The notes beneath the pieces were generated by a model. The model had not been told where the DNA came from. It did no database searches and saw only the letters and a list, made by a program, of their open reading frames with translations. Below are positions 1 through 64,000 of a stretch of 64,000 bases of DNA, in pieces. The position numbers and the translations under genes are program-made. Source of the DNA: Nostoc commune NIES-4072 (GTDB lineage: Bacteria > Cyanobacteriota > Cyanobacteriia > Cyanobacteriales > Nostocaceae); the NCBI RefSeq assembly GCF_003113895.1, contig NZ_BDUD01000001.1, positions 1,959,821-2,023,820 on the forward strand, in the 5' to 3' direction. The number at the start of each line of letters is the position of its first letter. The stretch's first letter is position 1.

Positions 1-1442
1 AACGATCAATAGTTAAGATTGCAATTGCAAATATTGCTTTAGGTTTAACTGCTCAACTTGTCGGCGAGTGGTGGCGGCGACGACATCAATTAGAAAGGCT
101 TCCTAGCAGTTTTCATATTTTGCCATTAATTTATGCTGCATTCAGTGTATTGCTGCGTGTGAACACTTTCACCGAATGGACTGGTTTGTATTCCTTGGGT
201 GTAGCTCTAATTATCATTGGCGTAGGGCGACGCCGCGAAGACTTTAAACCCCTGTTGTACTTAGGAATTATTGGCGTATCAATTTCTGCCTATGAACTTT
301 TGTTCTATCAAATGTTACAAGCTTCAGGAGGAGCATTAGGCGATGGATTGATTGCCATGTCTACCCTTGGCGCAAGTATTATGTATGCTTACCGCATCCT
401 ATCGCCTTGGTTGGTAAGCTACTTACGGCTGACTCCTCAAGAACTGAAAGGAATTGCCCATATTCACTGGGCTTGGAGTAGCTGTTTATTAATGGCTGCC
501 ATTCCTCTTCCCATTGCAGTTAACCGTTTAGTGGGATTGGGAACGGGGGTATTTTTGATTCGTTATGCCATCTTTCAAGGACGAAATTCGCGCACTTCCC
601 CCAGCATTTTTGGAGGAATCACAATAGCCGAAATGTGGGTTTACCTTGGCTTATTAGAGGTAGCCGGGATGAGGGTTTATTGGCGCGAGACAGCAGTGGG
701 ACGATTTTGGGCTGGGCCATTAGTTCCGTGGAACGGTGCGATCGCCTGTGTGGTAGCCTATTTTCTGTACATATTACCTTGGGAAAATTGGGGTTGGTCT
801 AAAAGACCTTGGCAGCAAGCCGCCTATATCATACCACTGATAATTTTATGGGAAACTAGACTGCAAACTTACCCAATTACCTTGCTACTCGCAGCTGGAT
901 TTTACATCTTCCTTGCAAAGGTGGGTGAAAACATCCGTTTCACTTATGTTAGTGTGGCGTTGATTGATTGGGCACTTTACCGTTGGTTTGATTCCTTACG
1001 CTTGACTGATGCTTTATGGTATGTAACACCCATTGGGTTATCACTGCTTTACATTGCTCAAGTAGATACTCAACTGAAGCTACCAGAGAATAAAAGCGCT
1101 CGTCATATTCTGAGATTGCTAGGTAGTGGTTTAATTTGTGGGTGGGCAATTTTCTTTAATCAAAATGCAGCCTGGATACCTGGAATTTTCAGCCTCATCG
1201 CCATTTTTGCCGGATTAGCTTTGCGAGTTAGGGCTTTTCTCTACATTGGTACAGCCACTTTTTTAATTACTACAATCTATCAATCAGTCATTTTTAGTTT
1301 GCAGTACTCCTTTTTAAAATGGGTTGTTGGCTTGCTAGTTGGCATTCTCCTGATTTACATTGCCGCTAACTTTGAAACCCGTCGCGCTCAAATAACTTCC
1401 TTAATTCGTAGCGCCATTGATGAATTTCAATCATGGGAATAA
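1..1442 (+). CDS. Large multi-pass membrane protein, 3' end only
   Basis: The reading frame is open from base 3 without a start, so the gene begins before the window; only about 480 C-terminal residues are visible. They form a near-continuous series of hydrophobic segments separated by short charged loops, with an Arg/Trp-rich loop near base 70. The protein ends in a short cytoplasmic-looking tail after the last hydrophobic segment. This is an integral inner or thylakoid membrane protein. I do not recognise the family and propose no function. The TTG at 120 that would start a shorter ORF is internal, because coding continues upstream in the same frame. Confidence 0.8.
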   Translation, partial: RSIVKIAIANIALGLTAQLVGEWWRRRHQLERLPSSFHILPLIYAAFSVLLRVNTFTEWTGLYSLGVALIIIGVGRRREDFKPLLYLGIIGVSISAYELLFYQMLQASGGALGDGLIAMSTLGASIMYAYRILSPWLVSYLRLTPQELKGIAHIHWAWSSCLLMAAIPLPIAVNRLVGLGTGVFLIRYAIFQGRNSRTSPSIFGGITIAEMWVYLGLLEVAGMRVYWRETAVGRFWAGPLVPWNGAIACVVAYFLYILPWENWGWSKRPWQQAAYIIPLIILWETRLQTYPITLLLAAGFYIFLAKVGENIRFTYVSVALIDWALYRWFDSLRLTDALWYVTPIGLSLLYIAQVDTQLKLPENKSARHILRLLGSGLICGWAIFFNQNAAWIPGIFSLIAIFAGLALRVRAFLYIGTATFLITTIYQSVIFSLQYSFLKWVVGLLVGILLIYIAANFETRRAQITSLIRSAIDEFQSWE

Positions 1443-1596
1443 GGATAGCAACGCAAGGCAAAAGTCAGCAGATTTTTTCTAGCGATCAAACTGTGTTAAA
1501 AGGTAAGGGAAAATTCCATCCTTTCCCCTTTACCCCACTTCTGCAATCCGAACCCTATTGCAACAAAGCTCATGCCCTGCGGAATATATGCTGTAA

Positions 1597-2847
1597 TCAA
1601 TCACCAGCATTTCCTATTGCATTAATCGCAGCTTCTAAGGCGATCGCTACATGAGTCCAATGAGTTCCCCCCTGGCAATAAACCACATAGGGTTCACGTA
1701 AAGGCCCATCTGCCGATAATTCTAAGGTACTCCCTTCAATAAATGTCCCACCAGCCATGACTACCTTGCTCTCATACCCCGGCATTTCATCTGGAACAGG
1801 GTCAAGATAGGAACCGATGGGAGAATGCTGTTGTATCGCCTTACAGAAGGCAATTAGCTTTTCGGCAGAACCGAGTTTGATTGCCTGAATTACATCTCCA
1901 CGGGGAGCCAAGGGTGCGGGATTCACTGGATAACCAAGTTTGTCAAACACATAACCAGTTAAGTATGTCCCTTTCATCGCCTCTCCTACCATTTGCGGAG
2001 CCAGAAATAAGCCTTGGAACAGCAGACGATTTTGGTCAAAAGTAGCGCCGCCATAACTCCCAATACCGGGAGCCGTGAGGCGACAGGCCGATGCTTCCAC
2101 TAAGTCGGCGCGACCAGCAACATAACCGCCAGCGCTGACAATGGTACCACCAGGATTTTTAATCAATGACCCCGCCATTAAATCAGCACCTACGGCTGTA
2201 GGTTCCCTGGTTTCAATAAATTCGCCGTAGCAGTTATCCACAAAGCAAACGGTGTTCGGATTTTGCTGTTTGACTAAGTGGAGGATTTTTTCAATATCAG
2301 CAATTGATAAACTAGGACGCCAAGAATAGCCACAAGAACGCTGAATTAGCACTAAACGAGTATTTTCAGCCACACTAGTAGTTAAAGCTTGCCAATCTAT
2401 AGTTCCCTCTGGGGTTAGCTCCAATTGTCGGTAATTTATGCCAAACTCAAGAAGGGAACCTTGACCTTGACCCCGTAAACCAATGACTTCTTCAAGCGTA
2501 TCGTAGGGAGAACCGACCACTGCTAACATTTCATCTCCAGGACGGAGAACACCAAACAAAGCACAAGCGATCGCATGAGTTCCTGAAACGAACTGCACCC
2601 GCACGGCCGCAGCTTCAGCGCCCATAACTTCGGCAAAAACTTTATCTAAAGTTTCTCGTCCTAAATCATCGTGACCATAGCCACTTACACCAGCGAAGTG
2701 GTGTGCGCCTACACGGTGATTACGAAAAGCATCCAGCACTCGTTTTAGATTATGCTTGACCTGAGCGTCAATTCCAGAAAAAATTTCTAATAGTGCCTGT
2801 TCTGCTTGCCGCAGCTGTTCTAAGCTGTTCATCAGTTCCTCGTTCAA
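1597..2847 (-). CDS. PLP-dependent methionine gamma-lyase-like protein (aluminium resistance / YnbB family)
   Basis: 416 residues, a usual length for the family annotated as methionine gamma-lyase family or aluminium resistance protein, a fold-type I PLP enzyme group. Recognisable features are HHFAGVSGYGHDD near residue 48, the SGTHA segment near 89 that would cradle the cofactor phosphate, CFVDNCYGEF near 200, and SLIKNPGG near 228, whose lysine is the expected Schiff-base residue. The real substrate of these enzymes is not settled. It is transcribed divergently from desC, with only about 75 bp between the two starts, so the promoters must overlap. Family assignment is good; substrate is unknown. 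Confidence 0.85.
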   Translation of the reverse strand: MNEELMNSLEQLRQAEQALLEIFSGIDAQVKHNLKRVLDAFRNHRVGAHHFAGVSGYGHDDLGRETLDKVFAEVMGAEAAAVRVQFVSGTHAIACALFGVLRPGDEMLAVVGSPYDTLEEVIGLRGQGQGSLLEFGINYRQLELTPEGTIDWQALTTSVAENTRLVLIQRSCGYSWRPSLSIADIEKILHLVKQQNPNTVCFVDNCYGEFIETREPTAVGADLMAGSLIKNPGGTIVSAGGYVAGRADLVEASACRLTAPGIGSYGGATFDQNRLLFQGLFLAPQMVGEAMKGTYLTGYVFDKLGYPVNPAPLAPRGDVIQAIKLGSAEKLIAFCKAIQQHSPIGSYLDPVPDEMPGYESKVVMAGGTFIEGSTLELSADGPLREPYVVYCQGGTHWTHVAIALEAAINAIGNAGD

Positions 2848-2923
2848 AAAAAATTAAATTATAGATATGCGGATTTTTAGATCGCGCAGACTAGGCTGGA
2901 AAATTCTTTCTTCAGGTTACTGC

Positions 2924-3745
2924 ATGACAATTGCTACCTCAACTAAACCTCAAATTAACTGGGTTAATACCCTGTTCTTCATTGCACTGCACATCGGCGC
3001 TTTATTTGCCTTTGTTCCTGGTAACTTTAGCTGGACGGCAGTTGGTGTGGGTTTCTTGCTGTATTGGGTGACTGGCGGCTTAGGCGTTACTCTAGGATTT
3101 CATCGCCTTGTCACCCACCGCAGTTTTCAAACTCCCAAGTGGCTAGAGTATCTTTTGGTTTTCTTTGGAACACTCTCGTGTCAAGGAGGCCCTATTGAGT
3201 GGGTCGGGACACATCGCATTCATCATCTAAACTCTGATACTGACGCTGATCCCCATGACTCTAATAAAGGCTTCTGGTGGAGCCACATGGATTGGCTGAT
3301 TCATTATTGTCCCGCTCACGCTGATGTTCCTCGTTTCACCAAAGACATTGCCGAAGACCCAGTTTATCAGTTTTTAGAAAAATATTTCATTTTGATCCAG
3401 GTTGCTCTAGGCGTATTGCTTTTACTTCTGGGTGGCTGGCCCTTTGTTATTTGGGGAATTTTTGTTCGCATTGTCTGGGTTTATCACTGCACCTGGTTGG
3501 TGAACAGCGCTACTCATAAGTTTGGCTATCGGAGCTATGATTCTGGTGATAGATCGACTAATTGCTGGTGGGTAGCCGTACTAGTTTTCGGTGAAGGCTG
3601 GCATAACAACCATCATGCTTTTCAATACTCAGCTCGTCATGGGCTGGAATGGTGGGAAATCGATTTAACCTGGATGACTGTTCAATTGCTGCAAGCAGTT
3701 GGTTTGGCTACTAATGTGAAGTTGGCCCCAATAAAAACTAGTTAG
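2924..3745 (+). CDS. desC: Delta-9 acyl-lipid desaturase DesC
   Basis: Introduces the first double bond at C9 of stearoyl chains already esterified to membrane glycerolipids, using ferredoxin and a di-iron centre. The three histidine boxes are visible: HRLVTH at 60-65, HRIHH at 97-101 and HNNHH at 227-231, between four hydrophobic segments. I start at the ATG at 2924, giving 273 residues; an ATG at 2867 in the same frame would add 19 basic residues foreign to the family. It is followed by a small hairpin and then desA, so the desaturase genes are clustered but probably separate transcripts. DesC acts before DesA and DesB in the pathway. Confidence 0.93.
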   Translation: MTIATSTKPQINWVNTLFFIALHIGALFAFVPGNFSWTAVGVGFLLYWVTGGLGVTLGFHRLVTHRSFQTPKWLEYLLVFFGTLSCQGGPIEWVGTHRIHHLNSDTDADPHDSNKGFWWSHMDWLIHYCPAHADVPRFTKDIAEDPVYQFLEKYFILIQVALGVLLLLLGGWPFVIWGIFVRIVWVYHCTWLVNSATHKFGYRSYDSGDRSTNCWWVAVLVFGEGWHNNHHAFQYSARHGLEWWEIDLTWMTVQLLQAVGLATNVKLAPIKTS

Positions 3746-3751
3746 GAGTAG

Positions 3752-3771
3752 AGACGCGATTAATCGCGTCT
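3752..3771. repeat. Perfect 20-bp hairpin repeat after desC
   Basis: AGACGCGATTAATCGCGTCT is a perfect palindrome seven bases after the desC stop. Close relatives occur twice in tandem at about 22396-22449, and a decayed one at about 57447-57470. It may act as a weak terminator (no long T run) and belongs to a dispersed hairpin family. Confidence 0.7.
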
Positions 3772-3965
3772 GTACAAAAGTTATGATGCGTAACGTTTTT
3801 AACTCATAACTCATCACTTTTAACTCCTTCCTTTTCAAAAAGCTATTTACTGGTGCGCTTGTGTCCGTTAGATTGCTATAATCCGAAGCGCTAATATTAA
3901 GAATTTTTGCGGCAAGTTACTTTTTTGGTGACTTGGTGGAGGAGTTTGTTGTTTCTCAGGTGTCC

Positions 3966-5018
3966 ATGACTACATCAATAATTAATAGCCAGAAACTAAG
4001 TGACGAGCCTAGTAATTCCGACTTTCGGCTCAAAGATATTGTTAAAACCCTGCCACGGGAATGTTTTCAGCAGAACCGTCGCAAAGCTTGGACACAAGTA
4101 CTGCTCAGTGTCTTGGCGGTTGGCTTGGGCTATTACAGCCTGATCGTTACTCCTTGGTTTCTCTTGCCCCTAGCTTGGGTTTTTACGGGCACTGCTTTAA
4201 CAGGTTTTTTTGTAATTGGGCATGATTGTGGTCACAGGTCTTTTGCCAAACGTCGTTGGGTGAATGATTTGGTGGGGCATTTCTTCATGATGCCGTTGAT
4301 TTACCCCTTTCACAGTTGGCGCATTAAGCATAATTATCACCATACTCATACCAACAAGCTGGATGAGGATAATGCTTGGCATCCAATTAGACCAGAAGTG
4401 TTTGAAGATTGGGATAAAATCCGGCAGTCTGCTTTTGAGTTGTTCATGCGTAAACGCCTCTGGTGGGTAGGTTCCATTGGACATTGGGCTGTGGTGCATT
4501 TTGATTGGCGGAACTTCAAAACGAAAGACCAATCGAGTATCAAGCTTTCTGTGGCTGTAGTAGTTGTGTTTGCGGCGATCGCTTTCCCACTTCTCATCGC
4601 CACAACTGGTATCTGGGGATTTGTCAAGTTTTGGCTAGTGCCCTGGATGATTTACCATTTTTGGATGAGTACTTTTACTATTGTTCACCACACTGCCGCA
4701 GATGTTCCTTTTGCGACAGCGAACAAGTGGAACGAAGCTTTAGCACAGCTAGCTGGCACTATTCATTGCGATTATCCGCGCTGGGTAGAAATCCTATGCC
4801 ACGATATCAATGTTCATGTCCCTCATCATATTTCCACTGCGATTCCTTCTTATAATTTGCGGCTAGCTTACAGCAGCATCAAAGAAAATTGGGAGCCTTA
4901 TCTGCATGATGAGTGTCAGTTTTCTTGGCCTTTAATGAAGCAGATTACAGACCAATGTCAACTATACACAACTGATGTTGGTTATAAGACTTTCAAGGAA
5001 TATTATACAGGGCGATAA
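3966..5018 (+). CDS. desA: Delta-12 acyl-lipid desaturase DesA
   Basis: Converts oleoyl to linoleoyl chains on membrane lipids; a di-iron, ferredoxin-dependent membrane enzyme. Histidine boxes are HDCGH at 86-90, HNYHH at 122-126 and HVPHH at 284-288. The start ATG at 3966 gives 350 residues, normal for DesA; a GTG/TTG start at 3933 would add 11 unlikely residues. It lies between desC and desB. A hairpin (ACGCTCT/AGAGCGT, 5039-5062) follows the stop and separates it from desB. In cyanobacteria desA is typically cold-inducible; I see no specific regulatory motif that proves this here. Confidence 0.93.
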
Positions 5019-5038
5019 ATAGCGCTGTGATTACACTC

Positions 5039-5062
5039 ACGCTCTTGAACCAACGAGAGCGT
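5039..5062 (+). terminator. Hairpin between desA and desB
   Basis: Seven-base arms ACGCTCT and AGAGCGT with a 10-base loop, followed by TTATC. Only a short T run, so a weak terminator or processing site; inference from position. Confidence 0.4.
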
Positions 5063-5236
5063 TTATCATGCTGTGTTTAAATAGAATCTGGCAATTTTTT
5101 ATTAACTAAAATTGTTAGGCAAATTGCCAGAAATTATCCTCTTATATGTTAGCGATCGCTAGTTTCGTGGGCATCCTAGAGGTGAGATAATTTTGTCTCA
5201 AATAAAGTTCCGATTTACATCCAACAAAAAAATCCA

Positions 5237-6316
5237 GTGCCATCAAATATCATCAGTTTCAACAATCCTCTTAGCGGTGAAACGTCTGAGGATACGACTA
5301 AATTACCTTTCACTCTTCAAGATTTAAAAGCTTCAATTCCTGCTGAATGCTTTCAGCCCAATGTGACAAAATCACTTTTTTACTTCTTTCGTGACATCCT
5401 GATTATCGGTCTGCTTTATGCAGTTGCTCATTACCTAGATTCTTGGCTTTTCTTCCCAATTTTCTGGTTAATGCAAGGAACAATGTTTTGGGCTTTGTTT
5501 GTAGTCGGACATGACTGCGGACACCAATCTTTTTCTAAGCATAAATGGCTCAATGATTTGATTGGACATCTTTCTCACACACCAATACTTGTTCCTTATC
5601 ATGGTTGGCGGATTAGTCACAGAACTCATCACAAAAATACTGGCAACATCGATAATGATGAAAGCTGGTATCCTGTAAGCGAATCACAATATAAGGACAT
5701 GCCTTTAGCCCAAAAGATAGGCAGATATTATGTTTTTCTCTTGGCTTATCCTGTGTATTTGTTTAAGCGTTCTCCTAATAAAGAAGGCTCCCACTTTTTG
5801 CCTAGCAGTTCGCTTTTCAAACCATCGGAAAAATGGGATGTCCTAACTAGCACTATACTTTTGATTGGCATGGTAGGTTTGCTAGGTTTCCTCACCTACC
5901 AATGGGGTTGGATGTGGTTGCTAAAATATTACGCTGTGCCTTACCTTGTGTTTATAGTTTGGCTAGATTTGGTGACGTTCTTGCACCACACCGAGCCAGA
6001 GCTTCCTTGGTATCGTGGAGAAGATTGGACTTTTTTAAAAGGCGCAATTTCTAGTATTGATCGTGATTATGGTTTGGTTAATCATATCCATCACGATATC
6101 GGTACTCATGTTGCTCACCATATATTCCTTAACATCCCTCACTACAATTTGCTCAAAGCAACTGAGGCAATAAAACCAGTGATGGGTGAATATTTCCACA
6201 AATCGGAAGAACCAATTTGGAAGTCAGTATGGAATTCATGCATCAACTGCCATTTTGTCCCTGATACTGGTAGTAAGGTTTACTACACATCCAACAATAA
6301 GCTAACTAAAGATTAA
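5237..6316 (+). CDS. desB: Omega-3 (delta-15) acyl-lipid desaturase DesB
   Basis: Adds the omega-3 double bond to linoleoyl chains, giving alpha-linolenic acid in membrane lipids. The histidine boxes are HDCGH at 92-96, HRTHH about 30 residues later and HVAHH near residue 295; two pairs of hydrophobic segments lie between them. 359 residues with a GTG start at 5237; there is no ATG in a better position. Related in sequence to DesA, as expected of the DesA/DesB group, and distinct from DesC. It is followed immediately by a strong hairpin terminator, so it closes the desaturase cluster. Confidence 0.93.
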   Translation: MPSNIISFNNPLSGETSEDTTKLPFTLQDLKASIPAECFQPNVTKSLFYFFRDILIIGLLYAVAHYLDSWLFFPIFWLMQGTMFWALFVVGHDCGHQSFSKHKWLNDLIGHLSHTPILVPYHGWRISHRTHHKNTGNIDNDESWYPVSESQYKDMPLAQKIGRYYVFLLAYPVYLFKRSPNKEGSHFLPSSSLFKPSEKWDVLTSTILLIGMVGLLGFLTYQWGWMWLLKYYAVPYLVFIVWLDLVTFLHHTEPELPWYRGEDWTFLKGAISSIDRDYGLVNHIHHDIGTHVAHHIFLNIPHYNLLKATEAIKPVMGEYFHKSEEPIWKSVWNSCINCHFVPDTGSKVYYTSNNKLTKD

Positions 6317-6322
6317 GACTCA

Positions 6323-6360
6323 GATTCCCGGCTTCTTTAAAGAAGCCGGGAATCTTGTAT
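6323..6360 (+). terminator. Strong hairpin terminator of desB
   Basis: A perfect 32-bp palindrome, arms GATTCCCGGCTTCTTT and its complement, starts six bases after the desB stop and is followed by TTGTATTTT. A shorter relative sits at 26300-26329, so the stem is also one of the dispersed Nostoc-type hairpins. Confidence 0.8.
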
Positions 6361-6798
6361 TTTCGTCAATGCTTTCTGACTTAACCATTTAGTACTGCCT
6401 AATTTAGATATTTTAGAAAAGTTGTATTAAAGATTACTTAAAGACTTTACTAAAACTTACCTTTTAAGGGGCGTTGGCGTAGCCCGCCGCAGGGATCGCA
6501 TATTACATTATTAGTGATTCTAACTCTGGGAGTATTTGAGTATCCTTAGCCTGCGGTAAATTTCAACTTCCTAGCTGTAAAATAAAATATAGATAAATGA
6601 CGTTCGCTGATTCTAGGGCGATCGGAACCTTTGCGCTAGACGCTCTTTCTTGCTTATGCAGAGACACCAGTTAAGTTTATCTAAATGTAGTGACTTAAGA
6701 CCATTACCTGCTAGGGTTATAAATCAGTACAGACTAGACTATATATAGTATAGACAATTTACCCAAAAGTCTTTCTAACTTTAAAATCAGAGGTATCA
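6361..6798. other. Intergenic region with one GC-rich repeat
   Basis: About 440 bp without a supported gene. At 6469-6500 it holds one GC-rich dispersed repeat related to GCGATGCCTACGGCGGGC (reverse strand); other members are at 21702-21733 inside the kinase gene, 29548-29579 and 62460-62489. TA-rich sequence near 6740-6757 could carry the promoter of the next gene, but no clear -35/-10 pair is assigned. Confidence 0.6.
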
Positions 6799-7494
6799 AT
6801 GATTATAACTAATTTTAGCAAACAAAGAAATGAATTTAAGGAACCTAAAGTACTCAAAGCTAAACCACATTGGCAAGGACAAAATTTGAGCGATACTCCC
6901 ATCAAAAGTAAAGACCCTAAGACAGAAGATACAGCACCCGATAGTTCGATTTTAAATAACTTGAATCGTGGTCGAGTTGCTATTTTTATTGATGGCTTAA
7001 GTCTGTTTCATACAGCTTTACAACTCGGTATAGAAATTGACTACGTTAAATTGCTTTGTCATTTAACTAACGGTTCAAGACTATTACGTGCTTTCTTCTA
7101 TACTGGGGTTGATATCAGTAATGAAAAGCAACAAGGTTTTTTATTGTGGATGCGTCGTAATGGCTATCGTGTAGTAGCTAAAGATATCGCGCAACCAGCA
7201 GAAAATTTCAAAAAATCAAATTTGAACGTAGAAATTGCTGTAGACATGATAACCTTAGCTCCTTATTATGATACTGCGGTTTTAGTCAGTGGCGATGGGG
7301 ATCTAGCTTATGCTGTGAACGCCGTCAGCAGAATGGGGGTTCGCGTAGAAGTGGTGAGTCTACAAAATACCACTAGTGAAAGCTTGATTGATGTTGCTGA
7401 TTGCTTCATTGACCTTGATAGTATTAAGACACACATTCAAAAAGATTCTAATGTTGGCTATAGTTATCGCACGCCTTCAAATTCAAACCTTTAA
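6799..7494 (+). CDS. NYN domain (DUF88/LabA-like) protein
   Basis: 231 residues. The first 50 or so are polar and probably disordered; the NYN domain follows, a PIN-like nuclease fold. Visible acidic motifs are AIFIDGLSLFH near residue 62, AVDMITLAPYYDTAVLVSGD near 150 and the DGD after it, with VADCFIDLD near the end. These match the metal-binding aspartates of the LabA/DUF88 group, proteins linked in cyanobacteria to circadian output and, in others, to RNA cleavage. Whether this one cleaves RNA is not shown. It appears monocistronic, about 350 bp before the two-component pair. Confidence 0.82.
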   Translation: MIITNFSKQRNEFKEPKVLKAKPHWQGQNLSDTPIKSKDPKTEDTAPDSSILNNLNRGRVAIFIDGLSLFHTALQLGIEIDYVKLLCHLTNGSRLLRAFFYTGVDISNEKQQGFLLWMRRNGYRVVAKDIAQPAENFKKSNLNVEIAVDMITLAPYYDTAVLVSGDGDLAYAVNAVSRMGVRVEVVSLQNTTSESLIDVADCFIDLDSIKTHIQKDSNVGYSYRTPSNSNL

Positions 7495-7707
7495 AACTGT
7501 ATTTCAAATCTATCGAAATTTATACTGAGTTATTGCAAGCCTGTAGAACTTTTATCAGGTTGAGTGGGGTTTGAATCCCCATTCATACTGGTTAGATTCC
7601 TTAGTACAGCTTGGTAAAAATCCATCTACAATCTCCAAACACATGAGGAGGTTAAGCCGTTTGTTTAAGACTCTTATTAAAGGTAGGTAAACTTCCGTCA
7701 CAGTATA

Positions 7708-7806
7708 CTAGTAGTCTGTCCCAAAAGTTTTGAGAGGTTAGTGGTGTTCAGATCCCCGACTTCTTGAAGCTAGCAGCCCCGCAAAATTAATGGGACAGAC
7801 CATTAG
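7708..7806. repeat. MITE-like inverted-repeat element upstream of the response regulator
   Basis: The ends carry perfect 10-bp inverted repeats, GTCTGTCCCA (7714-7723) and TGGGACAGAC (7791-7800). Allowing mismatches, the similarity extends to about 25 bp on each side. No coding capacity and no clear target duplication. The rest of 7495-7847 shows no gene. The element ends about 40 bp before the response-regulator start, so it may supply or disturb its promoter. Confidence 0.6.
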
Positions 7807-7847
7807 TTGCCAGTTCTATTTGCGTATTTTGCTTGGTCTTAATTGAA

Positions 7848-8558
7848 ATGGATATTTTAATAGTTGAAGATGAACCAGAAATTGCTCATTTAATTGAACT
7901 CTCTTTAGAAAAAGAAGGATTTTTTTGTCGCACTAGCCGCGATGGAATGAATGCTTTGCGGATGTTTCAAGAGCAACCACCTGATTTAATCATTCTAGAT
8001 TTAATGATTCCTGGTTTGGATGGGTTGGAAGTTTGTGCTAGAATTCGCCAGAAACCAGGTGCCAAAGATCCTTACATTTTGATGCTCACGGCTAAGGGTG
8101 AGGAAATTGATCGCGTCATTGGTCTATCTACTGGTGCTGACGATTACATGGTCAAACCTTTTAGCCCCAGAGAGTTAGTCGCTAGGGTGCGGGCACTATT
8201 GCGGCGTAGCCTCCGCCAAGGGGGACAGCATCAAGTCAATCGTACCCAACACTTTATTGTCGATGTAGACCAGCGCACTGCTAGTCGTCAGATGGATTCT
8301 CAAGAAGTTGAAGTTTTGGACTTAACTACTCTAGAATTTAACTTGCTAACTACCTTTGTCAGCAATCCTGGTCGAGTTTGGAACCGCACTCAACTAATTG
8401 ATAAACTATGGGGAGATAACTTTTTTGGCGATGAACGAGTGGTGGATACTCATGTAGCTCGGTTGCGAAAAAAGATTGAGCCTGATTCGGCAAATCCTAC
8501 TTTTATTAAAACTGTTGTTGGGGTGGGCTATAAATTTGAAGATCCTCTGGTAGGGTAA
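7848..8558 (+). CDS. OmpR/PhoB-family response regulator
   Basis: 236 residues from the ATG at 7848 (a TTG at 7833 is possible but gives an atypical N-terminus). Receiver domain: acidic pocket E7-D8, phosphorylation site D51 in ILDLMIPG, T81 and K103. A winged-helix DNA-binding domain fills the C-terminal half and ends with KTVVGVGYKFEDP. The next gene, six bases downstream, is its likely cognate kinase. The target genes cannot be read from the sequence; I do not equate it with any named cyanobacterial regulator. Confidence 0.9.
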   Translation: MDILIVEDEPEIAHLIELSLEKEGFFCRTSRDGMNALRMFQEQPPDLIILDLMIPGLDGLEVCARIRQKPGAKDPYILMLTAKGEEIDRVIGLSTGADDYMVKPFSPRELVARVRALLRRSLRQGGQHQVNRTQHFIVDVDQRTASRQMDSQEVEVLDLTTLEFNLLTTFVSNPGRVWNRTQLIDKLWGDNFFGDERVVDTHVARLRKKIEPDSANPTFIKTVVGVGYKFEDPLVG

Positions 8559-8563
8559 ATCTT

Positions 8564-9652
8564 ATGAAAATGGGGCTGAGAACGCGCCTATTTCTCTCCC
8601 ACTTAGTTGTAATGCTCGTGGGGGTAGCTAGTTTGGTGAGCATCAGCAAAATTTCTTCCCCTCGTTTGTTTGTACTGCATTTGGAACGATTAGAAAATCA
8701 GGGGTTTGACTTAATCGATGTTCGTACTGAATTGGTTGCAGGATTTGAACTTGCTTGGCAGCGAAGCACTATTTGGTCAGTCTTAGTCGGTACCACCGCC
8801 GCCGGAGGATTGAGTTACTGGGTGTCCAGACGGATTATGCAGAGGTTGACCGAGATGGAACAAATCACCCAAAAATTTGCTGCTGGTCAGATGGATGCAC
8901 GACTACCTATGTCTGACATTCCCGAACTTAATAGATTGGGTGCTAGTTTCAACCGGATGGCAGCCAGTTTAGAAGGGGTAGAAGCGCGGCGGCGAGAAGT
9001 GATTGGAGACATGACCCATGAATTACGGACACCGTTAACAGTGGTGCGTGGTTACTTGGAAGAATTGGCTGATGGGGAAATTGAAGCATCTCCTGAAATT
9101 TATCGGCGTTTAGCTAAAGAAACTAAGCGCTTAGAGCGATTGGTGAACGATTTACAAGAACTATCTAAGGCAGAAGCTGGTTATTTGCCAATTAATATCC
9201 AACGGGTAAATCTGCGTCCGTTATTAGAATCATTAGTGGAGAAATTTACCGACCAACTGTTGGAGGATGGGCCAGTTCTGGTATTGCAATGTCCATCTGT
9301 GCTGCCTCCTGTATTAGCAGATATTGACCGCACAGAACAGGTGTTGGTCAATTTGCTAGGTAATGCAGTGCGTTACACGAATGAAGGTTCAATTACCATT
9401 TGTGTTGGAACTGAAGGATCTCAACTCTGGATTGCGGTTATAGATACAGGTATTGGTATCGCTCCAGAAAATTTGCCTCATGTGTTTGAGCGCTTCTGGC
9501 GAGCCGATCAGTCGCGCGATCGCCATTCGGGAGGTACTGGTATTGGTTTAACTATTTCCCGTCGTTTGATTGAACTACAAGGCGGTCAGATTCAGGTAGA
9601 AAGTGAGTTGGGAGTTGGCAGTACGTTTCGGTTTTTTCTGCCTTTAGCTTGA
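8564..9652 (+). CDS. Membrane sensor histidine kinase (HAMP-HisKA-HATPase)
   Basis: 362 residues. Two hydrophobic segments, near 8-30 and 70-90, enclose a short periplasmic loop of only about 40 residues, so the sensor part is small. A HAMP domain follows (about 90-142), then the H-box MTHELRTPL with phospho-acceptor H152, the N-box VNLLGNAVRYT, and G-boxes DTGIGI and GGTGIGL. Directly coupled to the preceding regulator. The signal is unknown; a loop this short often means that membrane state or a partner protein is sensed. Confidence 0.9.
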   Translation: MKMGLRTRLFLSHLVVMLVGVASLVSISKISSPRLFVLHLERLENQGFDLIDVRTELVAGFELAWQRSTIWSVLVGTTAAGGLSYWVSRRIMQRLTEMEQITQKFAAGQMDARLPMSDIPELNRLGASFNRMAASLEGVEARRREVIGDMTHELRTPLTVVRGYLEELADGEIEASPEIYRRLAKETKRLERLVNDLQELSKAEAGYLPINIQRVNLRPLLESLVEKFTDQLLEDGPVLVLQCPSVLPPVLADIDRTEQVLVNLLGNAVRYTNEGSITICVGTEGSQLWIAVIDTGIGIAPENLPHVFERFWRADQSRDRHSGGTGIGLTISRRLIELQGGQIQVESELGVGSTFRFFLPLA

Positions 9653-9773
9653 GATAAAAGATTGACACAATGTAGTCACTGCTGTGTCATACCCAATTGC
9701 TAATTTGAAAGTATCCAAATTCTTTGTTTTTTGATGGATGCGGAAATTTTGGCAGTACATAGAGTCTAATATT

Positions 9774-9869
9774 ATGTCTACTTTTATTTTGGCTGCTTTT
9801 TTAGTTAGTTTACTCAGTGTTTCAGGTTATGCTGCGATCGCCTACCTGTTCCCTCAAAATCGTTCCTAA
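9774..9869 (+). CDS. Possible 31-residue single-span membrane protein
   Basis: ATG at 9774, stop at 9867-9869. The product starts MSTFILAAFLVSLLSVSGYA and ends in a polar PQNRS tail, so one transmembrane helix fills most of it. The size and shape resemble small subunits of photosynthetic or NDH complexes, but it matches none I know by sequence. There is no strong ribosome binding site. Could be chance; listed because it is short, cleanly hydrophobic and sits alone in a gene-free gap. Confidence 0.35.
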   Translation: MSTFILAAFLVSLLSVSGYAAIAYLFPQNRS

Positions 9870-9955
9870 GACTGACCAAATAACAATTTGCTATTCAATC
9901 TTAAAAAGGGATTGCAAAAATTTAGCAATAAATTCACGGTTCTTGGTTCGATGTC

Positions 9956-10627
9956 TTATTGATCAGCAGTGACGATCGCGATCGCAAAGCCATCATATCC
10001 TTTGCTGCCCACTGTCTGGATTGCCGTGGCGCAAACGCGCGGCTCAGAGGCGAGTAGTTCGTTGAAGCGACGTACTCCTTGGACGCTAGGATCGCTGCTG
10101 GTAGCATCAATCACTGTTCCGTTACGCACAACATTATCGGCAATGATTAGACTACCGCGACGGGAAAGCTTGAGCGCCCATCTGAAGTAATCTGGATTGT
10201 TTGGCTTGTCGGCGTCAATGAAGATTAGGTCAAATGTATGACCTTCGGCAGCAATCTGTGGCAACGTAGAGAGTGCCTGTCCGAGGCGCAGCTCAACAAT
10301 ATCGGACAGACCAGCGTGGGCGATGTTGGTGTGGGCGACTTCGGCGTGCTTTGGGTTGGCCTCCAGCGTAATCAGACGGCCGTCGCTAGGTAACGCCCGC
10401 GCTAGCCAGATGGTACTGTAGCCGCCCAGCGTGCCAATCTCTAGAATGGTTCGCGCCCCTTGAATTTGTGCCAACAGCAACAGCAGCTTGCCCTGGTTTG
10501 GCGAAACGTTATGCGGTGGTAATCCAGCTGCGGCGCTAGTCTGGAGCGCCGCATCCAGCGCAGGGTCGGGCGGTACAAGTAAATCGTTAAAGTAATGATC
10601 GACCGCAGTCCATTGCTCTTGAGTCAT
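9956..10627 (-). CDS. Class I SAM-dependent O-methyltransferase (CCoAOMT-like)
   Basis: 223 residues. The SAM-binding motif ILEIGTLGGYSTIWLA (about 60-75), the acidic motif LITLEANP, the DLIFIDADK loop (metal-binding aspartates of this class) and LIIADNVVRNG are all in order, as in the small-molecule catechol O-methyltransferases (Pfam Methyltransf_3). Substrate unknown. The gene is noticeably more GC-rich than its neighbours, which may point to transfer. It is followed upstream on the same strand by the dehydrogenase gene 43 bp away, so the two may be co-transcribed. Confidence 0.88.
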   Translation of the reverse strand: MTQEQWTAVDHYFNDLLVPPDPALDAALQTSAAAGLPPHNVSPNQGKLLLLLAQIQGARTILEIGTLGGYSTIWLARALPSDGRLITLEANPKHAEVAHTNIAHAGLSDIVELRLGQALSTLPQIAAEGHTFDLIFIDADKPNNPDYFRWALKLSRRGSLIIADNVVRNGTVIDATSSDPSVQGVRRFNELLASEPRVCATAIQTVGSKGYDGFAIAIVTADQ

Positions 10628-10670
10628 AAATTCTCGCTTTTTACCCTATCTATAAAAGAATTACTCAAGA

Positions 10671-11558
10671 TTAGGTGTCAGATATTGCTTCATTGGAAAG
10701 GATTGTAATGATTTCATCCAATGGGCGATCGCGATGGCATTCTTCTGGTGTTTCCTTACTCAAGGAGGTTTCTTTGACCAAGCGGTAAACGTCGGCTGCG
10801 CCGTAAAAAATCCTTTCAGTCAGACCTAACTCTTTAAAAGTTTCTGCAATCTCTTCCATTTCTCCTATCCAACGATGCGCTTTTGGTGTCATCGATGGAA
10901 TCGAACGGGTTAATATGCTAGCAAGTTCCTGTTGGCTACTAGACACTTCATCCCATAGTTGCTTATCCAATCCTAAACGATGGGCTGCTATTAGTAATTC
11001 TGTGCCGATTGCTGTAAGTCCTTTTGTCAGGGCTGCATAGGACATTTTCAAACCGGAAGCTTGACCAATTTCATCACCTATCACCCGCACATCCAAGCCA
11101 TGATCCCGCAGTTGTAGGAGTTGACTGGCTTGTTTTCCTGAAACATAAATGCGGGTGCGATTGGGAACTCGTGGTGGTGGGCCAATAATTGATGCATCTA
11201 CGAATGTTCCCCCAACTGATTCAATAAGTTGGCTGATACTAATGACTTTTTGGGGTGCGATCGCATTACAGTCAACATAGAGAATGGGTTTACCAACATT
11301 GCTGATCGCTTCAGCTACAAGATTCGCTGCTTCGCTGGCTGCTGCGGGAACTAGAACTGACAAGACTACATCAGATTCAATTACTAGTTGCGTGAGGGAA
11401 CCCACATCTTGAATGTTGGCTGCGGCTGCTAATTGCCGAGTTCGTTCACTGCGATTGTCTAGAGCAGCAATAGTTTTCAATCCATTTTGATTGAGAACAG
11501 CTGCGATCGCTTGTCCCATATCACCTGGACTTAAAATACCAATAGTTTGGATAGGCAT
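10671..11558 (-). CDS. NAD(P)-dependent dehydrogenase of the 6PGDH/3-hydroxyisobutyrate dehydrogenase superfamily with DUF1932
   Basis: 295 residues. An N-terminal Rossmann fold begins at once, with IGILSPGDMGQAIA as the dinucleotide loop; the central ASIIGPPPRVPNRTRIYVSG corresponds to the substrate-side segment of beta-hydroxyacid dehydrogenases. The C-terminal helical part, GLKMSYAALTKGLTAIGTEL onward, looks like DUF1932. The conserved active lysine of the family fits K in SGLKMSYAA. Substrate unknown. Convergent with nothing; lies upstream of the O-methyltransferase on the same strand. Confidence 0.82.
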   Translation of the reverse strand: MPIQTIGILSPGDMGQAIAAVLNQNGLKTIAALDNRSERTRQLAAAANIQDVGSLTQLVIESDVVLSVLVPAAASEAANLVAEAISNVGKPILYVDCNAIAPQKVISISQLIESVGGTFVDASIIGPPPRVPNRTRIYVSGKQASQLLQLRDHGLDVRVIGDEIGQASGLKMSYAALTKGLTAIGTELLIAAHRLGLDKQLWDEVSSSQQELASILTRSIPSMTPKAHRWIGEMEEIAETFKELGLTERIFYGAADVYRLVKETSLSKETPEECHRDRPLDEIITILSNEAISDT

Positions 11559-11929
11559 GGAAAGTTTTATATTTACTTTGTGGCTTACAAGTTAATTCAG
11601 GTAATTGAGCCTTAACAAAAAACTATAAATCGATACATATACCGTATTTAAATCAAACCACGGATAAGCTTAACAAGCAAGCTATCTGCTGAGAGATAGG
11701 AAGGAGGCAGGAGAACAGGGATTTTAATGAATTGCAATTAATAATTTTTTTGATAGCTCGGTCAATTACTGAAGATGAAGATTAGACAACTAATGGTTTA
11801 AAAGCTTTACAGGAGTTGGGATAGAAGCACTTTTTTGGAGCTGAGGAATTTTTACACTTACCCTTTTGCGCATTGTTTAGATTGAGAATAATAACACCGG
11901 ATGCAATACTGCGTAGGTTTCGCCTTGAG
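11559..11929. other. Intergenic, nothing recognised
   Basis: About 370 AT-rich bases between two genes of the same strand. I see no ORF with coding character, no repeat shared with the rest of the window and no convincing terminator. Confidence 0.5.
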
Positions 11930-13456
11930 TTAAAATTTCTGACCTGTAGTAACTTCAAATCTAACTTCTCCTTGGTTGCTAATTCCTAAGTCGCCTCGAA
12001 TCAGGCCAAAGGATGACTTGAATCGCAATCCTAAGCCGTAACCAAAGCCACTTCCAGGTTTGTCTCGTAGCACTCCTGGTTCTCCCAATACGGTTTCGCT
12101 AGACCCGAAATCTGAGGCGAGGTCAGTAAAGAGAACTCCTCCGATTGATTGTAAAATTGGAAAACGATATTCAATAGAAGCTAAACCATAACTGCGACCA
12201 CTGGCAACTTTACCATAACCGTAACCTCTGACAGAATCTAGCCCACCAATATTAAAGGCATCTGCTGGTGGAAAGTCTCCAATAGTCGTACCAATTTGTA
12301 AATTAATCGCCAACATTTCTGGATTGTCGGTTAGCCGACCATTCCCTATCCAACTGACTGGTAAATACTGAATATAGTCTCCCTGTAAGCGGTTGCTGGA
12401 AATGTTACCCAGTCCAATGGGAATCGCTTGTTCTGTGCTGAGGGTGAGGATTGATCCTTGAGTTGGATTGTCTTTGCGATCGCGTTGATCTTTAGACACA
12501 GCAAATGATACAGTAAATAGATCATCAATGCCAGTACCGCTCACAGATAGGGGACTCCCTAATCTATCCACTTGTACAACGTTATATTCTTGATCGCGTA
12601 GGCTAATCCGGGTATAGTTGAGAGCCACTGATGTATCCCACTCATCAAAAGCTCTTAAAAGTGCCACAGAACCACCAAACCTTCCTTCTCGCACTTTGTT
12701 ACCGTTTGACAATCTGATATCTTCGTTGAAGGTTCCTGATATATTTCGACTACGAAAACCTCTAATGCTATAGCCTAAGCGGTTTGGTTCTCCAGGACGA
12801 TAAGGACTAGTGAATTGACCATTAAACTGGATATCTTCACTGCTCAACTGCACAGTTGTATCTAATTTATCGTTAAGACCGCTAATATTTGCATCTTTGT
12901 AACCTACCCGCCCGTATAGCCCAACATCATCGTTATTTCCGCCTCCTAAGATTAAAGAAGGGAAGCTGCGCTCTTTGATTTTATAGATGATTTTAACACT
13001 AGAAGCATCTTGTTCTCGATCAACATTTACTTGATTAAATGACTCTAATCTCCTCAATCGTTGCAAGTCTGCTTGAAGTAAATCTTCACGGAATACCTGA
13101 CCAGGTTTGAGTTTCAGCAGACCAATGATAAAATCTGTCTGAGTCCGCCCTTTAATTGGCTGACCTTTATCATCAAGCGACTCACCTTTGCCATTAATAA
13201 AAAGAATTTCGATATCTTTGACAACTTTTTGGGAAAATTCAAGAGTCTGGTTATCTCCTGAAGTTGCTCCTATATAATTACCATATTTGGCATACTCTCC
13301 TATATGGATCGTAGCTTCCGGGCTAACAATACCACTAGATTCATCCTGAGTAGAAGATTGCGAGTCTGCAAGGGCCTCTGCATTTTTCCCACTCATTAAC
13401 ATTACTGCGATGCCTACGGCGGCAAGCAACGCAATTACAGTTATTTGAACTCGCAT
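11930..13456 (-). CDS. Omp85/BamA-superfamily outer-membrane protein
   Basis: 508 residues with an N-terminal hydrophobic segment (VIALLAAVGIAVMLMSG) that reads as signal peptide. A single POTRA-like region follows (about 80-165: KVVKDIEILFINGKG, GQVFREDLLQADLQRL), then a C-terminal beta-barrel with the alternating pattern of surface-antigen D15, including the SVRGYGYGKVASGRSYG motif typical of the lid loop, and a terminal aromatic residue. Full cyanobacterial Omp85 proteins carry three POTRA domains, so this is a shorter relative, perhaps a TamA-like or patatin-associated type. Role in outer-membrane biogenesis is inferred from family. Confidence 0.82.
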   Translation of the reverse strand: MRVQITVIALLAAVGIAVMLMSGKNAEALADSQSSTQDESSGIVSPEATIHIGEYAKYGNYIGATSGDNQTLEFSQKVVKDIEILFINGKGESLDDKGQPIKGRTQTDFIIGLLKLKPGQVFREDLLQADLQRLRRLESFNQVNVDREQDASSVKIIYKIKERSFPSLILGGGNNDDVGLYGRVGYKDANISGLNDKLDTTVQLSSEDIQFNGQFTSPYRPGEPNRLGYSIRGFRSRNISGTFNEDIRLSNGNKVREGRFGGSVALLRAFDEWDTSVALNYTRISLRDQEYNVVQVDRLGSPLSVSGTGIDDLFTVSFAVSKDQRDRKDNPTQGSILTLSTEQAIPIGLGNISSNRLQGDYIQYLPVSWIGNGRLTDNPEMLAINLQIGTTIGDFPPADAFNIGGLDSVRGYGYGKVASGRSYGLASIEYRFPILQSIGGVLFTDLASDFGSSETVLGEPGVLRDKPGSGFGYGLGLRFKSSFGLIRGDLGISNQGEVRFEVTTGQKF

Positions 13457-13833
13457 ATTTAAAATCCGTTAGTGTTATTAACTTTACCACGTAGAGCGGA
13501 TCTCTTGTGCGTAAGTTCTATATAAACCTTGCTATTGGATATCCCAAAATTCGGTTGTTTGCGCCAGTACTTAGTATAAACTGTCAGACTTTTTTCAGAT
13601 TGCGATGACCTCCAGTCGGTCGGAGACCATCGCCTCTGACGGACGGTTACGCCATCGTTCTTGATAAAGTCCTCAAAGGTTTAGAGGTTGCGCTGCTGTC
13701 AGAAAAAGGTATAGTCTAGAAAATAGAAACTCTTCCCGAATACTATGACAGAGGTTCTAAGCTCTTATTTAGCTTTTTTATAAAGAATTACAATGGAGAA
13801 TTGTTTGCTAAATCCACTGATAAATAAAAATCC
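13457..13833. other. Intergenic with a GC-rich imperfect hairpin
   Basis: Divergent promoter region. At about 13602-13633 GCGATG-ACCTCC faces GGAG-ACCATCGC, an imperfect hairpin of the dispersed Nostoc type. No gene is supported in the rest. Confidence 0.5.
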
Positions 13834-14301
13834 ATGAGAGAAAAACCTAAACAACAAATGCGTATGTGGGCGACCTTTTGTCATTTATCGGCTTTATTAG
13901 GGTGGATATTATTGGTTTTTTTAGTATTTATTGGTATTCCCTTATATTTACCTTTAAATCTTTTAGCCCCATTGATAATTTGGAGATTAAAAAAAACACA
14001 ATACCCCTGGATTGATTTCCAAGGTAAGGAATCTATAAATTTTCAAATTTCTTTAACATTATATACTTTATTTGTTATCGCTATATCCTTAGTTATATTA
14101 TTCACTAGGTTTAGTATTGCAGTAACTACAAATGTTTCAATTGATGAAATAAAAGACACTTTAGATAGCTTATTACTTATACTTATATCATTGATTTCAT
14201 TTAAACTTGTACTACAATCATTTTTAGTGAGTTTTGCCTCTATCAAAGCTTACAATGGTGAGCATTATCGTTATCCTTTTACAATTAGAGTTTTACGATA
14301 A
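13834..14301 (+). CDS. DUF4870 (Tic20-like) membrane protein
   Basis: 155 residues. Starts with a short charged segment, MREKPKQQMRMWATFCHLSAL, typical of DUF4870, then four hydrophobic segments with the family signature LAPLIIWRLKKTQYPWIDFQGKE split over residues 45-75. These small membrane proteins are distantly related to Tic20; their function is not established. Very AT-rich relative to neighbours. Monocistronic by spacing. Confidence 0.78.
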   Translation: MREKPKQQMRMWATFCHLSALLGWILLVFLVFIGIPLYLPLNLLAPLIIWRLKKTQYPWIDFQGKESINFQISLTLYTLFVIAISLVILFTRFSIAVTTNVSIDEIKDTLDSLLLILISLISFKLVLQSFLVSFASIKAYNGEHYRYPFTIRVLR

Positions 14302-14424
14302 AACAATGATTAAACCTCTGTTATTTAATATCTACAATTCTCAAATAAAGATTAAATATTTTAGATATGATAGATGAAATGATTTTATTAATTAAATTGG
14401 ATAATTAGAGGAGTATATAATGAT

Positions 14425-15522
14425 ATGATTGGGATTGCGATCGCAGGTACTGGATTTGGTCAAAAAGTCCACATCCCAGGATTCCAAGCACATCCTCAAA
14501 CTGAGGTAGTTGCTGTTTATCACCGAGATATAAATAAAGCTAGAGCTATAGCAGAATCCCATAAGATTCCCCACGCCTCCGATTCACTTACAGATATTGT
14601 GGCATTGCCAGAAGTACAAGCAGTTAGCATCTCTACGCCGCCTTTTTTGCACTATGAAATGGCAAAAACTGTATTGCAAGCTGGCAAACATTTATTATTA
14701 GAAAAACCGATAACTTTAAATGTAGTTGAGGCTAAAGAACTTTATCAATTAGCTAAAGAAAAAAGCGTTATTGTAGCTGTAGACTTTGAATTTCGCTTTG
14801 TACCAGGATGGCAGTTGTTTGCTGAATTATTGTCAGAAGATTATGTGGGTAAGTTACGCCTAATTAAAATTGATTGGTTGGGTTCTTCTCGTGCTGATAC
14901 TTCACGCCCTTGGAATTGGTATTCTGATAAGGAGAAAGGAGGCGGTGCATTGGGATCTTTGGGTTCCCACGCCTTCGATTATATTCACTGGTTATTCGGG
15001 TCAGTGCGTAGATTAAACGCTCATTTAACTACTGCTATTCCTACACGAGTTGACCCTGTTAGTGGAGAATCGAAGCCAGTGGATACAGATGACAACTGTA
15101 TATTAACGCTGGAATTAGCGAATGGTACACCTTGCCAACTTTCTATCAGTGCGGTTGTTCATGCACCAAGAACTCATTGGGTAGAAGTATATGGCGATCG
15201 CGGTACATTAATTGTGGGTAGTGAAAATCAAAAAGATTATATACATGGTTTTCGCGTTTGGGGTTCCCGCCCTGGTAAACCCCTAACGGAAATAGAAATA
15301 CCGAATCGGTTAATTTTTCCGAAAAATTATGCTGATGGACGCATTTCGGCATTTATCCGCGTAGTAGACCAATGGGTGCAAGGAATTGAGCGCAATCAGG
15401 AAATTATACCATCACTGCGAGAAGGAATTTATTCTCAGTTGTTGATGGATTTATCCCATGAATCGCATCAAAAAGCAAGTTGGGTAAATGTTCCAAGCTT
15501 GGGAGAATTTCTTAGCAACTAG
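14425..15522 (+). CDS. Gfo/Idh/MocA-family NAD(P)-dependent oxidoreductase
   Basis: 365 residues. Rossmann start IGIAIAGTGFGQKVHIPGF, then the family motif LLLEKPITLNVVEAKEL (EKP, near residue 94) and the GGGALGSLGSHAFDYIHWLF segment whose last histidine/aspartate residues belong to the active site. Start at ATG 14425, 11 bases after GAGGAG. Members oxidise sugars, inositols or bile-pigment-like compounds; the substrate cannot be told. An HNH endonuclease gene starts eight bases after the stop. Confidence 0.88.
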   Translation: MIGIAIAGTGFGQKVHIPGFQAHPQTEVVAVYHRDINKARAIAESHKIPHASDSLTDIVALPEVQAVSISTPPFLHYEMAKTVLQAGKHLLLEKPITLNVVEAKELYQLAKEKSVIVAVDFEFRFVPGWQLFAELLSEDYVGKLRLIKIDWLGSSRADTSRPWNWYSDKEKGGGALGSLGSHAFDYIHWLFGSVRRLNAHLTTAIPTRVDPVSGESKPVDTDDNCILTLELANGTPCQLSISAVVHAPRTHWVEVYGDRGTLIVGSENQKDYIHGFRVWGSRPGKPLTEIEIPNRLIFPKNYADGRISAFIRVVDQWVQGIERNQEIIPSLREGIYSQLLMDLSHESHQKASWVNVPSLGEFLSN

Positions 15523-15529
15523 AAATAAA

Positions 15530-15775
15530 ATGAGCAAAACTCTCCGTATTCGTATCCCGCCGGAAGTAAAGAAATACGTTTTTCAACGTGACAAATACCA
15601 GTGTCAAAGCTGCGGTAAAACTACTATAGAAACTAACCTCAGTATCGACCATATCATTCCCCTTGCCCGTGGAGGTCAACATGATATCAGCAATTTACAA
15701 ACCCTCTGTTTAACCTGCAATCAACAGAAAAAAGATAACATTAATCCCCACTTCCGGCGATATTTTCAGCTTTAG
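15530..15775 (+). CDS. HNH endonuclease domain protein
   Basis: 81 residues from the ATG at 15530, eight bases after the oxidoreductase stop. The zinc-coordinating CxxC pairs (CQSCGK and CLTCNQQ) and the HNH core SIDHIIPLARGGQHDISNLQTLC are intact. It is almost only the domain, as in the small HNH proteins common in cyanobacteria, which are often close to mobile elements, though none is visible here. A longer start at 15488 would overlap the preceding gene and is unlikely. Confidence 0.85.
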   Translation: MSKTLRIRIPPEVKKYVFQRDKYQCQSCGKTTIETNLSIDHIIPLARGGQHDISNLQTLCLTCNQQKKDNINPHFRRYFQL

Positions 15776-15811
15776 GTTAGGATTGGATGAGCTATTAGTT
15801 TATGATTATCT

Positions 15812-16057
15812 ATGCCTCAAAATCACAATAGCAATTCCCTAAGATTCCTCAACATTAGAACTACGATTCTCTACCTTTTCGCTGTCATAGCTGTTTTAGT
15901 AGTAGCCTTTCCCTGGTTATATGAGATTAAAACGAAAGCTGGGATCGATATATCACCTGGACGCCATGCAGGAACCTTTTTTGAGAAACATACCCACGGA
16001 CTCTTTAGGTGTGAGTGGCTTTATCCCTACCATTGCGATCGCTCTCAGATGAAGTAA
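15812..16057 (+). CDS. Small membrane-anchored hypothetical protein
   Basis: 81 residues. One transmembrane segment (about 17-38, TTILYLFAVIAVLVVAFPWL) followed by a mostly polar tail with GRHAGTFFEKHTHG and two cysteines. It is followed directly by a hairpin terminator, which supports its being a real gene. Not recognised; no function proposed. Confidence 0.55.
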   Translation: MPQNHNSNSLRFLNIRTTILYLFAVIAVLVVAFPWLYEIKTKAGIDISPGRHAGTFFEKHTHGLFRCEWLYPYHCDRSQMK

Positions 16058-16070
16058 AGGAAATCAAAAT

Positions 16071-16091
16071 AAAAGGGGAAATTTTCCCCTT
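16071..16091 (+). terminator. Hairpin terminator
   Basis: Arms AAGGGGAAA and TTTCCCCTT around a single T, 15 bases after the stop of the small membrane protein gene. Confidence 0.65.
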
Positions 16092-16209
16092 ATCTCTGTG
16101 TGATATTTTTTAATAAACATGCTTTTACTTACTCATTAAGTAAGGTTTGTTACTACTAATAGATAGTCAACTAATTTATATCAATTTAATTCATTTTTTA
16201 GAAAATAAT

Positions 16210-16506
16210 TTATTTGTTTTGTTTATCTTTCAAGTAATTTCTCCAATTACATAATTCAATTAAAATATTAATCCAATGCAAGTCGGTTTTCATATTTCGG
16301 TTTAATGGCAATCTTTCATAAAGTTTGATAACTTGCTCTTGATAGACATTTAGTAAAATACTTAAAGAATTAAGAATAGATTGTTTTTCTAATAAGGGAT
16401 AGGAGTATTTTAAAGCTGCAATCACTATTTGACTACCGCGTTGTTCAAAGTGAGCCGATACAGATGAAGAAGGTTTTTTTTGAAAATAATTTATTTTATT
16501 GATCAT
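16210..16506 (-). CDS. Hypothetical 98-residue protein
   Basis: ATG at 16506. Helical, lysine/asparagine-rich, soluble; the segments SILNSLSILLNVYQEQVIKL and HWINILIELCNWRNYL look amphipathic. It is very AT-rich, like the surrounding intergenic DNA, so chance is possible. No family recognised. A location just downstream of the GH57 gene on the same strand says little. Confidence 0.4.
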   Translation of the reverse strand: MINKINYFQKKPSSSVSAHFEQRGSQIVIAALKYSYPLLEKQSILNSLSILLNVYQEQVIKLYERLPLNRNMKTDLHWINILIELCNWRNYLKDKQNK

Positions 16507-16604
16507 TTTTGAAGTTATCTATGTCATTTGAAAATCCTTTTTAATTTTTATTAAGAAATAAGATGCGTTTACCGTGGTAGCACAGATGTGCTACCATACT
16601 ACAT

Positions 16605-19340
16605 CTATCGCAGTTGACTTGAGATCATGCTGACATCAACGGCTAACTTTTTGCCCAACTTGAGCAACTGAAGACACTGATTATCTGCTTCATTATCAAC
16701 GCTAGTGATACATACCGGCCCTATCTGGCTGTGCAGACAACTAAAATATAGTTCCTGCGATCGCTGTAGGGAAACATCAATATTTAGTTGATCCCCGACA
16801 TCAATCAATCGTTCCAACAGTTGGATATCTGCATTAAAACTACCATTGGCATCGTGTAACAATTGCCAAAGCCATCGCGCAATTAACTGTTCTAACATCC
16901 GTTTACCGTCGGGAATATTCAGCCGACAACGCAGATGTTTTGCTTCAGTAGCGATCGCCTCCAATTCTAAGATGTGACTCCAACTCTTTTGGGGATCAGC
17001 AATATCTTGCTCTAGCGATCGTAATGTCATCAAACAGCGATGCCCTAAAGCAATATCTGCTGCAACCTGCAATTCTTGTGGTACTGCTATTTCATCTCGA
17101 TGAAAGGCCATCAGCACACCATAATTATCACGGTACGCTTGGGTATACAACTGACCTAAACGTGCCAGTGTTTCCTCAGTAAGCAGCCCCATAATCCGGT
17201 GGCGTTCTTCAGCAAATAGATTCTGTAAGTTGAAAGCCTCTTCGCCAAATAGCTGTGTCATTGCCAAGATAGTATGAGCCGCGCTAGCTTGTTTTAGCGC
17301 CCCAAACAGCTTTTCTTTTAATTGGCTGTAGTTACGTCGCCCAGTAAATTGTTGAATGCCGCAGTGGAAATCCCAGCCTCCCAAATGCAGAACCGCAAAT
17401 ACCAAATGCTCGCTTTCCCAAGTAATTTCTGATACCAGCTTTAAATTTCCCACAGCCAGAGTTAGCGATCCCATGCGTTGCAGTTGGTAATCTAGCTCAT
17501 TGGCAGCGTAGCAATAAACCCGCTTATGGTAACGCTGAGACTGTTTATCAGCAGCATCTTTTCTCGGTAGAGAATTATGTGTCTCTGCGGGTTTCTGATT
17601 GGTAAATAGAGAAGTAATGGCGTAATGGGCTGCTACTTGCTTAAAGCCAAGTTGGGCAGTTAAGACGAGTTGCCGATAAATTTCCGCACCGTGTTTGAAC
17701 TGATCCACATTACTGGGGGCTAAACCAAGACGTTTGACAAAGCCTTTTTCCAATTGCACACCTGCCACTTCCCCTGCCAATTCCAAAGCACGGGCGGCGT
17801 AGCGCAGAATTTGTGTCCCCTCCGGACGAGAAATTTCTTCAAAAAACCAACCGCAACTAGTAAACATCAACAAAGCGTGACGCTGCATTTCTAACAAGCG
17901 TAAAGCGTCTACTTGTTCGGCTGCGGTTAGTTTGTGGGTTTGATGACGGGCGAGGAAACGGTTGACATTGGTAGCAGAGCGATCGCGCATTACTTGGATA
18001 TATTCATCTCGTGCTAGCCAGGGATCGCGAAATAACTGCTTACCATGTTCTGTATACACCTCAGTTAGCTGATCCCGCAGCCAATTTAGGGAATCCCGCA
18101 AGGGACGACGCCATTTCTGATGCCAAACTGAGCCTTCACCACCGCAACCACAGTCATCCTCCCATCTGCCGACACCGTGGGCGCAACTCCAGGCTGTGAC
18201 TGACTTCAATTCCACTTCCCAACTGGGAGAATTTAAGCTGAGGTAATGGGCAAAGTTCGTCACCGTCCAACCCTGTTGAGGAAACTCTTTGGTAAAGGCG
18301 TAGGCTAAAGTTTTCTCAGTTCCCTTTTTGTGATGTCCAAAGGTTTCCCCATCTGTCGCCACAGAAATCAACTGTGCCAGACGATGATCCCCACGCACTG
18401 CCGAACCGATACGTCCGGCAAAGTGACTGGAATTATAAACCACATCACTAAAACCCATATCCCGCGATATCGGGCCATCGTAGAAGAAGATATCAATATA
18501 ACGGGGGGAGTGGGGAGTGGGGAGTGGGGAGTGGTTACTGTCCCTATTCCCTTCTTTGATCGCACTCAGAGGTGAAGATGAAGTGTCTAATGTGGGCTTT
18601 AAATAACACCGATAGGGACGGGTAGAATCAATCTGACTACCGCCGACTTCGATCCATTCAGGATGGGGATGATCTGGAGTGGGGAGGGGACGACAACGCA
18701 GTGCTTGAGACGGTGCAAGGACAATGAAGCGAATACCCTCAGCAACTAGGGCTTCTAAAGTTGCGTAGTCTACAGCAGTTTCTGCTAGCCACATCCCTTC
18801 GGGATCACGTCCAAAGCGGGAGCGGAAGTCTTCTTTACCCCAGCGAATTTGGGTATATTTGTCGCGTTCATTCGCCAGAGGCATGATGATGTGATTGTAT
18901 ACTTGCGCGATCGCATTGCCGTGCCCATGTAAGCGATCGCTACTCTTGGCATCCGCCTCTAAAATGCGCTGATAAACCTCCACATCGTAGCGTTCTAGCC
19001 ACGACATCAGCGTTGGCCCGATATTAAAACTGAAATACTCATAATTATTGACGATCCCCACTACTTCGCCTTGGTCATTTAAGACTCTGGCAAAGGCATT
19101 TGGACGATAGCATTCCCAATGAATCCGCTCATTCCAGTCATGGAAAGGTGCAGCGCTCGGTTGGCGTTCAATTGCGTCCAGATAAGGGTTTTCCCTTGGT
19201 GGCTGGTAAAAATGACCATGCACCGTCACATAAACACCATTAGCCTTTCTCAGGGGATCGGTTTCTTTGGTGTTATTGGGATCTGAATGTAATGTTAACG
19301 TTGAGCCAGAGCTAGCTGGCATTTCAGCAGCAGAAGTCAT
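16605..19340 (-). CDS. Glycoside hydrolase family 57 protein with DUF3536
   Basis: 911 residues. The GH57 N-terminal domain runs from YVTVHGHFYQPPRENPY (about 36) through IGPTLMSWLE to WLAETAVDYATLEALV, where the glutamate is the expected nucleophile; RDMGFSD and ATDGETFGHHKKG follow. The C-terminal half is DUF3536-like. GH57 enzymes act on alpha-glucans (amylase, branching or 4-alpha-glucanotransferase); the exact reaction is unknown. A low-complexity tract NHSPLPTPHSPRY near residue 275 comes from an inserted heptamer repeat (18505-18534) that keeps the frame. No operon partner. Confidence 0.85.
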   Translation of the reverse strand: MTSAAEMPASSGSTLTLHSDPNNTKETDPLRKANGVYVTVHGHFYQPPRENPYLDAIERQPSAAPFHDWNERIHWECYRPNAFARVLNDQGEVVGIVNNYEYFSFNIGPTLMSWLERYDVEVYQRILEADAKSSDRLHGHGNAIAQVYNHIIMPLANERDKYTQIRWGKEDFRSRFGRDPEGMWLAETAVDYATLEALVAEGIRFIVLAPSQALRCRPLPTPDHPHPEWIEVGGSQIDSTRPYRCYLKPTLDTSSSPLSAIKEGNRDSNHSPLPTPHSPRYIDIFFYDGPISRDMGFSDVVYNSSHFAGRIGSAVRGDHRLAQLISVATDGETFGHHKKGTEKTLAYAFTKEFPQQGWTVTNFAHYLSLNSPSWEVELKSVTAWSCAHGVGRWEDDCGCGGEGSVWHQKWRRPLRDSLNWLRDQLTEVYTEHGKQLFRDPWLARDEYIQVMRDRSATNVNRFLARHQTHKLTAAEQVDALRLLEMQRHALLMFTSCGWFFEEISRPEGTQILRYAARALELAGEVAGVQLEKGFVKRLGLAPSNVDQFKHGAEIYRQLVLTAQLGFKQVAAHYAITSLFTNQKPAETHNSLPRKDAADKQSQRYHKRVYCYAANELDYQLQRMGSLTLAVGNLKLVSEITWESEHLVFAVLHLGGWDFHCGIQQFTGRRNYSQLKEKLFGALKQASAAHTILAMTQLFGEEAFNLQNLFAEERHRIMGLLTEETLARLGQLYTQAYRDNYGVLMAFHRDEIAVPQELQVAADIALGHRCLMTLRSLEQDIADPQKSWSHILELEAIATEAKHLRCRLNIPDGKRMLEQLIARWLWQLLHDANGSFNADIQLLERLIDVGDQLNIDVSLQRSQELYFSCLHSQIGPVCITSVDNEADNQCLQLLKLGKKLAVDVSMISSQLR
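18505..18534. repeat. Heptameric tandem repeat (GGGGAGT) inside a coding sequence
   Basis: About four copies of GGGGAGT in tandem. The same motif, written CCCCACT or CCCCATT on this strand, recurs at 54026-54057 and 55240-55335. Here it is in frame within the GH57 gene. Confidence 0.85.
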
Positions 19341-19865
19341 GTATATTTATCCAAAACAAAAAACTTGCAGTTGCACCGAAAACATTGTGCGTAAACCTTT
19401 CTACAATTGTTTTTACACAAAATCCGGTATAAACGACAACTATGGAATCCAACCAAACTTTTGACAAGGCGGTTTTATAGTAGTGGGAAATCTGCGTTAT
19501 CGCACAGCCCTTTCCCTGAAGGCTTAAAGTAATTAACCATTGAACAAAGCCTTAGTTAGGGGTTTTCTCTTATTGGGGCCCAATCAAAATTTTAATTGTC
19601 TTTTAATAATTAAACCCCATTTTTGATGTAAAATTTTGGCTCAGACTCATACTTTTGCAACAAAAGATTACAAAAACTCATTATATCGCAATCTTATTTT
19701 ACATACAGCGCAGTGAGCCGAAAACAGTACAATTCCTGAATTGCTCTACAGGTGGTTGCGAGTACCATATCGGAGTGATGAATGAAAGTAATTTTTAATT
19801 CAACACTCCAAATTTAAAATTTAGGATTGCTCGCTGTGAATGATACCCTCAACCTAAGACAACAA
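19341..19865. other. Divergent intergenic region, nothing recognised
   Basis: About 500 bases between the divergent GH57 and antiporter genes. No coding ORF, no shared repeat and no clear regulatory motif were found. Confidence 0.5.
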
Positions 19866-20957
19866 ATGTCAACTAAAAACATTATTCTTCTAGTTTTATT
19901 ACTGTTTATCCCAGTCTCCTTAGCAGCCCACTTTCTGGAGTGGGGAGAATTGATAGTTTTCATTACAGCTGGATTAGCAATTCTGCCCTTAGCAGCTTGG
20001 ATGGGTACAGCTACAGAAGAAATTGCTGTTGTAGTGGGGCCATCATTGGGGGGCTTGTTAAACGCTACTTTTGGCAATGCTACAGAACTAATCATTGCCC
20101 TAGTGGCACTGAACGCTGGGTTAATAGATGTAGTCAAAGCCAGTATTACAGGATCGATTATTAGCAACTTACTACTGGTAATGGGTTTTTCCATGCTTTT
20201 GGGGGGACTGCGCTACAAAGAACAGACATTTCAGCCAATTGTGGCGCGGGTGAATGCTGCTTCGATGAATTTGGCAGTGATTGCCATTTTGATGCCAACG
20301 GCGATGAATTATACCTCTCAAGGAATTAACGAAGAAACACTGCAAAATCTTTCTATTGCTGTTGCTGTAGTATTAATTCTGGTTTATGCCCTAACCCTGC
20401 TATTTTCAATGAAAACCCACTCCTATCTTTATGATGTGGGTATAGCGGAGACAGAAGGCGAGGAAGCCCCTCACGCAAAACCAAATATGATGTTGTGGGT
20501 AGGTGTGTTGCTAGTATGTACTCTACTAGTGGCACTTGAGTCAGAAATGTTAGTAGATTCTCTGGAAGTGGCCACATCTCAGCTAGGTTTGACGGCGCTG
20601 TTTACAGGGGTGATATTGGTTCCCATCGTCGGTAACGCGGCTGAACACGCTACAGCAGTCACCGTGGCGATGAAAGATAAGATGGATCTTTCCCTTTCGG
20701 TAGCTGTGGGATCAAGTATGCAGATTGCCCTATTTGTCGCACCTGTGCTGGTAATTGCAGGGCGGGTATTAGGTAAACCAATGGATTTGGATTTCAAACC
20801 CTTTGAATTAGTAGCTGTGGTTGTGTCAGTGTTGATTGCGAACAGTATTAGTTCTGATGGTAAATCCAATTGGCTCGAAGGCACTTTATTATTAGCTGCT
20901 TATACAGTATTGGGGTTTGCCTTCTACTTCCATCCAGTTATGGAAGGTATCGGGTAG
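19866..20957 (+). CDS. cax: Calcium/proton antiporter (CaCA family, Cax)
   Basis: Exchanges cytoplasmic Ca2+ for H+ across the membrane. 363 residues from the ATG at 19866; a GTG at 19836 with an AGGA upstream would add ten polar residues. Eleven hydrophobic segments in two homologous halves, each with its alpha-repeat: GNATELIIALVALNAG near residue 75 and VGNAAEHATAVTVAMKDK near 255, the ion-binding GNxxE signatures of Cax proteins. The acidic linker between halves, ETEGEEAPHAKP, is the expected position. Monocistronic. Confidence 0.9.
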   Translation: MSTKNIILLVLLLFIPVSLAAHFLEWGELIVFITAGLAILPLAAWMGTATEEIAVVVGPSLGGLLNATFGNATELIIALVALNAGLIDVVKASITGSIISNLLLVMGFSMLLGGLRYKEQTFQPIVARVNAASMNLAVIAILMPTAMNYTSQGINEETLQNLSIAVAVVLILVYALTLLFSMKTHSYLYDVGIAETEGEEAPHAKPNMMLWVGVLLVCTLLVALESEMLVDSLEVATSQLGLTALFTGVILVPIVGNAAEHATAVTVAMKDKMDLSLSVAVGSSMQIALFVAPVLVIAGRVLGKPMDLDFKPFELVAVVVSVLIANSISSDGKSNWLEGTLLLAAYTVLGFAFYFHPVMEGIG

Positions 20958-21181
20958 TTAGCAGTGTATAGGCGTACCCCGTCGTAGCCATTGCACTTGA
21001 TTATTTTAGATTTTAGATTTTAGATTCTTTTGGTTCATACCAGACTAATGTTCCACTAAACATTTTTATCCCTTCTGCGTGACACAAATCCAAAATCCAA
21101 AATTTAAAATCCAAAATCTGTTAATTACCCCCTTTTGCCTGGGACAGGAGAAAATAAAAACATATAAGAGCGATCGCTATT

Positions 21182-22342
21182 ATGAGCTACTGCCTTAATC
21201 CCCATTGTCCCAAGCCGGAAAATCCGAATGATGTCAAGTTTTGCCGGACTTGTGGTTCTAAGTTACTCCTCAAAGAACGTTACCGTGCTATCAAACCAAT
21301 CGGACAAGGTGGTTTTGGCAAAACCTTCTTAGCTGTAGATGAAGATAAACCTTCAAAACCACGCTGCGTAATTAAGCAATTTTATCCCCAAGCCCAAGGC
21401 ACTAATACTCTTGCCAAAGCCGTAGAGTTATTTAACCAAGAAGCGGTGCGGTTAGATGAATTGGGCAAACATCCTCAAATTCCCGAACTACTGGCATATT
21501 TTACCCAAGATGACCGGCAGTATCTTGTACAAGAATTTATCGACGGGCAGAACTTAGCCCAGGAATTGGCACATAGAGGTGCTTTCAATGAAATCCAAAT
21601 CCGGCAACTATTAAATGATTTATTGTCAGTATTGCAATTTTGCCATGCTAGACACGTAATTCACCGCGATATTAAGCCAGAAAATATTATTTTACGCGAA
21701 AGCGATGCCTACGGCAAGGGCGAAGCCCAACGCAAACTAGTATTAGTAGATTTTGGTGCTGCTAAATCTGCCACTGGCGCCGCCTTAAATCAAACTGGTA
21801 CAAGTATCGGTAGTCCAGAATATGTTGCACCTGAGCAAATGAGAGGTAGGGCTGTTTTTGCTAGCGATATTTACAGCTTGGGTGCTACTTGTATTAATTT
21901 ATTAACCCAGCGATCGCCCTTCGATTCTTATGATACCAACAACGATACTTGGGTTTGGCAGCAATACTTGAAAACTCCTGTTAGTAATCAGTTGAGTCGC
22001 ATTCTCAACAAGATGCTAGAAAGTATTCCAATTCGGCGTTATCAAACAGTAGATGAAGTTCTCAAAGATTTAAATCAACAGTCACAAGTAGCAGCCACAC
22101 CAGCGTCACCAAAACCTATCCCTCAATCGCCACCCAATTCTCCACCTGCTTTTGTATCGCCATCTCCCAGTCAAATTGATCTAGAATTAGAACAAATTAA
22201 AACCCAGTTTTTGGGTAGTAAAAAACCTCAAACAAATAAAATACAACCACCAAACCCTACATCTGGGCCTTCTAGTAAAAATGAAATAGATCAAGAATTA
22301 GAAGAATTAAAAGCCAAATATCTTGGTAATAACAATCCCTAA
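21182..22342 (+). CDS. Serine/threonine protein kinase with N-terminal zinc ribbon
   Basis: 386 residues. Two cysteine pairs (C4, C9, C21, C24) form a zinc ribbon, then a complete Hanks-type kinase: GQGGFGKTF loop, VIKQF lysine, HRDIKPENII catalytic loop, DFGAAK, and APEQ. Between the last two blocks, ESDAYGKGEAQR is an in-frame repeat insertion (21702-21733). The C-terminal third is Pro/Ser-rich and holds two copies of an acidic helix, DLELEQIKTQFLG and DQELEELKAKYLG. Likely soluble. Zinc-ribbon kinases of this type are common in Nostoc; targets are unknown. Confidence 0.9.
   Translation: MSYCLNPHCPKPENPNDVKFCRTCGSKLLLKERYRAIKPIGQGGFGKTFLAVDEDKPSKPRCVIKQFYPQAQGTNTLAKAVELFNQEAVRLDELGKHPQIPELLAYFTQDDRQYLVQEFIDGQNLAQELAHRGAFNEIQIRQLLNDLLSVLQFCHARHVIHRDIKPENIILRESDAYGKGEAQRKLVLVDFGAAKSATGAALNQTGTSIGSPEYVAPEQMRGRAVFASDIYSLGATCINLLTQRSPFDSYDTNNDTWVWQQYLKTPVSNQLSRILNKMLESIPIRRYQTVDEVLKDLNQQSQVAATPASPKPIPQSPPNSPPAFVSPSPSQIDLELEQIKTQFLGSKKPQTNKIQPPNPTSGPSSKNEIDQELEELKAKYLGNNNP
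21702..21733. repeat. GC-rich dispersed repeat inside the kinase gene
   Basis: GCGATGCCTACGGCAAGGGC and what follows match the family seen in intergenic DNA at 62460-62489 and, reversed, at 6469-6500 and 29548-29579. It lies in frame between the catalytic loop and the DFG motif. Confidence 0.65.
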
Positions 22343-22364
22343 AATCAATCAATAAGATATAAAG

Positions 22365-22467
22365 CAATACAGTTCAGATAAGACCAAAACACTTGTAGAG
22401 ACGGCGATTTATCGCGTCTTCTTGTAGAGACGGCGATTTATCGCGTCTCCTTAACCCAAGCGTATTG
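22365..22467. repeat. Inverted-repeat element, copy A (two-hairpin cargo)
   Basis: Left end CAATACAGTTCAGATAAG, right end CTTAACCCAAGCGTATTG; these ends are imperfect inverted repeats of each other and recur at 59785-59887 and, reversed and partly truncated, at 36065-36135. The interior holds two tandem copies of TGTAGAGACGGCGATTTATC plus GCGTCT. The gap 22343-22688 contains nothing else but the gnd terminator. Confidence 0.6.
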
Positions 22468-22601
22468 AAATATAAAGGAATTTCAAATAAAAAAATATCC
22501 AATTATTTATTGTGGGGTAGGCGTCTTGATTTCCACCCCAAAAGATAAGTAATCAAGCGGATATAATATTACTTAACTTTTAACTCAGCATTAAAGAGAA
22601 A

Positions 22602-22624
22602 GTGACTCTGAAACTCAGAGCCAC
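22602..22624 (-). terminator. Terminator of gnd
   Basis: On the minus strand GTGGCTCTGA and TCAGAGTCAC form a stem with a GTT loop, followed by TTTCTCTTT, 65 bases after the gnd stop. Confidence 0.65.
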
Positions 22625-22688
22625 CCTTAAAACTGTATTCTGAAACTTTTTAACTTTTCACAATAACCTGGTGTAGATGTGTGAAAAA

Positions 22689-24119
22689 TTACTTCTTAGC
22701 TTCAGCAATCGGTACCCATTCAGTGTGGAAACTTCCGGGCTTATCAAGACGCAGATAAGTATGTGCGCCAAAGTAGTCACGTTGTGCTTGAGTTAGATTT
22801 TGAGGCAAGCGATCGCGGCGATAGCTGTCAAAATAATCCAAGGATGCGCTAAACGCGGGTACTGGAATTCCCAGTGTTGCAGCTGTCGCAATTACTTCCC
22901 GCCAAGCAGTTTGTCTATCGAGAATTGTCTGCTTAAATTCGGGAGCTAACAGCAAGTTAGGCAAAGCTGGATTTTCGCTAAAAGCCTTCTTAATCTTATT
23001 CAAAAAGCGAGCGCGAATAATACAACCACCTTTCCAAATCCGCGCCATTTCGCCCAGATCCAAATTCCAGTTATATGTTTTTGAAGCTGTGGATAGCAAC
23101 GCCATCCCTTGAGCATAAGAACAGATTTTTGAGCAATAGAGAGCATCGCGTACTTTATTGATAAAGTCCTTGGTTTGCCCGTCATACTTGCCACTGGGGC
23201 CTGTGAGGACTTTAGATGCTGCAACCCGCTCCTCTTTAATCGAAGATATAATCCGGGCATTAACTGCTGCTGTAATTGTAGGAATAGCAACTCCCAATTC
23301 CAACGCAGTTTGCACAGTCCAGCGTCCAGTTCCCTTTTGACCGGCTGCATCAACAATCAAATCCACCAGGGGTTTTTTTGTTTCTGGGTCAATATATGGG
23401 AAGATATTCTTCGTAATCTCAATCAAAAATGAATCGAGTTCATCGGTGGTGTTCCATTCAGCAAACACCTCATGTAACTGATTATGGTCTAATCCAGCAA
23501 CATTTTTCAGCAAGTCGTAGGCTTCAGCAATTAGCTGCATATCGCCATACTCAATGCCGTTGTGTACCATTTTGACATAGTGGCCAGAACCACCAGGGCC
23601 AATGTAGGTTACACAAGGGCCATCATCGACTTGGGCAGCAATTTTGTTGAAAATTGGTGATAGAAACTCGTAAGAGCTTGTTGTACCTCCAGGCATCAGT
23701 GAAGGCCCATTTAGCGCTCCTTCTTCACCGCCACTGACACCCATACCAAGATACCGAAGCCCTGCGGGTTCTAATTCCTGAGTGCGTCGTTCCGTATCTT
23801 CAAACCAAGAGTTGCCACCGTCAATAATGATATCGCCTTCCTCTAACAAGGGTTTGAGTTGAGCAATCACCGCATCCACTGGTTTACCAGCTTGCACCAT
23901 TACTAGGATTTTGCGGGGACGTTCCAATAAGGCAACGAATTCTTCCAAGGTAAAGGCGGCTTTGACGTTCCGTCCTGTAGCACGCTGCGCCATAAACGCA
24001 TCCGTTTTTTCTCGGGAGCGGTTGTAAACTGCAATTGGGAAGCCATTGCGCTCCACGTTTAGAGCGATGTTCTCACCCATAACGGCTAATCCAATCACAC
24101 CAAAGCTTTGTAGTGTCAT
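22689..24119 (-). CDS. gnd: 6-phosphogluconate dehydrogenase (decarboxylating)
   Basis: Oxidises 6-phosphogluconate to ribulose 5-phosphate, CO2 and NADPH: the third step of the oxidative pentose phosphate pathway, the main night-time and heterocyst source of reductant in cyanobacteria. 476 residues from the ATG at 24119, standard length; the longer frame to 24221 lacks family character. Visible: FGVIGLAVMGENIALNVERN dinucleotide site, MGVSGGEEGA, VKMVHNGIEYGDMQ with the catalytic lysine, and C-terminal FLSLDYF-type helix PAFSASLDYFDSYR. Not adjacent to zwf or opcA here. Confidence 0.95.
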   Translation of the reverse strand: MTLQSFGVIGLAVMGENIALNVERNGFPIAVYNRSREKTDAFMAQRATGRNVKAAFTLEEFVALLERPRKILVMVQAGKPVDAVIAQLKPLLEEGDIIIDGGNSWFEDTERRTQELEPAGLRYLGMGVSGGEEGALNGPSLMPGGTTSSYEFLSPIFNKIAAQVDDGPCVTYIGPGGSGHYVKMVHNGIEYGDMQLIAEAYDLLKNVAGLDHNQLHEVFAEWNTTDELDSFLIEITKNIFPYIDPETKKPLVDLIVDAAGQKGTGRWTVQTALELGVAIPTITAAVNARIISSIKEERVAASKVLTGPSGKYDGQTKDFINKVRDALYCSKICSYAQGMALLSTASKTYNWNLDLGEMARIWKGGCIIRARFLNKIKKAFSENPALPNLLLAPEFKQTILDRQTAWREVIATAATLGIPVPAFSASLDYFDSYRRDRLPQNLTQAQRDYFGAHTYLRLDKPGSFHTEWVPIAEAKK

Positions 24120-24334
24120 AAAAAATTTCTGGCTAACTCTTGCAGATCCTTTTACTTTAAGGGTAGTCCGATATTTTCCCTTCTCTCCTAAAGAAGACCT
24201 TAAGACTTGAATAAATGACAAAAATCCACAACTAACACGGATAATTAATTTTAATTTGTATCTAAATCAACAATTGACTGGCAAAATTTGCAAAATTTAA
24301 ATAGTTAAAGGACGCAGTAAGGAGTAACCAAATA

Positions 24335-25072
24335 ATGCTGGCATTTGTCCTAGCTTTGGTGGTCGGTTTTGGTAGTTTAGCCATTTATGTAGCAGCTTTC
24401 TTTTTTCCCGAAATCCACCGCAAGAATGACTTTATCTGGAGTGGTGTAGGACTTTTTTATGCTTTAGTCTTATGGGTGTTTGCACCACGCATTACTGGAG
24501 GTTTATTGCTGGGTCATGTAGCTAGTGTGGCTCTTTTAGTCTGGTTTGGCTGGCAAACTTTATCATTACGTCGCCAACTGACCCCGCAGCCACAACAAAC
24601 CCAAGTACCCAGTCCTGAGACGGTGAAAACTGGCATTCAGGAACAGGTAAATAAGTTCTCCCTTCAGGAACGGCTGGGCCAGTTGCAAAAAAGTCTTGGT
24701 AGTACCTTCAGTGGTGTAAAAGACAAGGTACAACAAACTGGGAGTAAAAAAATACCCACAACTCCTAAACCTGAAGACATTACCTCTGTAATAGCAGAGA
24801 AACCTACTGTTGAGATTATCGACAAAACTACTCCCATACCAGAAAAACCAGCAGAGGAGATAGTTACTACTGACACCGAAGCCAAAACCGAGAGTGTACC
24901 GGAAGCGATTCCACCACATCCCCCATCTCCTGAATTGGTGGAAGCAGCGCAACCAGATTTTGAAATTGAGGAGAAGCAACCGATTCCCGTAGAAGAAATT
25001 GCGCCAAATGCGGTACTCGCTCCCCCGGCGGAAGCACCACCTGAAGAAATACCGCCTAATCAAGCTAGTTGA
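24335..25072 (+). CDS. ycf66: Ycf66 family protein
   Basis: 245 residues. The N-terminal 90 residues match Ycf66: three hydrophobic segments with FPEIHRKNDFIWSGVGLFYA and WVFAPRITGGLLLGH. The rest is a long Pro/Glu/Thr-rich, probably unstructured tail with many acidic residues. Ycf66 is conserved in cyanobacteria and some plastids; its function is not established. A long-stem hairpin (25077-25123) follows the stop. Confidence 0.85.
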   Translation: MLAFVLALVVGFGSLAIYVAAFFFPEIHRKNDFIWSGVGLFYALVLWVFAPRITGGLLLGHVASVALLVWFGWQTLSLRRQLTPQPQQTQVPSPETVKTGIQEQVNKFSLQERLGQLQKSLGSTFSGVKDKVQQTGSKKIPTTPKPEDITSVIAEKPTVEIIDKTTPIPEKPAEEIVTTDTEAKTESVPEAIPPHPPSPELVEAAQPDFEIEEKQPIPVEEIAPNAVLAPPAEAPPEEIPPNQAS

Positions 25073-25076
25073 ATGC

Positions 25077-25123
25077 AGTGAAACCCAGCTTTAACCTAAT
25101 ATAATATAATGTTGGGTTTCACT
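25077..25123 (+). terminator. Hairpin after ycf66
   Basis: Arms AGTGAAACCCA and TGGGTTTCACT with a long TA-rich loop begin five bases after the stop. Probable terminator. Confidence 0.5.
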
Positions 25124-25130
25124 ATTTCCA

Positions 25131-25648
25131 TCAGGCTATTTTAGGGCTAATCTCAAACACTAATTCAGAACGATAGAAGCACACATTAAACGCTAAAAAG
25201 AAATTCATGTGTCCTAAAATCAATGGGGCGTTTCTATCTATTGTCCAAGCAAAAGCTAGTTCTACTGACGGAAATTGTTCAACATTCGCCATCAACACCA
25301 ATGCCCTCGCCTCAAACCTAGCCAGATTACCACCCAATGGAACCGAGAGTCTTTGACGTTCCCAAACTGCTCGCAGCCTTAACCCGATTTCGTAGGGCAA
25401 TACGTTCACAGTAGAACCAGTATCTAGCAAGCCTTATACACTTACCGAACGATTTTCATAAGTGAGAATTAGCGGTAGATAAGGCAGCGTACTTAATGCA
25501 CCGAGTTCTGGATTTACCTCAGTAATAGGACTTACGCAAAAATTGCTAAAAAGCTTAATTTCTCGAACCGCCAAGACGCCAAGAGCGCCGAGAATTCGTA
25601 GAGTGTGCGTAAGTCCTAAGTAAATGCAAATCTAACTTTATCAACCAT
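25131..25648 (-). pseudogene. Retropepsin-like aspartyl protease gene, interrupted by a MITE and a stop codon
   Basis: Read on the minus strand from an ATG at 25648, the frame gives MVDKVRFAFT, is cut by the 93-bp element at 25526-25618, and resumes as TEVNPELGALSTLPYLPL once one 5-bp duplication is removed. An in-frame TAA at 25434-25436 follows, then LLDTGSTVNVLP with the Asp-Thr-Gly active site, and the frame runs to 25131. About 140 residues in the undamaged form, the size of single-domain aspartyl proteases found as small pairs in cyanobacteria. Two independent lesions make a working product unlikely. A 3' remnant of a second copy lies at 26228-26285. Confidence 0.75.
25526..25618. mobile_element. 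93-bp MITE, copy 1
   Basis: Perfect 13-bp terminal inverted repeats TAGGACTTACGCA/TGCGTAAGTCCTA. Flanked by the direct repeat AGTAA (25521-25525 and 25619-25623). Identical over its full length to 43299-43391. It contains no ORF and would need a transposase in trans. Confidence 0.88.
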
Positions 25649-25817
25649 CAGTAGATCGAAAACTTTTGAAAGTTGAGGAAATCATAAGGGTTTCAGGCGA
25701 CGTTTCTGGGGCTGGCAATCACAATTACTTGCGATCGCTCTTAAGTCCATCCAGAACAGAGGTACTTGAAAGGCAGATCAGAAGTTTAACTGATTGACAA
25801 AATGCGCTTTATCTTAA

Positions 25818-26090
25818 CCTCTCACCGATGGGGCTACTTGGTTATTTTATGCTGTTTTAGTTGACTTGGGAGATGCGGTTGCAGACGAATTATCTCTGCC
25901 ATTTGACCGCATTTCTTTGGAGATGATATTTCGCGGTTTGTACCATTTTAGTGTCGCATTTGACTTAGGCAAAGCGGATGACCCGATTAAGTACTTCGCA
26001 GAAAGAGAGAATCAAGACTTAGGCGTGGTTAAATATCTGCGAAAGCCAGTCTCCAGGCTGGATTTATCCCCTTTTCCCGCACCCTCTTGA
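25818..26090 (+). pseudogene. Probable IS4-like transposase C-terminal remnant
   Basis: An open stretch of about 90 codons without a start, preceded by a TAA. WLFYAVLVDLGDAVADEL, then LSLEM-like ISLEMIFRGLYHFSVAFD and NQDLGVVKYLRK resemble the C-terminal part of IS4/ISH8-type transposases, where a conserved glutamate lies in such a helix. No N-terminal catalytic part and no terminal repeats were found. Identification from memory of the family only; it may be another protein fragment. Confidence 0.35.
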
Positions 26091-26227
26091 CAAAAGTGCA
26101 ATCACTCTAACCTCTCACGAGTGTCAAGGGTTTGATGCGTTACGCTGTCGCTAACACATCCTACAGATATTTTCAGAAATCAAACCGGATTCCTATATTC
26201 GTTATGTAGACGATTTTGCCTGATTCA

Positions 26228-26285
26228 CCTAATTTTAGGGCTAATTCCAAAAGCCAATTCAGAATGGATAAAAGCACACATCTAA
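26228..26285 (-). pseudogene. 3' remnant of a second aspartyl protease copy
   Basis: On the minus strand MCAFIHSELAFGISPKI parallels VCFYRSELVFEISPKIA at the 3' end of the protease pseudogene at 25131-25648. Only this tail remains. Paired small aspartyl proteases are usual, so this is likely the debris of the neighbour gene. Confidence 0.6.
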
Positions 26286-26299
26286 AGTGATTATAACAA

Positions 26300-26329
26300 G
26301 ATTCCCGACTTTTAAAATAGTCGGGAATC
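26300..26329. terminator. Hairpin downstream of the glycoside hydrolase gene
   Basis: Arms GATTCCCGACT and AGTCGGGAATC, an 8-base loop. It lies about 90 bases after the stop of the minus-strand hydrolase gene and resembles the desB terminator stem. Confidence 0.5.
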
Positions 26330-26414
26330 TGAGCCTTTGCAACAGGCAAGGCACTACCAATTAGATGTCAAAACCTTAATTGATAGTACAAAAATATAAT
26401 CTTCAACAGAAAAG

Positions 26415-27611
26415 TTATTCAACTTTGGCGCGGAGTGCGGGAGAGCGGAAGAGAGTTGCAAATCCAGCTTGGCGCTCATTTAAAGGTTCTAGAGCATTGT
26501 TCCAAAGACTTTCATAATAAAAGAAAGTTACGCCTAAACCGCGTTCTTGAGCAGCTCGCACCTGAGACTTAATTTGCTGCATCGGAACTGGATTATTTCG
26601 TAACCCTGTCATAACACCAATTCCAGTTGGAATTATTTTTTGCGCTTCTTGAATTTCTTGGCGAGAAATATTAGCTACAAAACTTTGCAGATCCGGACGA
26701 TAAATTTGCACGATTAACTCATCCACAATATTTTGCCGTATCCAACTCAGCCAATCTTGCAGGTGAAACTTGTAAGCAAAATCATAATAATTAGGAGAAA
26801 CAGAGAAAATCGCCTGCGGTTTTCTCTGCTTCACAGCTTGGTTAATTTGTACCATAAACGCCGTAATTTTATCTGCCCGCCACTTTACCCATGCCGCATC
26901 TTGGGAATTAGTTGGGGGAGGATTCTTAGTTTCTTTGGTGTACAAAGCAACTGTATATTGATCGTAGCCAAATTCGTGAGGCAAACTCATGTGATCGTCA
27001 AACTGAATGCCATCGGCATCATATTGGGTAACAGTTTCTAGCACTAAATTAGTGATAAACTGTTGCACTTTTGGATGGAACGGATTGAGCCACATAACTT
27101 CACCCGCCGCACTGATTGAAGTTTGGCTACCATCCCGCTTTTGTGTGAACCAATGAGGATAATTTATTGCCAATTCTGAGGTTGGGGGAGCCATGAAACC
27201 AAACTCGAACCAGGGAATTACCAGCAATCCTTTGCGATGAGCTTGGTTAATCAAGTCTGCAAGAATATCATGTCCATCTGAACCTTTGTAGACAAAAGGT
27301 TGAATACCTGCACCTTGTGCGATCGCACTAGGATACATCACATAGCCAGAATTCCACACCACAGGATAAATTGTGTTGAAGTTCAGCCGTCGTAATTGAC
27401 TTACAGCATCCTGTACTTTATCACGACTCTTGAGGGTGTCAAAATCATTATTGGTCATCCAAACCCCGCGAATTTCCTGACGGGGTATCTGTGCGATGGT
27501 AGGAGTGAAACTGTCCACCAACAATACAGTAAAAAAGGATATTAAAATGAGAATTGGAAAAAGAGACTTGAGTAGTCGTTGCCAACTTTGAACAATAAAA
27601 GATGATTTCAT
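26415..27611 (-). CDS. Secreted glycoside hydrolase-like protein (GHL10/DUF187 type)
   Basis: 398 residues from the ATG at 27611. The frame extends further upstream, but that part translates tandem-repeat DNA and is not protein-like. A signal peptide or anchor (SLFPILILISFFTVLLVDSF) is followed by the GHL10 domain: EIRGVWMTNNDFDTL, LRRLNFNTIYPVVWNSGY, GLLVIPWFEFGF and YDADGIQFDDHMSLP, the last with the acidic pair expected at the active site, then a predicted TIM-barrel to the end. Related proteins are thought to act on bacterial glycans; the substrate is unknown. Divergent from chlI. Confidence 0.85.
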   Translation of the reverse strand: MKSSFIVQSWQRLLKSLFPILILISFFTVLLVDSFTPTIAQIPRQEIRGVWMTNNDFDTLKSRDKVQDAVSQLRRLNFNTIYPVVWNSGYVMYPSAIAQGAGIQPFVYKGSDGHDILADLINQAHRKGLLVIPWFEFGFMAPPTSELAINYPHWFTQKRDGSQTSISAAGEVMWLNPFHPKVQQFITNLVLETVTQYDADGIQFDDHMSLPHEFGYDQYTVALYTKETKNPPPTNSQDAAWVKWRADKITAFMVQINQAVKQRKPQAIFSVSPNYYDFAYKFHLQDWLSWIRQNIVDELIVQIYRPDLQSFVANISRQEIQEAQKIIPTGIGVMTGLRNNPVPMQQIKSQVRAAQERGLGVTFFYYESLWNNALEPLNERQAGFATLFRSPALRAKVE

Positions 27612-27827
27612 AAATTTGAATGATGCATTAACTACCCACACATGCCATTGCTCGTTTTGATGATTGAATTTACTAACCATTAGTCTACAAGTATTTATGC
27701 TTAGTACAGGATTGATGAGTTGGTAGTTGTTCGTTCCCTGCTTCTGGAACTTTTGCACCAGAAAAACTAAAGCAGACAAATTAAGATAGTTGACGCAGCT
27801 AGTAGGCATTTGTGCCCAATAGATATT

Positions 27828-27983
27828 GGAATGGGGAATGGGGCATTGGGCATTGGGCATTGGGCATTGGGAAGAGACAATGGGACAACAAGGTAAAATT
27901 TCTCCTTTATCTCCTACTGCCTCCCCTGCTGCCCCTGCTCCCTCTGCTCCCTGCTCCCTGCTCCCTGCTCCCTGCTCCCTGCC
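27828..27983. repeat. Two tandem-repeat tracts between the hydrolase and chlI
   Basis: 27828-27872 holds repeats of GGGGAAT changing to GGGCATT; 27921-27983 holds repeats of CTGCTCC, both seven bases long. They occupy the divergent promoter region, so spacing of the chlI or hydrolase promoter may vary by slippage. Confidence 0.85.
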
Positions 27984-28063
27984 CCCGATCTTCTCACTCC
28001 GCCACACCCCACCTGTGTCACAATAGAGAACTGTAATAAGAAAAATATTGTTAAGGTAATTTA

Positions 28064-29188
28064 GTGAGTCCAACTGCTCAATCCACGGCAAGTGCGCGTC
28101 GCGTGGTATTTCCTTTTACGGCAATTGTGGGCCAGGAAGAAATGAAACTGGCGCTCCTATTGAACGTGATTGACCCCAAAATTGGTGGTGTAATGATCAT
28201 GGGTGATCGCGGCACCGGGAAATCCACAACTATCCGGGCGCTGGCCGATCTGCTGCCAGAAATTTCTGTGGTTGCCAATGACCCCTTCAGTAGCGATCCT
28301 AGCGACCCCGACTTGATGAGCGATGAAGTCCGCCAACTGTTAGAACAAGGGGCGGAAATTCCTGTAGCTCACAAAAAAGTCCAAATGGTAGACCTGCCGC
28401 TAGGAGCTACAGAAGACCGAGTTTGTGGCACAATCGACATCGAGAAAGCTTTATCTGAAGGTGTCAAAGCCTTTGAACCGGGACTGCTGGCAAAGGCTAA
28501 CCGAGGCATTCTTTATGTGGATGAAGTCAACTTGCTAGATGACCACCTCGTAGACGTGCTACTAGATTCCGCCGCGAGTGGATGGAACACTGTAGAACGA
28601 GAAGGTATTTCTATCCGTCACCCTGCGCGTTTTGTTCTTGTGGGTTCTGGAAACCCGGAAGAAGGCGAACTACGCCCGCAATTGCTCGATCGCTTTGGGA
28701 TGCACGCAGAAATTCACACCGTAAAGGAACCAGCCTTGCGGGTGCAAATCGTGGAACAACGGGCGGATTTTGACCAAAATCCTCTAGTATTTCTCGAAAA
28801 GTACAAACCCCAGCAAGAAGCACTACAACAGCAAATTGTCAATGCTCAAAAGCTTTTGCCAGAAGTGAAAATTGACTATGAACTGCGGGTGAAAATTTCT
28901 GAAGTCTGCTCAGAACTGGATGTAGATGGTTTGCGTGGTGACATTGTTAGTAACCGCGCCGCCAAAGCTTTAACAGCTTATGAAGGACGTACTGAAGTTA
29001 CAGTTGATGATATCCACCGCGTAATTACGCTATGCTTGCGTCACAGGCTGCGGAAAGACCCCTTAGAATCGATTGATTCTGGCTACAAAGTCGCCAAAGT
29101 TTTTAGCCGCGTCTTTGGTGTCGAACTACCAGAAAGTGATGTTGCACAAAAAAACGGCACAGGTCAAAAGTTAGGGGCTAGGAGCTAA
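28064..29188 (+). CDS. chlI: Magnesium chelatase subunit I
   Basis: AAA+ ATPase subunit of the Mg-chelatase (ChlD, ChlH, ChlI), which inserts Mg2+ into protoporphyrin IX at the start of chlorophyll synthesis. 374 residues with a GTG start. Visible: Walker [11 protein letters not shown] near residue 47, Walker [18 protein letters not shown] near 146, sensor [23 protein letters not shown], and the C-terminal helical sensor 2 segment. Neither chlD nor chlH is nearby, as is normal in cyanobacteria. Confidence 0.96.
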
Positions 29189-29420
29189 TTAATTTTGGAT
29201 TTTAGATTTTGGATTTTGGATTTTTCCTTCAATTCAAAATCTAAAATTGGCAGAGTCTAACTCAACATTTAGCACTCAAAACTGATTATGAGATTTTGGT
29301 CTTTTTGGTTTCATAGCTTTGTTCTATCTAGCCAATACAACCCGCCCAGGTTTGTAGAATTATTGATGCTCTTATTAGCGATAGCTATGCTTGCAATAGC
29401 CAGTATTTTACCGGATAGAC
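29189..29420. other. Gap between chlI and the IS66-like element
   Basis: Contains the start of an ORF (ATG 29288) with a hydrophobic stretch, FVELLMLLLAIAMLAIASIL, that runs into the left end of the IS at 29421. If this was a gene, its 3' part is gone. It has no ribosome binding site and I do not call it. Confidence 0.3.
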
Positions 29421-29664
29421 GTATCGGCTCAATAATTAGGGGTAGGCAGTTATTCCGTCTGCCAGGACCGAATGGCACGCTTGAAAAGCGCAAATGTATT
29501 ATTTACAAGGGTTTCATCACTTTGGCAAAACTTAGGCTAATGGATCTGCGATGGCGCAAGCGCCCGCCTTCGGCATCGCAAACTGAGAGTTGCAGATTAT
29601 TCTGATTCCCGACCTTAAAACTATTAGTTTTCTAAACCCCTTACCAGGCAAGTATTTCAGCTTT

Positions 29665-31509
29665 TCAAGCGTGCCATTCTTGCCAGGACCAACCAAACAG
29701 ATTAGAAGCAGTCTTGTTCCGAATTATTTGAGCTAGCGACTCTATATTTTCAGTTCGAGTGATGCGGTCGCGCACGTATTCAAAAAAACTAATTCCCAAC
29801 TTGCGGGTCGTAGCCACAAGGGACATAAAAGTATCCCAAGCTTGAGTACCATCCTGAGTTTGAGTACCATAGCTAATATTACGTCGCAGAACCATTGTTC
29901 TGGCACCTAGTTCGGCAGGATTATTGTGCAACGGAAGTTCAGGATGCTCCAAGACTAACAACAACTCCTCGATTTTTGCTGCTGTTAATTGTTTTCGTTG
30001 ATCTAACTCCTCATAACCACTTTTGGTAGCGAAAATGTCCCAAAACTCAGACCGCAGTTTCTGTGCGGCTTCATCGCTTGGGGCATTCTGGTACGCCAGT
30101 AATTTGCGGTAGTAATCCCAGAAAGACGTGAGAAACTGATCTAAAAGCTTTTGATGATAAGCCACCACCGGACTCAACTTTTTGTAGTGTCGCCCTTCAT
30201 GTACCCAACACAAAGCCAATTCAGTTGTCAGTAATTTGAATTGAGGAGCATCATCACATACCAGGGCTTGCACCACTGGCCAATCGGTTTGATGATGGTA
30301 AAAAGCGATCGCTGCTGCATCCATTACACGGGTACATTGTTGAGAGCCGAGTTTGGGTAGATGGTGTTCGAGTAGGGCATTAAACTCTAAATCGCTGAAC
30401 TTAGTTTCTTGGGGCAACAACTTTAAAGACTTCTGGATTTTTTGGGAAATTTGGAACGTCTCCAGTAGGTCATAAGTGAATGGATTGAGCAGAAACTGGA
30501 GTTCTTGCTGGTTTTGTAATCCCTTCAGGACTGTCAACCTATCTTTCTTCTCGCTCGTGAAGTATACCGTATAAATCGGGTTGCATACTATATTAGTTGT
30601 GTAGTTAACCCCGGCAACACGAGCAGTTGTTTGGTCAAAGTGCTGCCAAGGGCTACTAGTAAGTCCTGCTTCATAGACTTCACTTTTCTCAGTATGAAAG
30701 TCCAAGTGGTTTTTAATCAACAAGTTAGATAAATAACCTGCTGACATGGAAATACCAATATCACCCAAAAATTCTAGTAATTTGCTTTGGGTCATGTTGC
30801 TGCCATAGTATAGGCTAATCACCAAAGCTTTGATTCCCGGTCCAAATTCTCCCTCGTAACCATCTGGTAGTTCCGCTAAGTAAGTTTTTCCCTCTCTTGG
30901 AGAGTAGTATTTCTCTTTGCGGAATAAAACGTTGTCGGTTGTCAGTTTAATGTCTTGAACTACAACTTCTTCATAGCCTTTAAACTGTGCATCAACTGGG
31001 AGTTTCTCTTGGGGATATTTGATAATTTCCTGACGGTCTATTTTAACAGTGAACAGTGAACAGTAAACAGTTATCAGTGATCTATTTATCCCTGGGTTTA
31101 AGTCCCCCACAAAGAAGGTGGAATGCGTTGGTGGCGGGTCTAAATCCCCCACCATACGCCTGATAACTGATAACTGATAACTGATAACTGATTTAATGCT
31201 TTCGTTTTTCTGACCTTTCTCATGATTTTTTGGGGTTTTTCGTTCTTTCTCAGAAGAGTGATTCCTGGCCTCAACCCTTGGCTGCTTGCGTTTTATTTCT
31301 GGTTGACCCTGTTCCCCTTTGAGACGGTTGTTTTCGTCCCTTAATCGTTGGTTTTCTGAACGCAAGTCCTTAACTTCTGATTTTAATTCTTCTATCAGGT
31401 TCAGCAATATCTCTACAGTCTGACGCAAAGATTCGTCTGCAATCTTGTTTGGGTCGATGGTTTGCAGGAGCTTATCTACTGGTGTCTGTGTCAACTGCTT
31501 TTGCGTCAT
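29665..31509 (-). CDS. IS66-like transposase with a repeat-derived insertion
   Basis: 614 residues. Coiled coil at about 30-70 (LIEELKSEVKDLRSENQRL), basic linker, then zinc-ribbon-less IS66-type domains with FGPGIKALVISLYYGSNMTQ, the acidic residues in WQHFDQTTARVAG and LVCDDAPQFK, and NNPAELGARTMVLRRNISYG carrying the presumed catalytic glutamate. Codons for about residues 107-156 (31043-31193) are made of tandem heptamers (TGATAAC, GTGAACA) and an inverted GGGGGATTTAGACCC/GGGACTTAAACCC pair: an insertion that keeps the frame. The core appears intact, so activity is possible but doubtful. Confidence 0.78.
   Translation of the reverse strand: MTQKQLTQTPVDKLLQTIDPNKIADESLRQTVEILLNLIEELKSEVKDLRSENQRLRDENNRLKGEQGQPEIKRKQPRVEARNHSSEKERKTPKNHEKGQKNESIKSVISYQLSVIRRMVGDLDPPPTHSTFFVGDLNPGINRSLITVYCSLFTVKIDRQEIIKYPQEKLPVDAQFKGYEEVVVQDIKLTTDNVLFRKEKYYSPREGKTYLAELPDGYEGEFGPGIKALVISLYYGSNMTQSKLLEFLGDIGISMSAGYLSNLLIKNHLDFHTEKSEVYEAGLTSSPWQHFDQTTARVAGVNYTTNIVCNPIYTVYFTSEKKDRLTVLKGLQNQQELQFLLNPFTYDLLETFQISQKIQKSLKLLPQETKFSDLEFNALLEHHLPKLGSQQCTRVMDAAAIAFYHHQTDWPVVQALVCDDAPQFKLLTTELALCWVHEGRHYKKLSPVVAYHQKLLDQFLTSFWDYYRKLLAYQNAPSDEAAQKLRSEFWDIFATKSGYEELDQRKQLTAAKIEELLLVLEHPELPLHNNPAELGARTMVLRRNISYGTQTQDGTQAWDTFMSLVATTRKLGISFFEYVRDRITRTENIESLAQIIRNKTASNLFGWSWQEWHA
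31041..31193. repeat. About 150-bp composite repeat inserted in the transposase gene
   Basis: Left part 31041-31080: degenerate GTGAACA heptamers. Middle: an inverted repeat around GGTGGAATGCGTTGG. Right part 31160-31191: four copies of TGATAAC. The length is a multiple of three and no stop is introduced. Confidence 0.75.
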
Positions 31510-31583
31510 GTGTCACATTCTATAATGCCGCGACCTCTAAGATCATAATTTTCTTGCCCTACCCCTACTTATTGAGCCGATAC

Positions 31584-32637
31584 TAAAGAATTAACTAGTG
31601 GTATTACTTGTGTAGATAATTATCGAGGTCGAGGACGTTATAAAGCCGAATCACATCTACCAAATCTTTTATCAGATATCAAAAACTTGGTAGATGGTCA
31701 AAGTCAAATAGATCCAAGTTTTAAAAGTCAAAGGCTTTACACGCGCCTGAGTGCTGCGGAAGTCAGACATCAATTAATTGAGAAATTTGGTTATGCAGAT
31801 GAAGACTTACCAACTTCAGAAACAATTCGTGTTAAGTTAAATGGTTTAGGATATCGCCTCAAACGGGTTGCCAAAATTCAACCTCAAAAAAAATTCCTGA
31901 AACTGACGCAATCTTTGAGCAATTAGCTATAGTTCATCAAGAAGCAATAGAAGATCCAAGTATTTTACGTTTAAGCTTGGATGCAAAAGCTCGTGTCAAT
32001 ATCGGGTCATTTGACCGTGGTGGTAGAAATCGAGCGCCGACAAAAACTGATGACCATGACTTCCACCCTAAAACAAGCGTGACTCCTTATGGCATATTTC
32101 TTCCAGGTCTTGACGAGTTATTTTTATATTTTACAGAATCAAAAGTAACGAGTGATTTTATCGTTGATATTTTAGCAGATTTTTGGTCATCAGAAAGTTG
32201 GCGATTTCCCGAAATAAAAACTCTGCTTATTAATCAAGATAATGGAGGAGAAAATAGTTTTCGGCGTACACAATTCATGAAACGAATAGTTGAATTTTCT
32301 CAGAAATATCAACTGAATTTACGTTTAGCTTACTACCCTCCCTATCATAGTAAATATAATCCTATCGAACGGACTTGGGCTGTACTAGAAAATTATTGGA
32401 ATGGGAGCATTTTAGATGAAGTAGAAGCTGCTTTAAATTTTGCTAAGAATATGACTTGGAATGGCAAACATCCTGTTGTTAAACTAGTCACTGAAACTTA
32501 TGAGCTAGGCGTTAAGCTGAACATTTGAAGCTATGTCAAAAGTTGAGGAGCAAATTAAGCGTTTGACTGATTCAACCCATGAAACTTTCCCGGATTTAGG
32601 GAAATGGTTTATTGATATTCACTATGGAGCAACATAG
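31584..32637 (+). pseudogene. ISAzo13/IS630-like transposase, 5' truncated, two frame changes
   Basis: The homologous reading starts directly at the IS66-like right end as KELTSGITCV, continues RLSAAEVRHQLIEKFGYADEDLP to an A8 run at 31886-31893, then changes to the -1 frame (IPETDAIFEQLAIVHQEA). The DDE core is in frame two: LSLDAKARVNIG, LLINQDNGGENS, HSKYNPIERTW. A second change near 32526 leaves the last 30 residues, EAMSKVEEQIKRLTDS to HYGAT, in another frame, stop at 32635-32637. The first change may be programmed; the second looks like decay. The N-terminal DNA-binding part is missing. Confidence 0.75.
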
Positions 32638-32735
32638 GTTAAAAAAATAGTTATTAAAGTTTTCTTTAGCTATAATTAATAATCAAATAGCACTTTTCAG
32701 TCAAGCCAGGAAAGTGCAGATTTTCCATGTGTATA

Positions 32736-32778
32736 AGGTGAGGTCTTGGGTTGCCAACGGCAACCCAAGACCTCACCT
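32736..32778. repeat. Perfect 20-bp-arm hairpin
   Basis: Arms AGGTGAGGTCTTGGGTTGCC and its exact complement with an AAC loop. It stands between the ISAzo13 remnant and the truncated SDR gene. It could be a transcription terminator, a REP-like element or a hairpin end of a lost IS200/IS605-type element. Confidence 0.8.
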
Positions 32779-32821
32779 CATTATAATGATTATCATTCTT
32801 ACTAGTTGTATATTTTATTTC

Positions 32822-33171
32822 TTGGAAGTCCCATAGTCAATATCTCCTCAGTGGCTGGGCGGACAGCGCGGGCGGGCGTTGGTGTTTATAATGCTACCAA
32901 ATGGGGTGTCAATGCCGTCTCAGAAGCATTGCGCCAAGAAGTCCACAAAGACAACATCCGCGTCACCATCATCGAACCAGGTTTAGTGGATACGGAAATT
33001 GACAGCCAAATAACTGATCCTGTTGCCAAAGAAGGGATCGAAAAACGACGTAAGGCAATTACACCTCTGCAAAGCGAAGACGTTGCGGCTGCGATCGTTT
33101 ACGCCGTTACCCAACCACCACGCGTTAATGTCAACGAAATCCTCATTCGACCAACGGGACAAGAACACTAA
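32822..33171 (+). pseudogene. Short-chain dehydrogenase/reductase, C-terminal half only
   Basis: Opens with GSPIVNISSVAGRTARAG, which holds the catalytic serine, continues with YNATKWGVNAVSEALRQEV (Tyr-x3-Lys) and IRVTIIEPGLVDTEI, and ends about 250 residues into a normal SDR of the YdfG type. The N-terminal NAD(P)-binding half is absent; upstream DNA is the hairpin and IS debris. An ATG at 32806 gives a 121-residue ORF but no functional enzyme is expected. Confidence 0.75.
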
Positions 33172-33180
33172 ACAAGCATA

Positions 33181-33324
33181 ATTCTTGCTACCGCATCTGG
33201 AAAATTGGGGTCTTGCGCTGATTATTTCATGAGAACTGTTGAGGGGTTGATGGCTGAAGGCATTAAAGATAGACAATTACTCTTGTTACGCAAACAAGTA
33301 TTAGCAAAACGACAAGCGCTCTAG
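33181..33324 (+). pseudogene. Fragment resembling the C-terminus of a gamma-glutamylcyclotransferase-like protein
   Basis: The frame from 33181 to the TAG at 33322 reads ASGKLGSCADYFMRTVEGLM then GIKDRQLLLLRKQVLAKRQ. The LGSC-Y--RTVEGL pattern is that of the C-terminal tail of cyanobacterial gamma-glutamylcyclotransferase-like proteins, as I remember the family. No 5' part is present. Probably a gene end left behind by the same rearrangement that cut the SDR. Confidence 0.4.
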
Positions 33325-33459
33325 TTAATGGCGATCGCTTTACTTTATCGCCTATTTACGGGCAATAGCCATGATGTGAGCGCTCATCCCCAATATAGAG
33401 GGTTCGGTTTCTAACCAACGAATCGCTTCTAAAAGGCGATCGCGCCGACCAAGCTCATT

Positions 33460-34191
33460 CTAGTGTTCTTGAAAGTTTTGTAATAACCAGCCTGGCCCTT
33501 CAATCGCTAAAATCTTTTCAGAATGTAAACCCGCTTCTTCAACCTCTGCTCTGAGTTCTTCTGGATGATGAAAGAAAGTTTTGGTAAAGTAGCGAGGATG
33601 GTTGTTTGGGTTGCGGTGTTGACCATCAATCAAATCCTGTTTAACAATCTCTACAAACTCTGGATCATCTAAATGTCCCCGAAATAATCCATCTAAGGTT
33701 GAAGCAAAGCGAGAAACTCCCGCAGCAAAAGCAAAACCCCCAGTTTTTAAGATGCGATGAGCTTCATGCAAAGCAATAATCCGATCTGTGCGCTCAGTCA
33801 GATGATACAAAGGCCCAAGTAAGAGAATAGCATCAACAGTATTATCCGCCCGATTCAGTTGCCGAGCATCTCCAACTGCCAAACTAGCTAGAGGATATTC
33901 TGGTTGAGCTTGTGACAAATGTCGGGCTTGCTCTATGTGCAAAGGAACCGCATCAATGAGATGGACTTCATAGCCCTGTTGAGCAAGCCAAAAAGAATAG
34001 ACGCCAGCGCCACCGCCAACATCGAAAATCACTGCGGGTGGAGGTGGTAAATAGCGGCTTATAAGTTCTTGGCTTCTGACTAATTCCAGCAAACCTGCAC
34101 CTTTTGATAATCGGTTTTGCTCCTGACCACTGGCGTAATGGATTAATGCTTCATCTGCAAGCAGATTGTTTAATTCAGATAAATCTGACAT
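33460..34191 (-). CDS. Class I SAM-dependent methyltransferase with premature stop
   Basis: 243 residues from the ATG at 34191. VIFDVGGGAGVYSFWLAQ is the SAM-binding motif, VDAILLLGPLYHLTE and HRILKTGGFAFAAG follow, as in UbiE-like enzymes. The frame ends at a TAG (33460-33462) after LLQNFQEH, yet the same frame continues as NELGRRDRLLEAIRWLETEP to a natural-looking end MAIARK at 33352. The lost 36 residues form the last strand of the fold, so activity is uncertain. The start overlaps the 3' end of the DUF120 gene, as in a translationally coupled pair. Substrate unknown. Confidence 0.75.
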   Translation of the reverse strand: MSDLSELNNLLADEALIHYASGQEQNRLSKGAGLLELVRSQELISRYLPPPPAVIFDVGGGAGVYSFWLAQQGYEVHLIDAVPLHIEQARHLSQAQPEYPLASLAVGDARQLNRADNTVDAILLLGPLYHLTERTDRIIALHEAHRILKTGGFAFAAGVSRFASTLDGLFRGHLDDPEFVEIVKQDLIDGQHRNPNNHPRYFTKTFFHHPEELRAEVEEAGLHSEKILAIEGPGWLLQNFQEH

Positions 34192-34563
34192 CGTGAATCT
34201 CAACTTCAATTAAATCATTATCTTTCAGGTTATATAGCTCCCGAAGTTTAACGTCGCAAGCTATCTCAATAATTGTTTTTGGATGATCTCCACTCTCTGT
34301 GTTATTTTTGTCTGTTCTTAGGATAAAAGCATCTCTGCTAAATATCTGACAGGGAACAATGCTAACAGAAACAGTCCCTCCATATTCTTCCTTTTCCAGA
34401 CGAATTACATTTTTCGGGAGGTGGTAAGGTTGTTCTAGCTGAATATTTAAAGTTCCAGGAAAAATTTCATTCCTGTTTTTCTCAAGTAATATTTTTGGAG
34501 TTTCTCAATCCAGTAAGAAAAGTTTCCTAAACCACTGACAAATTTACCTTTTAAGATTTTCAT
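34175..34563 (-). pseudogene. CTP-dependent riboflavin kinase-like (DUF120) gene with frameshift
   Basis: From the ATG at 34563 the frame reads MKILKGKFVSGLGNFSYWIE and fails after an A5 run (34492-34496). With one extra A it continues KILLEKNRNEIFPGTLNIQL, then VSIVPCQIFSRDAFILRTDK, GDHPKTIIEIACDVKLRELY to the stop at 34175: the DUF120 beta-barrel of archaeal-type riboflavin kinases, which phosphorylate riboflavin with CTP. About 130 residues, full length. Either a one-base deletion or a sequence error in a homopolymer. It overlaps the start of the methyltransferase gene. Confidence 0.7.
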
Positions 34564-34718
34564 ATAATATATATTTTTATCTTTTTTGTAAATAGGTTGG
34601 TGAATTTTAATTACTATTAATATCGATTAAACATAAATTGTATTCAGTAGCTAGCGATCGCTAAAGTCGTTGCCTCTTGAATAGTTTTCGTAAGGAGTCA
34701 CGCAGAAATAACTTACCT

Positions 34719-35360
34719 TCAAAAATCATGGTTTACAGCCGTATTGACAACCGAAAACGGAGTGGCAATTATACCGTCCACAAAAATATCTACGCAGGTT
34801 TCGATATAATCCTCACAGCTATAGCTGCCTTGATTGAAATTTGCACTACGGCATAGCATTCCGGCTAATAGCATTCCTTTAAACATATCAACTGCTGGGA
34901 ATAGATCAAGGTCTGCTCTGACAGTGCCTAATCTCTGACTCGATTGCAGGTAAGCTACCAATTTTTCCCCTAAAGGCTTGGCAGCTTCTTGAATCACTTG
35001 TTTTGCTTCCTCTGGATGACGTTTGGCTTCTCCAATGAAGGTACGAATTAAGTCTTCCTGTGCCTCCAGCATAGTATTGTAAAGATGGGCATACTGTCTT
35101 AAATCAATTTTTAAATCCTGCGTCCACACTTGGGGGTGTGCAAGGGCTTCTGTCTGGAGTGCCAAGGCGTTTTTGATGACTGCTCCCAAAAGTTGTTCTT
35201 TGTTAGCAAAGTGGCGAAATAAAGTCACCTCATTCACACCAGCAACACGAGCTATTTCACGGGTAGTTGCTCCTTGAACACCTAAACTAGCAAATACCTG
35301 CGAGGCGGCTTCTATCAAACGTGTACGGGTAAGAGCTGATGACCGGATGGTTTTATTCAT
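34719..35360 (-). CDS. TetR/AcrR-family transcriptional regulator
   Basis: 213 residues. N-terminal helix-turn-helix, TTREIARVAGVNEVTLFRHFANKEQLL at about 30-57, split here by its two helices; the C-terminal helical ligand domain includes FIGEAKRHPEEAKQVI. The ligand and targets are unknown; TetR genes commonly repress themselves and a divergent or adjacent transporter, but no transporter is adjacent. A palindromic AAGTACTT 11 bases before the start is the candidate operator. Confidence 0.88.
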   Translation of the reverse strand: MNKTIRSSALTRTRLIEAASQVFASLGVQGATTREIARVAGVNEVTLFRHFANKEQLLGAVIKNALALQTEALAHPQVWTQDLKIDLRQYAHLYNTMLEAQEDLIRTFIGEAKRHPEEAKQVIQEAAKPLGEKLVAYLQSSQRLGTVRADLDLFPAVDMFKGMLLAGMLCRSANFNQGSYSCEDYIETCVDIFVDGIIATPFSVVNTAVNHDF

Positions 35361-35368
35361 TTATGCTA

Positions 35369-35380
35369 GCAAGTACTTAC
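35369..35380. promoter_or_regulatory. Candidate TetR autoregulatory operator
   Basis: GCAAGTACTTAC, with the perfect palindrome AAGTACTT at 35371-35378, directly before the regulator's start codon. Position fits an autorepressor site; no binding evidence. Confidence 0.3.
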
Positions 35381-35484
35381 TTCCATAATATGTTATGTGG
35401 AAAAAGCTGCCGCAATTTGAAGAAAAATAATCTTGATACGAGCATTTTTAAAGTTATTGAAAATCTTCTAATATCAGATTAAAT

Positions 35485-35982
35485 TTATTTTGGTGCAATA
35501 GTTAATACTTTACTCATTTTAGTAACTGGGACAACTATTCCACTTCTTAAATAATGAGGTGCTCTTTGGATGGCAGTAAATCCTAGCCGTAAATAAAAGC
35601 CTTCGGCATAGAGGCTAGCAGTTGTAATTACCTTATTTATACCTTGATTAGTTGCTTCATTGCAAAAATGTTGGACTAAAGCACGCCCGATCCCTTTACC
35701 CTGATATTTAGGATGGACATACAGTCCGATAAGTTCATCAACAATAAAACTAGCAAAACCTATTACAACATCTCCCTGGATCGCAACCCAGAAAGTTTCG
35801 GTTTTCATACTCTTCAAGATATTTGAACCATCAGGTTTGTCACGGTGATTGCGCCAAGCTAAAAGTTCTTTTCGGGTGTAGAAAGTTGCAGGTAGAGCTT
35901 TGATGGCAGCAATATGAATTGCACTCAGCACCCACGCATCTGTTTCTTGGGCAGGCCGAAGAGATATTTCGTTAGCGCTCAT
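35485..35982 (-). CDS. GNAT-family N-acetyltransferase
   Basis: 165 residues. The acetyl-CoA signature GLYVHPKYQGKGIGRALVQH (about 105-124) and ITTASLYAEGFYLRLGF, the last strand-helix of the fold, are clear. The family acetylates amines of small molecules or proteins; the acceptor is unknown. Same strand as the TetR gene, 125 bp before it, so they could share a transcript. Confidence 0.85.
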   Translation of the reverse strand: MSANEISLRPAQETDAWVLSAIHIAAIKALPATFYTRKELLAWRNHRDKPDGSNILKSMKTETFWVAIQGDVVIGFASFIVDELIGLYVHPKYQGKGIGRALVQHFCNEATNQGINKVITTASLYAEGFYLRLGFTAIQRAPHYLRSGIVVPVTKMSKVLTIAPK

Positions 35983-36064
35983 AGGTTCAGGGCTGGTATT
36001 CAGATTACGTGCCTATTTTACTTTTTAGTATATTATGAGAAATTTTAGTTGCGTAGGTGTAGCC

Positions 36065-36166
36065 CAATACGGTTTAGTTAAGCAAATTTATCTGTTAAGG
36101 CAGGCAGGGGGAGAGAAAAAAGCTTAACTGAACTAGACCTCTTGCAAAAAGCACTTTTGCAAGAGG
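36065..36166. repeat. Inverted-repeat element, copy C (reversed), with adjoining hairpin
   Basis: CAATACGGTTTAGTTAAGC at 36065 and AGCTTAACTGAACT at 36121 are the two ends of the family seen at 22365 and 59785, here in the opposite orientation and with the outer right end missing. The interior AAATTTATCTGTTAAGGCAG matches the 59785 copy on the other strand. It adjoins a hairpin with arms CCTCTTGCAAAA (36138-36149) and TTTTGCAAGAGG. The rest of 35983-36631 shows short repeat debris and no gene. Confidence 0.6.
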
Positions 36167-36631
36167 GGGGAAGGGGACAATACAGAACTTTTCCCCTTCC
36201 CCCTTTCCCGACTTATGCAAGAAGTCTATTCAGGTATAGCCCGCACTTCTGCTGCACGTAGCTTGCTTCTCCAAGGAGTACGACAAAGCTGAGTGACCGT
36301 CGTAGACATAGCAAGCCATCAACTAAGCAATTCTTAGCTGCTTTACTGACACCCTGTAATTCAATCGATGACAACTTCTAAACTATAAGCTACGGTAATT
36401 TGATACGCAAAACCTATAATAAGTTTTAAATACCATTAAGCCTATCGGTAAACCGTATATTATGGATAAAGCAATAAAATAACCAGCTTCAAAATCTGTA
36501 TTTTGAAGTAATCAAGCAATATCTTTTGATATGTGGCTAATTTTGCGGTGCTTATTTGAATATCTTCTTAAAGCTTGCTGATTAGACTATTTACCAAGCT
36601 AGAAGCCATTAGAAATTGAAAAGGAGTGAAT

Positions 36632-37111
36632 GTGATCAACGCCATACAGATTAACGAGAACTTGACAACAACAGGACAAGTTATACCAAAACAGCTTGAG
36701 CAAGCTATCCAAGAAGGTTTTAAGTCCGTTCTAAATCTGCGATCGCCAGATGAGCTAGGATTTTCTAAGGATGAGCAAAAAGTAGCGGAAGCATTGGGAC
36801 TGCATTATACAAATGTTCCACTCAAGGTGGATTTAAAAAATTTAAATGAAGAGGCTATTACCAAAATCCTCACGACACTCGAAGAAATTCCTAAACCAGC
36901 AGTGGTACATTGTGCAGCCGGGATGCGATCGACTGGAATTGCGCTGTTAAGTATCGCTATCCAGGAAGGATTAACGCCAGAAGAAACTTTGGAAAAAGCT
37001 AAGAATTTGGGTTTTGGATTCTTTGAACACGCTGGTGTTAGTCCCCGGCTGAAGCAATTATTTGTGGACTACGTTAACAAACATGCAAAAGTAGCTGTGT
37101 CTACTTGCTGA
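36632..37111 (+). CDS. Dual-specificity/tyrosine phosphatase-like protein (beta-lactamase hydrolase-like domain, DUF442)
   Basis: 159 residues. The start is set by AAGGAG at 36621-36626, five bases before GTG 36632; a GTG at 36626 overlaps the ribosome binding site itself. The P-loop HCAAGMRSTG (Cys-x5-Arg) near residue 92 is the phosphatase signature of the DSP-like Blh domain; upstream EGFKSVLNLRSPDE is typical of the family. Members take part in sulfide oxidation or are of unknown role. No partner domain or sulfide gene is next to it. A terminator follows. Confidence 0.82.
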   Translation: MINAIQINENLTTTGQVIPKQLEQAIQEGFKSVLNLRSPDELGFSKDEQKVAEALGLHYTNVPLKVDLKNLNEEAITKILTTLEEIPKPAVVHCAAGMRSTGIALLSIAIQEGLTPEETLEKAKNLGFGFFEHAGVSPRLKQLFVDYVNKHAKVAVSTC

Positions 37112-37159
37112 AACAACGAGTTTGACAAACCTCTCCCTGCTTGAACTGTCGTTATCTGT

Positions 37160-37188
37160 CCCTCTCCGACTCGGAGAGGGGCGTTTTT
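37160..37188 (+). terminator. Hairpin terminator
   Basis: CCCTCTCCGA and TCGGAGAGGG with a one-base loop, followed by GCGTTTTTG. The same stem sequence recurs at 39435-39459 after a pentapeptide gene. Confidence 0.75.
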
Positions 37189-37224
37189 GCGTAGTAAGAC
37201 CTTTTTTTACTCAGATAGACTGCG

Positions 37225-38439
37225 TTAAGACACTTTACTCTTGCTACTTGGGAGGTTACGAAAGCGTTCCATGAAACGCCAGTCAATCCAATTTTTATAA
37301 TGCCACAATAGTTTGTGAGGTGGTAAAGTCAAAGCGCCTCTGGTTGCAATTGCTCGTTCGTCTCCTGTACCAATTAAACTCAAATATTGTTTTTGTGGTC
37401 TATAGGGTTTGAGCGGCTTACCTAATAAAATTCGCTGCAAATTCTCAAATAAAGGTTTACCTTGCCTAACAGCAAATACCCCAGCTTTCGGACGCGGATG
37501 ATTTACCATTGTGGCAATATCACCAGCAGCAAATACTTGCGGGTGTGTTTGAGATTGCAACGTATCTTTTACCAAAATAAAACCTTGCTCATCAGTTGCT
37601 AGTCCAGCGCTTTTTAACCATTCGGGTGCGGATGCTTGTGTTACCCAGAAAATTTTATTACACTCCACTATTAAGCCAGATTCACATTTAATCTCAAACA
37701 TTTCTTTAGTTTCGCTGTATAGTGTAGGTGCAACTTTACACACAGTTTCCCCAAGATGTAGCTTAATATCTTGCGCGGTTAAAATTTGCTGAATTTGATG
37801 GCGCACTGATGAATGATAATTGGGCATCAGTTCCGTGCCACGCTGGAATAAATGAACTTCAAGATTTTGAATTGGTTGTTGAGTTTGACGTAAAATGCGA
37901 TGTAAATGAGATTGCATGGACAGCGCCAATTCTACACCGCCAGCGCCACCACCCACGATCGCAATGCTAATTGGTTCTTGAGGATTTTTACCTACAGCTT
38001 CAATTAGTTCATACCAATGTTCCAATAGCTGCGATACTGGTTTAGCTGCGATCGCATATTCTGCTGCACCTGATACAGACACTGTAGCTGGAGTGCTGCC
38101 AATATCAATAGACAGCACATCAAAATCTACCACAAGTCCATTAGCACAAAGAACTTTGTGATTTTCCAAGTCTAGGGCAACTACTTTGTCAATATACAGA
38201 TGTGCTTGAGCGAAGTTTGCTAAAGGTGGCAAGTCAATATGACATTCATCGTGACTATAAAATCCGGCAATATGTCCTGGTAACATTCCAGAATAGGCTG
38301 TCTTTTTAGCTGCGGTAATTAACGTCAAACGGACACCAGGTAAAGGCTTTCTCCCAAACATTTTCAGGGCAATTGCATGGCTGTGACCGCCACCAATCAT
38401 CACTAAGTCTTTAACTATAGGCTGTAATTTCTGCTGCAT
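37225..38439 (-). CDS. FAD/NAD(P)-dependent oxidoreductase (NDH-2-like; SelD-associated type)
   Basis: 404 residues from the ATG at 38439. FAD site LVMIGGGHSHAIAL near residue 12, YSGMLPGHIAGFY, a second dinucleotide motif IAIVGGGAGGVELALSMQ near 150 and the C-terminal FAAGDIATM. This is the type II NADH dehydrogenase-like domain that in many cyanobacteria is fused to selenophosphate synthase SelD; here it stands alone, about 400 residues with no SelD part. Electron acceptor unknown. Divergent from the pentapeptide gene. Confidence 0.82.
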   Translation of the reverse strand: MQQKLQPIVKDLVMIGGGHSHAIALKMFGRKPLPGVRLTLITAAKKTAYSGMLPGHIAGFYSHDECHIDLPPLANFAQAHLYIDKVVALDLENHKVLCANGLVVDFDVLSIDIGSTPATVSVSGAAEYAIAAKPVSQLLEHWYELIEAVGKNPQEPISIAIVGGGAGGVELALSMQSHLHRILRQTQQPIQNLEVHLFQRGTELMPNYHSSVRHQIQQILTAQDIKLHLGETVCKVAPTLYSETKEMFEIKCESGLIVECNKIFWVTQASAPEWLKSAGLATDEQGFILVKDTLQSQTHPQVFAAGDIATMVNHPRPKAGVFAVRQGKPLFENLQRILLGKPLKPYRPQKQYLSLIGTGDERAIATRGALTLPPHKLLWHYKNWIDWRFMERFRNLPSSKSKVS

Positions 38440-38624
38440 TGAAGTAGTTAATAACAATACTATTTGAGTTGTCAGATTTTTTTGTTGCCTAGCGTATCTG
38501 GTAAAAGAAAGCTATCCTTTATAATTAGCATCAATCAAAATTATCATGCTCAGGTTAATTGATAGTGAAGAATGAAGAGTAGTGAGTACAAGTAATTTTT
38601 GAAACCTCATTTTATCACTTAGTA

Positions 38625-39368
38625 ATGTTGACAGTAATTATTAATGCTTTTCAGGGCATAAAAAATATTTTACCGACAAATAACGGGCAGCTAGCAAAAA
38701 TATATCTGAGGATACATGATTTTTATGGAAAAGTTAACCAAACTCAGCAACACTTGCCAAAAGAAAGTTTAAGAATAGCAATTGAAGAACTAGGGAAGAA
38801 GACAATAGAAACCAGTCTCGCTGTAATTAATGATTTAGAGCAAATTGCCCAAAATCATGCACAGTACCACTGGGTAATTATGGGCATTCTGACTACTTTT
38901 ATCCGAGAAAATGCTCCTTATATGCCCCAAGAAAAATTAACGAGTAACCTGTCAACAAAACTTCGTGTAGATATTCAAGCAGCCCTTACCGTTATCGCTA
39001 GAAGAGATGTAAACAAAGACCCAGAAAATGAGCAACTTGATTTGAGTCACACGGATATAAGAGGAGCAAATTTAAATAGGGCGAACCTAGAACAGACAAA
39101 TCTTTATCAAGCTAATCTTGCTGGAGCTAACCTCACAGAAGCTAATCTCGCGGGAGCAATTCTCAGTGCAGCTAACCTAGAAGATACTAACTTATATTTA
39201 GCTAACCTAGAAGGAGCAATCCTCAGTGCAGCTAGTCTAAAAGGAGCTAACCTCGAAGGGGCTAACCTCCATTGTGCAAGCTTGTATTTAGCTAGGCTGA
39301 ATGGGGCAGTTCTTAATGATGCCATACTCGACGGGGCAAACCTTAGAGAAGCTAAATTCTCTGAATAA
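38625..39368 (+). CDS. Pentapeptide-repeat protein (soluble)
   Basis: 247 residues. N-terminal half is the helical domain common to this cluster (HWVIMGILTTFIREN and DIQAALTVIARRD); C-terminal half has about 18 A(N/D)LxxA-type pentapeptides, starting LDLSHTDIRGANL, that build a right-handed beta-helix. It lacks the transmembrane segments and the LQQIExALGDRTT tail of its relatives at 39611 and 51000. Function unknown; such proteins are widespread in Nostoc. Confidence 0.88.
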   Translation: MLTVIINAFQGIKNILPTNNGQLAKIYLRIHDFYGKVNQTQQHLPKESLRIAIEELGKKTIETSLAVINDLEQIAQNHAQYHWVIMGILTTFIRENAPYMPQEKLTSNLSTKLRVDIQAALTVIARRDVNKDPENEQLDLSHTDIRGANLNRANLEQTNLYQANLAGANLTEANLAGAILSAANLEDTNLYLANLEGAILSAASLKGANLEGANLHCASLYLARLNGAVLNDAILDGANLREAKFSE

Positions 39369-39434
39369 AACACTGGTATCGCAAGGCGGATAGCCTAATC
39401 AAAAGACCTCTCCCTGGTTTTACTACGTAAAACC

Positions 39435-39459
39435 GTCCCTCTCCGAGCCGGAGAGGGAC
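39435..39459. terminator. Hairpin repeat after the pentapeptide gene
   Basis: GTCCCTCTCCG and CGGAGAGGGAC with an AGC loop; no T run. Shares its stem with the terminator at 37160. Confidence 0.5.
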
Positions 39460-39610
39460 AGACTTGAATTTTAAGTTAAGGCAGGGAGAGGTTCTGTCAT
39501 TAACTAGTTAATTGAGTGTCTTGGCACCTATTATAATTTTCTGCTAAATGCTATACTATTTTTCCTCAACATCTAAGTAATAATTCTAGGTTGTAAGGAA
39601 AATCGTTACC

Positions 39611-41086
39611 ATGTCTTCTAAAAAGACAGACGCTCTTTTGAATTGCTTGATAACTATAACAGTTATATTTGGCTTCTCATTGACTGTAATTTTTTTTGTT
39701 TTATCCAGTATTAAAGAATTGTCAGTTCAGGAAAAAATTCAGTATAGAAACCAAGCATTAACAACTACTGCAATAGTTTTTCTGGCATCGGCAGTTATGT
39801 TTAATACTTATTATGCAGCAAAGCGGGCCCAAGCGATGCAGCAAAATGCGATCGCATCTGAGAAAAACCTGGAAATTGGCATTCAAAATGCAAAAGTTAA
39901 TCAAGACAGATTGATTTCAGAGCGCTTTATGGGAGCAATTGCCCAGCTTGGTCATGAAAAAATTGAAACCCGGACAGGCGCAATTTATGCATTAGAAAGA
40001 GTTGCTCAGGATTTTTCCAAAGAACATTGGACAATTATGGAAATTCTCACTGCCTTTGTGCGAGAGAATACACCTATCCAGCAGGTAAAGGTAGAGCAAC
40101 AAAACCCAGAATATCAAGAAGCAGCTTACTCAGGTAGGCACAGAGGTGGGTTCCCTCCGACACAGCAGTTGGAGCAAAACCTTCATGAAGAATTTCCAAA
40201 AATCCGCACTGATATTCAAGCAGCTTTAACTGTCATTGGCAGACGTAATTTACTCGAAGACCCAAAAGATCAAAAACTTGATTTACGTAATATCGACATT
40301 AGAAAGGCAGACTTGCTAGGAGTTAATCTGCAACAAGCAGACTTACGTGGCTCTGACTTGAGTGGCGCTGACCTCCGGGGAGCAGACTTGAGTGAGGCTG
40401 ACTTAAACGGCGCTAAACTCGTGAGGTCTAATCTCTATGAAACCAAATTACTAAAAGCTAGCCTTTGTGGAGCAAACCTCTGTTGGGCTAATCTCAACCG
40501 CGCTAATCTCAGTGGGGCAAACATGCGTTCAGCCAACCTCTCTGGAGCAAGTCTGCGTGTAGCTAATCTGCAAGGAGCAAACCTCTATAAAGCTAACTTA
40601 CAACAAGCGACCTTAAAAATGACCGACCTCTCAGGGGCAAAGTTATTTTTAGCTAACTTGCAAGGAGCAAAATTGGGTAAATCCAATCTGTACATGACGG
40701 GTTTGATTGGTGCTAACCTCTCAGGGGCTAACTTAAATGGAGCCAACCTTTCTGGGGCTAATTTGAATGCAGCCAAACTCCACCAAACAGAAGTCTATTT
40801 TGCCAACCTTTCAGAAGCCAGTTTAACGGAAGCTGACCTTTATCAAGCTAACCTCATCGGAGCTAACCTGTATAGGGCGACTTTTTATCAAGCTAACCTG
40901 ACTCAGGCAAACCTCATGGGAGCTAACTTTTCAGAAGCTGACCTTAGTGATGTCAAACTGGAAGGGACAATTTTAACAGGGGCGAAAAACTTAGAGTTGC
41001 AGCAGATTGAAAAAGCACTTGGCGATCGCACTACTCGTCTACCTGATTATATAGAACCACCGACAGATTGGCGACAATCAAGTTGA
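39611..41086 (+). CDS. Membrane-anchored pentapeptide-repeat protein
   Basis: 491 residues. Two transmembrane segments (about 12-38 and 55-75), then SERFMGAIAQLGHEKIETR and the HWTIMEILTAFVREN helical domain, then about 45 pentapeptides from LDLRNIDIRKADL to LEGTILTGAK, and a conserved tail LELQQIEKALGDRTTRLP. The domain order is the same as in the protein at 51000. The beta-helix should lie in the cytoplasm. Function unknown; family membership is certain. Confidence 0.92.
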   Translation: MSSKKTDALLNCLITITVIFGFSLTVIFFVLSSIKELSVQEKIQYRNQALTTTAIVFLASAVMFNTYYAAKRAQAMQQNAIASEKNLEIGIQNAKVNQDRLISERFMGAIAQLGHEKIETRTGAIYALERVAQDFSKEHWTIMEILTAFVRENTPIQQVKVEQQNPEYQEAAYSGRHRGGFPPTQQLEQNLHEEFPKIRTDIQAALTVIGRRNLLEDPKDQKLDLRNIDIRKADLLGVNLQQADLRGSDLSGADLRGADLSEADLNGAKLVRSNLYETKLLKASLCGANLCWANLNRANLSGANMRSANLSGASLRVANLQGANLYKANLQQATLKMTDLSGAKLFLANLQGAKLGKSNLYMTGLIGANLSGANLNGANLSGANLNAAKLHQTEVYFANLSEASLTEADLYQANLIGANLYRATFYQANLTQANLMGANFSEADLSDVKLEGTILTGAKNLELQQIEKALGDRTTRLPDYIEPPTDWRQSS

Positions 41087-41178
41087 GTTCTCACAGCATC
41101 ATTAGTTATTTGGGCGCATTCTACCAGTTTCACTTAGTGCTATAGTTTCTACCAAAAGTCTCCATAATAATTTTGGAG

Positions 41179-41289
41179 ATGAAGAAGAAAGCTATGTCTA
41201 ATAACAACACAGACATACCGAAAAATTTGTTTATAATTCTAATTTTATTTATTGCATTATTTATTCATTTAGCGAAAAACAAGAAATAG
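41179..41289 (+). CDS. Possible 36-residue membrane peptide (or pentapeptide-gene 5' remnant)
   Basis: ATG at 41179 (or 41194), stop at 41287. The segment NLFIILILFIALFIHLA is a plausible membrane helix; TTGGAG lies just before the first ATG. The beginning MSNNNTD followed by a helix is like the N-terminus of the pentapeptide gene upstream (MSSKKTD), so it may be the cut-off start of a lost paralogue. Confidence 0.35.
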   Translation: MKKKAMSNNNTDIPKNLFIILILFIALFIHLAKNKK

Positions 41290-41379
41290 ATGAAAGTACT
41301 ACCGCCGTCTATCGCTTGTAGGAGAATATAGAAGAGAATAATCTTGCCTACAGTATTAATAAATCTTAAGGGAAAAACT

Positions 41380-41619
41380 ATGCAATCAGCTTTACGTATC
41401 ACAACCAAAGTTTTACCAGGAAACAAAATAGAAATTGAAATTCCAGAAGCTGAAATAGGCGATAGCGTTGATGTATTTGTGATATTACCAGAAAAAGCTG
41501 AACCAAAACATCGTTCTGTACTGGACATTATAGAAGAAAGCCGTAGGAGACACCCTTCTCGAACTGCTGAGGATATAGAAAAACAACTACAAGAAGAACG
41601 CTTATCATGGGACAGCTAA
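41380..41619 (+). CDS. Antitoxin-like protein of a PIN toxin pair
   Basis: 79 residues from the ATG at 41380, with TAAGGG eight bases upstream. N-terminal beta-rich part (LRITTKVLPGNKIEIEIPE) and a C-terminal helix that would wrap the toxin (RRRHPSRTAEDIEKQLQEER). This is the layout of small antitoxins that precede PIN genes in cyanobacteria. It overlaps the toxin gene by 13 bases. DNA binding and autorepression are expected by analogy only. Confidence 0.75.
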   Translation: MQSALRITTKVLPGNKIEIEIPEAEIGDSVDVFVILPEKAEPKHRSVLDIIEESRRRHPSRTAEDIEKQLQEERLSWDS

Positions 41620-42050
41620 TGCTTCCAACAAGTGGCTCTATTTATATAGATACTTCGGTGGCTATTTATACTATTGAAGGCAACCCTGATTATTACTCTC
41701 TTCTGAAACCACTATGGTTTAAGTTTTATGCCGGAGAAATTCAAATCATCAGCAGTGAACTAATATTAATGGAGGTTTTAGTTGTTCCATTACGTAATGG
41801 TAATAAATCTTTAGTAGCAGACTATGAAGAACTATTATTGTCATCTCAAGTGCAGTTAATTCCTATGAGTCAATTAATACTACGACAAGCTGCAAATATT
41901 CGGGCTACAAGTAACCTTAAAACACCCGATGCTATTCATGCTGCAACAGCTTTATCTGTTAATTCTAACCAATTTATTACCAACGATAAAGGCTTTCGTA
42001 ATGTTCCTGGTTTACCTGTTATTACCCTCAGTGAAGTTTTAGCATCTTGA
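41607..42050 (+). CDS. PIN-domain ribonuclease toxin (VapC-like)
   Basis: 147 residues. The acidic active-site residues are placed as in VapC: D15 in IYIDTSV, E51/E56 in SSELILMEVLV, D108 in TPDAIHAATA and D127 in ITNDKGF. These bind Mg2+/Mn2+ and cleave RNA. Together with the overlapping antitoxin gene it makes a type II toxin-antitoxin module set among the pentapeptide genes. Confidence 0.85.
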   Translation: MGQLMLPTSGSIYIDTSVAIYTIEGNPDYYSLLKPLWFKFYAGEIQIISSELILMEVLVVPLRNGNKSLVADYEELLLSSQVQLIPMSQLILRQAANIRATSNLKTPDAIHAATALSVNSNQFITNDKGFRNVPGLPVITLSEVLAS

Positions 42051-42180
42051 ACAATGCCTACCCACTATATAATTCACGACCGCAATCAAAAATCAAAAAG
42101 TTACGGAACTGAGGCAAAAACCCTTTAAAATTCTCTTACTTTGCGCTCTTTGCGTCTTTCTCTAACTAGACGTTGCGCGA

Positions 42181-42330
42181 ATGCAATTCGTTAAAAAAAT
42201 AAATCGTCTAAAATTGCCAGACTTCACGGGAGCCGAAAATCTAGAACAACAGCAGATTGAATTGGCAAAAGGCGATCGCACAACAATCTTACCGGAAAAA
42301 AGCTTAAGTTTCACCTTCAGAACCTCAACG
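42181..42330 (+). pseudogene. 3' remnant of a pentapeptide-repeat gene
   Basis: LPDFTGAENLEQQQIELAKGDRTTILPE mirrors the conserved tail of the proteins at 39611 and 51000 (in two pieces: TGAxNLExQQIE and GDRTTxLP). No pentapeptide repeats precede it. The frame runs on past this tail without homology. Confidence 0.65.
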
Positions 42331-42337
42331 TTGAGGC

Positions 42338-42826
42338 TCACCCTAAGACTGTGGATGCTTGCCAAGAAATCTCCAATAAACCTGTCAATAGTTTTACTAT
42401 TTCCTTATTTTTAATACTTTCGTTTCTATAACGAGCCTGCAAATTTTGCAGAATTTTTATTTCCTGTTGAGGGGTAAGCAGATTAGCTAATTTTATGCAA
42501 GACAACTGAAAAACTCTACGCAATTGTGCTTGTTCTTGAGAAGAAAGATTCATTGCACAGAAAGCATCTCTAAAATTTCCACCTTCTTCTAAGATACTTT
42601 CAAACTGACTTTGCTGTGTAGAAGTTAAAATTTTGTTAATTTGAAAGCGAATCTCATGGTGAAGCTGAACTAAGTGTACTTCTTGTTCTGGAAATATTTC
42701 TGTCCCTACTAGTAAAGGAAATAGATCCGCTAAAACTTTATAAGTATGAGTTTGGATATTAACTGGAGTAGTTGCAAAAGAAATAACCACTGATTTGGTC
42801 ACGAGTGAGCTAAATTTAGTTTTCAT
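42338..42826 (-). CDS. Exported LTxxQ-motif protein (Spy/CpxP-like)
   Basis: 162 residues. Starts with a possible signal sequence (SSLVTKSVVISFATTPV). The mature part is helical with repeated LTxxQ-type motifs: LTSTQQSQFESIL near 88, LSSQEQAQLRRVF near 108 and LTPQQEIKILQNL near 128, a pattern seen in periplasmic Spy/CpxP chaperones. The match is by pattern only. Transcribed toward the pentapeptide remnant. Confidence 0.55.
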   Translation of the reverse strand: MKTKFSSLVTKSVVISFATTPVNIQTHTYKVLADLFPLLVGTEIFPEQEVHLVQLHHEIRFQINKILTSTQQSQFESILEEGGNFRDAFCAMNLSSQEQAQLRRVFQLSCIKLANLLTPQQEIKILQNLQARYRNESIKNKEIVKLLTGLLEISWQASTVLG

Positions 42827-43298
42827 TAAATATCCTTTTAGTATTTATTCTTGGCAAAACAGCCCTATATAAGCTTTTACAAAGATTCGGTTGAAGCACT
42901 CTCCCATTAGGCCAGGGCTTACGCAATCTAATGTCCATGTTGACAAGACACGATAGTTAGTTAAAGGCGTTATAGTTTGTGCTTGTATTTAGATAAATAT
43001 TGAGAAAGCTATCTCTTTAAAGAAAAATAAATGTTTTTTACAACCATCACGGGTCATCGGCTGTAAACAACTTTCATGCAACTTGTGGAAAAGAAACAGG
43101 CTCAGGTAGATGAAATATCTATCTAAAGATAGTTTCATTGAAAAATATCTCTAATACAACTATCTTTAGGTACTTGACAAAAAACAAAATGCTACTTCTT
43201 TTTTTGCTGTGCTAATTGAATTTTTCTGGTTTTAACTTCTAAATGCTGGATACTTACGGTATCCCCCTTCCCTCTGTTTAGTAGAGAAAGATGATATA

Positions 43299-43391
43299 TA
43301 GGACTTACGCAAAAATTGCTAAAAAGCTTAATTTCTCGAACCGCCAAGACGCCAAGAGCGCCGAGAATTCGTAGAGTGTGCGTAAGTCCTA
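43299..43391. mobile_element. 93-bp MITE, copy 2
   Basis: Identical to 25526-25618, same 13-bp ends, flanked by ATATA on both sides (43294-43298 and 43392-43396). The surrounding gap 42827-43794 holds no other feature that I can support. Confidence 0.88.
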
Positions 43392-43794
43392 ATATAGAAT
43401 CATTTGCTCTCTTATCGCACTGTCAATAAGAGGAAAAGAGGCAGCGAAACTCAACTTACTGGTATAACCTGAGAAATATTCCCTAAGCAGGAGATAAACA
43501 ATAAGACACCTGTCCTATGCTAGTCATTGCTATGGGGATAGAAAAAGGAGATGTCTGTCAGAAAGCGGCTAGAGATTTTAGATTTAATTCGAGAGCTTCG
43601 GCAATAACTCAATTTTTCTCAGAAATAGTTTGCTGCTAGATTAAAAGTTTCATTCAAAACAGTCAATCGTTGAGAAAATGGGTATACAGTGCCTTCACGG
43701 ATAGCGCTAAAACGAATAAAAGAAATGTTACGGCAGATGGGTGAACCCGGCAAAAGCCTGCTAAACCAGTATTTTCCAAAAGCAGAGTAGGGTT

Positions 43795-46521
43795 ATGGCT
43801 CATAAAGTGAGGGCATCGGAACCTAAAAACATCTTTGCTGGCGGTAGAGAGCAACTGCTGCAATATACTCTTGCTTTACTGTGCGTTGCTTTAGGACTGG
43901 GGGCAACTCTGCTGCTCAAAACATACCTCACGCCAACGCCTGCGGCGCTGTTTTTTGCTGCGGTGATGGTGAGTGCCTGGTACGGTGGCTTGGGGCCGGG
44001 GTTACTTGCTACCGTTTTGTCTACTTTGGCAATCAATTACTTCTTTTTTAAGCCAGTTTATTCGCTAAACATTATAAATATCAACTTTTTAGTCCCGTTG
44101 CTTGTGTTCATGTTGACAGCAGGGTTAATCAGCTTGCTCAACGAATCACGCCGCACAGCCCAACGGAAAGCTGAGATCAACCTGAAGTCACTACGCGAAA
44201 GCGAGGCAAGATTTGGTCGCTTAACAGAGTCCAATATTATTGGGGTAATTGTGGCTGATCTGAACGGCTTAATCATTGAAGCCAATGATGCCTTTCTACA
44301 AATGCTTAATTATACACGCGAGGATTTGCGCTCTCGTAGAATTCGCTGGGGCGAGATTACTCCACCCGAATACATTGAAGTGAGTGAGCAAGCAATTAAA
44401 GAACTTAGAATTACTGGAAGTTGTAAGGCATTTGAGCAAGAATACATCCGCAAAGATGGCTCTCAAGTTCCCGTCTTAATTGGCTTTGCCAAGCAAGGAG
44501 ATAGGACAATCATTGGTTTTGTTCTTGACTTGAGCCAACGGCAAGCTGCGCTACGCGATCGCAAACAAGCAGAAGTTTCCCAAAGCATTTTGCAAATGCT
44601 CTTAGAACACGTCCCAGAGGGAATTACGATCGCTGGTGGCCCCCCTGATTTCCCGATCATTGCCAACAGCAAACTCGCGCAAGAGCTTTTGGGCAGACCT
44701 GGTGAGTCCCTCGTTGGTATGACTTCTGGCAATTACGTTCAGTCCATCGGTCTGTTTTTAGCTGATGGTGTAACGCGCCTTACCCTAGAGCAATTGCCTT
44801 TATACCGTGCTACGCGCGACGGTGAAACAATCCGCGATGAGGAATGCATCATTGAACGTCCTGATGGAACTCGGATTACAGCGATCGCTAATGTAGTACC
44901 GATTCGGAATTCCCAAAGTCAGATTATTGGTGCAATCGATTGCTGGCGTGACATCACCAACCGCAAGCAAATGGAGGAGACACTGCGGCAACGAGAAACG
45001 GAACTGCGCTTAATTACAGATACGCTGCCAGTTTTGATTTCCTTTGTAGATTCAGAACAACGTTACCGCTTCAACAACCGAGCATATCAAGAATGGTTTG
45101 GGCATTCGACAGCAGAAGTTTATGGAAAGTATCTTTGGGAAGTTTTGGGTGAACCCGCATATCAAGTAGTTCGTCCTTATGTGGAACAAGTACTCGCAGG
45201 AGAGCAGGTCACTTTTGAAAGTCAAGTTCCTTATCAAGATGGCGGCACACGTTATATAAATGCTATTTATGTTCCCCAGTTTAATCAACAGGGAACCGTT
45301 GAAGGGTATGCGGCGTTAATCACTGACATTAGCGAACAACATGTTGCGCTACACGATCGCAATCTGGCACAAGAAACGCTACGTGATAGCGAGGAGCGAT
45401 ACCGAATTTTAACAGAAGTGTCGCCCCAGGCTATTTGGATGGGTGATAGTCACAATGGTATTACTTATTGCAATCAATACTGGTTTGATTACAGTGGATT
45501 GACAATGGAGCAGACGGCTGGGTATGGCTGGATTGATATCATTCACCCCAATGACCGCGATCGCGTCTTTAAAACTTCGATGCAGGCTGTTGCCAACGGT
45601 ACAAACTACGAAGCAGAAATTCGCTTCCGTCGAGTTTCTGATGGTAGCTATCGTTGGCATCTTGTCCGGGGTTTGCCATTTCGAGATGCAGGCGGACAGA
45701 TTATCAAGTGGGTAGGCATCGCCAGCGACATTCACGATCGCAAAGTTGCCGAAGCCGCCCTGCAACAACTCAACGAAATGCTAGAGCAACGGATTCAAGA
45801 GCGCACAGCCCAACTCGAAGCCGCCAATAAAGAACTCGAATCTTTTTCTTATTCAGTATCTCACGACTTGCGATCGCCGCTTCGCCACATCGCCGGATTT
45901 ATAGAATTGCTTCAGAAGCGGCATAGTTCAACAAATATATTAGATGAAACAAGTCAGCGTTATTTAAGAATAATTGCAGAAACTAGCAAACAGGCAGGAA
46001 TACTCATAGATGAGTTGCTCACATTTTCTCGCATGGGGCGCACCGAAATGCGCTACATCAATATTAATATGGAGCAACTAGTGGAAGAAATAAAACGTGA
46101 TTTGCAAATTCAAACCTCAAGACGCACAATCAATTGGCACATAGAATCACTGCCAGAAGTGCAAGCTGACCCTTCCATGCTGCGGCTCGTGCTTCGCAAC
46201 CTCATAGACAATGCCGTAAAATATTCCCAGACTCGAAACCCAGCAGAAATCACTGTTGGCAGTATTGACAATGAAAACGAAGTTGTCTTTTTTGTACAAG
46301 ATAACGGCGTAGGCTTTAATATGCAATATGTTCACAAGCTATTCGGAGTATTTCAACGCCTGCATAGCGACCCAAAATTTGAAGGCACTGGTGTTGGATT
46401 GGCAAACGTGCAACGCATTATTCATCGGCATAATGGTCGAGTCTGGGCAGAGGCTATAGTTGACAATGGAGCCACCTTCTATTTTTCACTACCTAAGTTG
46501 CCAAAGAAGGAGGGCGAATGA
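43795..46521 (+). CDS. Sensor histidine kinase: DUF4118 membrane domain, four PAS domains, HisKA-HATPase
   Basis: 908 residues. Membrane domain with four hydrophobic helices (about 25-120; TLALLCVALGLGATLLLK, PTPAALFFAAVMVSAWYGG), as in DUF4118. Four PAS/PAC units follow: about 137-255, 268-390, 400-520 and 535-660, each ending in a PAC segment such as WVGIASDIHDRK. Kinase core: SYSVSHDLRSPLRHI with H690, LVLRNLIDNAVKYS, DNGVGFN and GTGVGL. The stop overlaps the next gene's ATG (ATGA). The core resembles phytochrome-like kinases that pair with Rcp1-type regulators, but there is no GAF/PHY chromophore domain. Confidence 0.92.
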   Translation: MAHKVRASEPKNIFAGGREQLLQYTLALLCVALGLGATLLLKTYLTPTPAALFFAAVMVSAWYGGLGPGLLATVLSTLAINYFFFKPVYSLNIININFLVPLLVFMLTAGLISLLNESRRTAQRKAEINLKSLRESEARFGRLTESNIIGVIVADLNGLIIEANDAFLQMLNYTREDLRSRRIRWGEITPPEYIEVSEQAIKELRITGSCKAFEQEYIRKDGSQVPVLIGFAKQGDRTIIGFVLDLSQRQAALRDRKQAEVSQSILQMLLEHVPEGITIAGGPPDFPIIANSKLAQELLGRPGESLVGMTSGNYVQSIGLFLADGVTRLTLEQLPLYRATRDGETIRDEECIIERPDGTRITAIANVVPIRNSQSQIIGAIDCWRDITNRKQMEETLRQRETELRLITDTLPVLISFVDSEQRYRFNNRAYQEWFGHSTAEVYGKYLWEVLGEPAYQVVRPYVEQVLAGEQVTFESQVPYQDGGTRYINAIYVPQFNQQGTVEGYAALITDISEQHVALHDRNLAQETLRDSEERYRILTEVSPQAIWMGDSHNGITYCNQYWFDYSGLTMEQTAGYGWIDIIHPNDRDRVFKTSMQAVANGTNYEAEIRFRRVSDGSYRWHLVRGLPFRDAGGQIIKWVGIASDIHDRKVAEAALQQLNEMLEQRIQERTAQLEAANKELESFSYSVSHDLRSPLRHIAGFIELLQKRHSSTNILDETSQRYLRIIAETSKQAGILIDELLTFSRMGRTEMRYININMEQLVEEIKRDLQIQTSRRTINWHIESLPEVQADPSMLRLVLRNLIDNAVKYSQTRNPAEITVGSIDNENEVVFFVQDNGVGFNMQYVHKLFGVFQRLHSDPKFEGTGVGLANVQRIIHRHNGRVWAEAIVDNGATFYFSLPKLPKKEGE

Positions 46522-46994
46522 AAGAACTTAAGCGAATTCTGCTAATTGAAGACAGTGCCAACGATGCAGAATTAATATTGGCCGCTTTATCAGAAAATCA
46601 TCTCGCCAACGAAGTAGTGGTACTGCGTGATGGAGAGGAAGCACTAGATTATCTCTACCGTCGGGGGCTGTTTAGGTTGCGGATGGAAGGGCATCCGGTT
46701 GTGGTGCTGCTCGATTTAAAACTACCTAAAATCGATGGATTAGAAGTGCTGACAGAATTAAAATCAGACCCAATAATGCGAGTGATTCCAGTGGTAGTGC
46801 TAACTTCTTCCCGTGAGGAGCCAGACTTAGTTCGATGCTATGAGTTAGGCGTTAATGCTTATGTGGTCAAACCTCTTGATTACCATGAGTTTGCCGATGC
46901 TATCAAAGGTGTGGGACTGTTTTGGGCAGTCATTAATCAGCCCCCTGTTGGCGCTCTACCTTCAGCACCTAATCGTCAACAGGAGAAGAACTAA
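46518..46994 (+). CDS. CheY-like response regulator (Rcp1 type)
   Basis: 158 residues, a lone receiver domain. Phosphorylation site D66 in LLDLKLPKIDG; VLTSSREEPDL and VVKPLDYHEF complete the active site. The loop DYLYRRGLFR before the aspartate is the extended region typical of Rcp1-type regulators. ATGA overlap with the kinase upstream and a one-base overlap (TAATG) with the hybrid kinase downstream: one translational unit. No output domain, so it acts by protein contact or phosphotransfer. Confidence 0.93.
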   Translation: MKELKRILLIEDSANDAELILAALSENHLANEVVVLRDGEEALDYLYRRGLFRLRMEGHPVVVLLDLKLPKIDGLEVLTELKSDPIMRVIPVVVLTSSREEPDLVRCYELGVNAYVVKPLDYHEFADAIKGVGLFWAVINQPPVGALPSAPNRQQEKN

Positions 46995-48958
46995 TGAATC
47001 TACTCCGTTTCTTGCTTTTAGAAGACAGTTTGTTAGATGCAGAGCTTACCGAAGCGAAGTTAACCGAAGGCGGAATTAATTGTGAATTAATACGAGTTGA
47101 AACTGGTGCTGATTTCTTGGCTGCTTTGGAAGCAGAGACTTTCGATTTAATTCTCGCCGATTATGCCCTGCCATCTTTTGATGGAATTTCGGCTTTAGAA
47201 ATTGCCCAAAATCAATGTCCAGAGATTCCTTTTATCTTTGTTTCTGCCGCGCTGGGTGAAGAATTAGCGATCGAGGCTTTGAAGAATGGTGCAACCGATT
47301 ATGTATTAAAGCAACGATTAGGGCGGTTAGTTCCCTCAGTGCAACGGGCATTGCGGGAAGCTAAGGAGCGCCGGGAGCGCCAGCAAGCGGAGGAGTCGTT
47401 ACAGAAGAGTGAAGCCAAGTATCGCCGAATTGTTGATACCTCCTATGAGGGAATTTGGATGATTGACTCTCAATCACGAACAGAGTTTGTAAATCAACGG
47501 CTCTGTGAGATGTTGGGCTATCCGCCAGAAGAAATGCTTGGTCGTTCTATGTTTTATTTTATCGATCGGGTTGATGGAGTAGCAGCCGAAGAGAAACTGG
47601 AGTGGCACAAGCAAGAAGGGAGTGATCTTAAAGAAGCTCGATTGCGTTGCAAAGATGGTTCGTATATTTGGACACTGATTTCTGCTAGAGCGATTTTGAA
47701 TGAACAAAATGAGTTCTTAGGTGCGATCGCTATGTTAACTGATATCACTGATCGCAAGCGCACCGAATCAGAACGCGATCGCCTTTTGCAACTTGAGCAA
47801 ACAGCAAGGGCCGAAGCAGAGGCTGCGAACCGAATCAAAGATGAGTTTCTAGCAGTACTTTCCCATGAATTGCGATCGCCACTGAATCCGATTATCGGCT
47901 GGACAAAACTGTTGCAGAGCCGTAAATTTGATGAGATATCACTTAAAAAAGCCCTTCAAACTATTGAGCGCAATGCCAAGTTACAAGCTGAACTAATTGA
48001 AGATTTGCTGGATGTTTCTCGCATCCTCCAAGGCAAACTCAACCTCAACATGATGCCAGTCAATCTGGCATCCACTATTGAAGCCGCAATGGAAACAGTG
48101 CGTTTAGCAGCAGAAGCAAAAACCATTCAGATTGAGACGGTGCTTGATCCGCAGGGGAAAGTTTTGGGTGATTCAGCCCGTTTACAGCAAGTCTTTTGGA
48201 ACCTGTTATCGAATGCCGTCAAGTTTACAGCGACTGGTGGAAAAGTAAATGTGCTATTGGAGTGCATCGATGCTCAAGTGCAGATTACTGTCAGCGATAC
48301 AGGCAAAGGTATTGATCCTGATTTTCTACCTCATGTGTTTGACTATTTCCGTCAAGGTGACGGTACAACAACTAGAAAGTTTGGTGGGCTAGGGTTAGGT
48401 TTAGCGATCGCTCGTCACTTGGTGGAAATGCACGGTGGAACGATTTGGGTCGAAAGTCTTGGCGAGGACAAAGGAGCTATCTTCACAGTTAAGTTACCAC
48501 GGCTCAAGGAATCTGCAACAATCAAGGATGACATGAATAGTGATTCCTCAACTGCCGTTTTTGCCGCTTCTCCCCTCATGGGTTTACAAGTCTTGATTGT
48601 AGATGACAATGCTGATACCCGCGACTTTTTCAGCTTTGTGCTGGAACAGTTTGGAGCGATCGTCACCACAGCAGCATCAGGAGATGAAGCATTACAAGCG
48701 CTAACACAATCAAAGCCAGATATCTTACTTAGCGATATTGGAATGCCAGAGATGAACGGCTATATGCTGATCAAACAGGTGCGGACTCTAGAAGCAAAAA
48801 TAGGTGAAAAACAGATTCCAGCGATCGCTCTGACTGCTTATGCAGGCGAAATCAATCAGCAGCAAGCACTAAAAGCAGGCTTTCAACAGTACATCGTTAA
48901 ACCTGTAGCACCAGAGGAATTGCTCACGGCGATTTCTAATCTAGTCCAATCTACTTAG
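46994..48958 (+). CDS. Hybrid histidine kinase: REC-PAS-HisKA-HATPase-REC
   Basis: 654 residues, soluble. Receiver 1 with D56 in ILADYALPSFDG; PAS at about 138-250; HisKA with H291 in VLSHELRSPLNPI; HATPase with LLSNAVKFTA and GLGLGLAIA; receiver 2 with D581 in LLSDIGMPEMNG. As third gene of the operon it may relay phosphoryl groups from the membrane kinase and CheY protein. The stop codon TAG straddles the junction with an IS element: its G is the first base of the IS and is the same base as in the uninterrupted sequence. Confidence 0.93.
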   Translation: MNLLRFLLLEDSLLDAELTEAKLTEGGINCELIRVETGADFLAALEAETFDLILADYALPSFDGISALEIAQNQCPEIPFIFVSAALGEELAIEALKNGATDYVLKQRLGRLVPSVQRALREAKERRERQQAEESLQKSEAKYRRIVDTSYEGIWMIDSQSRTEFVNQRLCEMLGYPPEEMLGRSMFYFIDRVDGVAAEEKLEWHKQEGSDLKEARLRCKDGSYIWTLISARAILNEQNEFLGAIAMLTDITDRKRTESERDRLLQLEQTARAEAEAANRIKDEFLAVLSHELRSPLNPIIGWTKLLQSRKFDEISLKKALQTIERNAKLQAELIEDLLDVSRILQGKLNLNMMPVNLASTIEAAMETVRLAAEAKTIQIETVLDPQGKVLGDSARLQQVFWNLLSNAVKFTATGGKVNVLLECIDAQVQITVSDTGKGIDPDFLPHVFDYFRQGDGTTTRKFGGLGLGLAIARHLVEMHGGTIWVESLGEDKGAIFTVKLPRLKESATIKDDMNSDSSTAVFAASPLMGLQVLIVDDNADTRDFFSFVLEQFGAIVTTAASGDEALQALTQSKPDILLSDIGMPEMNGYMLIKQVRTLEAKIGEKQIPAIALTAYAGEINQQQALKAGFQQYIVKPVAPEELLTAISNLVQST

Positions 48959-50684
48959 GGGTTGCTGAAAAAGTATGAAAAAGCAATCTTAAGGGTTGAC
49001 TAGTTATTCAAGCAAAATCAAAGATAAGCTTTTCTTGTTTATAACTAATAAAATCATAATTTTCAGTTATACGGAACTGCAAAAAAGGTGCAGTTTTCAA
49101 AAATAGACATAAAAAAGCATAAAACACCCGCGACAGGTGAGTAGAAAGATTCATCACTAGAAAAGTAATAGCAATTGCAGTTTCAGAAGTGTGGGAAAGT
49201 TTCGCCATCACTCGATTGAGGCTAAACCTTCTTTTAGCTTGCCCAAATTTTCCTTCAATACAATTACGAATTCTCTCAGATTCTAAATCTTGTTTCTTTT
49301 TTTCTTTACTAACATTGGCTGGTGGTCTTCCCAAAGGAGGACCACTCATGATAATACCTCTTCCTTTGCACCAAGCTCTATTCTCTCTTGTGCGATAAAT
49401 TTTATCTACATGAACCGATTCTGGATAATAGCCAGTATAGTTTTTATATGCTTCTACTTGTGATTTTAAGTCTCCTGATTCATTAAAATTATCCCAACTA
49501 ATATGGTCTAAAAATACATACCCATCAAAATAACTAGCTGATAATTTTGCCCCAAATTCCACGGCTTTCCCAGCTTTTCCACGGACAATTGGGCGGATAT
49601 GTGGTTGGCTTAAACTAACGATTCGGTCATCAATACTCTGTTTTTTATTTTCATACAACCATAGTTGTTGACGATAAACTTCTACAACTACAAGCAACAT
49701 TTTATATTGTTTAGTACTTAGTTTTTCTAGAGTTGCTCCCGATCTGATTAGCTGGTCAATATGAGATAAGTTTCTTTTGATATATTGAAGCTGCTTTTTA
49801 ATCGCTTTTTTCCTATCTTTTTGGGATACACGACGTTTTTTAGCGACTTCTAAGTAGTTTTTTCTCGCTATTTCCCGATAAGTCCTTGGTTTTTTCTCTA
49901 ATGTACCTTTTATCTGTTCATAAAGAAGGTCTATTATTCGTTCTGTCTGTTTTCTTGCTTGATTTAATAGCTCGAAATCTGTTGGATAGCTGATGTCTGC
50001 TGGCGCACAAGTCGCATCTAATATTAATTTTCCCCGATTTTTCGGCGTGTTATCTTCTTTTTCTAATTCTTCTATTTTTTTTTGAGTTGATTCAGTTGAT
50101 TCAGTTGATTCAGTTGCTAAAGTCGAAGATGTTGTCTCTAGCATCCTTTTAACAGTTTCTTGATTTACTTTGTTTACTAAGTCTGCACTAATTCTTTCAC
50201 GAAAATGGACTAGCATAGATGGATCAAATGGAGCTTCATTAATATAAGATGATATTCCTATGAAGTACTGTAGATAAGGGTTTTCTTTAATTTGTTCTAC
50301 TGTTTCTCTGTCGCTTATTCCTAGTTTTTCTTTGATTATTAATGCGCCTAATGCCACCCGAAATGATTTTGCTGGCGCTCCCATCTCTGCCGAAAAAAAT
50401 GAAGAATATTCCTCTTCAAATTCCGCCCACGGTATTAAATCAGCCATAATTACCCAACGATTATCTTCTGATAATTTTCCTTCAAACGGAAGTTCAAAGT
50501 TTTCTGGTGGGATTGTAGTTTGCTCCTGCTTTCGGTACATGGTTACTAATGACACACTTTAGTCCTGCTAGTCACGGTGATGCAAGGATTTTGGGTTATT
50601 TTACCCTCAACTCTTGCACCTGAATATCTTTCTTTGGTCTGATAATCTAGAGACTGTAACCTTTTCTTTTTTTTCAGCAACCCC
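48958..50684 (-). mobile_element. IS1182-like insertion sequence, 1727 bp
   Basis: Ends GGGGTTGCTGAAAAA (48958) and TTTTTCAGCAACCCC (ending 50684) are inverted repeats. The direct repeat TACTTA flanks both sides (48952-48957 and 50685-50690), marking target duplication. One transposase gene on the minus strand. Confidence 0.85.
49008..50540 (-). CDS. IS1182-family transposase
   Basis: 510 residues from the ATG at 50540. N-terminal DUF772-type region (RVALGALIIKEKLGISDRE, YLQYFIGI, FDPSMLVHFRERI), first acidic residue in LILDATCAPADISYP, then a long Lys/Arg helical insert with TESTESTEST-like low complexity near 155, a second acidic block VFLDHISWDNF/HVDKIYRTRENR and RNCIEGKFGQAKRRF with the glutamate. 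Ends in a hydrophobic, Phe-rich tail. The ORF is unbroken and the IS ends are present, so it may be active. Confidence 0.88.
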   Translation of the reverse strand: MYRKQEQTTIPPENFELPFEGKLSEDNRWVIMADLIPWAEFEEEYSSFFSAEMGAPAKSFRVALGALIIKEKLGISDRETVEQIKENPYLQYFIGISSYINEAPFDPSMLVHFRERISADLVNKVNQETVKRMLETTSSTLATESTESTESTQKKIEELEKEDNTPKNRGKLILDATCAPADISYPTDFELLNQARKQTERIIDLLYEQIKGTLEKKPRTYREIARKNYLEVAKKRRVSQKDRKKAIKKQLQYIKRNLSHIDQLIRSGATLEKLSTKQYKMLLVVVEVYRQQLWLYENKKQSIDDRIVSLSQPHIRPIVRGKAGKAVEFGAKLSASYFDGYVFLDHISWDNFNESGDLKSQVEAYKNYTGYYPESVHVDKIYRTRENRAWCKGRGIIMSGPPLGRPPANVSKEKKKQDLESERIRNCIEGKFGQAKRRFSLNRVMAKLSHTSETAIAITFLVMNLSTHLSRVFYAFLCLFLKTAPFLQFRITENYDFISYKQEKLIFDFA

Positions 50685-50691
50685 TACTTAG

Positions 50692-50999
50692 GTGTTTGCG
50701 CTCAACCTGAGTAATTAGATGAACCTCATTAATGTTAAATTTTTTAAAATATTGTTCATAGGTAATACAAACGTTTCAATTGCGTGGAATAGCTTCGCTT
50801 CAGGCACAACCATCTTATGTCTCTACCACTATCCAGCGCACTTCAGAGGATGTTTGAAAAATAACTTATCGAAGATTTCATAGATAATTTCTATGAAGTA
50901 GATTTAAGGCTCTGTCAAGTAGTTACGTGTTTGTACTCTATCATAACCTTGAATATCGTCTTAAAATCAACCTAAATTTACTTCCGTAAGGAGTCAGAT
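50692..50999. other. Intergenic, nothing recognised
   Basis: About 300 bases between the IS and the next pentapeptide gene; only a strong ribosome binding site (AAGGAG at 50988-50993) serving the ATG at 51000. Confidence 0.5.
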
Positions 51000-52241
51000 A
51001 TGAAGACTTATGACATGTCTCTCATAAAGACAAATGGACTCACGACTTTTTTGGTATTTCTCTCAATTATATTTATTTTCACATTAACTCTAATTTTTTC
51101 ATTCTTTGAAAACATTGCAGGATTTTCAAATCAAGAAAAAATAGAATATATTAATCAAGCATTAATCATTATTGCCATAATCATTGGAGGATTAGCATTA
51201 ATTATTAATGCTTACTATACTTCCAGGCTCTCTTTTAGTGACAATCAGAGTGTGTTAAACAAATTCCTTTCTGGCACACTAGCTTGGGATAACAACACTG
51301 TAACTGACACTAATAACACCCAAGAAACTTTAGAAGAAATTGTTCCAGAACGTTTTTCTAAAGCGATTGAACAGTTGGGAAATGAGAAGATTGAAACGCG
51401 GTTTGCCGCAATTTATGCTTTAGAGCGAATTGCCAGAGATTCTCACAAAGACCATTGGACAATTATGGAAATTCTCGCTGCATTTATCCGCGAGAATGCC
51501 CCAATAAATCAGAAATATGAGGATGAGTTACAGCACTCATCAAAACTTCCTACAGATATTCAAACAGCGTTGACTGTCATTGGACGGCGCGATTCACATA
51601 AAGATCCGGTAAATCAGAAACTAGATTTACGCAATACAGACCTCAGTAATGCAGACTTAACCGAAGCAAACCTCTCTAGGGCAATTCTCGTTGGAGCCAA
51701 CTTGCAATGGGTCAATTTTACCCGAGCAAATCTTTCAGAGACAGACTTATCAATAACCTATCTTTGTGGATCAATTTTCTATGAAGCCAACCTGCAAAAA
51801 GCAATGCTCCCAGAAGCCAATCTCCAAGGCGTAGTCCTCAGAAAAGCGAACCTCTCAAAGGCAACCCTTTACGACGCCAACTTGGAAGGGGCAATCCTTT
51901 GTGATGCCAAATTAGAAGGAGCAATACTTTGTGGTGCAAATTTAGAAGGAGCAATCCTTTGTGATGCCAACTTGGAAGGAGTAAACCTTGAGGATAGCAA
52001 CCTTCAAGATGCAAATCTAATTGGTAGTAACTTGCAAAATGCAAAGCTTGCTGGAGCTAACTTAGAAGCTGTGTTACTCAGTACAGCTAACCTGCAAGAT
52101 GCTAACTTCCAAGAAGCTAACCTCTCTAGAGCAAACTTGAGCGGATGTGAAAACCTTGAATTACAACAGATTGAACAGGCACTTGGCGATCGCACCACAA
52201 TCTTACCAGAAAACTTTAAAATACCCAGAAGCTGGAAGTAA
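51000..52241 (+). CDS. Membrane-anchored pentapeptide-repeat protein
   Basis: 413 residues, a paralogue of the protein at 39611: two membrane helices (about 14-40 and 52-72), ERFSKAIEQLGNEKIETRF, HWTIMEILAAFIREN, DIQTALTVIGRRD, then about 34 pentapeptides, several of them near-identical (LCDANLEGAI, LCGANLEGAI), and the tail NLELQQIEQALGDRTTILP. Start ATG has AAGGAG seven bases ahead. The repeated decapeptides suggest recent internal expansion. Ends in a good terminator. Confidence 0.92.
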   Translation: MKTYDMSLIKTNGLTTFLVFLSIIFIFTLTLIFSFFENIAGFSNQEKIEYINQALIIIAIIIGGLALIINAYYTSRLSFSDNQSVLNKFLSGTLAWDNNTVTDTNNTQETLEEIVPERFSKAIEQLGNEKIETRFAAIYALERIARDSHKDHWTIMEILAAFIRENAPINQKYEDELQHSSKLPTDIQTALTVIGRRDSHKDPVNQKLDLRNTDLSNADLTEANLSRAILVGANLQWVNFTRANLSETDLSITYLCGSIFYEANLQKAMLPEANLQGVVLRKANLSKATLYDANLEGAILCDAKLEGAILCGANLEGAILCDANLEGVNLEDSNLQDANLIGSNLQNAKLAGANLEAVLLSTANLQDANFQEANLSRANLSGCENLELQQIEQALGDRTTILPENFKIPRSWK

Positions 52242-52280
52242 CAAAAAGCTAAAGTTTCAGTCAATTAAGCCTTTTGTTAT

Positions 52281-52303
52281 AACCCGCTTGCGCGGGTTTT
52301 TTT
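52281..52303 (+). terminator. Rho-independent terminator
   Basis: AACCCGC and GCGGGTT with a TTGC loop, followed by seven T. The clearest terminator in the window. Confidence 0.85.
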
Positions 52304-52770
52304 GTATAGGCGCGGTTTCTACCAACCCTTTGAACTGTGGGAATCATAAGTTATTGGTAGCAAACGGATTGTCAAATTTAAAAGACAATTCGGAAAAATA
52401 GCTTTCAGTAGTCAAATATATCACTCAAATTTATATAAATCTCAAATTTAAAGATATTATTTATAAATTAGAATTAATTTGTTTGTATTTTCTGACAAAA
52501 ATATTATTTGGACTGAATTTATCTCTAATTGTTGGCGCTGTTACAACCCGCGACTTTGAAAACATTTACTATACCTGAGTACTTTAAAAAAACAAAAGTA
52601 TTTCATTAAAAACATAAGTCTATTAATACTGAAGAGTGATTTGTTGTTATCCCAGCTAAATCGCATTAGCTTGGTAAAATATCAACAATTACCATTTTTA
52701 ATGAATTCAGAATCGAAAGATTAACAATAACTATTTAGTTTTTTCTGCGCCACTAGTTAAGAGGTAATCT
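52304..52770. other. Intergenic upstream of the devBCA-like operon
   Basis: About 470 AT-rich bases. No gene. I looked for an NtcA-type GTA-N8-TAC site with a correctly spaced -10 box and did not find a convincing one. Confidence 0.4.
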
Positions 52771-54066
52771 ATGGTGCGAAACTCAAAGCTAGGGTACAGA
52801 ACATTCCCTAAGTCTATTCTGCGTCTATCCGTTGGTATAGGTATAATTGCATTTTTATCAATTGGCGGAATAAGTTTTTATATACTAAAAAACTGGCAAA
52901 ATTATGCAAATTCAGAAGCACAAGTGCCAGCAACACAATTGCCACAGTTACAAACGGTAACAGCTTTAGGGCGGATTGAACCACAGGGAAAAGTAATTAA
53001 ACTCTCTGCTGCGGTGTCTGCCGAAGGAAGTCGGGTAGAAAAGTTGTTAGTGAAGGAGGGGGATAGGGTAAAAGCAGGACAGGTGATTGCGATTTTGAAC
53101 AGTAGCGATCGCTTGCAAGCAGAATTAGAAGAGGCACAAGAACAAGTAAAAGTAGCCCAGGCAAACCTAAACCGCACCCAAGCAGGTGCTAAACCCGGTG
53201 AAATTGCCGCCCAAAAAGCTGCGATCGCTCGCTTAGAAGCAGAACGCCAAGGTGATATTAATGCCCAAGCAGCGACAATTGAGCGATTTCAAGCCGAAGT
53301 GGGTAACGCCCAAGCAGAAGACGAACGGTATCAGCAGCTATATCAACAGGGCGCAATTTCCGCTTCCCAACGAGATAATAAGCGTTTAAACTTGGAAACC
53401 GCTCAAAAAAGCCTGCAAGAAGCACAAGCACAGTTAAATCGGACTCAATCAACAAGCCAGCAAAAGATTAAAGAAGCCACAGCAACACTCGATGAAATCG
53501 CCGAAGTGCCAGGAGTGGATATAAAAGCTGCCCAAGCCGAGGTCAATCGTACCATAGCAGCCATGAATCTGGCAAAAGTAAATTTAAAACAGGCCGAAGT
53601 GCGATCGCCTCAAAATGGACAGGTATTTGAGATCCATACCCATCCTGGCGAATTAATATCAAATGATGGCATTGCTGATATCGGACAAACCAACCAGATG
53701 TATGTGATAGCCGAAGTCTACGAAAGCGATATCGACAAAGTGCGTTCAGGGCAGCAAGTGCGAGTCTTTGGTGATTCCCTCGCCATTGAATTACAGGGAA
53801 TCGTAGATCGTAAAGGCTTACAAGTGCGGCGTCAGAATGTCATTAACACAGATCCTGCTAACAATATCGATAACAGAGTAGTCGAAGTCCATATCCGACT
53901 AGATGAAGCCTCCAGTCAAAAAGCTGCCACCTTAACCAATATGCAAGTTAAGGCAGTAATTGAATTGGGAATAGGGAATAGTGAATTGGGCATTGGTTTA
54001 AGTTATTCTCCATCTCCCCCTGCCCCCATTCCCCACTCCCCACTCCCCACTCCCCCCTTTTTATAA
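52771..54066 (+). CDS. devB: DevB-type membrane fusion protein of an ABC exporter
   Basis: 431 residues. One N-terminal membrane helix (LSVGIGIIAFLSIGGISFYI), biotinyl-lipoyl half domain (VEKLLVKEGDRVKAGQVIA), a long Ala/Gln-rich coiled coil (about 110-260), second lipoyl half (VRSPQNGQVFEIHTHPGE) and beta-barrel. This is the DevB family, the periplasmic adaptor that links DevC/DevA to TolC; the namesake exports heterocyst glycolipids, but paralogues exist and this one's cargo is unknown. The C-terminal 30 residues (SPSPPAPIPHSPLPTPP) are translated tandem-repeat DNA. The stop is one base before the devC start. Confidence 0.9.
   Translation: MVRNSKLGYRTFPKSILRLSVGIGIIAFLSIGGISFYILKNWQNYANSEAQVPATQLPQLQTVTALGRIEPQGKVIKLSAAVSAEGSRVEKLLVKEGDRVKAGQVIAILNSSDRLQAELEEAQEQVKVAQANLNRTQAGAKPGEIAAQKAAIARLEAERQGDINAQAATIERFQAEVGNAQAEDERYQQLYQQGAISASQRDNKRLNLETAQKSLQEAQAQLNRTQSTSQQKIKEATATLDEIAEVPGVDIKAAQAEVNRTIAAMNLAKVNLKQAEVRSPQNGQVFEIHTHPGELISNDGIADIGQTNQMYVIAEVYESDIDKVRSGQQVRVFGDSLAIELQGIVDRKGLQVRRQNVINTDPANNIDNRVVEVHIRLDEASSQKAATLTNMQVKAVIELGIGNSELGIGLSYSPSPPAPIPHSPLPTPPFL
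54026..54057. repeat. Heptamer repeats at the 3' end of devB
   Basis: CCCCATT and CCCCACT heptamers, preceded by GGGAATA-type repeats (about 53966-53996). They replace the natural C-terminus of DevB and end nine bases before the stop codon. Confidence 0.8.
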
Positions 54067-54067
54067 T

Positions 54068-55234
54068 GTGATTAAACAACTGCGACGCCGAACCCCTCTT
54101 GGATGGCTGCAATTGAATCATGAAAAAAGCCGTCTTTTAGTGGCATTATCAGGAATTGCCTTTGCGGATCTTCTCATGTTCATGCAACTGGGCTTTCAGA
54201 CTGCGCTGTATGACAGTAACACTAGACTGCATCGCAGTTTGCAAGCAGACATTGTTTTAACCAGCCCCCAAGCCCGTAACTTGCCAAGCTTGTCTACATT
54301 TTCTCGGCGGCGACTTTACCAAGCAATGGATATACCAGGGGTGAAGTCAGCAGAACCAATGTATTTCAACAATACAATCTGGAAAAATCCCCAAACACAC
54401 CGTGAGGCGGGGGTGTTAGTTATTGGTTTTAATCCAGATAAGCCAGCCTTTGATTTACCAGATGTTAACCAGCAATTGCAGACAATTAAGCTGCCAGGTG
54501 CTGTCTTGTTCGATCGTGGTGCTAGAGGAGATTATCAAAAAGCGATCGCTCAAATTGACCAAGGTAAAACCCTAACCACCGAAATAGAACGGCGCACAAT
54601 TACCATTAGTGGCTTATTTCAAGTCGGCGCTTCCTTTGGTTCTGATGGCAATTTGATTACCAGCGATCAAAACTTTTTGCGGCTATTTTCTGGGCGACAG
54701 TCCAGCAGTGTCAGTTTAGGTTTGATAAAGGTAAAACCAGGTTATGACCCGAAAAAGGTAGCAGCAACATTGAAAGCCTATCTAAAAGATGATGTCATAG
54801 TCTTAACCCACGCCGAATTTATAGAATTTGAGAACAACTTCTGGAGAACAAATTCCCCAATTGGCTTTATTTTCAGCCTGGGTGTATCGATGGGCTTTGT
54901 GGTGGGCGTGATTATCGTTTATCAAGTCCTTTCCACCGATGTTAATGCCCACGTTCGGGAATACGCCACCTTCAAAGCAATGGGATATCGCAATTACTAT
55001 CTACTAGGTGTGGTGCTTGAAGAATCGTTAATATTAGCAGCACTGGGTTTTTTCCCTGGCTTGGGAGTATCCTTAGCACTTTACCAACTGACTCGCAGTG
55101 CCACAAATTTACCCATGTACATGACTGCGATTCGAGCATTGCAGGTATTACTGCTGACCATAATTATGTGTGCAATTTCCGGTGCGATCGCCACCCGCAA
55201 ACTCCAAGCCGCCGATCCTGCTGATATGTTTTAG
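54068..55234 (+). CDS. devC: DevC-type permease of an ABC exporter
   Basis: 388 residues with a GTG start one base after the devB stop. MacB/FtsX-like topology: one N-terminal membrane helix (LLVALSGIAFADLLMFMQLGF), a periplasmic domain of about 220 residues (40-260), and three C-terminal helices (IGFIFSLGVSMGFVVGVIIV onward). The start PLGWLQLNHEKSR is characteristic of DevC. Works with DevA and DevB; substrate unknown. Confidence 0.92.
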   Translation: MIKQLRRRTPLGWLQLNHEKSRLLVALSGIAFADLLMFMQLGFQTALYDSNTRLHRSLQADIVLTSPQARNLPSLSTFSRRRLYQAMDIPGVKSAEPMYFNNTIWKNPQTHREAGVLVIGFNPDKPAFDLPDVNQQLQTIKLPGAVLFDRGARGDYQKAIAQIDQGKTLTTEIERRTITISGLFQVGASFGSDGNLITSDQNFLRLFSGRQSSSVSLGLIKVKPGYDPKKVAATLKAYLKDDVIVLTHAEFIEFENNFWRTNSPIGFIFSLGVSMGFVVGVIIVYQVLSTDVNAHVREYATFKAMGYRNYYLLGVVLEESLILAALGFFPGLGVSLALYQLTRSATNLPMYMTAIRALQVLLLTIIMCAISGAIATRKLQAADPADMF

Positions 55235-55239
55235 AACTA

Positions 55240-55335
55240 GGGGAGTGGGGAGTAGGGAAGAATGTCTTACAACTCCCCATTCCCCATTCCCCATTCCCCA
55301 TTCCCCATTCCCCATTCCCCACTCCCCACCCCCCA
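55240..55335. repeat. Heptamer repeat tract between devC and devA
   Basis: One GGGGAGT unit, then about nine CCCCATT/CCCCACT units. It fills almost the whole 104-bp gap between the two genes, and can fold back on itself because opposite-sense units face each other. Confidence 0.85.
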
Positions 55336-55338
55336 AAT

Positions 55339-56031
55339 ATGCTTCCCGTCATCTCCATCCAGAATCTCGACCACCATTTTGGTCAAGGCTCACTCCGTAA
55401 GCAAGTTTTATCTAACATCAACTTGGAGATTAACGCCGGTGAAATTATTATTATGACTGGGCCTTCTGGTTCTGGAAAGACTACCTTGCTGACCTTAGTA
55501 GGTGGATTACGTTCTACCCAATCTGGTAGTTTGCGGGTATTGGGACGAGAACTATGTGGTGCTAGTGCTGAACAACTAGTACAGGCGCGACGCCGTAACG
55601 GTTATATTTTCCAATCACATAACTTGCATGGTAGTTTAACAGCACTCCAAAACGTCAAAATGGCTTTGGAATTGCATAAACATCTTGGCTTAAAAAAGAT
55701 GCTAGCTAGGTCAGCCCAAATGCTAGAACACGTAGGATTAGGAAATCATTTGCATTACTATCCTGATAAACTGTCTGGGGGACAAAAACAACGAGTAGCG
55801 ATCGCTCGTGCCTTAGTTAGTCATCCTCAAATAATCCTAGCCGATGAACCCACAGCCGCCCTTGACAGTCAATCGGGACGAGATGTAGTCAATCTCATGC
55901 AAAAACTAGCAAAAGAACAAGGCTGTACCATCTTGATGGTTACTCATGACAACCGCATCCTAGATGTAGCTGATCGCATCGTTCACATGGAAGATGGCAA
56001 ACTCAAGCCAAAAGCAAAACTATCAGTTTAG
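55339..56031 (+). CDS. devA: DevA-type ATPase of an ABC exporter
   Basis: 230 residues. Walker A GPSGSGKTT at 41-49, Q-loop FQSHNLHGSLTALQNV, signature LSGGQKQRVAIARAL, Walker B IILADEPTAALD and H-loop MVTHD. It is the LolD/MacB-like ATPase of the DevBCA family and drives substrate transfer from the inner membrane to the DevB-TolC conduit. Last gene of the operon. The ATG lies only three bases after the end of the repeat tract, so the repeat covers its ribosome binding region. Confidence 0.94.
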   Translation: MLPVISIQNLDHHFGQGSLRKQVLSNINLEINAGEIIIMTGPSGSGKTTLLTLVGGLRSTQSGSLRVLGRELCGASAEQLVQARRRNGYIFQSHNLHGSLTALQNVKMALELHKHLGLKKMLARSAQMLEHVGLGNHLHYYPDKLSGGQKQRVAIARALVSHPQIILADEPTAALDSQSGRDVVNLMQKLAKEQGCTILMVTHDNRILDVADRIVHMEDGKLKPKAKLSV

Positions 56032-56390
56032 AGTTGATAAGCTTTTATTTCTCTAGCTTCTCAACTCGGAATCAGAAAATTTTAGGTAAAATCACTGTTA
56101 TTTTACACTCGACACCCCATATCAATATTAGTAATATCTGTTACGAATGTATAAACGAGGATTAAGATTAGATAAGCTAAAAATCCTAGAAATAATTTAT
56201 ACGATCCATCAATAAAATCTATGATAGGGTGGGCATGTTGTCCACCCTAATTGTGCAAATTAAATGCTCAACAGCTTACCAAAGCTAGCTTTGCCTAAAT
56301 CTTCTGGGGTTATTTCTGACGCTTTCCCCTTGCTCTTACTTTATCTGGTTTAGTAATTTAACTACACCAACTTTAACCTAACAGTGTACT
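56032..56390. other. Intergenic, nothing recognised
   Basis: About 360 AT-rich bases between devA and the M23 peptidase gene. Near 56228-56247 GGGTGGGCATG and CCACCC can pair weakly. No gene. Confidence 0.4.
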
Positions 56391-57446
56391 ATGAGTGTCC
56401 AGTTGGACAAGTGTCCAACTGATGGATTTCCCAATATTTGTGGTTTTCAACAACATCTACTTCAAACAGGAAACATTAGTAGAAATAAGCTAGTCTATTT
56501 TGCAACACAAGCAAGGGATTTTTGCAGCTCTATGATTATTGAGAATAGCGCTAGTAGTTTAAACAAGAAGTTGCTCGGTTTTAATGTCAAAGCAATAAAT
56601 GTGTTAAAGGGAATATTTGCTGTTCTCCCTTTAACCTTGGCATTGCCTGTAGATGCTTTACAAGTCAAAATTACTCCAACTAATCCTAAATTAGGGGATA
56701 CAATCTCGGTAGAGATTAATCGAGATAATACCGATAATAGTCCAAATCCAACAGTAGCTAGTGGTAAGAATATATACCCAGCCTTTGAAATTGCCCCCAA
56801 TCAGTATCGGGCTTTCGTTCCCACAACTCCACTAGAAAAAGCTGGAACTAGAACACTTCGGGTTACAGGAGATGGTCAAGTACAAAATTTAGCAGTGAAT
56901 GTGCTTAATCGTAAGTTCCCCGTACAACGTATTACTTTGCCACCTGGTAAAGCCGGAGTAGATGCCACAGAGTATGAACTCAAGCGTGTGGCAGCTTTCA
57001 AGGCACTACAAACACCACAAAAGTATTGGAATGGAGTATTTCTGAAGCCAAATGCAGGGCGGATGAGTACAAACTATGGTGTACGTCGCTACTATAATGG
57101 TACATTTGCAAAAGACTACTATCATCGTGGCCTTGACTACGCTGGTGCTACCGGATCACCGATAATTGCCCCAGCCTCTGGACGAGTTGCTTTGGTAGGT
57201 AGGGTATCCCAAGGATTTCGGATACACGGTAACGTAGTTGGCATTGACCACGGTCAAGGAGTAACCAGTATTTTCATGCACCTGAGTCGTATTAACGTTA
57301 AAGAAGGTGATTTTGTGAAAGCTGGTCAACTAATTGGTGCAGTAGGTTCAACAGGTGCTGCTACGGGGCCGCACTTGCACTGGGGTCTGTATGTCAACGG
57401 ACAATCTGTTGATCCAACACCTTGGCGAACTAAGGTCGTTAATTAG
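56391..57446 (+). CDS. M23-family (LytM-type) metallopeptidase
   Basis: 351 residues from ATG 56391; starting at ATG 56532 would give 304 residues that begin close to the export signal (VLKGIFAVLPLTLALPVDAL) and is more natural. Mature part: an Ig-like N-terminal domain (about 90-185), then LytM with HRGLDYAGATGSPIIAPASG (His, Asp) and ATGPHLHWGLYVNG (His-x-His), the Zn ligands. It should cut peptide cross-bridges of peptidoglycan in the periplasm, or activate amidases if the site is inactive; all ligands are present. A 22-bp palindrome overlaps the first codons. Confidence 0.87.
   Translation: MSVQLDKCPTDGFPNICGFQQHLLQTGNISRNKLVYFATQARDFCSSMIIENSASSLNKKLLGFNVKAINVLKGIFAVLPLTLALPVDALQVKITPTNPKLGDTISVEINRDNTDNSPNPTVASGKNIYPAFEIAPNQYRAFVPTTPLEKAGTRTLRVTGDGQVQNLAVNVLNRKFPVQRITLPPGKAGVDATEYELKRVAAFKALQTPQKYWNGVFLKPNAGRMSTNYGVRRYYNGTFAKDYYHRGLDYAGATGSPIIAPASGRVALVGRVSQGFRIHGNVVGIDHGQGVTSIFMHLSRINVKEGDFVKAGQLIGAVGSTGAATGPHLHWGLYVNGQSVDPTPWRTKVVN
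56400..56421. promoter_or_regulatory. 22-bp palindrome at the start of the M23 gene
   Basis: CAGTTGGACA-AG-TGTCCAACTG, perfect 10-base arms, with an extra half-site AGTGTCCA just before it. It lies within the first codons if ATG 56391 is used, but 110 bp upstream of the alternative start 56532, where an operator would be expected. Confidence 0.4.
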
Positions 57447-57551
57447 TAGAGGCGGAATTGATTGCGTCTGTGCATAATTTGTATTTTTTTTGCTGAAAAT
57501 TGGCAAAAGAAATTGGGTTGATACCGTCCCTACCAAGCTTTGCTAACATAA

Positions 57552-58106
57552 ATGATGATAAGCATTATGAGCATCGAAAGAATTGTAGAACAAGCTCTCC
57601 AGGATGGTTATTTGACACCAGCAATGGAAGCAGAAGTCGGTAGAATATGTGACAACGCCTCGGAACTCTCAATTGAAGAGTATATGGCGCTAGATCGGCT
57701 GATGGGAGCGCTATTGACTGGTGAGGTAGTGGCGGTACCTCGCAAACAATTCATTAACGTTATGGAAGAATTGGTACTGACCGAAGCGATCGCCCGAGTC
57801 GCAGAAATCGAAGCTACCAGCGAAAGTTCTCTAGATGTCGGCGATATTGCTGCTTATGCCCTCAACAGGCTACCACCTTTATATGCTACTACAGAAGAAG
57901 GTGCTAACTTCCAGCGCCAAACGGCTCAGGCACAACTGCAAGACTTGATTTCTCAGCAAATAAGTGAGGCGATTAATCGTTACCTCGATCGACCCAATTT
58001 CTTCCCAGAACGGCAAGCTTTGGGCAAAAACACTGGAAATGAGGTTGTACGCCAAGTTAGTGCTTTACTCCAAACTTATGCACCTAACTTTGAGCAAAAA
58101 TTATAA
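57552..58106 (+). CDS. ComFB-family protein
   Basis: 184 residues (a start at ATG 57567 is equally possible). The ComFB signature is in the middle: NVMEELVLTEAIARV followed by LDVGDIAAYALNRLPPLYATT and EEGANFQRQ. Flanking regions are helical, including an N-terminal SIERIVEQALQDGYLTPAME segment usual in cyanobacterial members. Bacillus ComFB is of unknown role; cyanobacterial relatives have been described as cyclic-dinucleotide binding proteins. Soluble. Convergent with the L,D-transpeptidase gene. Confidence 0.85.
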   Translation: MMISIMSIERIVEQALQDGYLTPAMEAEVGRICDNASELSIEEYMALDRLMGALLTGEVVAVPRKQFINVMEELVLTEAIARVAEIEATSESSLDVGDIAAYALNRLPPLYATTEEGANFQRQTAQAQLQDLISQQISEAINRYLDRPNFFPERQALGKNTGNEVVRQVSALLQTYAPNFEQKL

Positions 58107-58110
58107 TTTT

Positions 58111-58169
58111 AAGAGTCATTGGTCATTGGTCATTAGTTTTAGACAAAGGACTAATGACTAATGACTCTT
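58111..58169. terminator. Bidirectional hairpin between convergent genes
   Basis: AAGAGTCATTGGTCATT... faces ...AATGACTAATGACTCTT; the arms are built of heptamers TCATTGG/TAATGAC. It sits exactly between the ComFB and transpeptidase stops. Confidence 0.65.
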
Positions 58170-58175
58170 AACTAA

Positions 58176-59159
58176 TTAATCACGTACTAACACTTTTGTT
58201 CCTAAACTAACTTGCTCATATAACAATCGAACATCAGAATTACGCATTCTTAAGCAGCCGTGGGATACAGCCGTTCCTATCAGGTCAATTTCCGGCGTGC
58301 CATGAAAGCCAATTTCATTCCGTCCATCTGACCAAAAACCAATCCATCTATCTCCCAAGGGACTATCCGTACCAGCCTCAAATACTTTGCCTGTAATCGG
58401 GTGACGCCAAATTGGATAGTGTCGCATGTGAATCACCTGGAAAGAACCCGTGGGCGTTTCCCAACCTTTCTTACCTACAGCGATTGGGTAACTGGCTATC
58501 ACCTCATCTCCTGCGTATACATAAGTCCGGCGATCGCTTAAATCAACTACTACTTGCGTCTTAGCATCTGCCAACTTGTTAGATGGTACTTGTTGGGCTG
58601 AAGCCTGAGACCATATACTTTTTGGCCAACTATCTGTAACTGAATTTTGTCTTTCTGTTTGTGCCACCAGCCGCGTCTTAGCTGGTAGTTCGGTTTCTTT
58701 CGCTACATCTTTTTTAATGATTTGGGGCTGAGTTTGGGGGACAATTGCGCCTACATTAGTTGCTTTGGCTAAATTCTTCTTAATTATTTTCGACTTAGTT
58801 GCTTTGGCTACATTCTTTTTTTTAATTACTTTCACCTTAGTTTGAGGCTTAACAGCAGAAGACTTTGGTGTAAATACCCTCTGGGCAGTTGTACCTTGGG
58901 TAGCTTCATCAATTGGCACAGATGCACCCAGTGCAATTTCCCCTAAACTAACTTGGGAAAGATTCTTGTAGACTCCTTCTGGGCGGCTTCCCTTAGGATT
59001 GGTTAGGGTAGAATCTCGCCGCATCGCAGTAGATGCAGACTTATCAGACTGCCGTTCTGCCGTAGTAATGCGCCAATGGACAGCTAAAGATAAAAATGCT
59101 GTGCCAAAACAGAGCAACATTACCACTCGCCCTACAGATTCATTTCTTACCATTGCCAT
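58176..59159 (-). CDS. L,D-transpeptidase (YkuD domain)
   Basis: 327 residues. N-terminal anchor or signal (GRVVMLLCFGTAFLSLAV), a long Lys/Thr-rich linker with repeated (K)IIKKNVAKAT units (about 110-150), then YkuD: VDLSDRRTYVYAGDEVIASY, GWETPTGSFQVIHM, and IGFHGTPEIDLIGTAVSHG followed by CLRM with the catalytic cysteine. It forms 3-3 cross-links in peptidoglycan or attaches proteins to it. Together with the M23 gene it makes a small cell-wall neighbourhood. Confidence 0.9.
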   Translation of the reverse strand: MAMVRNESVGRVVMLLCFGTAFLSLAVHWRITTAERQSDKSASTAMRRDSTLTNPKGSRPEGVYKNLSQVSLGEIALGASVPIDEATQGTTAQRVFTPKSSAVKPQTKVKVIKKKNVAKATKSKIIKKNLAKATNVGAIVPQTQPQIIKKDVAKETELPAKTRLVAQTERQNSVTDSWPKSIWSQASAQQVPSNKLADAKTQVVVDLSDRRTYVYAGDEVIASYPIAVGKKGWETPTGSFQVIHMRHYPIWRHPITGKVFEAGTDSPLGDRWIGFWSDGRNEIGFHGTPEIDLIGTAVSHGCLRMRNSDVRLLYEQVSLGTKVLVRD

Positions 59160-59431
59160 CGCCTATTATTTATCCCTGACATATCCAGCCGAGAATTCGA
59201 TGAGTTCATCATCCGATCATCAAAAATTTATCAATACTTATCATTTCTGTTATAAATCTGCCAACACCTCTGGGCAAACTAAGACTATGCAAATTGTTCC
59301 AGCAGCAAAACTCTAAGTGACCAACCTCATTCCTCCAAAGTTCTGGGGGTTGTAAGCCAATACTTAGACTTTCTGATGCAACTTTTGAAATGTAGTAATC
59401 AATTCTTAGTGGTGTCGGTGGGAGAAAAATC

Positions 59432-59581
59432 ATGTTTGAAAAACTATTCTTAGCGGTCACAATTACATTTTCCCTCAATTTCCTTTTTCAAGTTCGCGTA
59501 CCAGAGCAACATTATGGTGCTACCTACGGTTCACAACCAGAACAATCAGCAGCTATTCTGGTAACAAAATTAAAAAAATAA
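59432..59581 (+). CDS. Small exported or membrane protein, 49 residues
   Basis: ATG at 59432 with GGGAG (59420-59424) seven bases upstream, a good ribosome binding site. A hydrophobic N-terminus, KLFLAVTITFSLNFLFQV, could be a signal peptide or helix; the remainder, EQHYGATYGSQPEQSA, is polar. Not recognised. The ribosome site and the clean signal-like start make chance less likely. Confidence 0.5.
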   Translation: MFEKLFLAVTITFSLNFLFQVRVPEQHYGATYGSQPEQSAAILVTKLKK

Positions 59582-59784
59582 ATTCCCATTATAGTCACCA
59601 CAGCAACCCAACTTCCAGAAATTAATACCTGAGCTTTAAAGGTATTAAGAAGTTAGAATTACAAAAGTTTTATCTTCATTCTTATAACCAGATTTAATTA
59701 TTTTTATCAAGCGTATATACCCAGTTGCGAAAAGTACCAAAATGTGCATATTGCCGCGCTTTTATTACTTAATAGATATTGGGT

Positions 59785-59887
59785 TAATACAGTTCAGTTA
59801 AGCTTTTTCTCTTCCCCTGCAACGCTAGCCTCCCCTGCTCCCTCTGCCTGCCTTAACAGATAAATTTGCTTAACCCAAGCGTATTGG
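59785..59887. repeat. Inverted-repeat element, copy B
   Basis: Left end AATACAGTTCAGTTAAGC, right end GCTTAACCCAAGCGTATT. The interior is a pyrimidine-rich tract (TCCCCTGCTCCCTCTGCCTG). Same ends as at 22365-22467 with different interior, and matched on the other strand at 36065. The remaining gap 59582-60060 has no gene. Confidence 0.6.
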
Positions 59888-60060
59888 GTCTTGGCTAACT
59901 ATGCCAGCAGTATAAGGAAAAAGTGACCCTCTTTATTGCTATAAATGTATCCAAAATTGTCTGCCTCAGTGTTCCAGTCATAAATCCGTCACCTTAGCAT
60001 GGAACTTCTGTCCCATTAGCAGGTCTAATAGATAGGGATGATTTAGAGCCAGTACGATCT

Positions 60061-60717
60061 ATGAGTCAGTCGATCTCTGTATCCTGGTCAACGGTTGATG
60101 CAAAGTATCCAGAAGCATCAGTGCAAGTTGACAAACTCCCTAACCACGATTTAATTTTGCGCACTCAAGCGGGACTGCGACCAGATCGTGTTGCGTTTGC
60201 AGAACTATTACGCCGCTATCAAAGTCAAGTTGATAGAGTCCTATATCACCTGGCTCCAGATTGGGCTGACAGAGCCGATTTAGCTCAAGAAGTTTGGATT
60301 CGAGTGTATCGGAATATTAACCGATTACAAGAGCCTGCCAAATTTCGGGGCTGGTTAAGCCGCATTGCCACCAACTTGTTTTACGACGAGTTGCGGAAAC
60401 GCAAGCGGGTTATGAGTCCTTTGTCACTGGATGCTCCGCGTTCGTTAGAGGACGGCGAGATGGATTGGGAAATCGCTGGTGATACTCCCGGCCCTGAAGA
60501 AGAACTGACAACTAGAGAATTTTACGAACAACTGCGAGAAGCGATCGCGGATTTACCAGAGGTGTTTCGTACTACCATTGTCCTGAGAGAAATCGAAGGC
60601 ATGGCTTATGAAGAAATTGCCGAAATCACTGGAGTTTCTTTAGGAACTGTCAAGTCAAGAATTGCCAGAGCTAGATCGAGACTGCAAACTCACTTGCAGA
60701 ATTATCTAGACTCCTAA
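60061..60717 (+). CDS. ECF-type RNA polymerase sigma factor
   Basis: 218 residues. Region 2: FAELLRRYQSQVDRVLYHLA, ADLAQEVWIRVYRNINRL and FRGWLSRIATNLFYDELRKR; region 4: LREAIADLPEVFRTTIVLRE and YEEIAEITGVSLGTVKSRIA. About the size and order of SigG/RpoE-like ECF factors in Nostoc. Directs polymerase to stress promoters. The gene 157 bp downstream encodes a membrane protein that should be its anti-sigma factor. Which stress it answers cannot be read here. Confidence 0.92.
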   Translation: MSQSISVSWSTVDAKYPEASVQVDKLPNHDLILRTQAGLRPDRVAFAELLRRYQSQVDRVLYHLAPDWADRADLAQEVWIRVYRNINRLQEPAKFRGWLSRIATNLFYDELRKRKRVMSPLSLDAPRSLEDGEMDWEIAGDTPGPEEELTTREFYEQLREAIADLPEVFRTTIVLREIEGMAYEEIAEITGVSLGTVKSRIARARSRLQTHLQNYLDS

Positions 60718-60874
60718 TTTACAGTATCTTGGCTCTGCCCAATGGCAGAATTTAAGGATTGATTAAGAATTACACCAAAGACGTAGATCGCTTCTGCCCT
60801 GAGGAGGAAAATTGGCTAATTTCTCCGAATCTCCCGCCCAGTTTACCCGTGTATGAATTGGTAATAATGTTAAG

Positions 60875-61489
60875 ATGACTACTGATTCTCAGTTTTACGA
60901 CCGTTCTCCTTTGCAACTTCCTCAAGATTTGTCAGATGGAATGGCCAAGCATACCAATGAATCAACGGGTCTTATGGATATAGTGAAGCGCGATCGCTTC
61001 GAGTTATTGAGTGCTTATCTCGATGGTGAAGTTACAGCCACCGAACGCAAACAAGTAGAAGAATGGCTGGCAAATGATGCCTCAGTTCAATGCTTGTATG
61101 CCCGACTGTTAAAACTGCGCCAAGGCTTGCGGACTCTCCCAGTGCCCACAGCCCAACAGTCACCAGAAGTAACAGTTGGGCAAGTATTGACACGTTTGCG
61201 CCGCCGTTCCCGCTTAAACTGGATGGCGGGAGGTGCAGCTATTGCTGCTTGTATAATCGGTGCAGTATCTGGCTTAGTACCTATTGGTTCGAGAGTGCCG
61301 CGACTGGCACAACGACCACAAACAGAACCGATACAAACATCTTCAGCGTCTATAATTCCACCTTCCCCGTTGATGGTGGGGCTAAATAACCCGGTAATTG
61401 AAATTCCTAAAGCAGCAGTAGCTTCTCCAGAAAATCCAATTTATCCGCTACAGCCGCAACACCACGACTCCAAGCAAGACATAAACTAA
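60875..61489 (+). CDS. Anti-sigma factor (RseA-like, membrane-anchored)
   Basis: 204 residues. N-terminal cytoplasmic domain with RDRFELLSAYLDGEVTATER and VEEWLANDASVQCLYARLLKLRQ, the shape of an anti-sigma domain though without the zinc Cys/His motif; one transmembrane segment (LNWMAGGAAIAACIIGAVSGL, in part) near 113-133; a Pro/Ser-rich periplasmic tail. It would hold the sigma factor at the membrane until a signal releases it. Assignment rests on shape and on the neighbour. Confidence 0.8.
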   Translation: MTTDSQFYDRSPLQLPQDLSDGMAKHTNESTGLMDIVKRDRFELLSAYLDGEVTATERKQVEEWLANDASVQCLYARLLKLRQGLRTLPVPTAQQSPEVTVGQVLTRLRRRSRLNWMAGGAAIAACIIGAVSGLVPIGSRVPRLAQRPQTEPIQTSSASIIPPSPLMVGLNNPVIEIPKAAVASPENPIYPLQPQHHDSKQDIN

Positions 61490-61646
61490 TCGCAAAATTA
61501 ACAGTTTACAGATCGTAACTGTATGCGGTTAAACCACAGCTACTCCACCAGCCGTCAGGTTGGAGGATGCCTCCTAATTGGTCAACTCGATCTAAAGCCA
61601 TTAAATAAACCCAAGCCCAACCCAGAGAGAGCTACTGTGGCTCATA

Positions 61647-61679
61647 AACCTCGATAATTTGTCGATTATAGAGGTTTTC
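61647..61679 (+). terminator. Hairpin after the anti-sigma gene
   Basis: AACCTCGATAAT and ATTATAGAGGTT (one mismatch), six-base loop, then TTCT. About 160 bases after the stop; possible terminator. Confidence 0.45.
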
Positions 61680-61824
61680 TGGTGGTTGTTTATTCGGCTG
61701 CTAATCTTCCAGCACATCTAGTTCACTTAAAATCCTTGGGTTGGAAAAAGAGAGTAAATATCCGTGAACTTGGCTATCTCCTAGCGCTATTGCTGGTAGC
61801 CCATTGGCAAAGCTGTAAAAGTAT

Positions 61825-62409
61825 AAAAAAGTTATACAATTTTAAGTGCTAGAACCATTATATTACCGTTAACATTAATACTGATCTCCAAAAATAAAGT
61901 TATACACTTTATCTAAAATTACTAAAATTAACAAATAAAAAAGTTGTACAATTTTGCAGTTTATAACCCCTATATTAGGGTTGGCATTCACGCGACTTAC
62001 AAAAATAAAGTTGTACAATTTTCTAAAAATCGTCATATTGATAAATAAAAAAGTTGTACAATTGCTCAAAAGCTAGTTTTGTAAAAGATTAGAATTATTT
62101 ACTACAAGATTCAATGGCGATCGCATGTCTCGCAAACTCAAGCTGTTAATTCAGCTTTGCACTGAGAATGCGATCACACTCTATTTTATTTTACCTATAG
62201 CCAGTAGCATTGAGCGATCGCACCGCCAAATGCCTTCCCCTGTCAATCTGCCCAATCTTTACACAGTTGTAAACAACTAAAAAAGTTGTACAATTAGCGC
62301 TGCTACAAGCACTATTATATCGTTAGCTACTGATAAGTTTTGAAAAAATAAAGTTGTACAATTTCATCATGCTAGCATTCAAAAACAAATAAAAAAGTTG
62401 TACAACTTT
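61825..62409. repeat. Array of eight palindromic boxes (AAAGTTGTACAATT)
   Basis: The G of the box GTT(G/A)TACAATT falls at 61831, 61899, 61943, 62010, 62053, 62285, 62353 and 62397. Spacings are 68, 44, 67, 43, then 232, then 68, 44. Each box has an A-rich left shoulder: AAATAAAAAAG at 61943, 62053 and 62397, AAAATAAAG at 61899, 62010 and 62353. The core TTGTACAA is a perfect palindrome. No ORF of coding character lies within; the minus-strand ORF at 61875-62069 merely translates the boxes. Confidence 0.85.
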
Positions 62410-62586
62410 GCAAACGACTTTCCTGTAAGGATTTGGGAATATTTGCTCCAAAGTTTAGTGGCGATGCCTACGGCGGGCTGCGCCTACGCATTCCAAGTAC
62501 AAAGCTGAATCAACAGCTTGAGTTTTGAGAGATGCGATCGCACTTTATTTCACTTTACCTGTAGCCGATAGCATGGAGCAATCACT
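62140..62586. repeat. Diverged direct repeat flanking the second half of the box array
   Basis: 62164-62222 and 62527-62586 are about 80-85% alike (ATGCGATC-CACT-TATTT, TTTACCT-TAGCC, TAGCAT-GAGC-ATC). Each is preceded by a hairpin with arms AAGCTG/CAGCTT (62140-62157; 62502-62519). A GC-rich dispersed repeat sits at 62460-62489. No gene is evident in 61490-63107 as a whole. Confidence 0.6.
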
Positions 62587-63107
62587 TAACTCTAAAAACT
62601 GATTCATTTTATGATTGCTGTCCAAGTAAGAATGTTGATACTTTTCACCTACTCCAACATTTCTAGTTGTGTTTGGCGCAGTGCCTTACTTCGTCCCTTA
62701 TTGTCTAGTAATTTTTGTAGTTGCAAGGTGATGAGAGAATGAGGGTTTCAGCCGTCTTTGTTAGGACTTTCGATCATGAACAGAAGCGATCACTCTGAAG
62801 TCTACCCAGAACAAAATTGCTTGAAACGCATATTACAAGCTCATTTCAGTTCCATGTATTCCCAAGTGTAAATGGAGGACTGGTACGCTTGTGGAAAACT
62901 TGTTGGTCTATGAGATTCTCTTACCGTAAATAATAAAGTTTGGTATAAAAACGACAACCACACCTCACTTTTTAAGTACAATGATTGTATAATTTATTAT
63001 GGTTGTGAAAGTATGAAAGATTGTACTGACCAAACCATGAGTGTATCTAATAGCTCGTCTATAAAAGCATAAATACACACAATAAGATCAAAGTACTTAA
63101 AATTGCA

Positions 63108-64000
63108 ATGGCAAATTACAGAGAGTGGAATCAATCGCTTATATTTTATTTTACCACTGGCTTGCCACGGGGTAAAAGAGTTTATTTAAGTGTTGACAGT
63201 GAAATCTTAGAGCAAATTGGTCAGAAATTTAACCAAAAAATTGAAGATAGTAATTGGAGTGATGACTTCCGTAGAGCCGTAAGAGAAGAAGTTGTCACAC
63301 AAGGACGAGTTAATTTGGCTAAATTGCAGGGACGTAATTTAGACGGCTTACCGGAAGGAGTTGCTTTTTTAGGTGCAATGGTTCTGGCAGCCAATGAAAT
63401 GGTAGATGAAGAGGAAATCTCAGAAGAGAACTATTTTAAGCGTCTAAAAGCAGTATTAGGTTTGCCAACATCAGAAAATGGTCGTCCGCCAGGTATGAAG
63501 TTTGGTAAACAAGGAGAAGAACCCTTATGGGAAGACTGGAATCTTTGGTTAATGATAAATGGATTCATGCCTTCAGCACATCGAGGTTGCGGAGGAAGAA
63601 TCTATATTAATTATTCAATTTCTCAATCTCTACTTCGTCGTACAGATAAAAACCGACTTGTACAACTGTTTAATGAGAAACAATGGACAGCGCAGTGGGA
63701 TGCCATGACTCTGTTTGCTGGTGTGAGACGAGAAGCGCAGCGACTCTCTACACATCTCAAACAATTGCTAACTGATAACAGGGAACGCTATGAAGCAGTA
63801 GCCGAATCTATTCACGAAGTTTACCAGCAGTGGCAAGCAGAAGGACGGCCAGCAGTAGTAAGAGCAGAAGTACGTAATTGGAGCCGTAACATATTTGCTG
63901 GTTTATATCGCACAGAAGACCCGTTTTTTGGTGATGTTAATTACTATCATTATCCAAAAAAAGTGCGGGGATGGGAGTTAAACACTATAAAAATCCAGTA
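63108..64000 (+). CDS. Large unrecognised protein, 5' end only
   Basis: ATG at 63108; the frame is open to the window end, giving 297 residues with clear coding character. Soluble, no signal or membrane helix. Segments: MANYREWNQSLILFYFTTGL, PRGKRVYLSVDSEILEQIG, LDGLPEGVAFLGAMVLAANEM, NGRPPGMKFGKQGEEPLWED, INYSISQSLLRRTDKNRLVQ, WTAQWDAMTLFAGVRREAQR, then NWSRNIFAGLYRTEDPFFGD. I do not recognise the family. Its length and position after a long non-coding stretch suggest the first gene of an operon that continues beyond the window. Confidence 0.85.
   Translation, partial: MANYREWNQSLIFYFTTGLPRGKRVYLSVDSEILEQIGQKFNQKIEDSNWSDDFRRAVREEVVTQGRVNLAKLQGRNLDGLPEGVAFLGAMVLAANEMVDEEEISEENYFKRLKAVLGLPTSENGRPPGMKFGKQGEEPLWEDWNLWLMINGFMPSAHRGCGGRIYINYSISQSLLRRTDKNRLVQLFNEKQWTAQWDAMTLFAGVRREAQRLSTHLKQLLTDNRERYEAVAESIHEVYQQWQAEGRPAVVRAEVRNWSRNIFAGLYRTEDPFFGDVNYYHYPKKVRGWELNTIKIQ

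Follow-up and report, generated by a model that had tools for sequence, protein, structure and literature searches.

Here we analyse a stretch of 64,000 nucleotides from Nostoc commune NIES-4072, referred to below as the window, in which a set of regularly spaced direct repeats lies between the remnant of a broken gene and a gene that runs off the window (Table 1). The repeats are eight boxes of the form AAAGTTRTACAATT, six of them exact and two with one mismatch, and each is read on the plus strand by its A-rich shoulder. The steps from box to box are 68, 44, 67 and 43 bp in the first group and 68 and 44 bp in the second. This arrangement, reported in a preliminary description of the sequence, was borne out and exceeds chance: with up to two mismatches allowed, the window holds 16 box matches against 2.2 expected, a number reached by none of 100 shuffles. 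The same description proposed a genome-wide search as a check, and this gave 25 matches with at most one mismatch in the 8.2-Mb genome, compared with 11 for a reversed control pattern. Nine of the 25 fall in the array, where one palindromic box is counted twice, and the remaining 16 are single and scattered; the array is thus present once in the genome. The 1.6-kb region around the boxes had also been described as non-coding, which stands except for approximately positions 61509-61813, where the minus-strand gene remnant lies.

Table 1. Features of the window at and around the box array.
Feature	Position in window	Strand	Basis
3' part of broken gamma-glutamylcyclotransferase-like (GGACT) gene	61509..61813	-	tblastn with intact G147 protein
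Putative left end L0: TGT terminus 61814, boxes 61828, 61896, 61940 (68- and 44-bp steps)	61814..61953	+	
Putative left end L1: boxes 61940 (common to L0), 62007, 62050	61940..62063	+	
Inner flank of L1, also in G145	62064..62172	+	blastn
Putative left end L2: TGT terminus 62268, boxes 62282, 62350, 62394; youngest element	62268..62407	+	
Inner flank of L2, resembling relatives	62408..62583	+	blastn to L056
DruF-like first cargo gene, 566 aa in full, runs off the window	63108..64000	+	PADLOC 1.5e-18

The boxes form three triads, designated L0, L1 and L2. The triads of L0 and L2 are complete, and in both the first box starts 14 bp inside a TGT. L1 borrows its first box from L0, and its own TGT terminus is missing in the window's genome and still present in the relative G145 (genomes are designated here by G numbers and compared stretches by three-digit L numbers). 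The ends of Tn7-like transposons usually finish in TGT/ACA (PMC11406308, PMC8649781), and the terminus of L0, TGTAAAAGTATAAAAAAGTT, is similar to those of relatives. In an alignment of the triads with left ends of 12 relatives, from which G145 was left out, the boxes and termini were the most conserved parts and the sequence between boxes was less conserved. L2 was 93% identical to the left end of G116, 86% to that of G124 and 88% to G153 over 458 bp, and L1 was 85-87% identical to the left ends of G133 (C257), G131 and G122; L0 reached at most 72% identity to any of the 12 aligned relatives. In blastn searches, window positions 62268-62583 were 84% identical to L056 (query, window 60701-63100), and G145 3715-4091 was 82% identical to window 61813-62172, covering L0 and L1. 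The L2 triad was not found in G145, where 996 bp separate glmS from an anti-sigma gene, an interval that contains L0, L1 and an AAAG-type right end with degenerate boxes. A link of the array to the sigma/anti-sigma genes upstream of it was also considered and rejected, as neither gene had a match outside the window among 32 array loci.

Tandem small-RNA genes with a 111-nt period, one of the readings first offered for the array, would suit the 112-bp offset between the L0 and L1 units, and the minus strand does fold slightly better than shuffled sequence (8 of 200 shuffles were as good). The folding is weak, however (z -1.04 and -1.98), the array contains no match to an Rfam RNA family, and conservation is lower between the boxes than in them, all of which leaves this reading with scarcely any probability.

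The gene remnant at the outer side of L0 retains residues 47-151 of a 151-aa GGACT protein, at 80% identity to the intact protein of G147 (Pfam PF06094, 4e-22); the tblastn alignment, at 61509-61820, extends six bases past the TGT terminus of L0. G145 keeps residues 84-151 of the same protein, and this second break point is again flush with the TGT terminus. That the gene breaks at the terminus in both genomes points to rearrangement at a transposon end. In the DNA read, the GGACT-anti-sigma neighbourhood of G147 is free of any element. No clean empty site for the window's island was found, as G145 carries a reduced element and G147 has glmS on a separate contig.

The glmS gene of the window's genome lies on the minus strand 21 kb beyond the array (C1:2042863-2044749). 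Beside it are three minus-strand boxes at 20-bp steps (2042767-2042807; L190 2767-2820), a right end that reads TGTGGAGGAATAAT and then three TCGGYTRAACAATT boxes, one of them with one mismatch, so that right-end and left-end boxes are unlike. Fragments of tnsA and tnsB adjoin this right end on the minus strand and are, as DNA, 97.5-99.5% and 98.4% identical, respectively, to G124; as protein, the tnsA fragment is 59% identical to G065. Identity to the CRISPR-associated transposon (CAST) of G124 is 85-99% for the right-end fragments and a stretch deeper in the island. When the island was compared with G124 and G016, both as DNA and in translation, matches appeared only on either side of the stretch where most of tnsB, tnsC, tniQ, cas and tnsD would lie, these being absent from the island. 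Since the cas/tniQ stretch is missing between G124-like flanks, the island is a deletion derivative rather than a CAST. Furthermore, a search for TnsB in the window's genome gave one weak fragment match and no intact cognate protein, and the ends are therefore probably relics whose boxes probably have no resident partner protein. The element of G153 aligns with the island in pieces, namely the right end at 83%, 7.5 kb at 91%, the DruF region at 83% and the L2 end at 88%. It has its right end at glmS and its left end 43 kb on, is longer than the element in the window's genome, and bears the same Druantia-like cargo.

To place these triads among relatives, 217 genomes of the family were screened with a pattern of two boxes at 20-50 bp gaps. 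Paired boxes were present in 17 genomes, with 20 matches in all, and the reversed control pattern gave none. Fourteen matches are of left type (43-45-bp steps) and five of right type (20-bp steps); the other one, a 36-bp step within a 1569-aa frame of G102, is probably a chance match. A third box lies 67-70 bp outside in 13 of the 14 left-type matches. In the exception, G135, the TGT terminus is joined directly to the middle box (L184, near 5085), as if the outer and middle boxes had recombined in a natural collapse between boxes. The hosts of the arrays belong to Nostoc and other Nostocales. In a relaxed scan for triads, reversed-sequence controls gave none in 347 kb and one in 199 kb, the latter also with a wide second pattern. 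A box scan of public genomes gave 12 cyanobacterial stretches among 80 of 99, partly from the same genomes as the family set, and these 12 were included in the comparison of array loci. Also, many Bacteroidaceae contigs stood among the matches listed (e.g. L068-L073), with box pairs of the same core that are readable on both strands.

Eight of the 14 left-type matches are on the same contig as glmS, 0.2 to 32 kb away, and three were unplaced. The other three (G122 and two in G133), whose contigs lack glmS, abut a hairpin which, by eye, is like the hairpin that follows glmS at unoccupied sites; such a hairpin abuts four of 13 left ends, the fourth being that of G131. Right-type triads are directly 3' of glmS in four of five cases (G016, G042, G065 and G184), and that of G015 directly follows a 93-aa frame. 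The genes tnsA, tnsB and tnsC and then a tniQ-like gene come after four of the five, with tnsB in two frames in G042; in G184 the right end is present, but a tns match is absent in 60 kb. In G087 a left end is 8.9 kb away from glmS, and no right end is visible 3' of the gene. The gene that holds the right ends of G015 and G134 (L169, L284), after its first ~93-105 codons, we take to be comM. A role of comM as the target of related elements has been described (PMC10293859).

Pfam assigned the neighbours of the right ends to TnsA (1.7e-23), TniB/AAA (TnsC) and the Mu-transposase C-terminal domain, and found TnsD (6e-127) and TniQ in the elements of relatives, in which PADLOC identified Cas6, Cas8b, Cas7b, Cas5b and TniQ_IB. 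The 34-kb element of G016 runs in the order glmS, GTAAT, TGT, right triad, tnsABC, TniQ, Cas6, Cas8b, Cas7b, Cas5b, TnsD, cargo, inverted left triad, ACA, GTAAT, with the exact 5-bp duplication GTAAT at both sides. The 20-bp-step and the spaced arrays, both present in G016, are thus the two ends of one element. G124 carries TnsA, TnsB, TnsC, TniQ, Cas6, Cas8b and Cas7b as well as a second TniQ-domain protein.

It had been suggested that the array might be an iteron-type origin or a partition site, which would here belong to an integrated plasmid. Regular direct repeats with a palindromic core are in keeping with such a site, and the 20-bp right-end triads do look iteron-like. Because TnsA, TnsB, TnsC and TniQ-like genes stand beside four of the five 20-bp triads, and because the arrays are located at TGT termini beside glmS, we consider an origin or partition site extremely improbable: among the neighbours identified, those that recur are glmS and the tns genes.

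The elements of the relatives can instead be matched to known systems. Type I-B1 CASTs of cyanobacteria combine a glmS-targeting TnsD with TniQ and a type I-B Cascade (PMC11406308). This agrees with the complete set of TnsA, TnsB, TnsC, TniQ, Cas6, Cas8b, Cas7b, Cas5b and TnsD at glmS in G016, with the tns, TniQ, Cas6, Cas8b and Cas7b set of G124, and with the spaced left end, close-set right end and TGT/ACA termini of the relatives. The window's genome is unlike these CASTs in having the ends and tnsA/tnsB fragments only, with cas and tniQ not found, in carrying three stacked left ends, and in having right-end boxes that differ from the left-end boxes. Arrays of TnsB sites are found at Tn7-like ends, with Tn7 itself having three on the left and four on the right, and in many such elements one end has overlapping sites and the other spaced ones, the overlapping end being nearest the attachment site (PMC11406308, PMC8649781). 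Tn7 shares with the elements described here the glmS attachment site, a right end beside glmS, three spaced left sites and, in G016, the 5-bp duplication that is typical of Tn7-like insertion (PMC11406308, PMC8649781). It differs at the right end, which consists of four overlapping 22-bp sites in Tn7 and of three sites 20 bp apart here. In another CAST, the spacing of sites follows the helical pitch (PMC10201428), which would account for box spacings near multiples of the helical turn.

The DruF-like gene that follows the array is itself followed, outside the window, by DruL-like and DruE-like genes. PADLOC scored the DruF-DruL-DruE-like set (L046 129-8958, window 63108 onward) at 3.4e-20 for DruF, 2.7e-21 for DruL and E=0 for DruE. 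The preliminary description had raised the possibility that the array is a repressor platform for the gene at 63108, that is, an operator array on which a regulator represses the Druantia-like operon. The L2 boxes are indeed ~700 bp upstream of this gene and in the same orientation, and boxes are retained upstream of DruF genes that are 93% (G153) and 82% (G104) identical. We therefore compared the relatives of DruF, which are present in 16 of the 217 family genomes (E ≤1e-10). Boxes in register were found upstream of DruF in three, the window's genome (G000), G153 and G104. Each of the three belongs to an element whose right end is at glmS, and the position of the gene in G153 and G104, inside that element and close to an L2-type end, is that seen in the window. 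For the other 13, in-register boxes were not seen in the upstream DNA examined, which was at most 1.5 kb, or up to 8 kb for G029, G165 and G181. Conversely, DruF is beside an array in one of the 17 array genomes (G000), the DruF of G065 being on another contig, and among the 32 array loci compared, some of which are the same locus twice, it matched two, both of them the window itself. These counts make an operator very unlikely, and the occurrence of boxes near DruF in only the glmS elements is explained by co-transposition. Defence systems have been reported as cargo of Tn7-like elements (PMC8649781); Druantia is not mentioned in the portion of that paper's main text available to us.

Further along L046, at 9392-15686, there are four minus-strand genes of 501, 853, 277 and 472 aa. 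The 472-aa protein has a GNAT domain, and its second half presumably resembles tRNA-guanine transglycosylase, for which Pfam, PADLOC and NCBIfam gave no match. A 121-aa frame at L046 17026-17391 contains MIVQDEFDNQASAQ, has no Pfam match and has look-alikes after tnsD in G016 and G124; it may be a passenger conserved among these elements.

In the window's genome, the flanks of L0, L2 and the right end do not match one another as a 5-bp target-site duplication. One would expect its absence for stacked, partly deleted elements, yet it counts as a miss. Nine relatives, excluding G087, were read at both ends. The duplication was exact in one of them (G016), off by one base in G131, and not found in G124, G153, G104, G125, G190, G037 and G083, which suggests that many islands are composite or rearranged. 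In three of the 13 left ends with a printed outer flank (G124, G016 and G190), another right end, degenerate in G016, is located 5 or 6 bp outside the left end, as in adjacent or nested Tn7-like insertions. Insertion beside an existing Tn7-like element may give multiple left and right ends (PMC8649781). The window is unlike these cases in that no right end was seen between its stacked left ends and in that L0 and L1 are fused at one box. Additionally, at least two right-end boxes at 20-bp steps, with up to three mismatches per box, were present in 10 of the 30 glmS loci inspected (of 53 in the genus), so occupation of the glmS site is common.

We conclude, with a probability of roughly 95%, that the array represents the stacked left ends of three Tn7-like transposons, of the type I-B CAST kind, which inserted at the glmS site one after another and were afterwards partly deleted. 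At the locus there are TGT termini, spaced sites in the same orientation, an inverted, close-set right end at glmS, and tnsA/tnsB fragments beside that right end; the 5-bp duplication, and Cas6-Cas8b-Cas7-Cas5 with TniQ/TnsD in the element, were not found in the window's genome. The array had been said to match no standard category, but it most likely consists of the ends of a known kind of mobile DNA. The more general idea, that a multimeric protein binds DNA at arrayed sites, does fit, as the boxes look, from their sequence, like sites for the TnsB transposase.

According to this model of stacked transposon ends, one TnsB protomer would bind each TTGTACAA box, the left end would be marked by three spaced sites and the right end by three at 20-bp steps, and these unequal layouts would let the transposase tell the ends apart and pair them. 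The simplest order of insertion, given that L2 aligns with the rest of the island in G153 and that L0 and L1 are common to G145, is L0 and L1 first and the L2 element afterwards. The fusion of L0 and L1 may have come about by recombination or deletion at a box, similar to the collapse in G135, and the ends would now be inactive.

Within one branch, the transposase sites may not be the same at the two ends, with AAAGTTRTACAATT on the left and a partly degenerate TCGGYTRAACAATT on the right, both read by a single TnsB, a proposal to which we give even odds. G124, G153 and G104 each have near-full-length matches to tnsA and tnsB, a right end of TCGGYTRAACAATT type at glmS and an L2-type left end; the left end of G104 is without the inner box, and in G153 tnsC is in two pieces and the right-end boxes have up to two mismatches. 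The window's genome has this combination of ends as well, and its island and the G153 element align at both ends. Exact pairs of TCGGYTRAACAATT occur in 4 of the 217 genomes, with partly degenerate forms in G153 and G104. No left end built of the TCGG box was found in the islands of G124 and the window's genome, nor in the G153, G125 and G155 stretches.

These findings define, from sequence alone, the ends of a family of glmS-associated CASTs found in Nostoc and its relatives, and provide a box that detects decayed copies without any transposase gene. The unlike boxes of the right and left ends bear on how TnsB distinguishes the two ends and, if a single TnsB does read both motifs, they could help to fix the orientation of insertion. 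The analysis also portrays the glmS site as one at which elements accumulate and decay, with Druantia-like defence cargo left behind.
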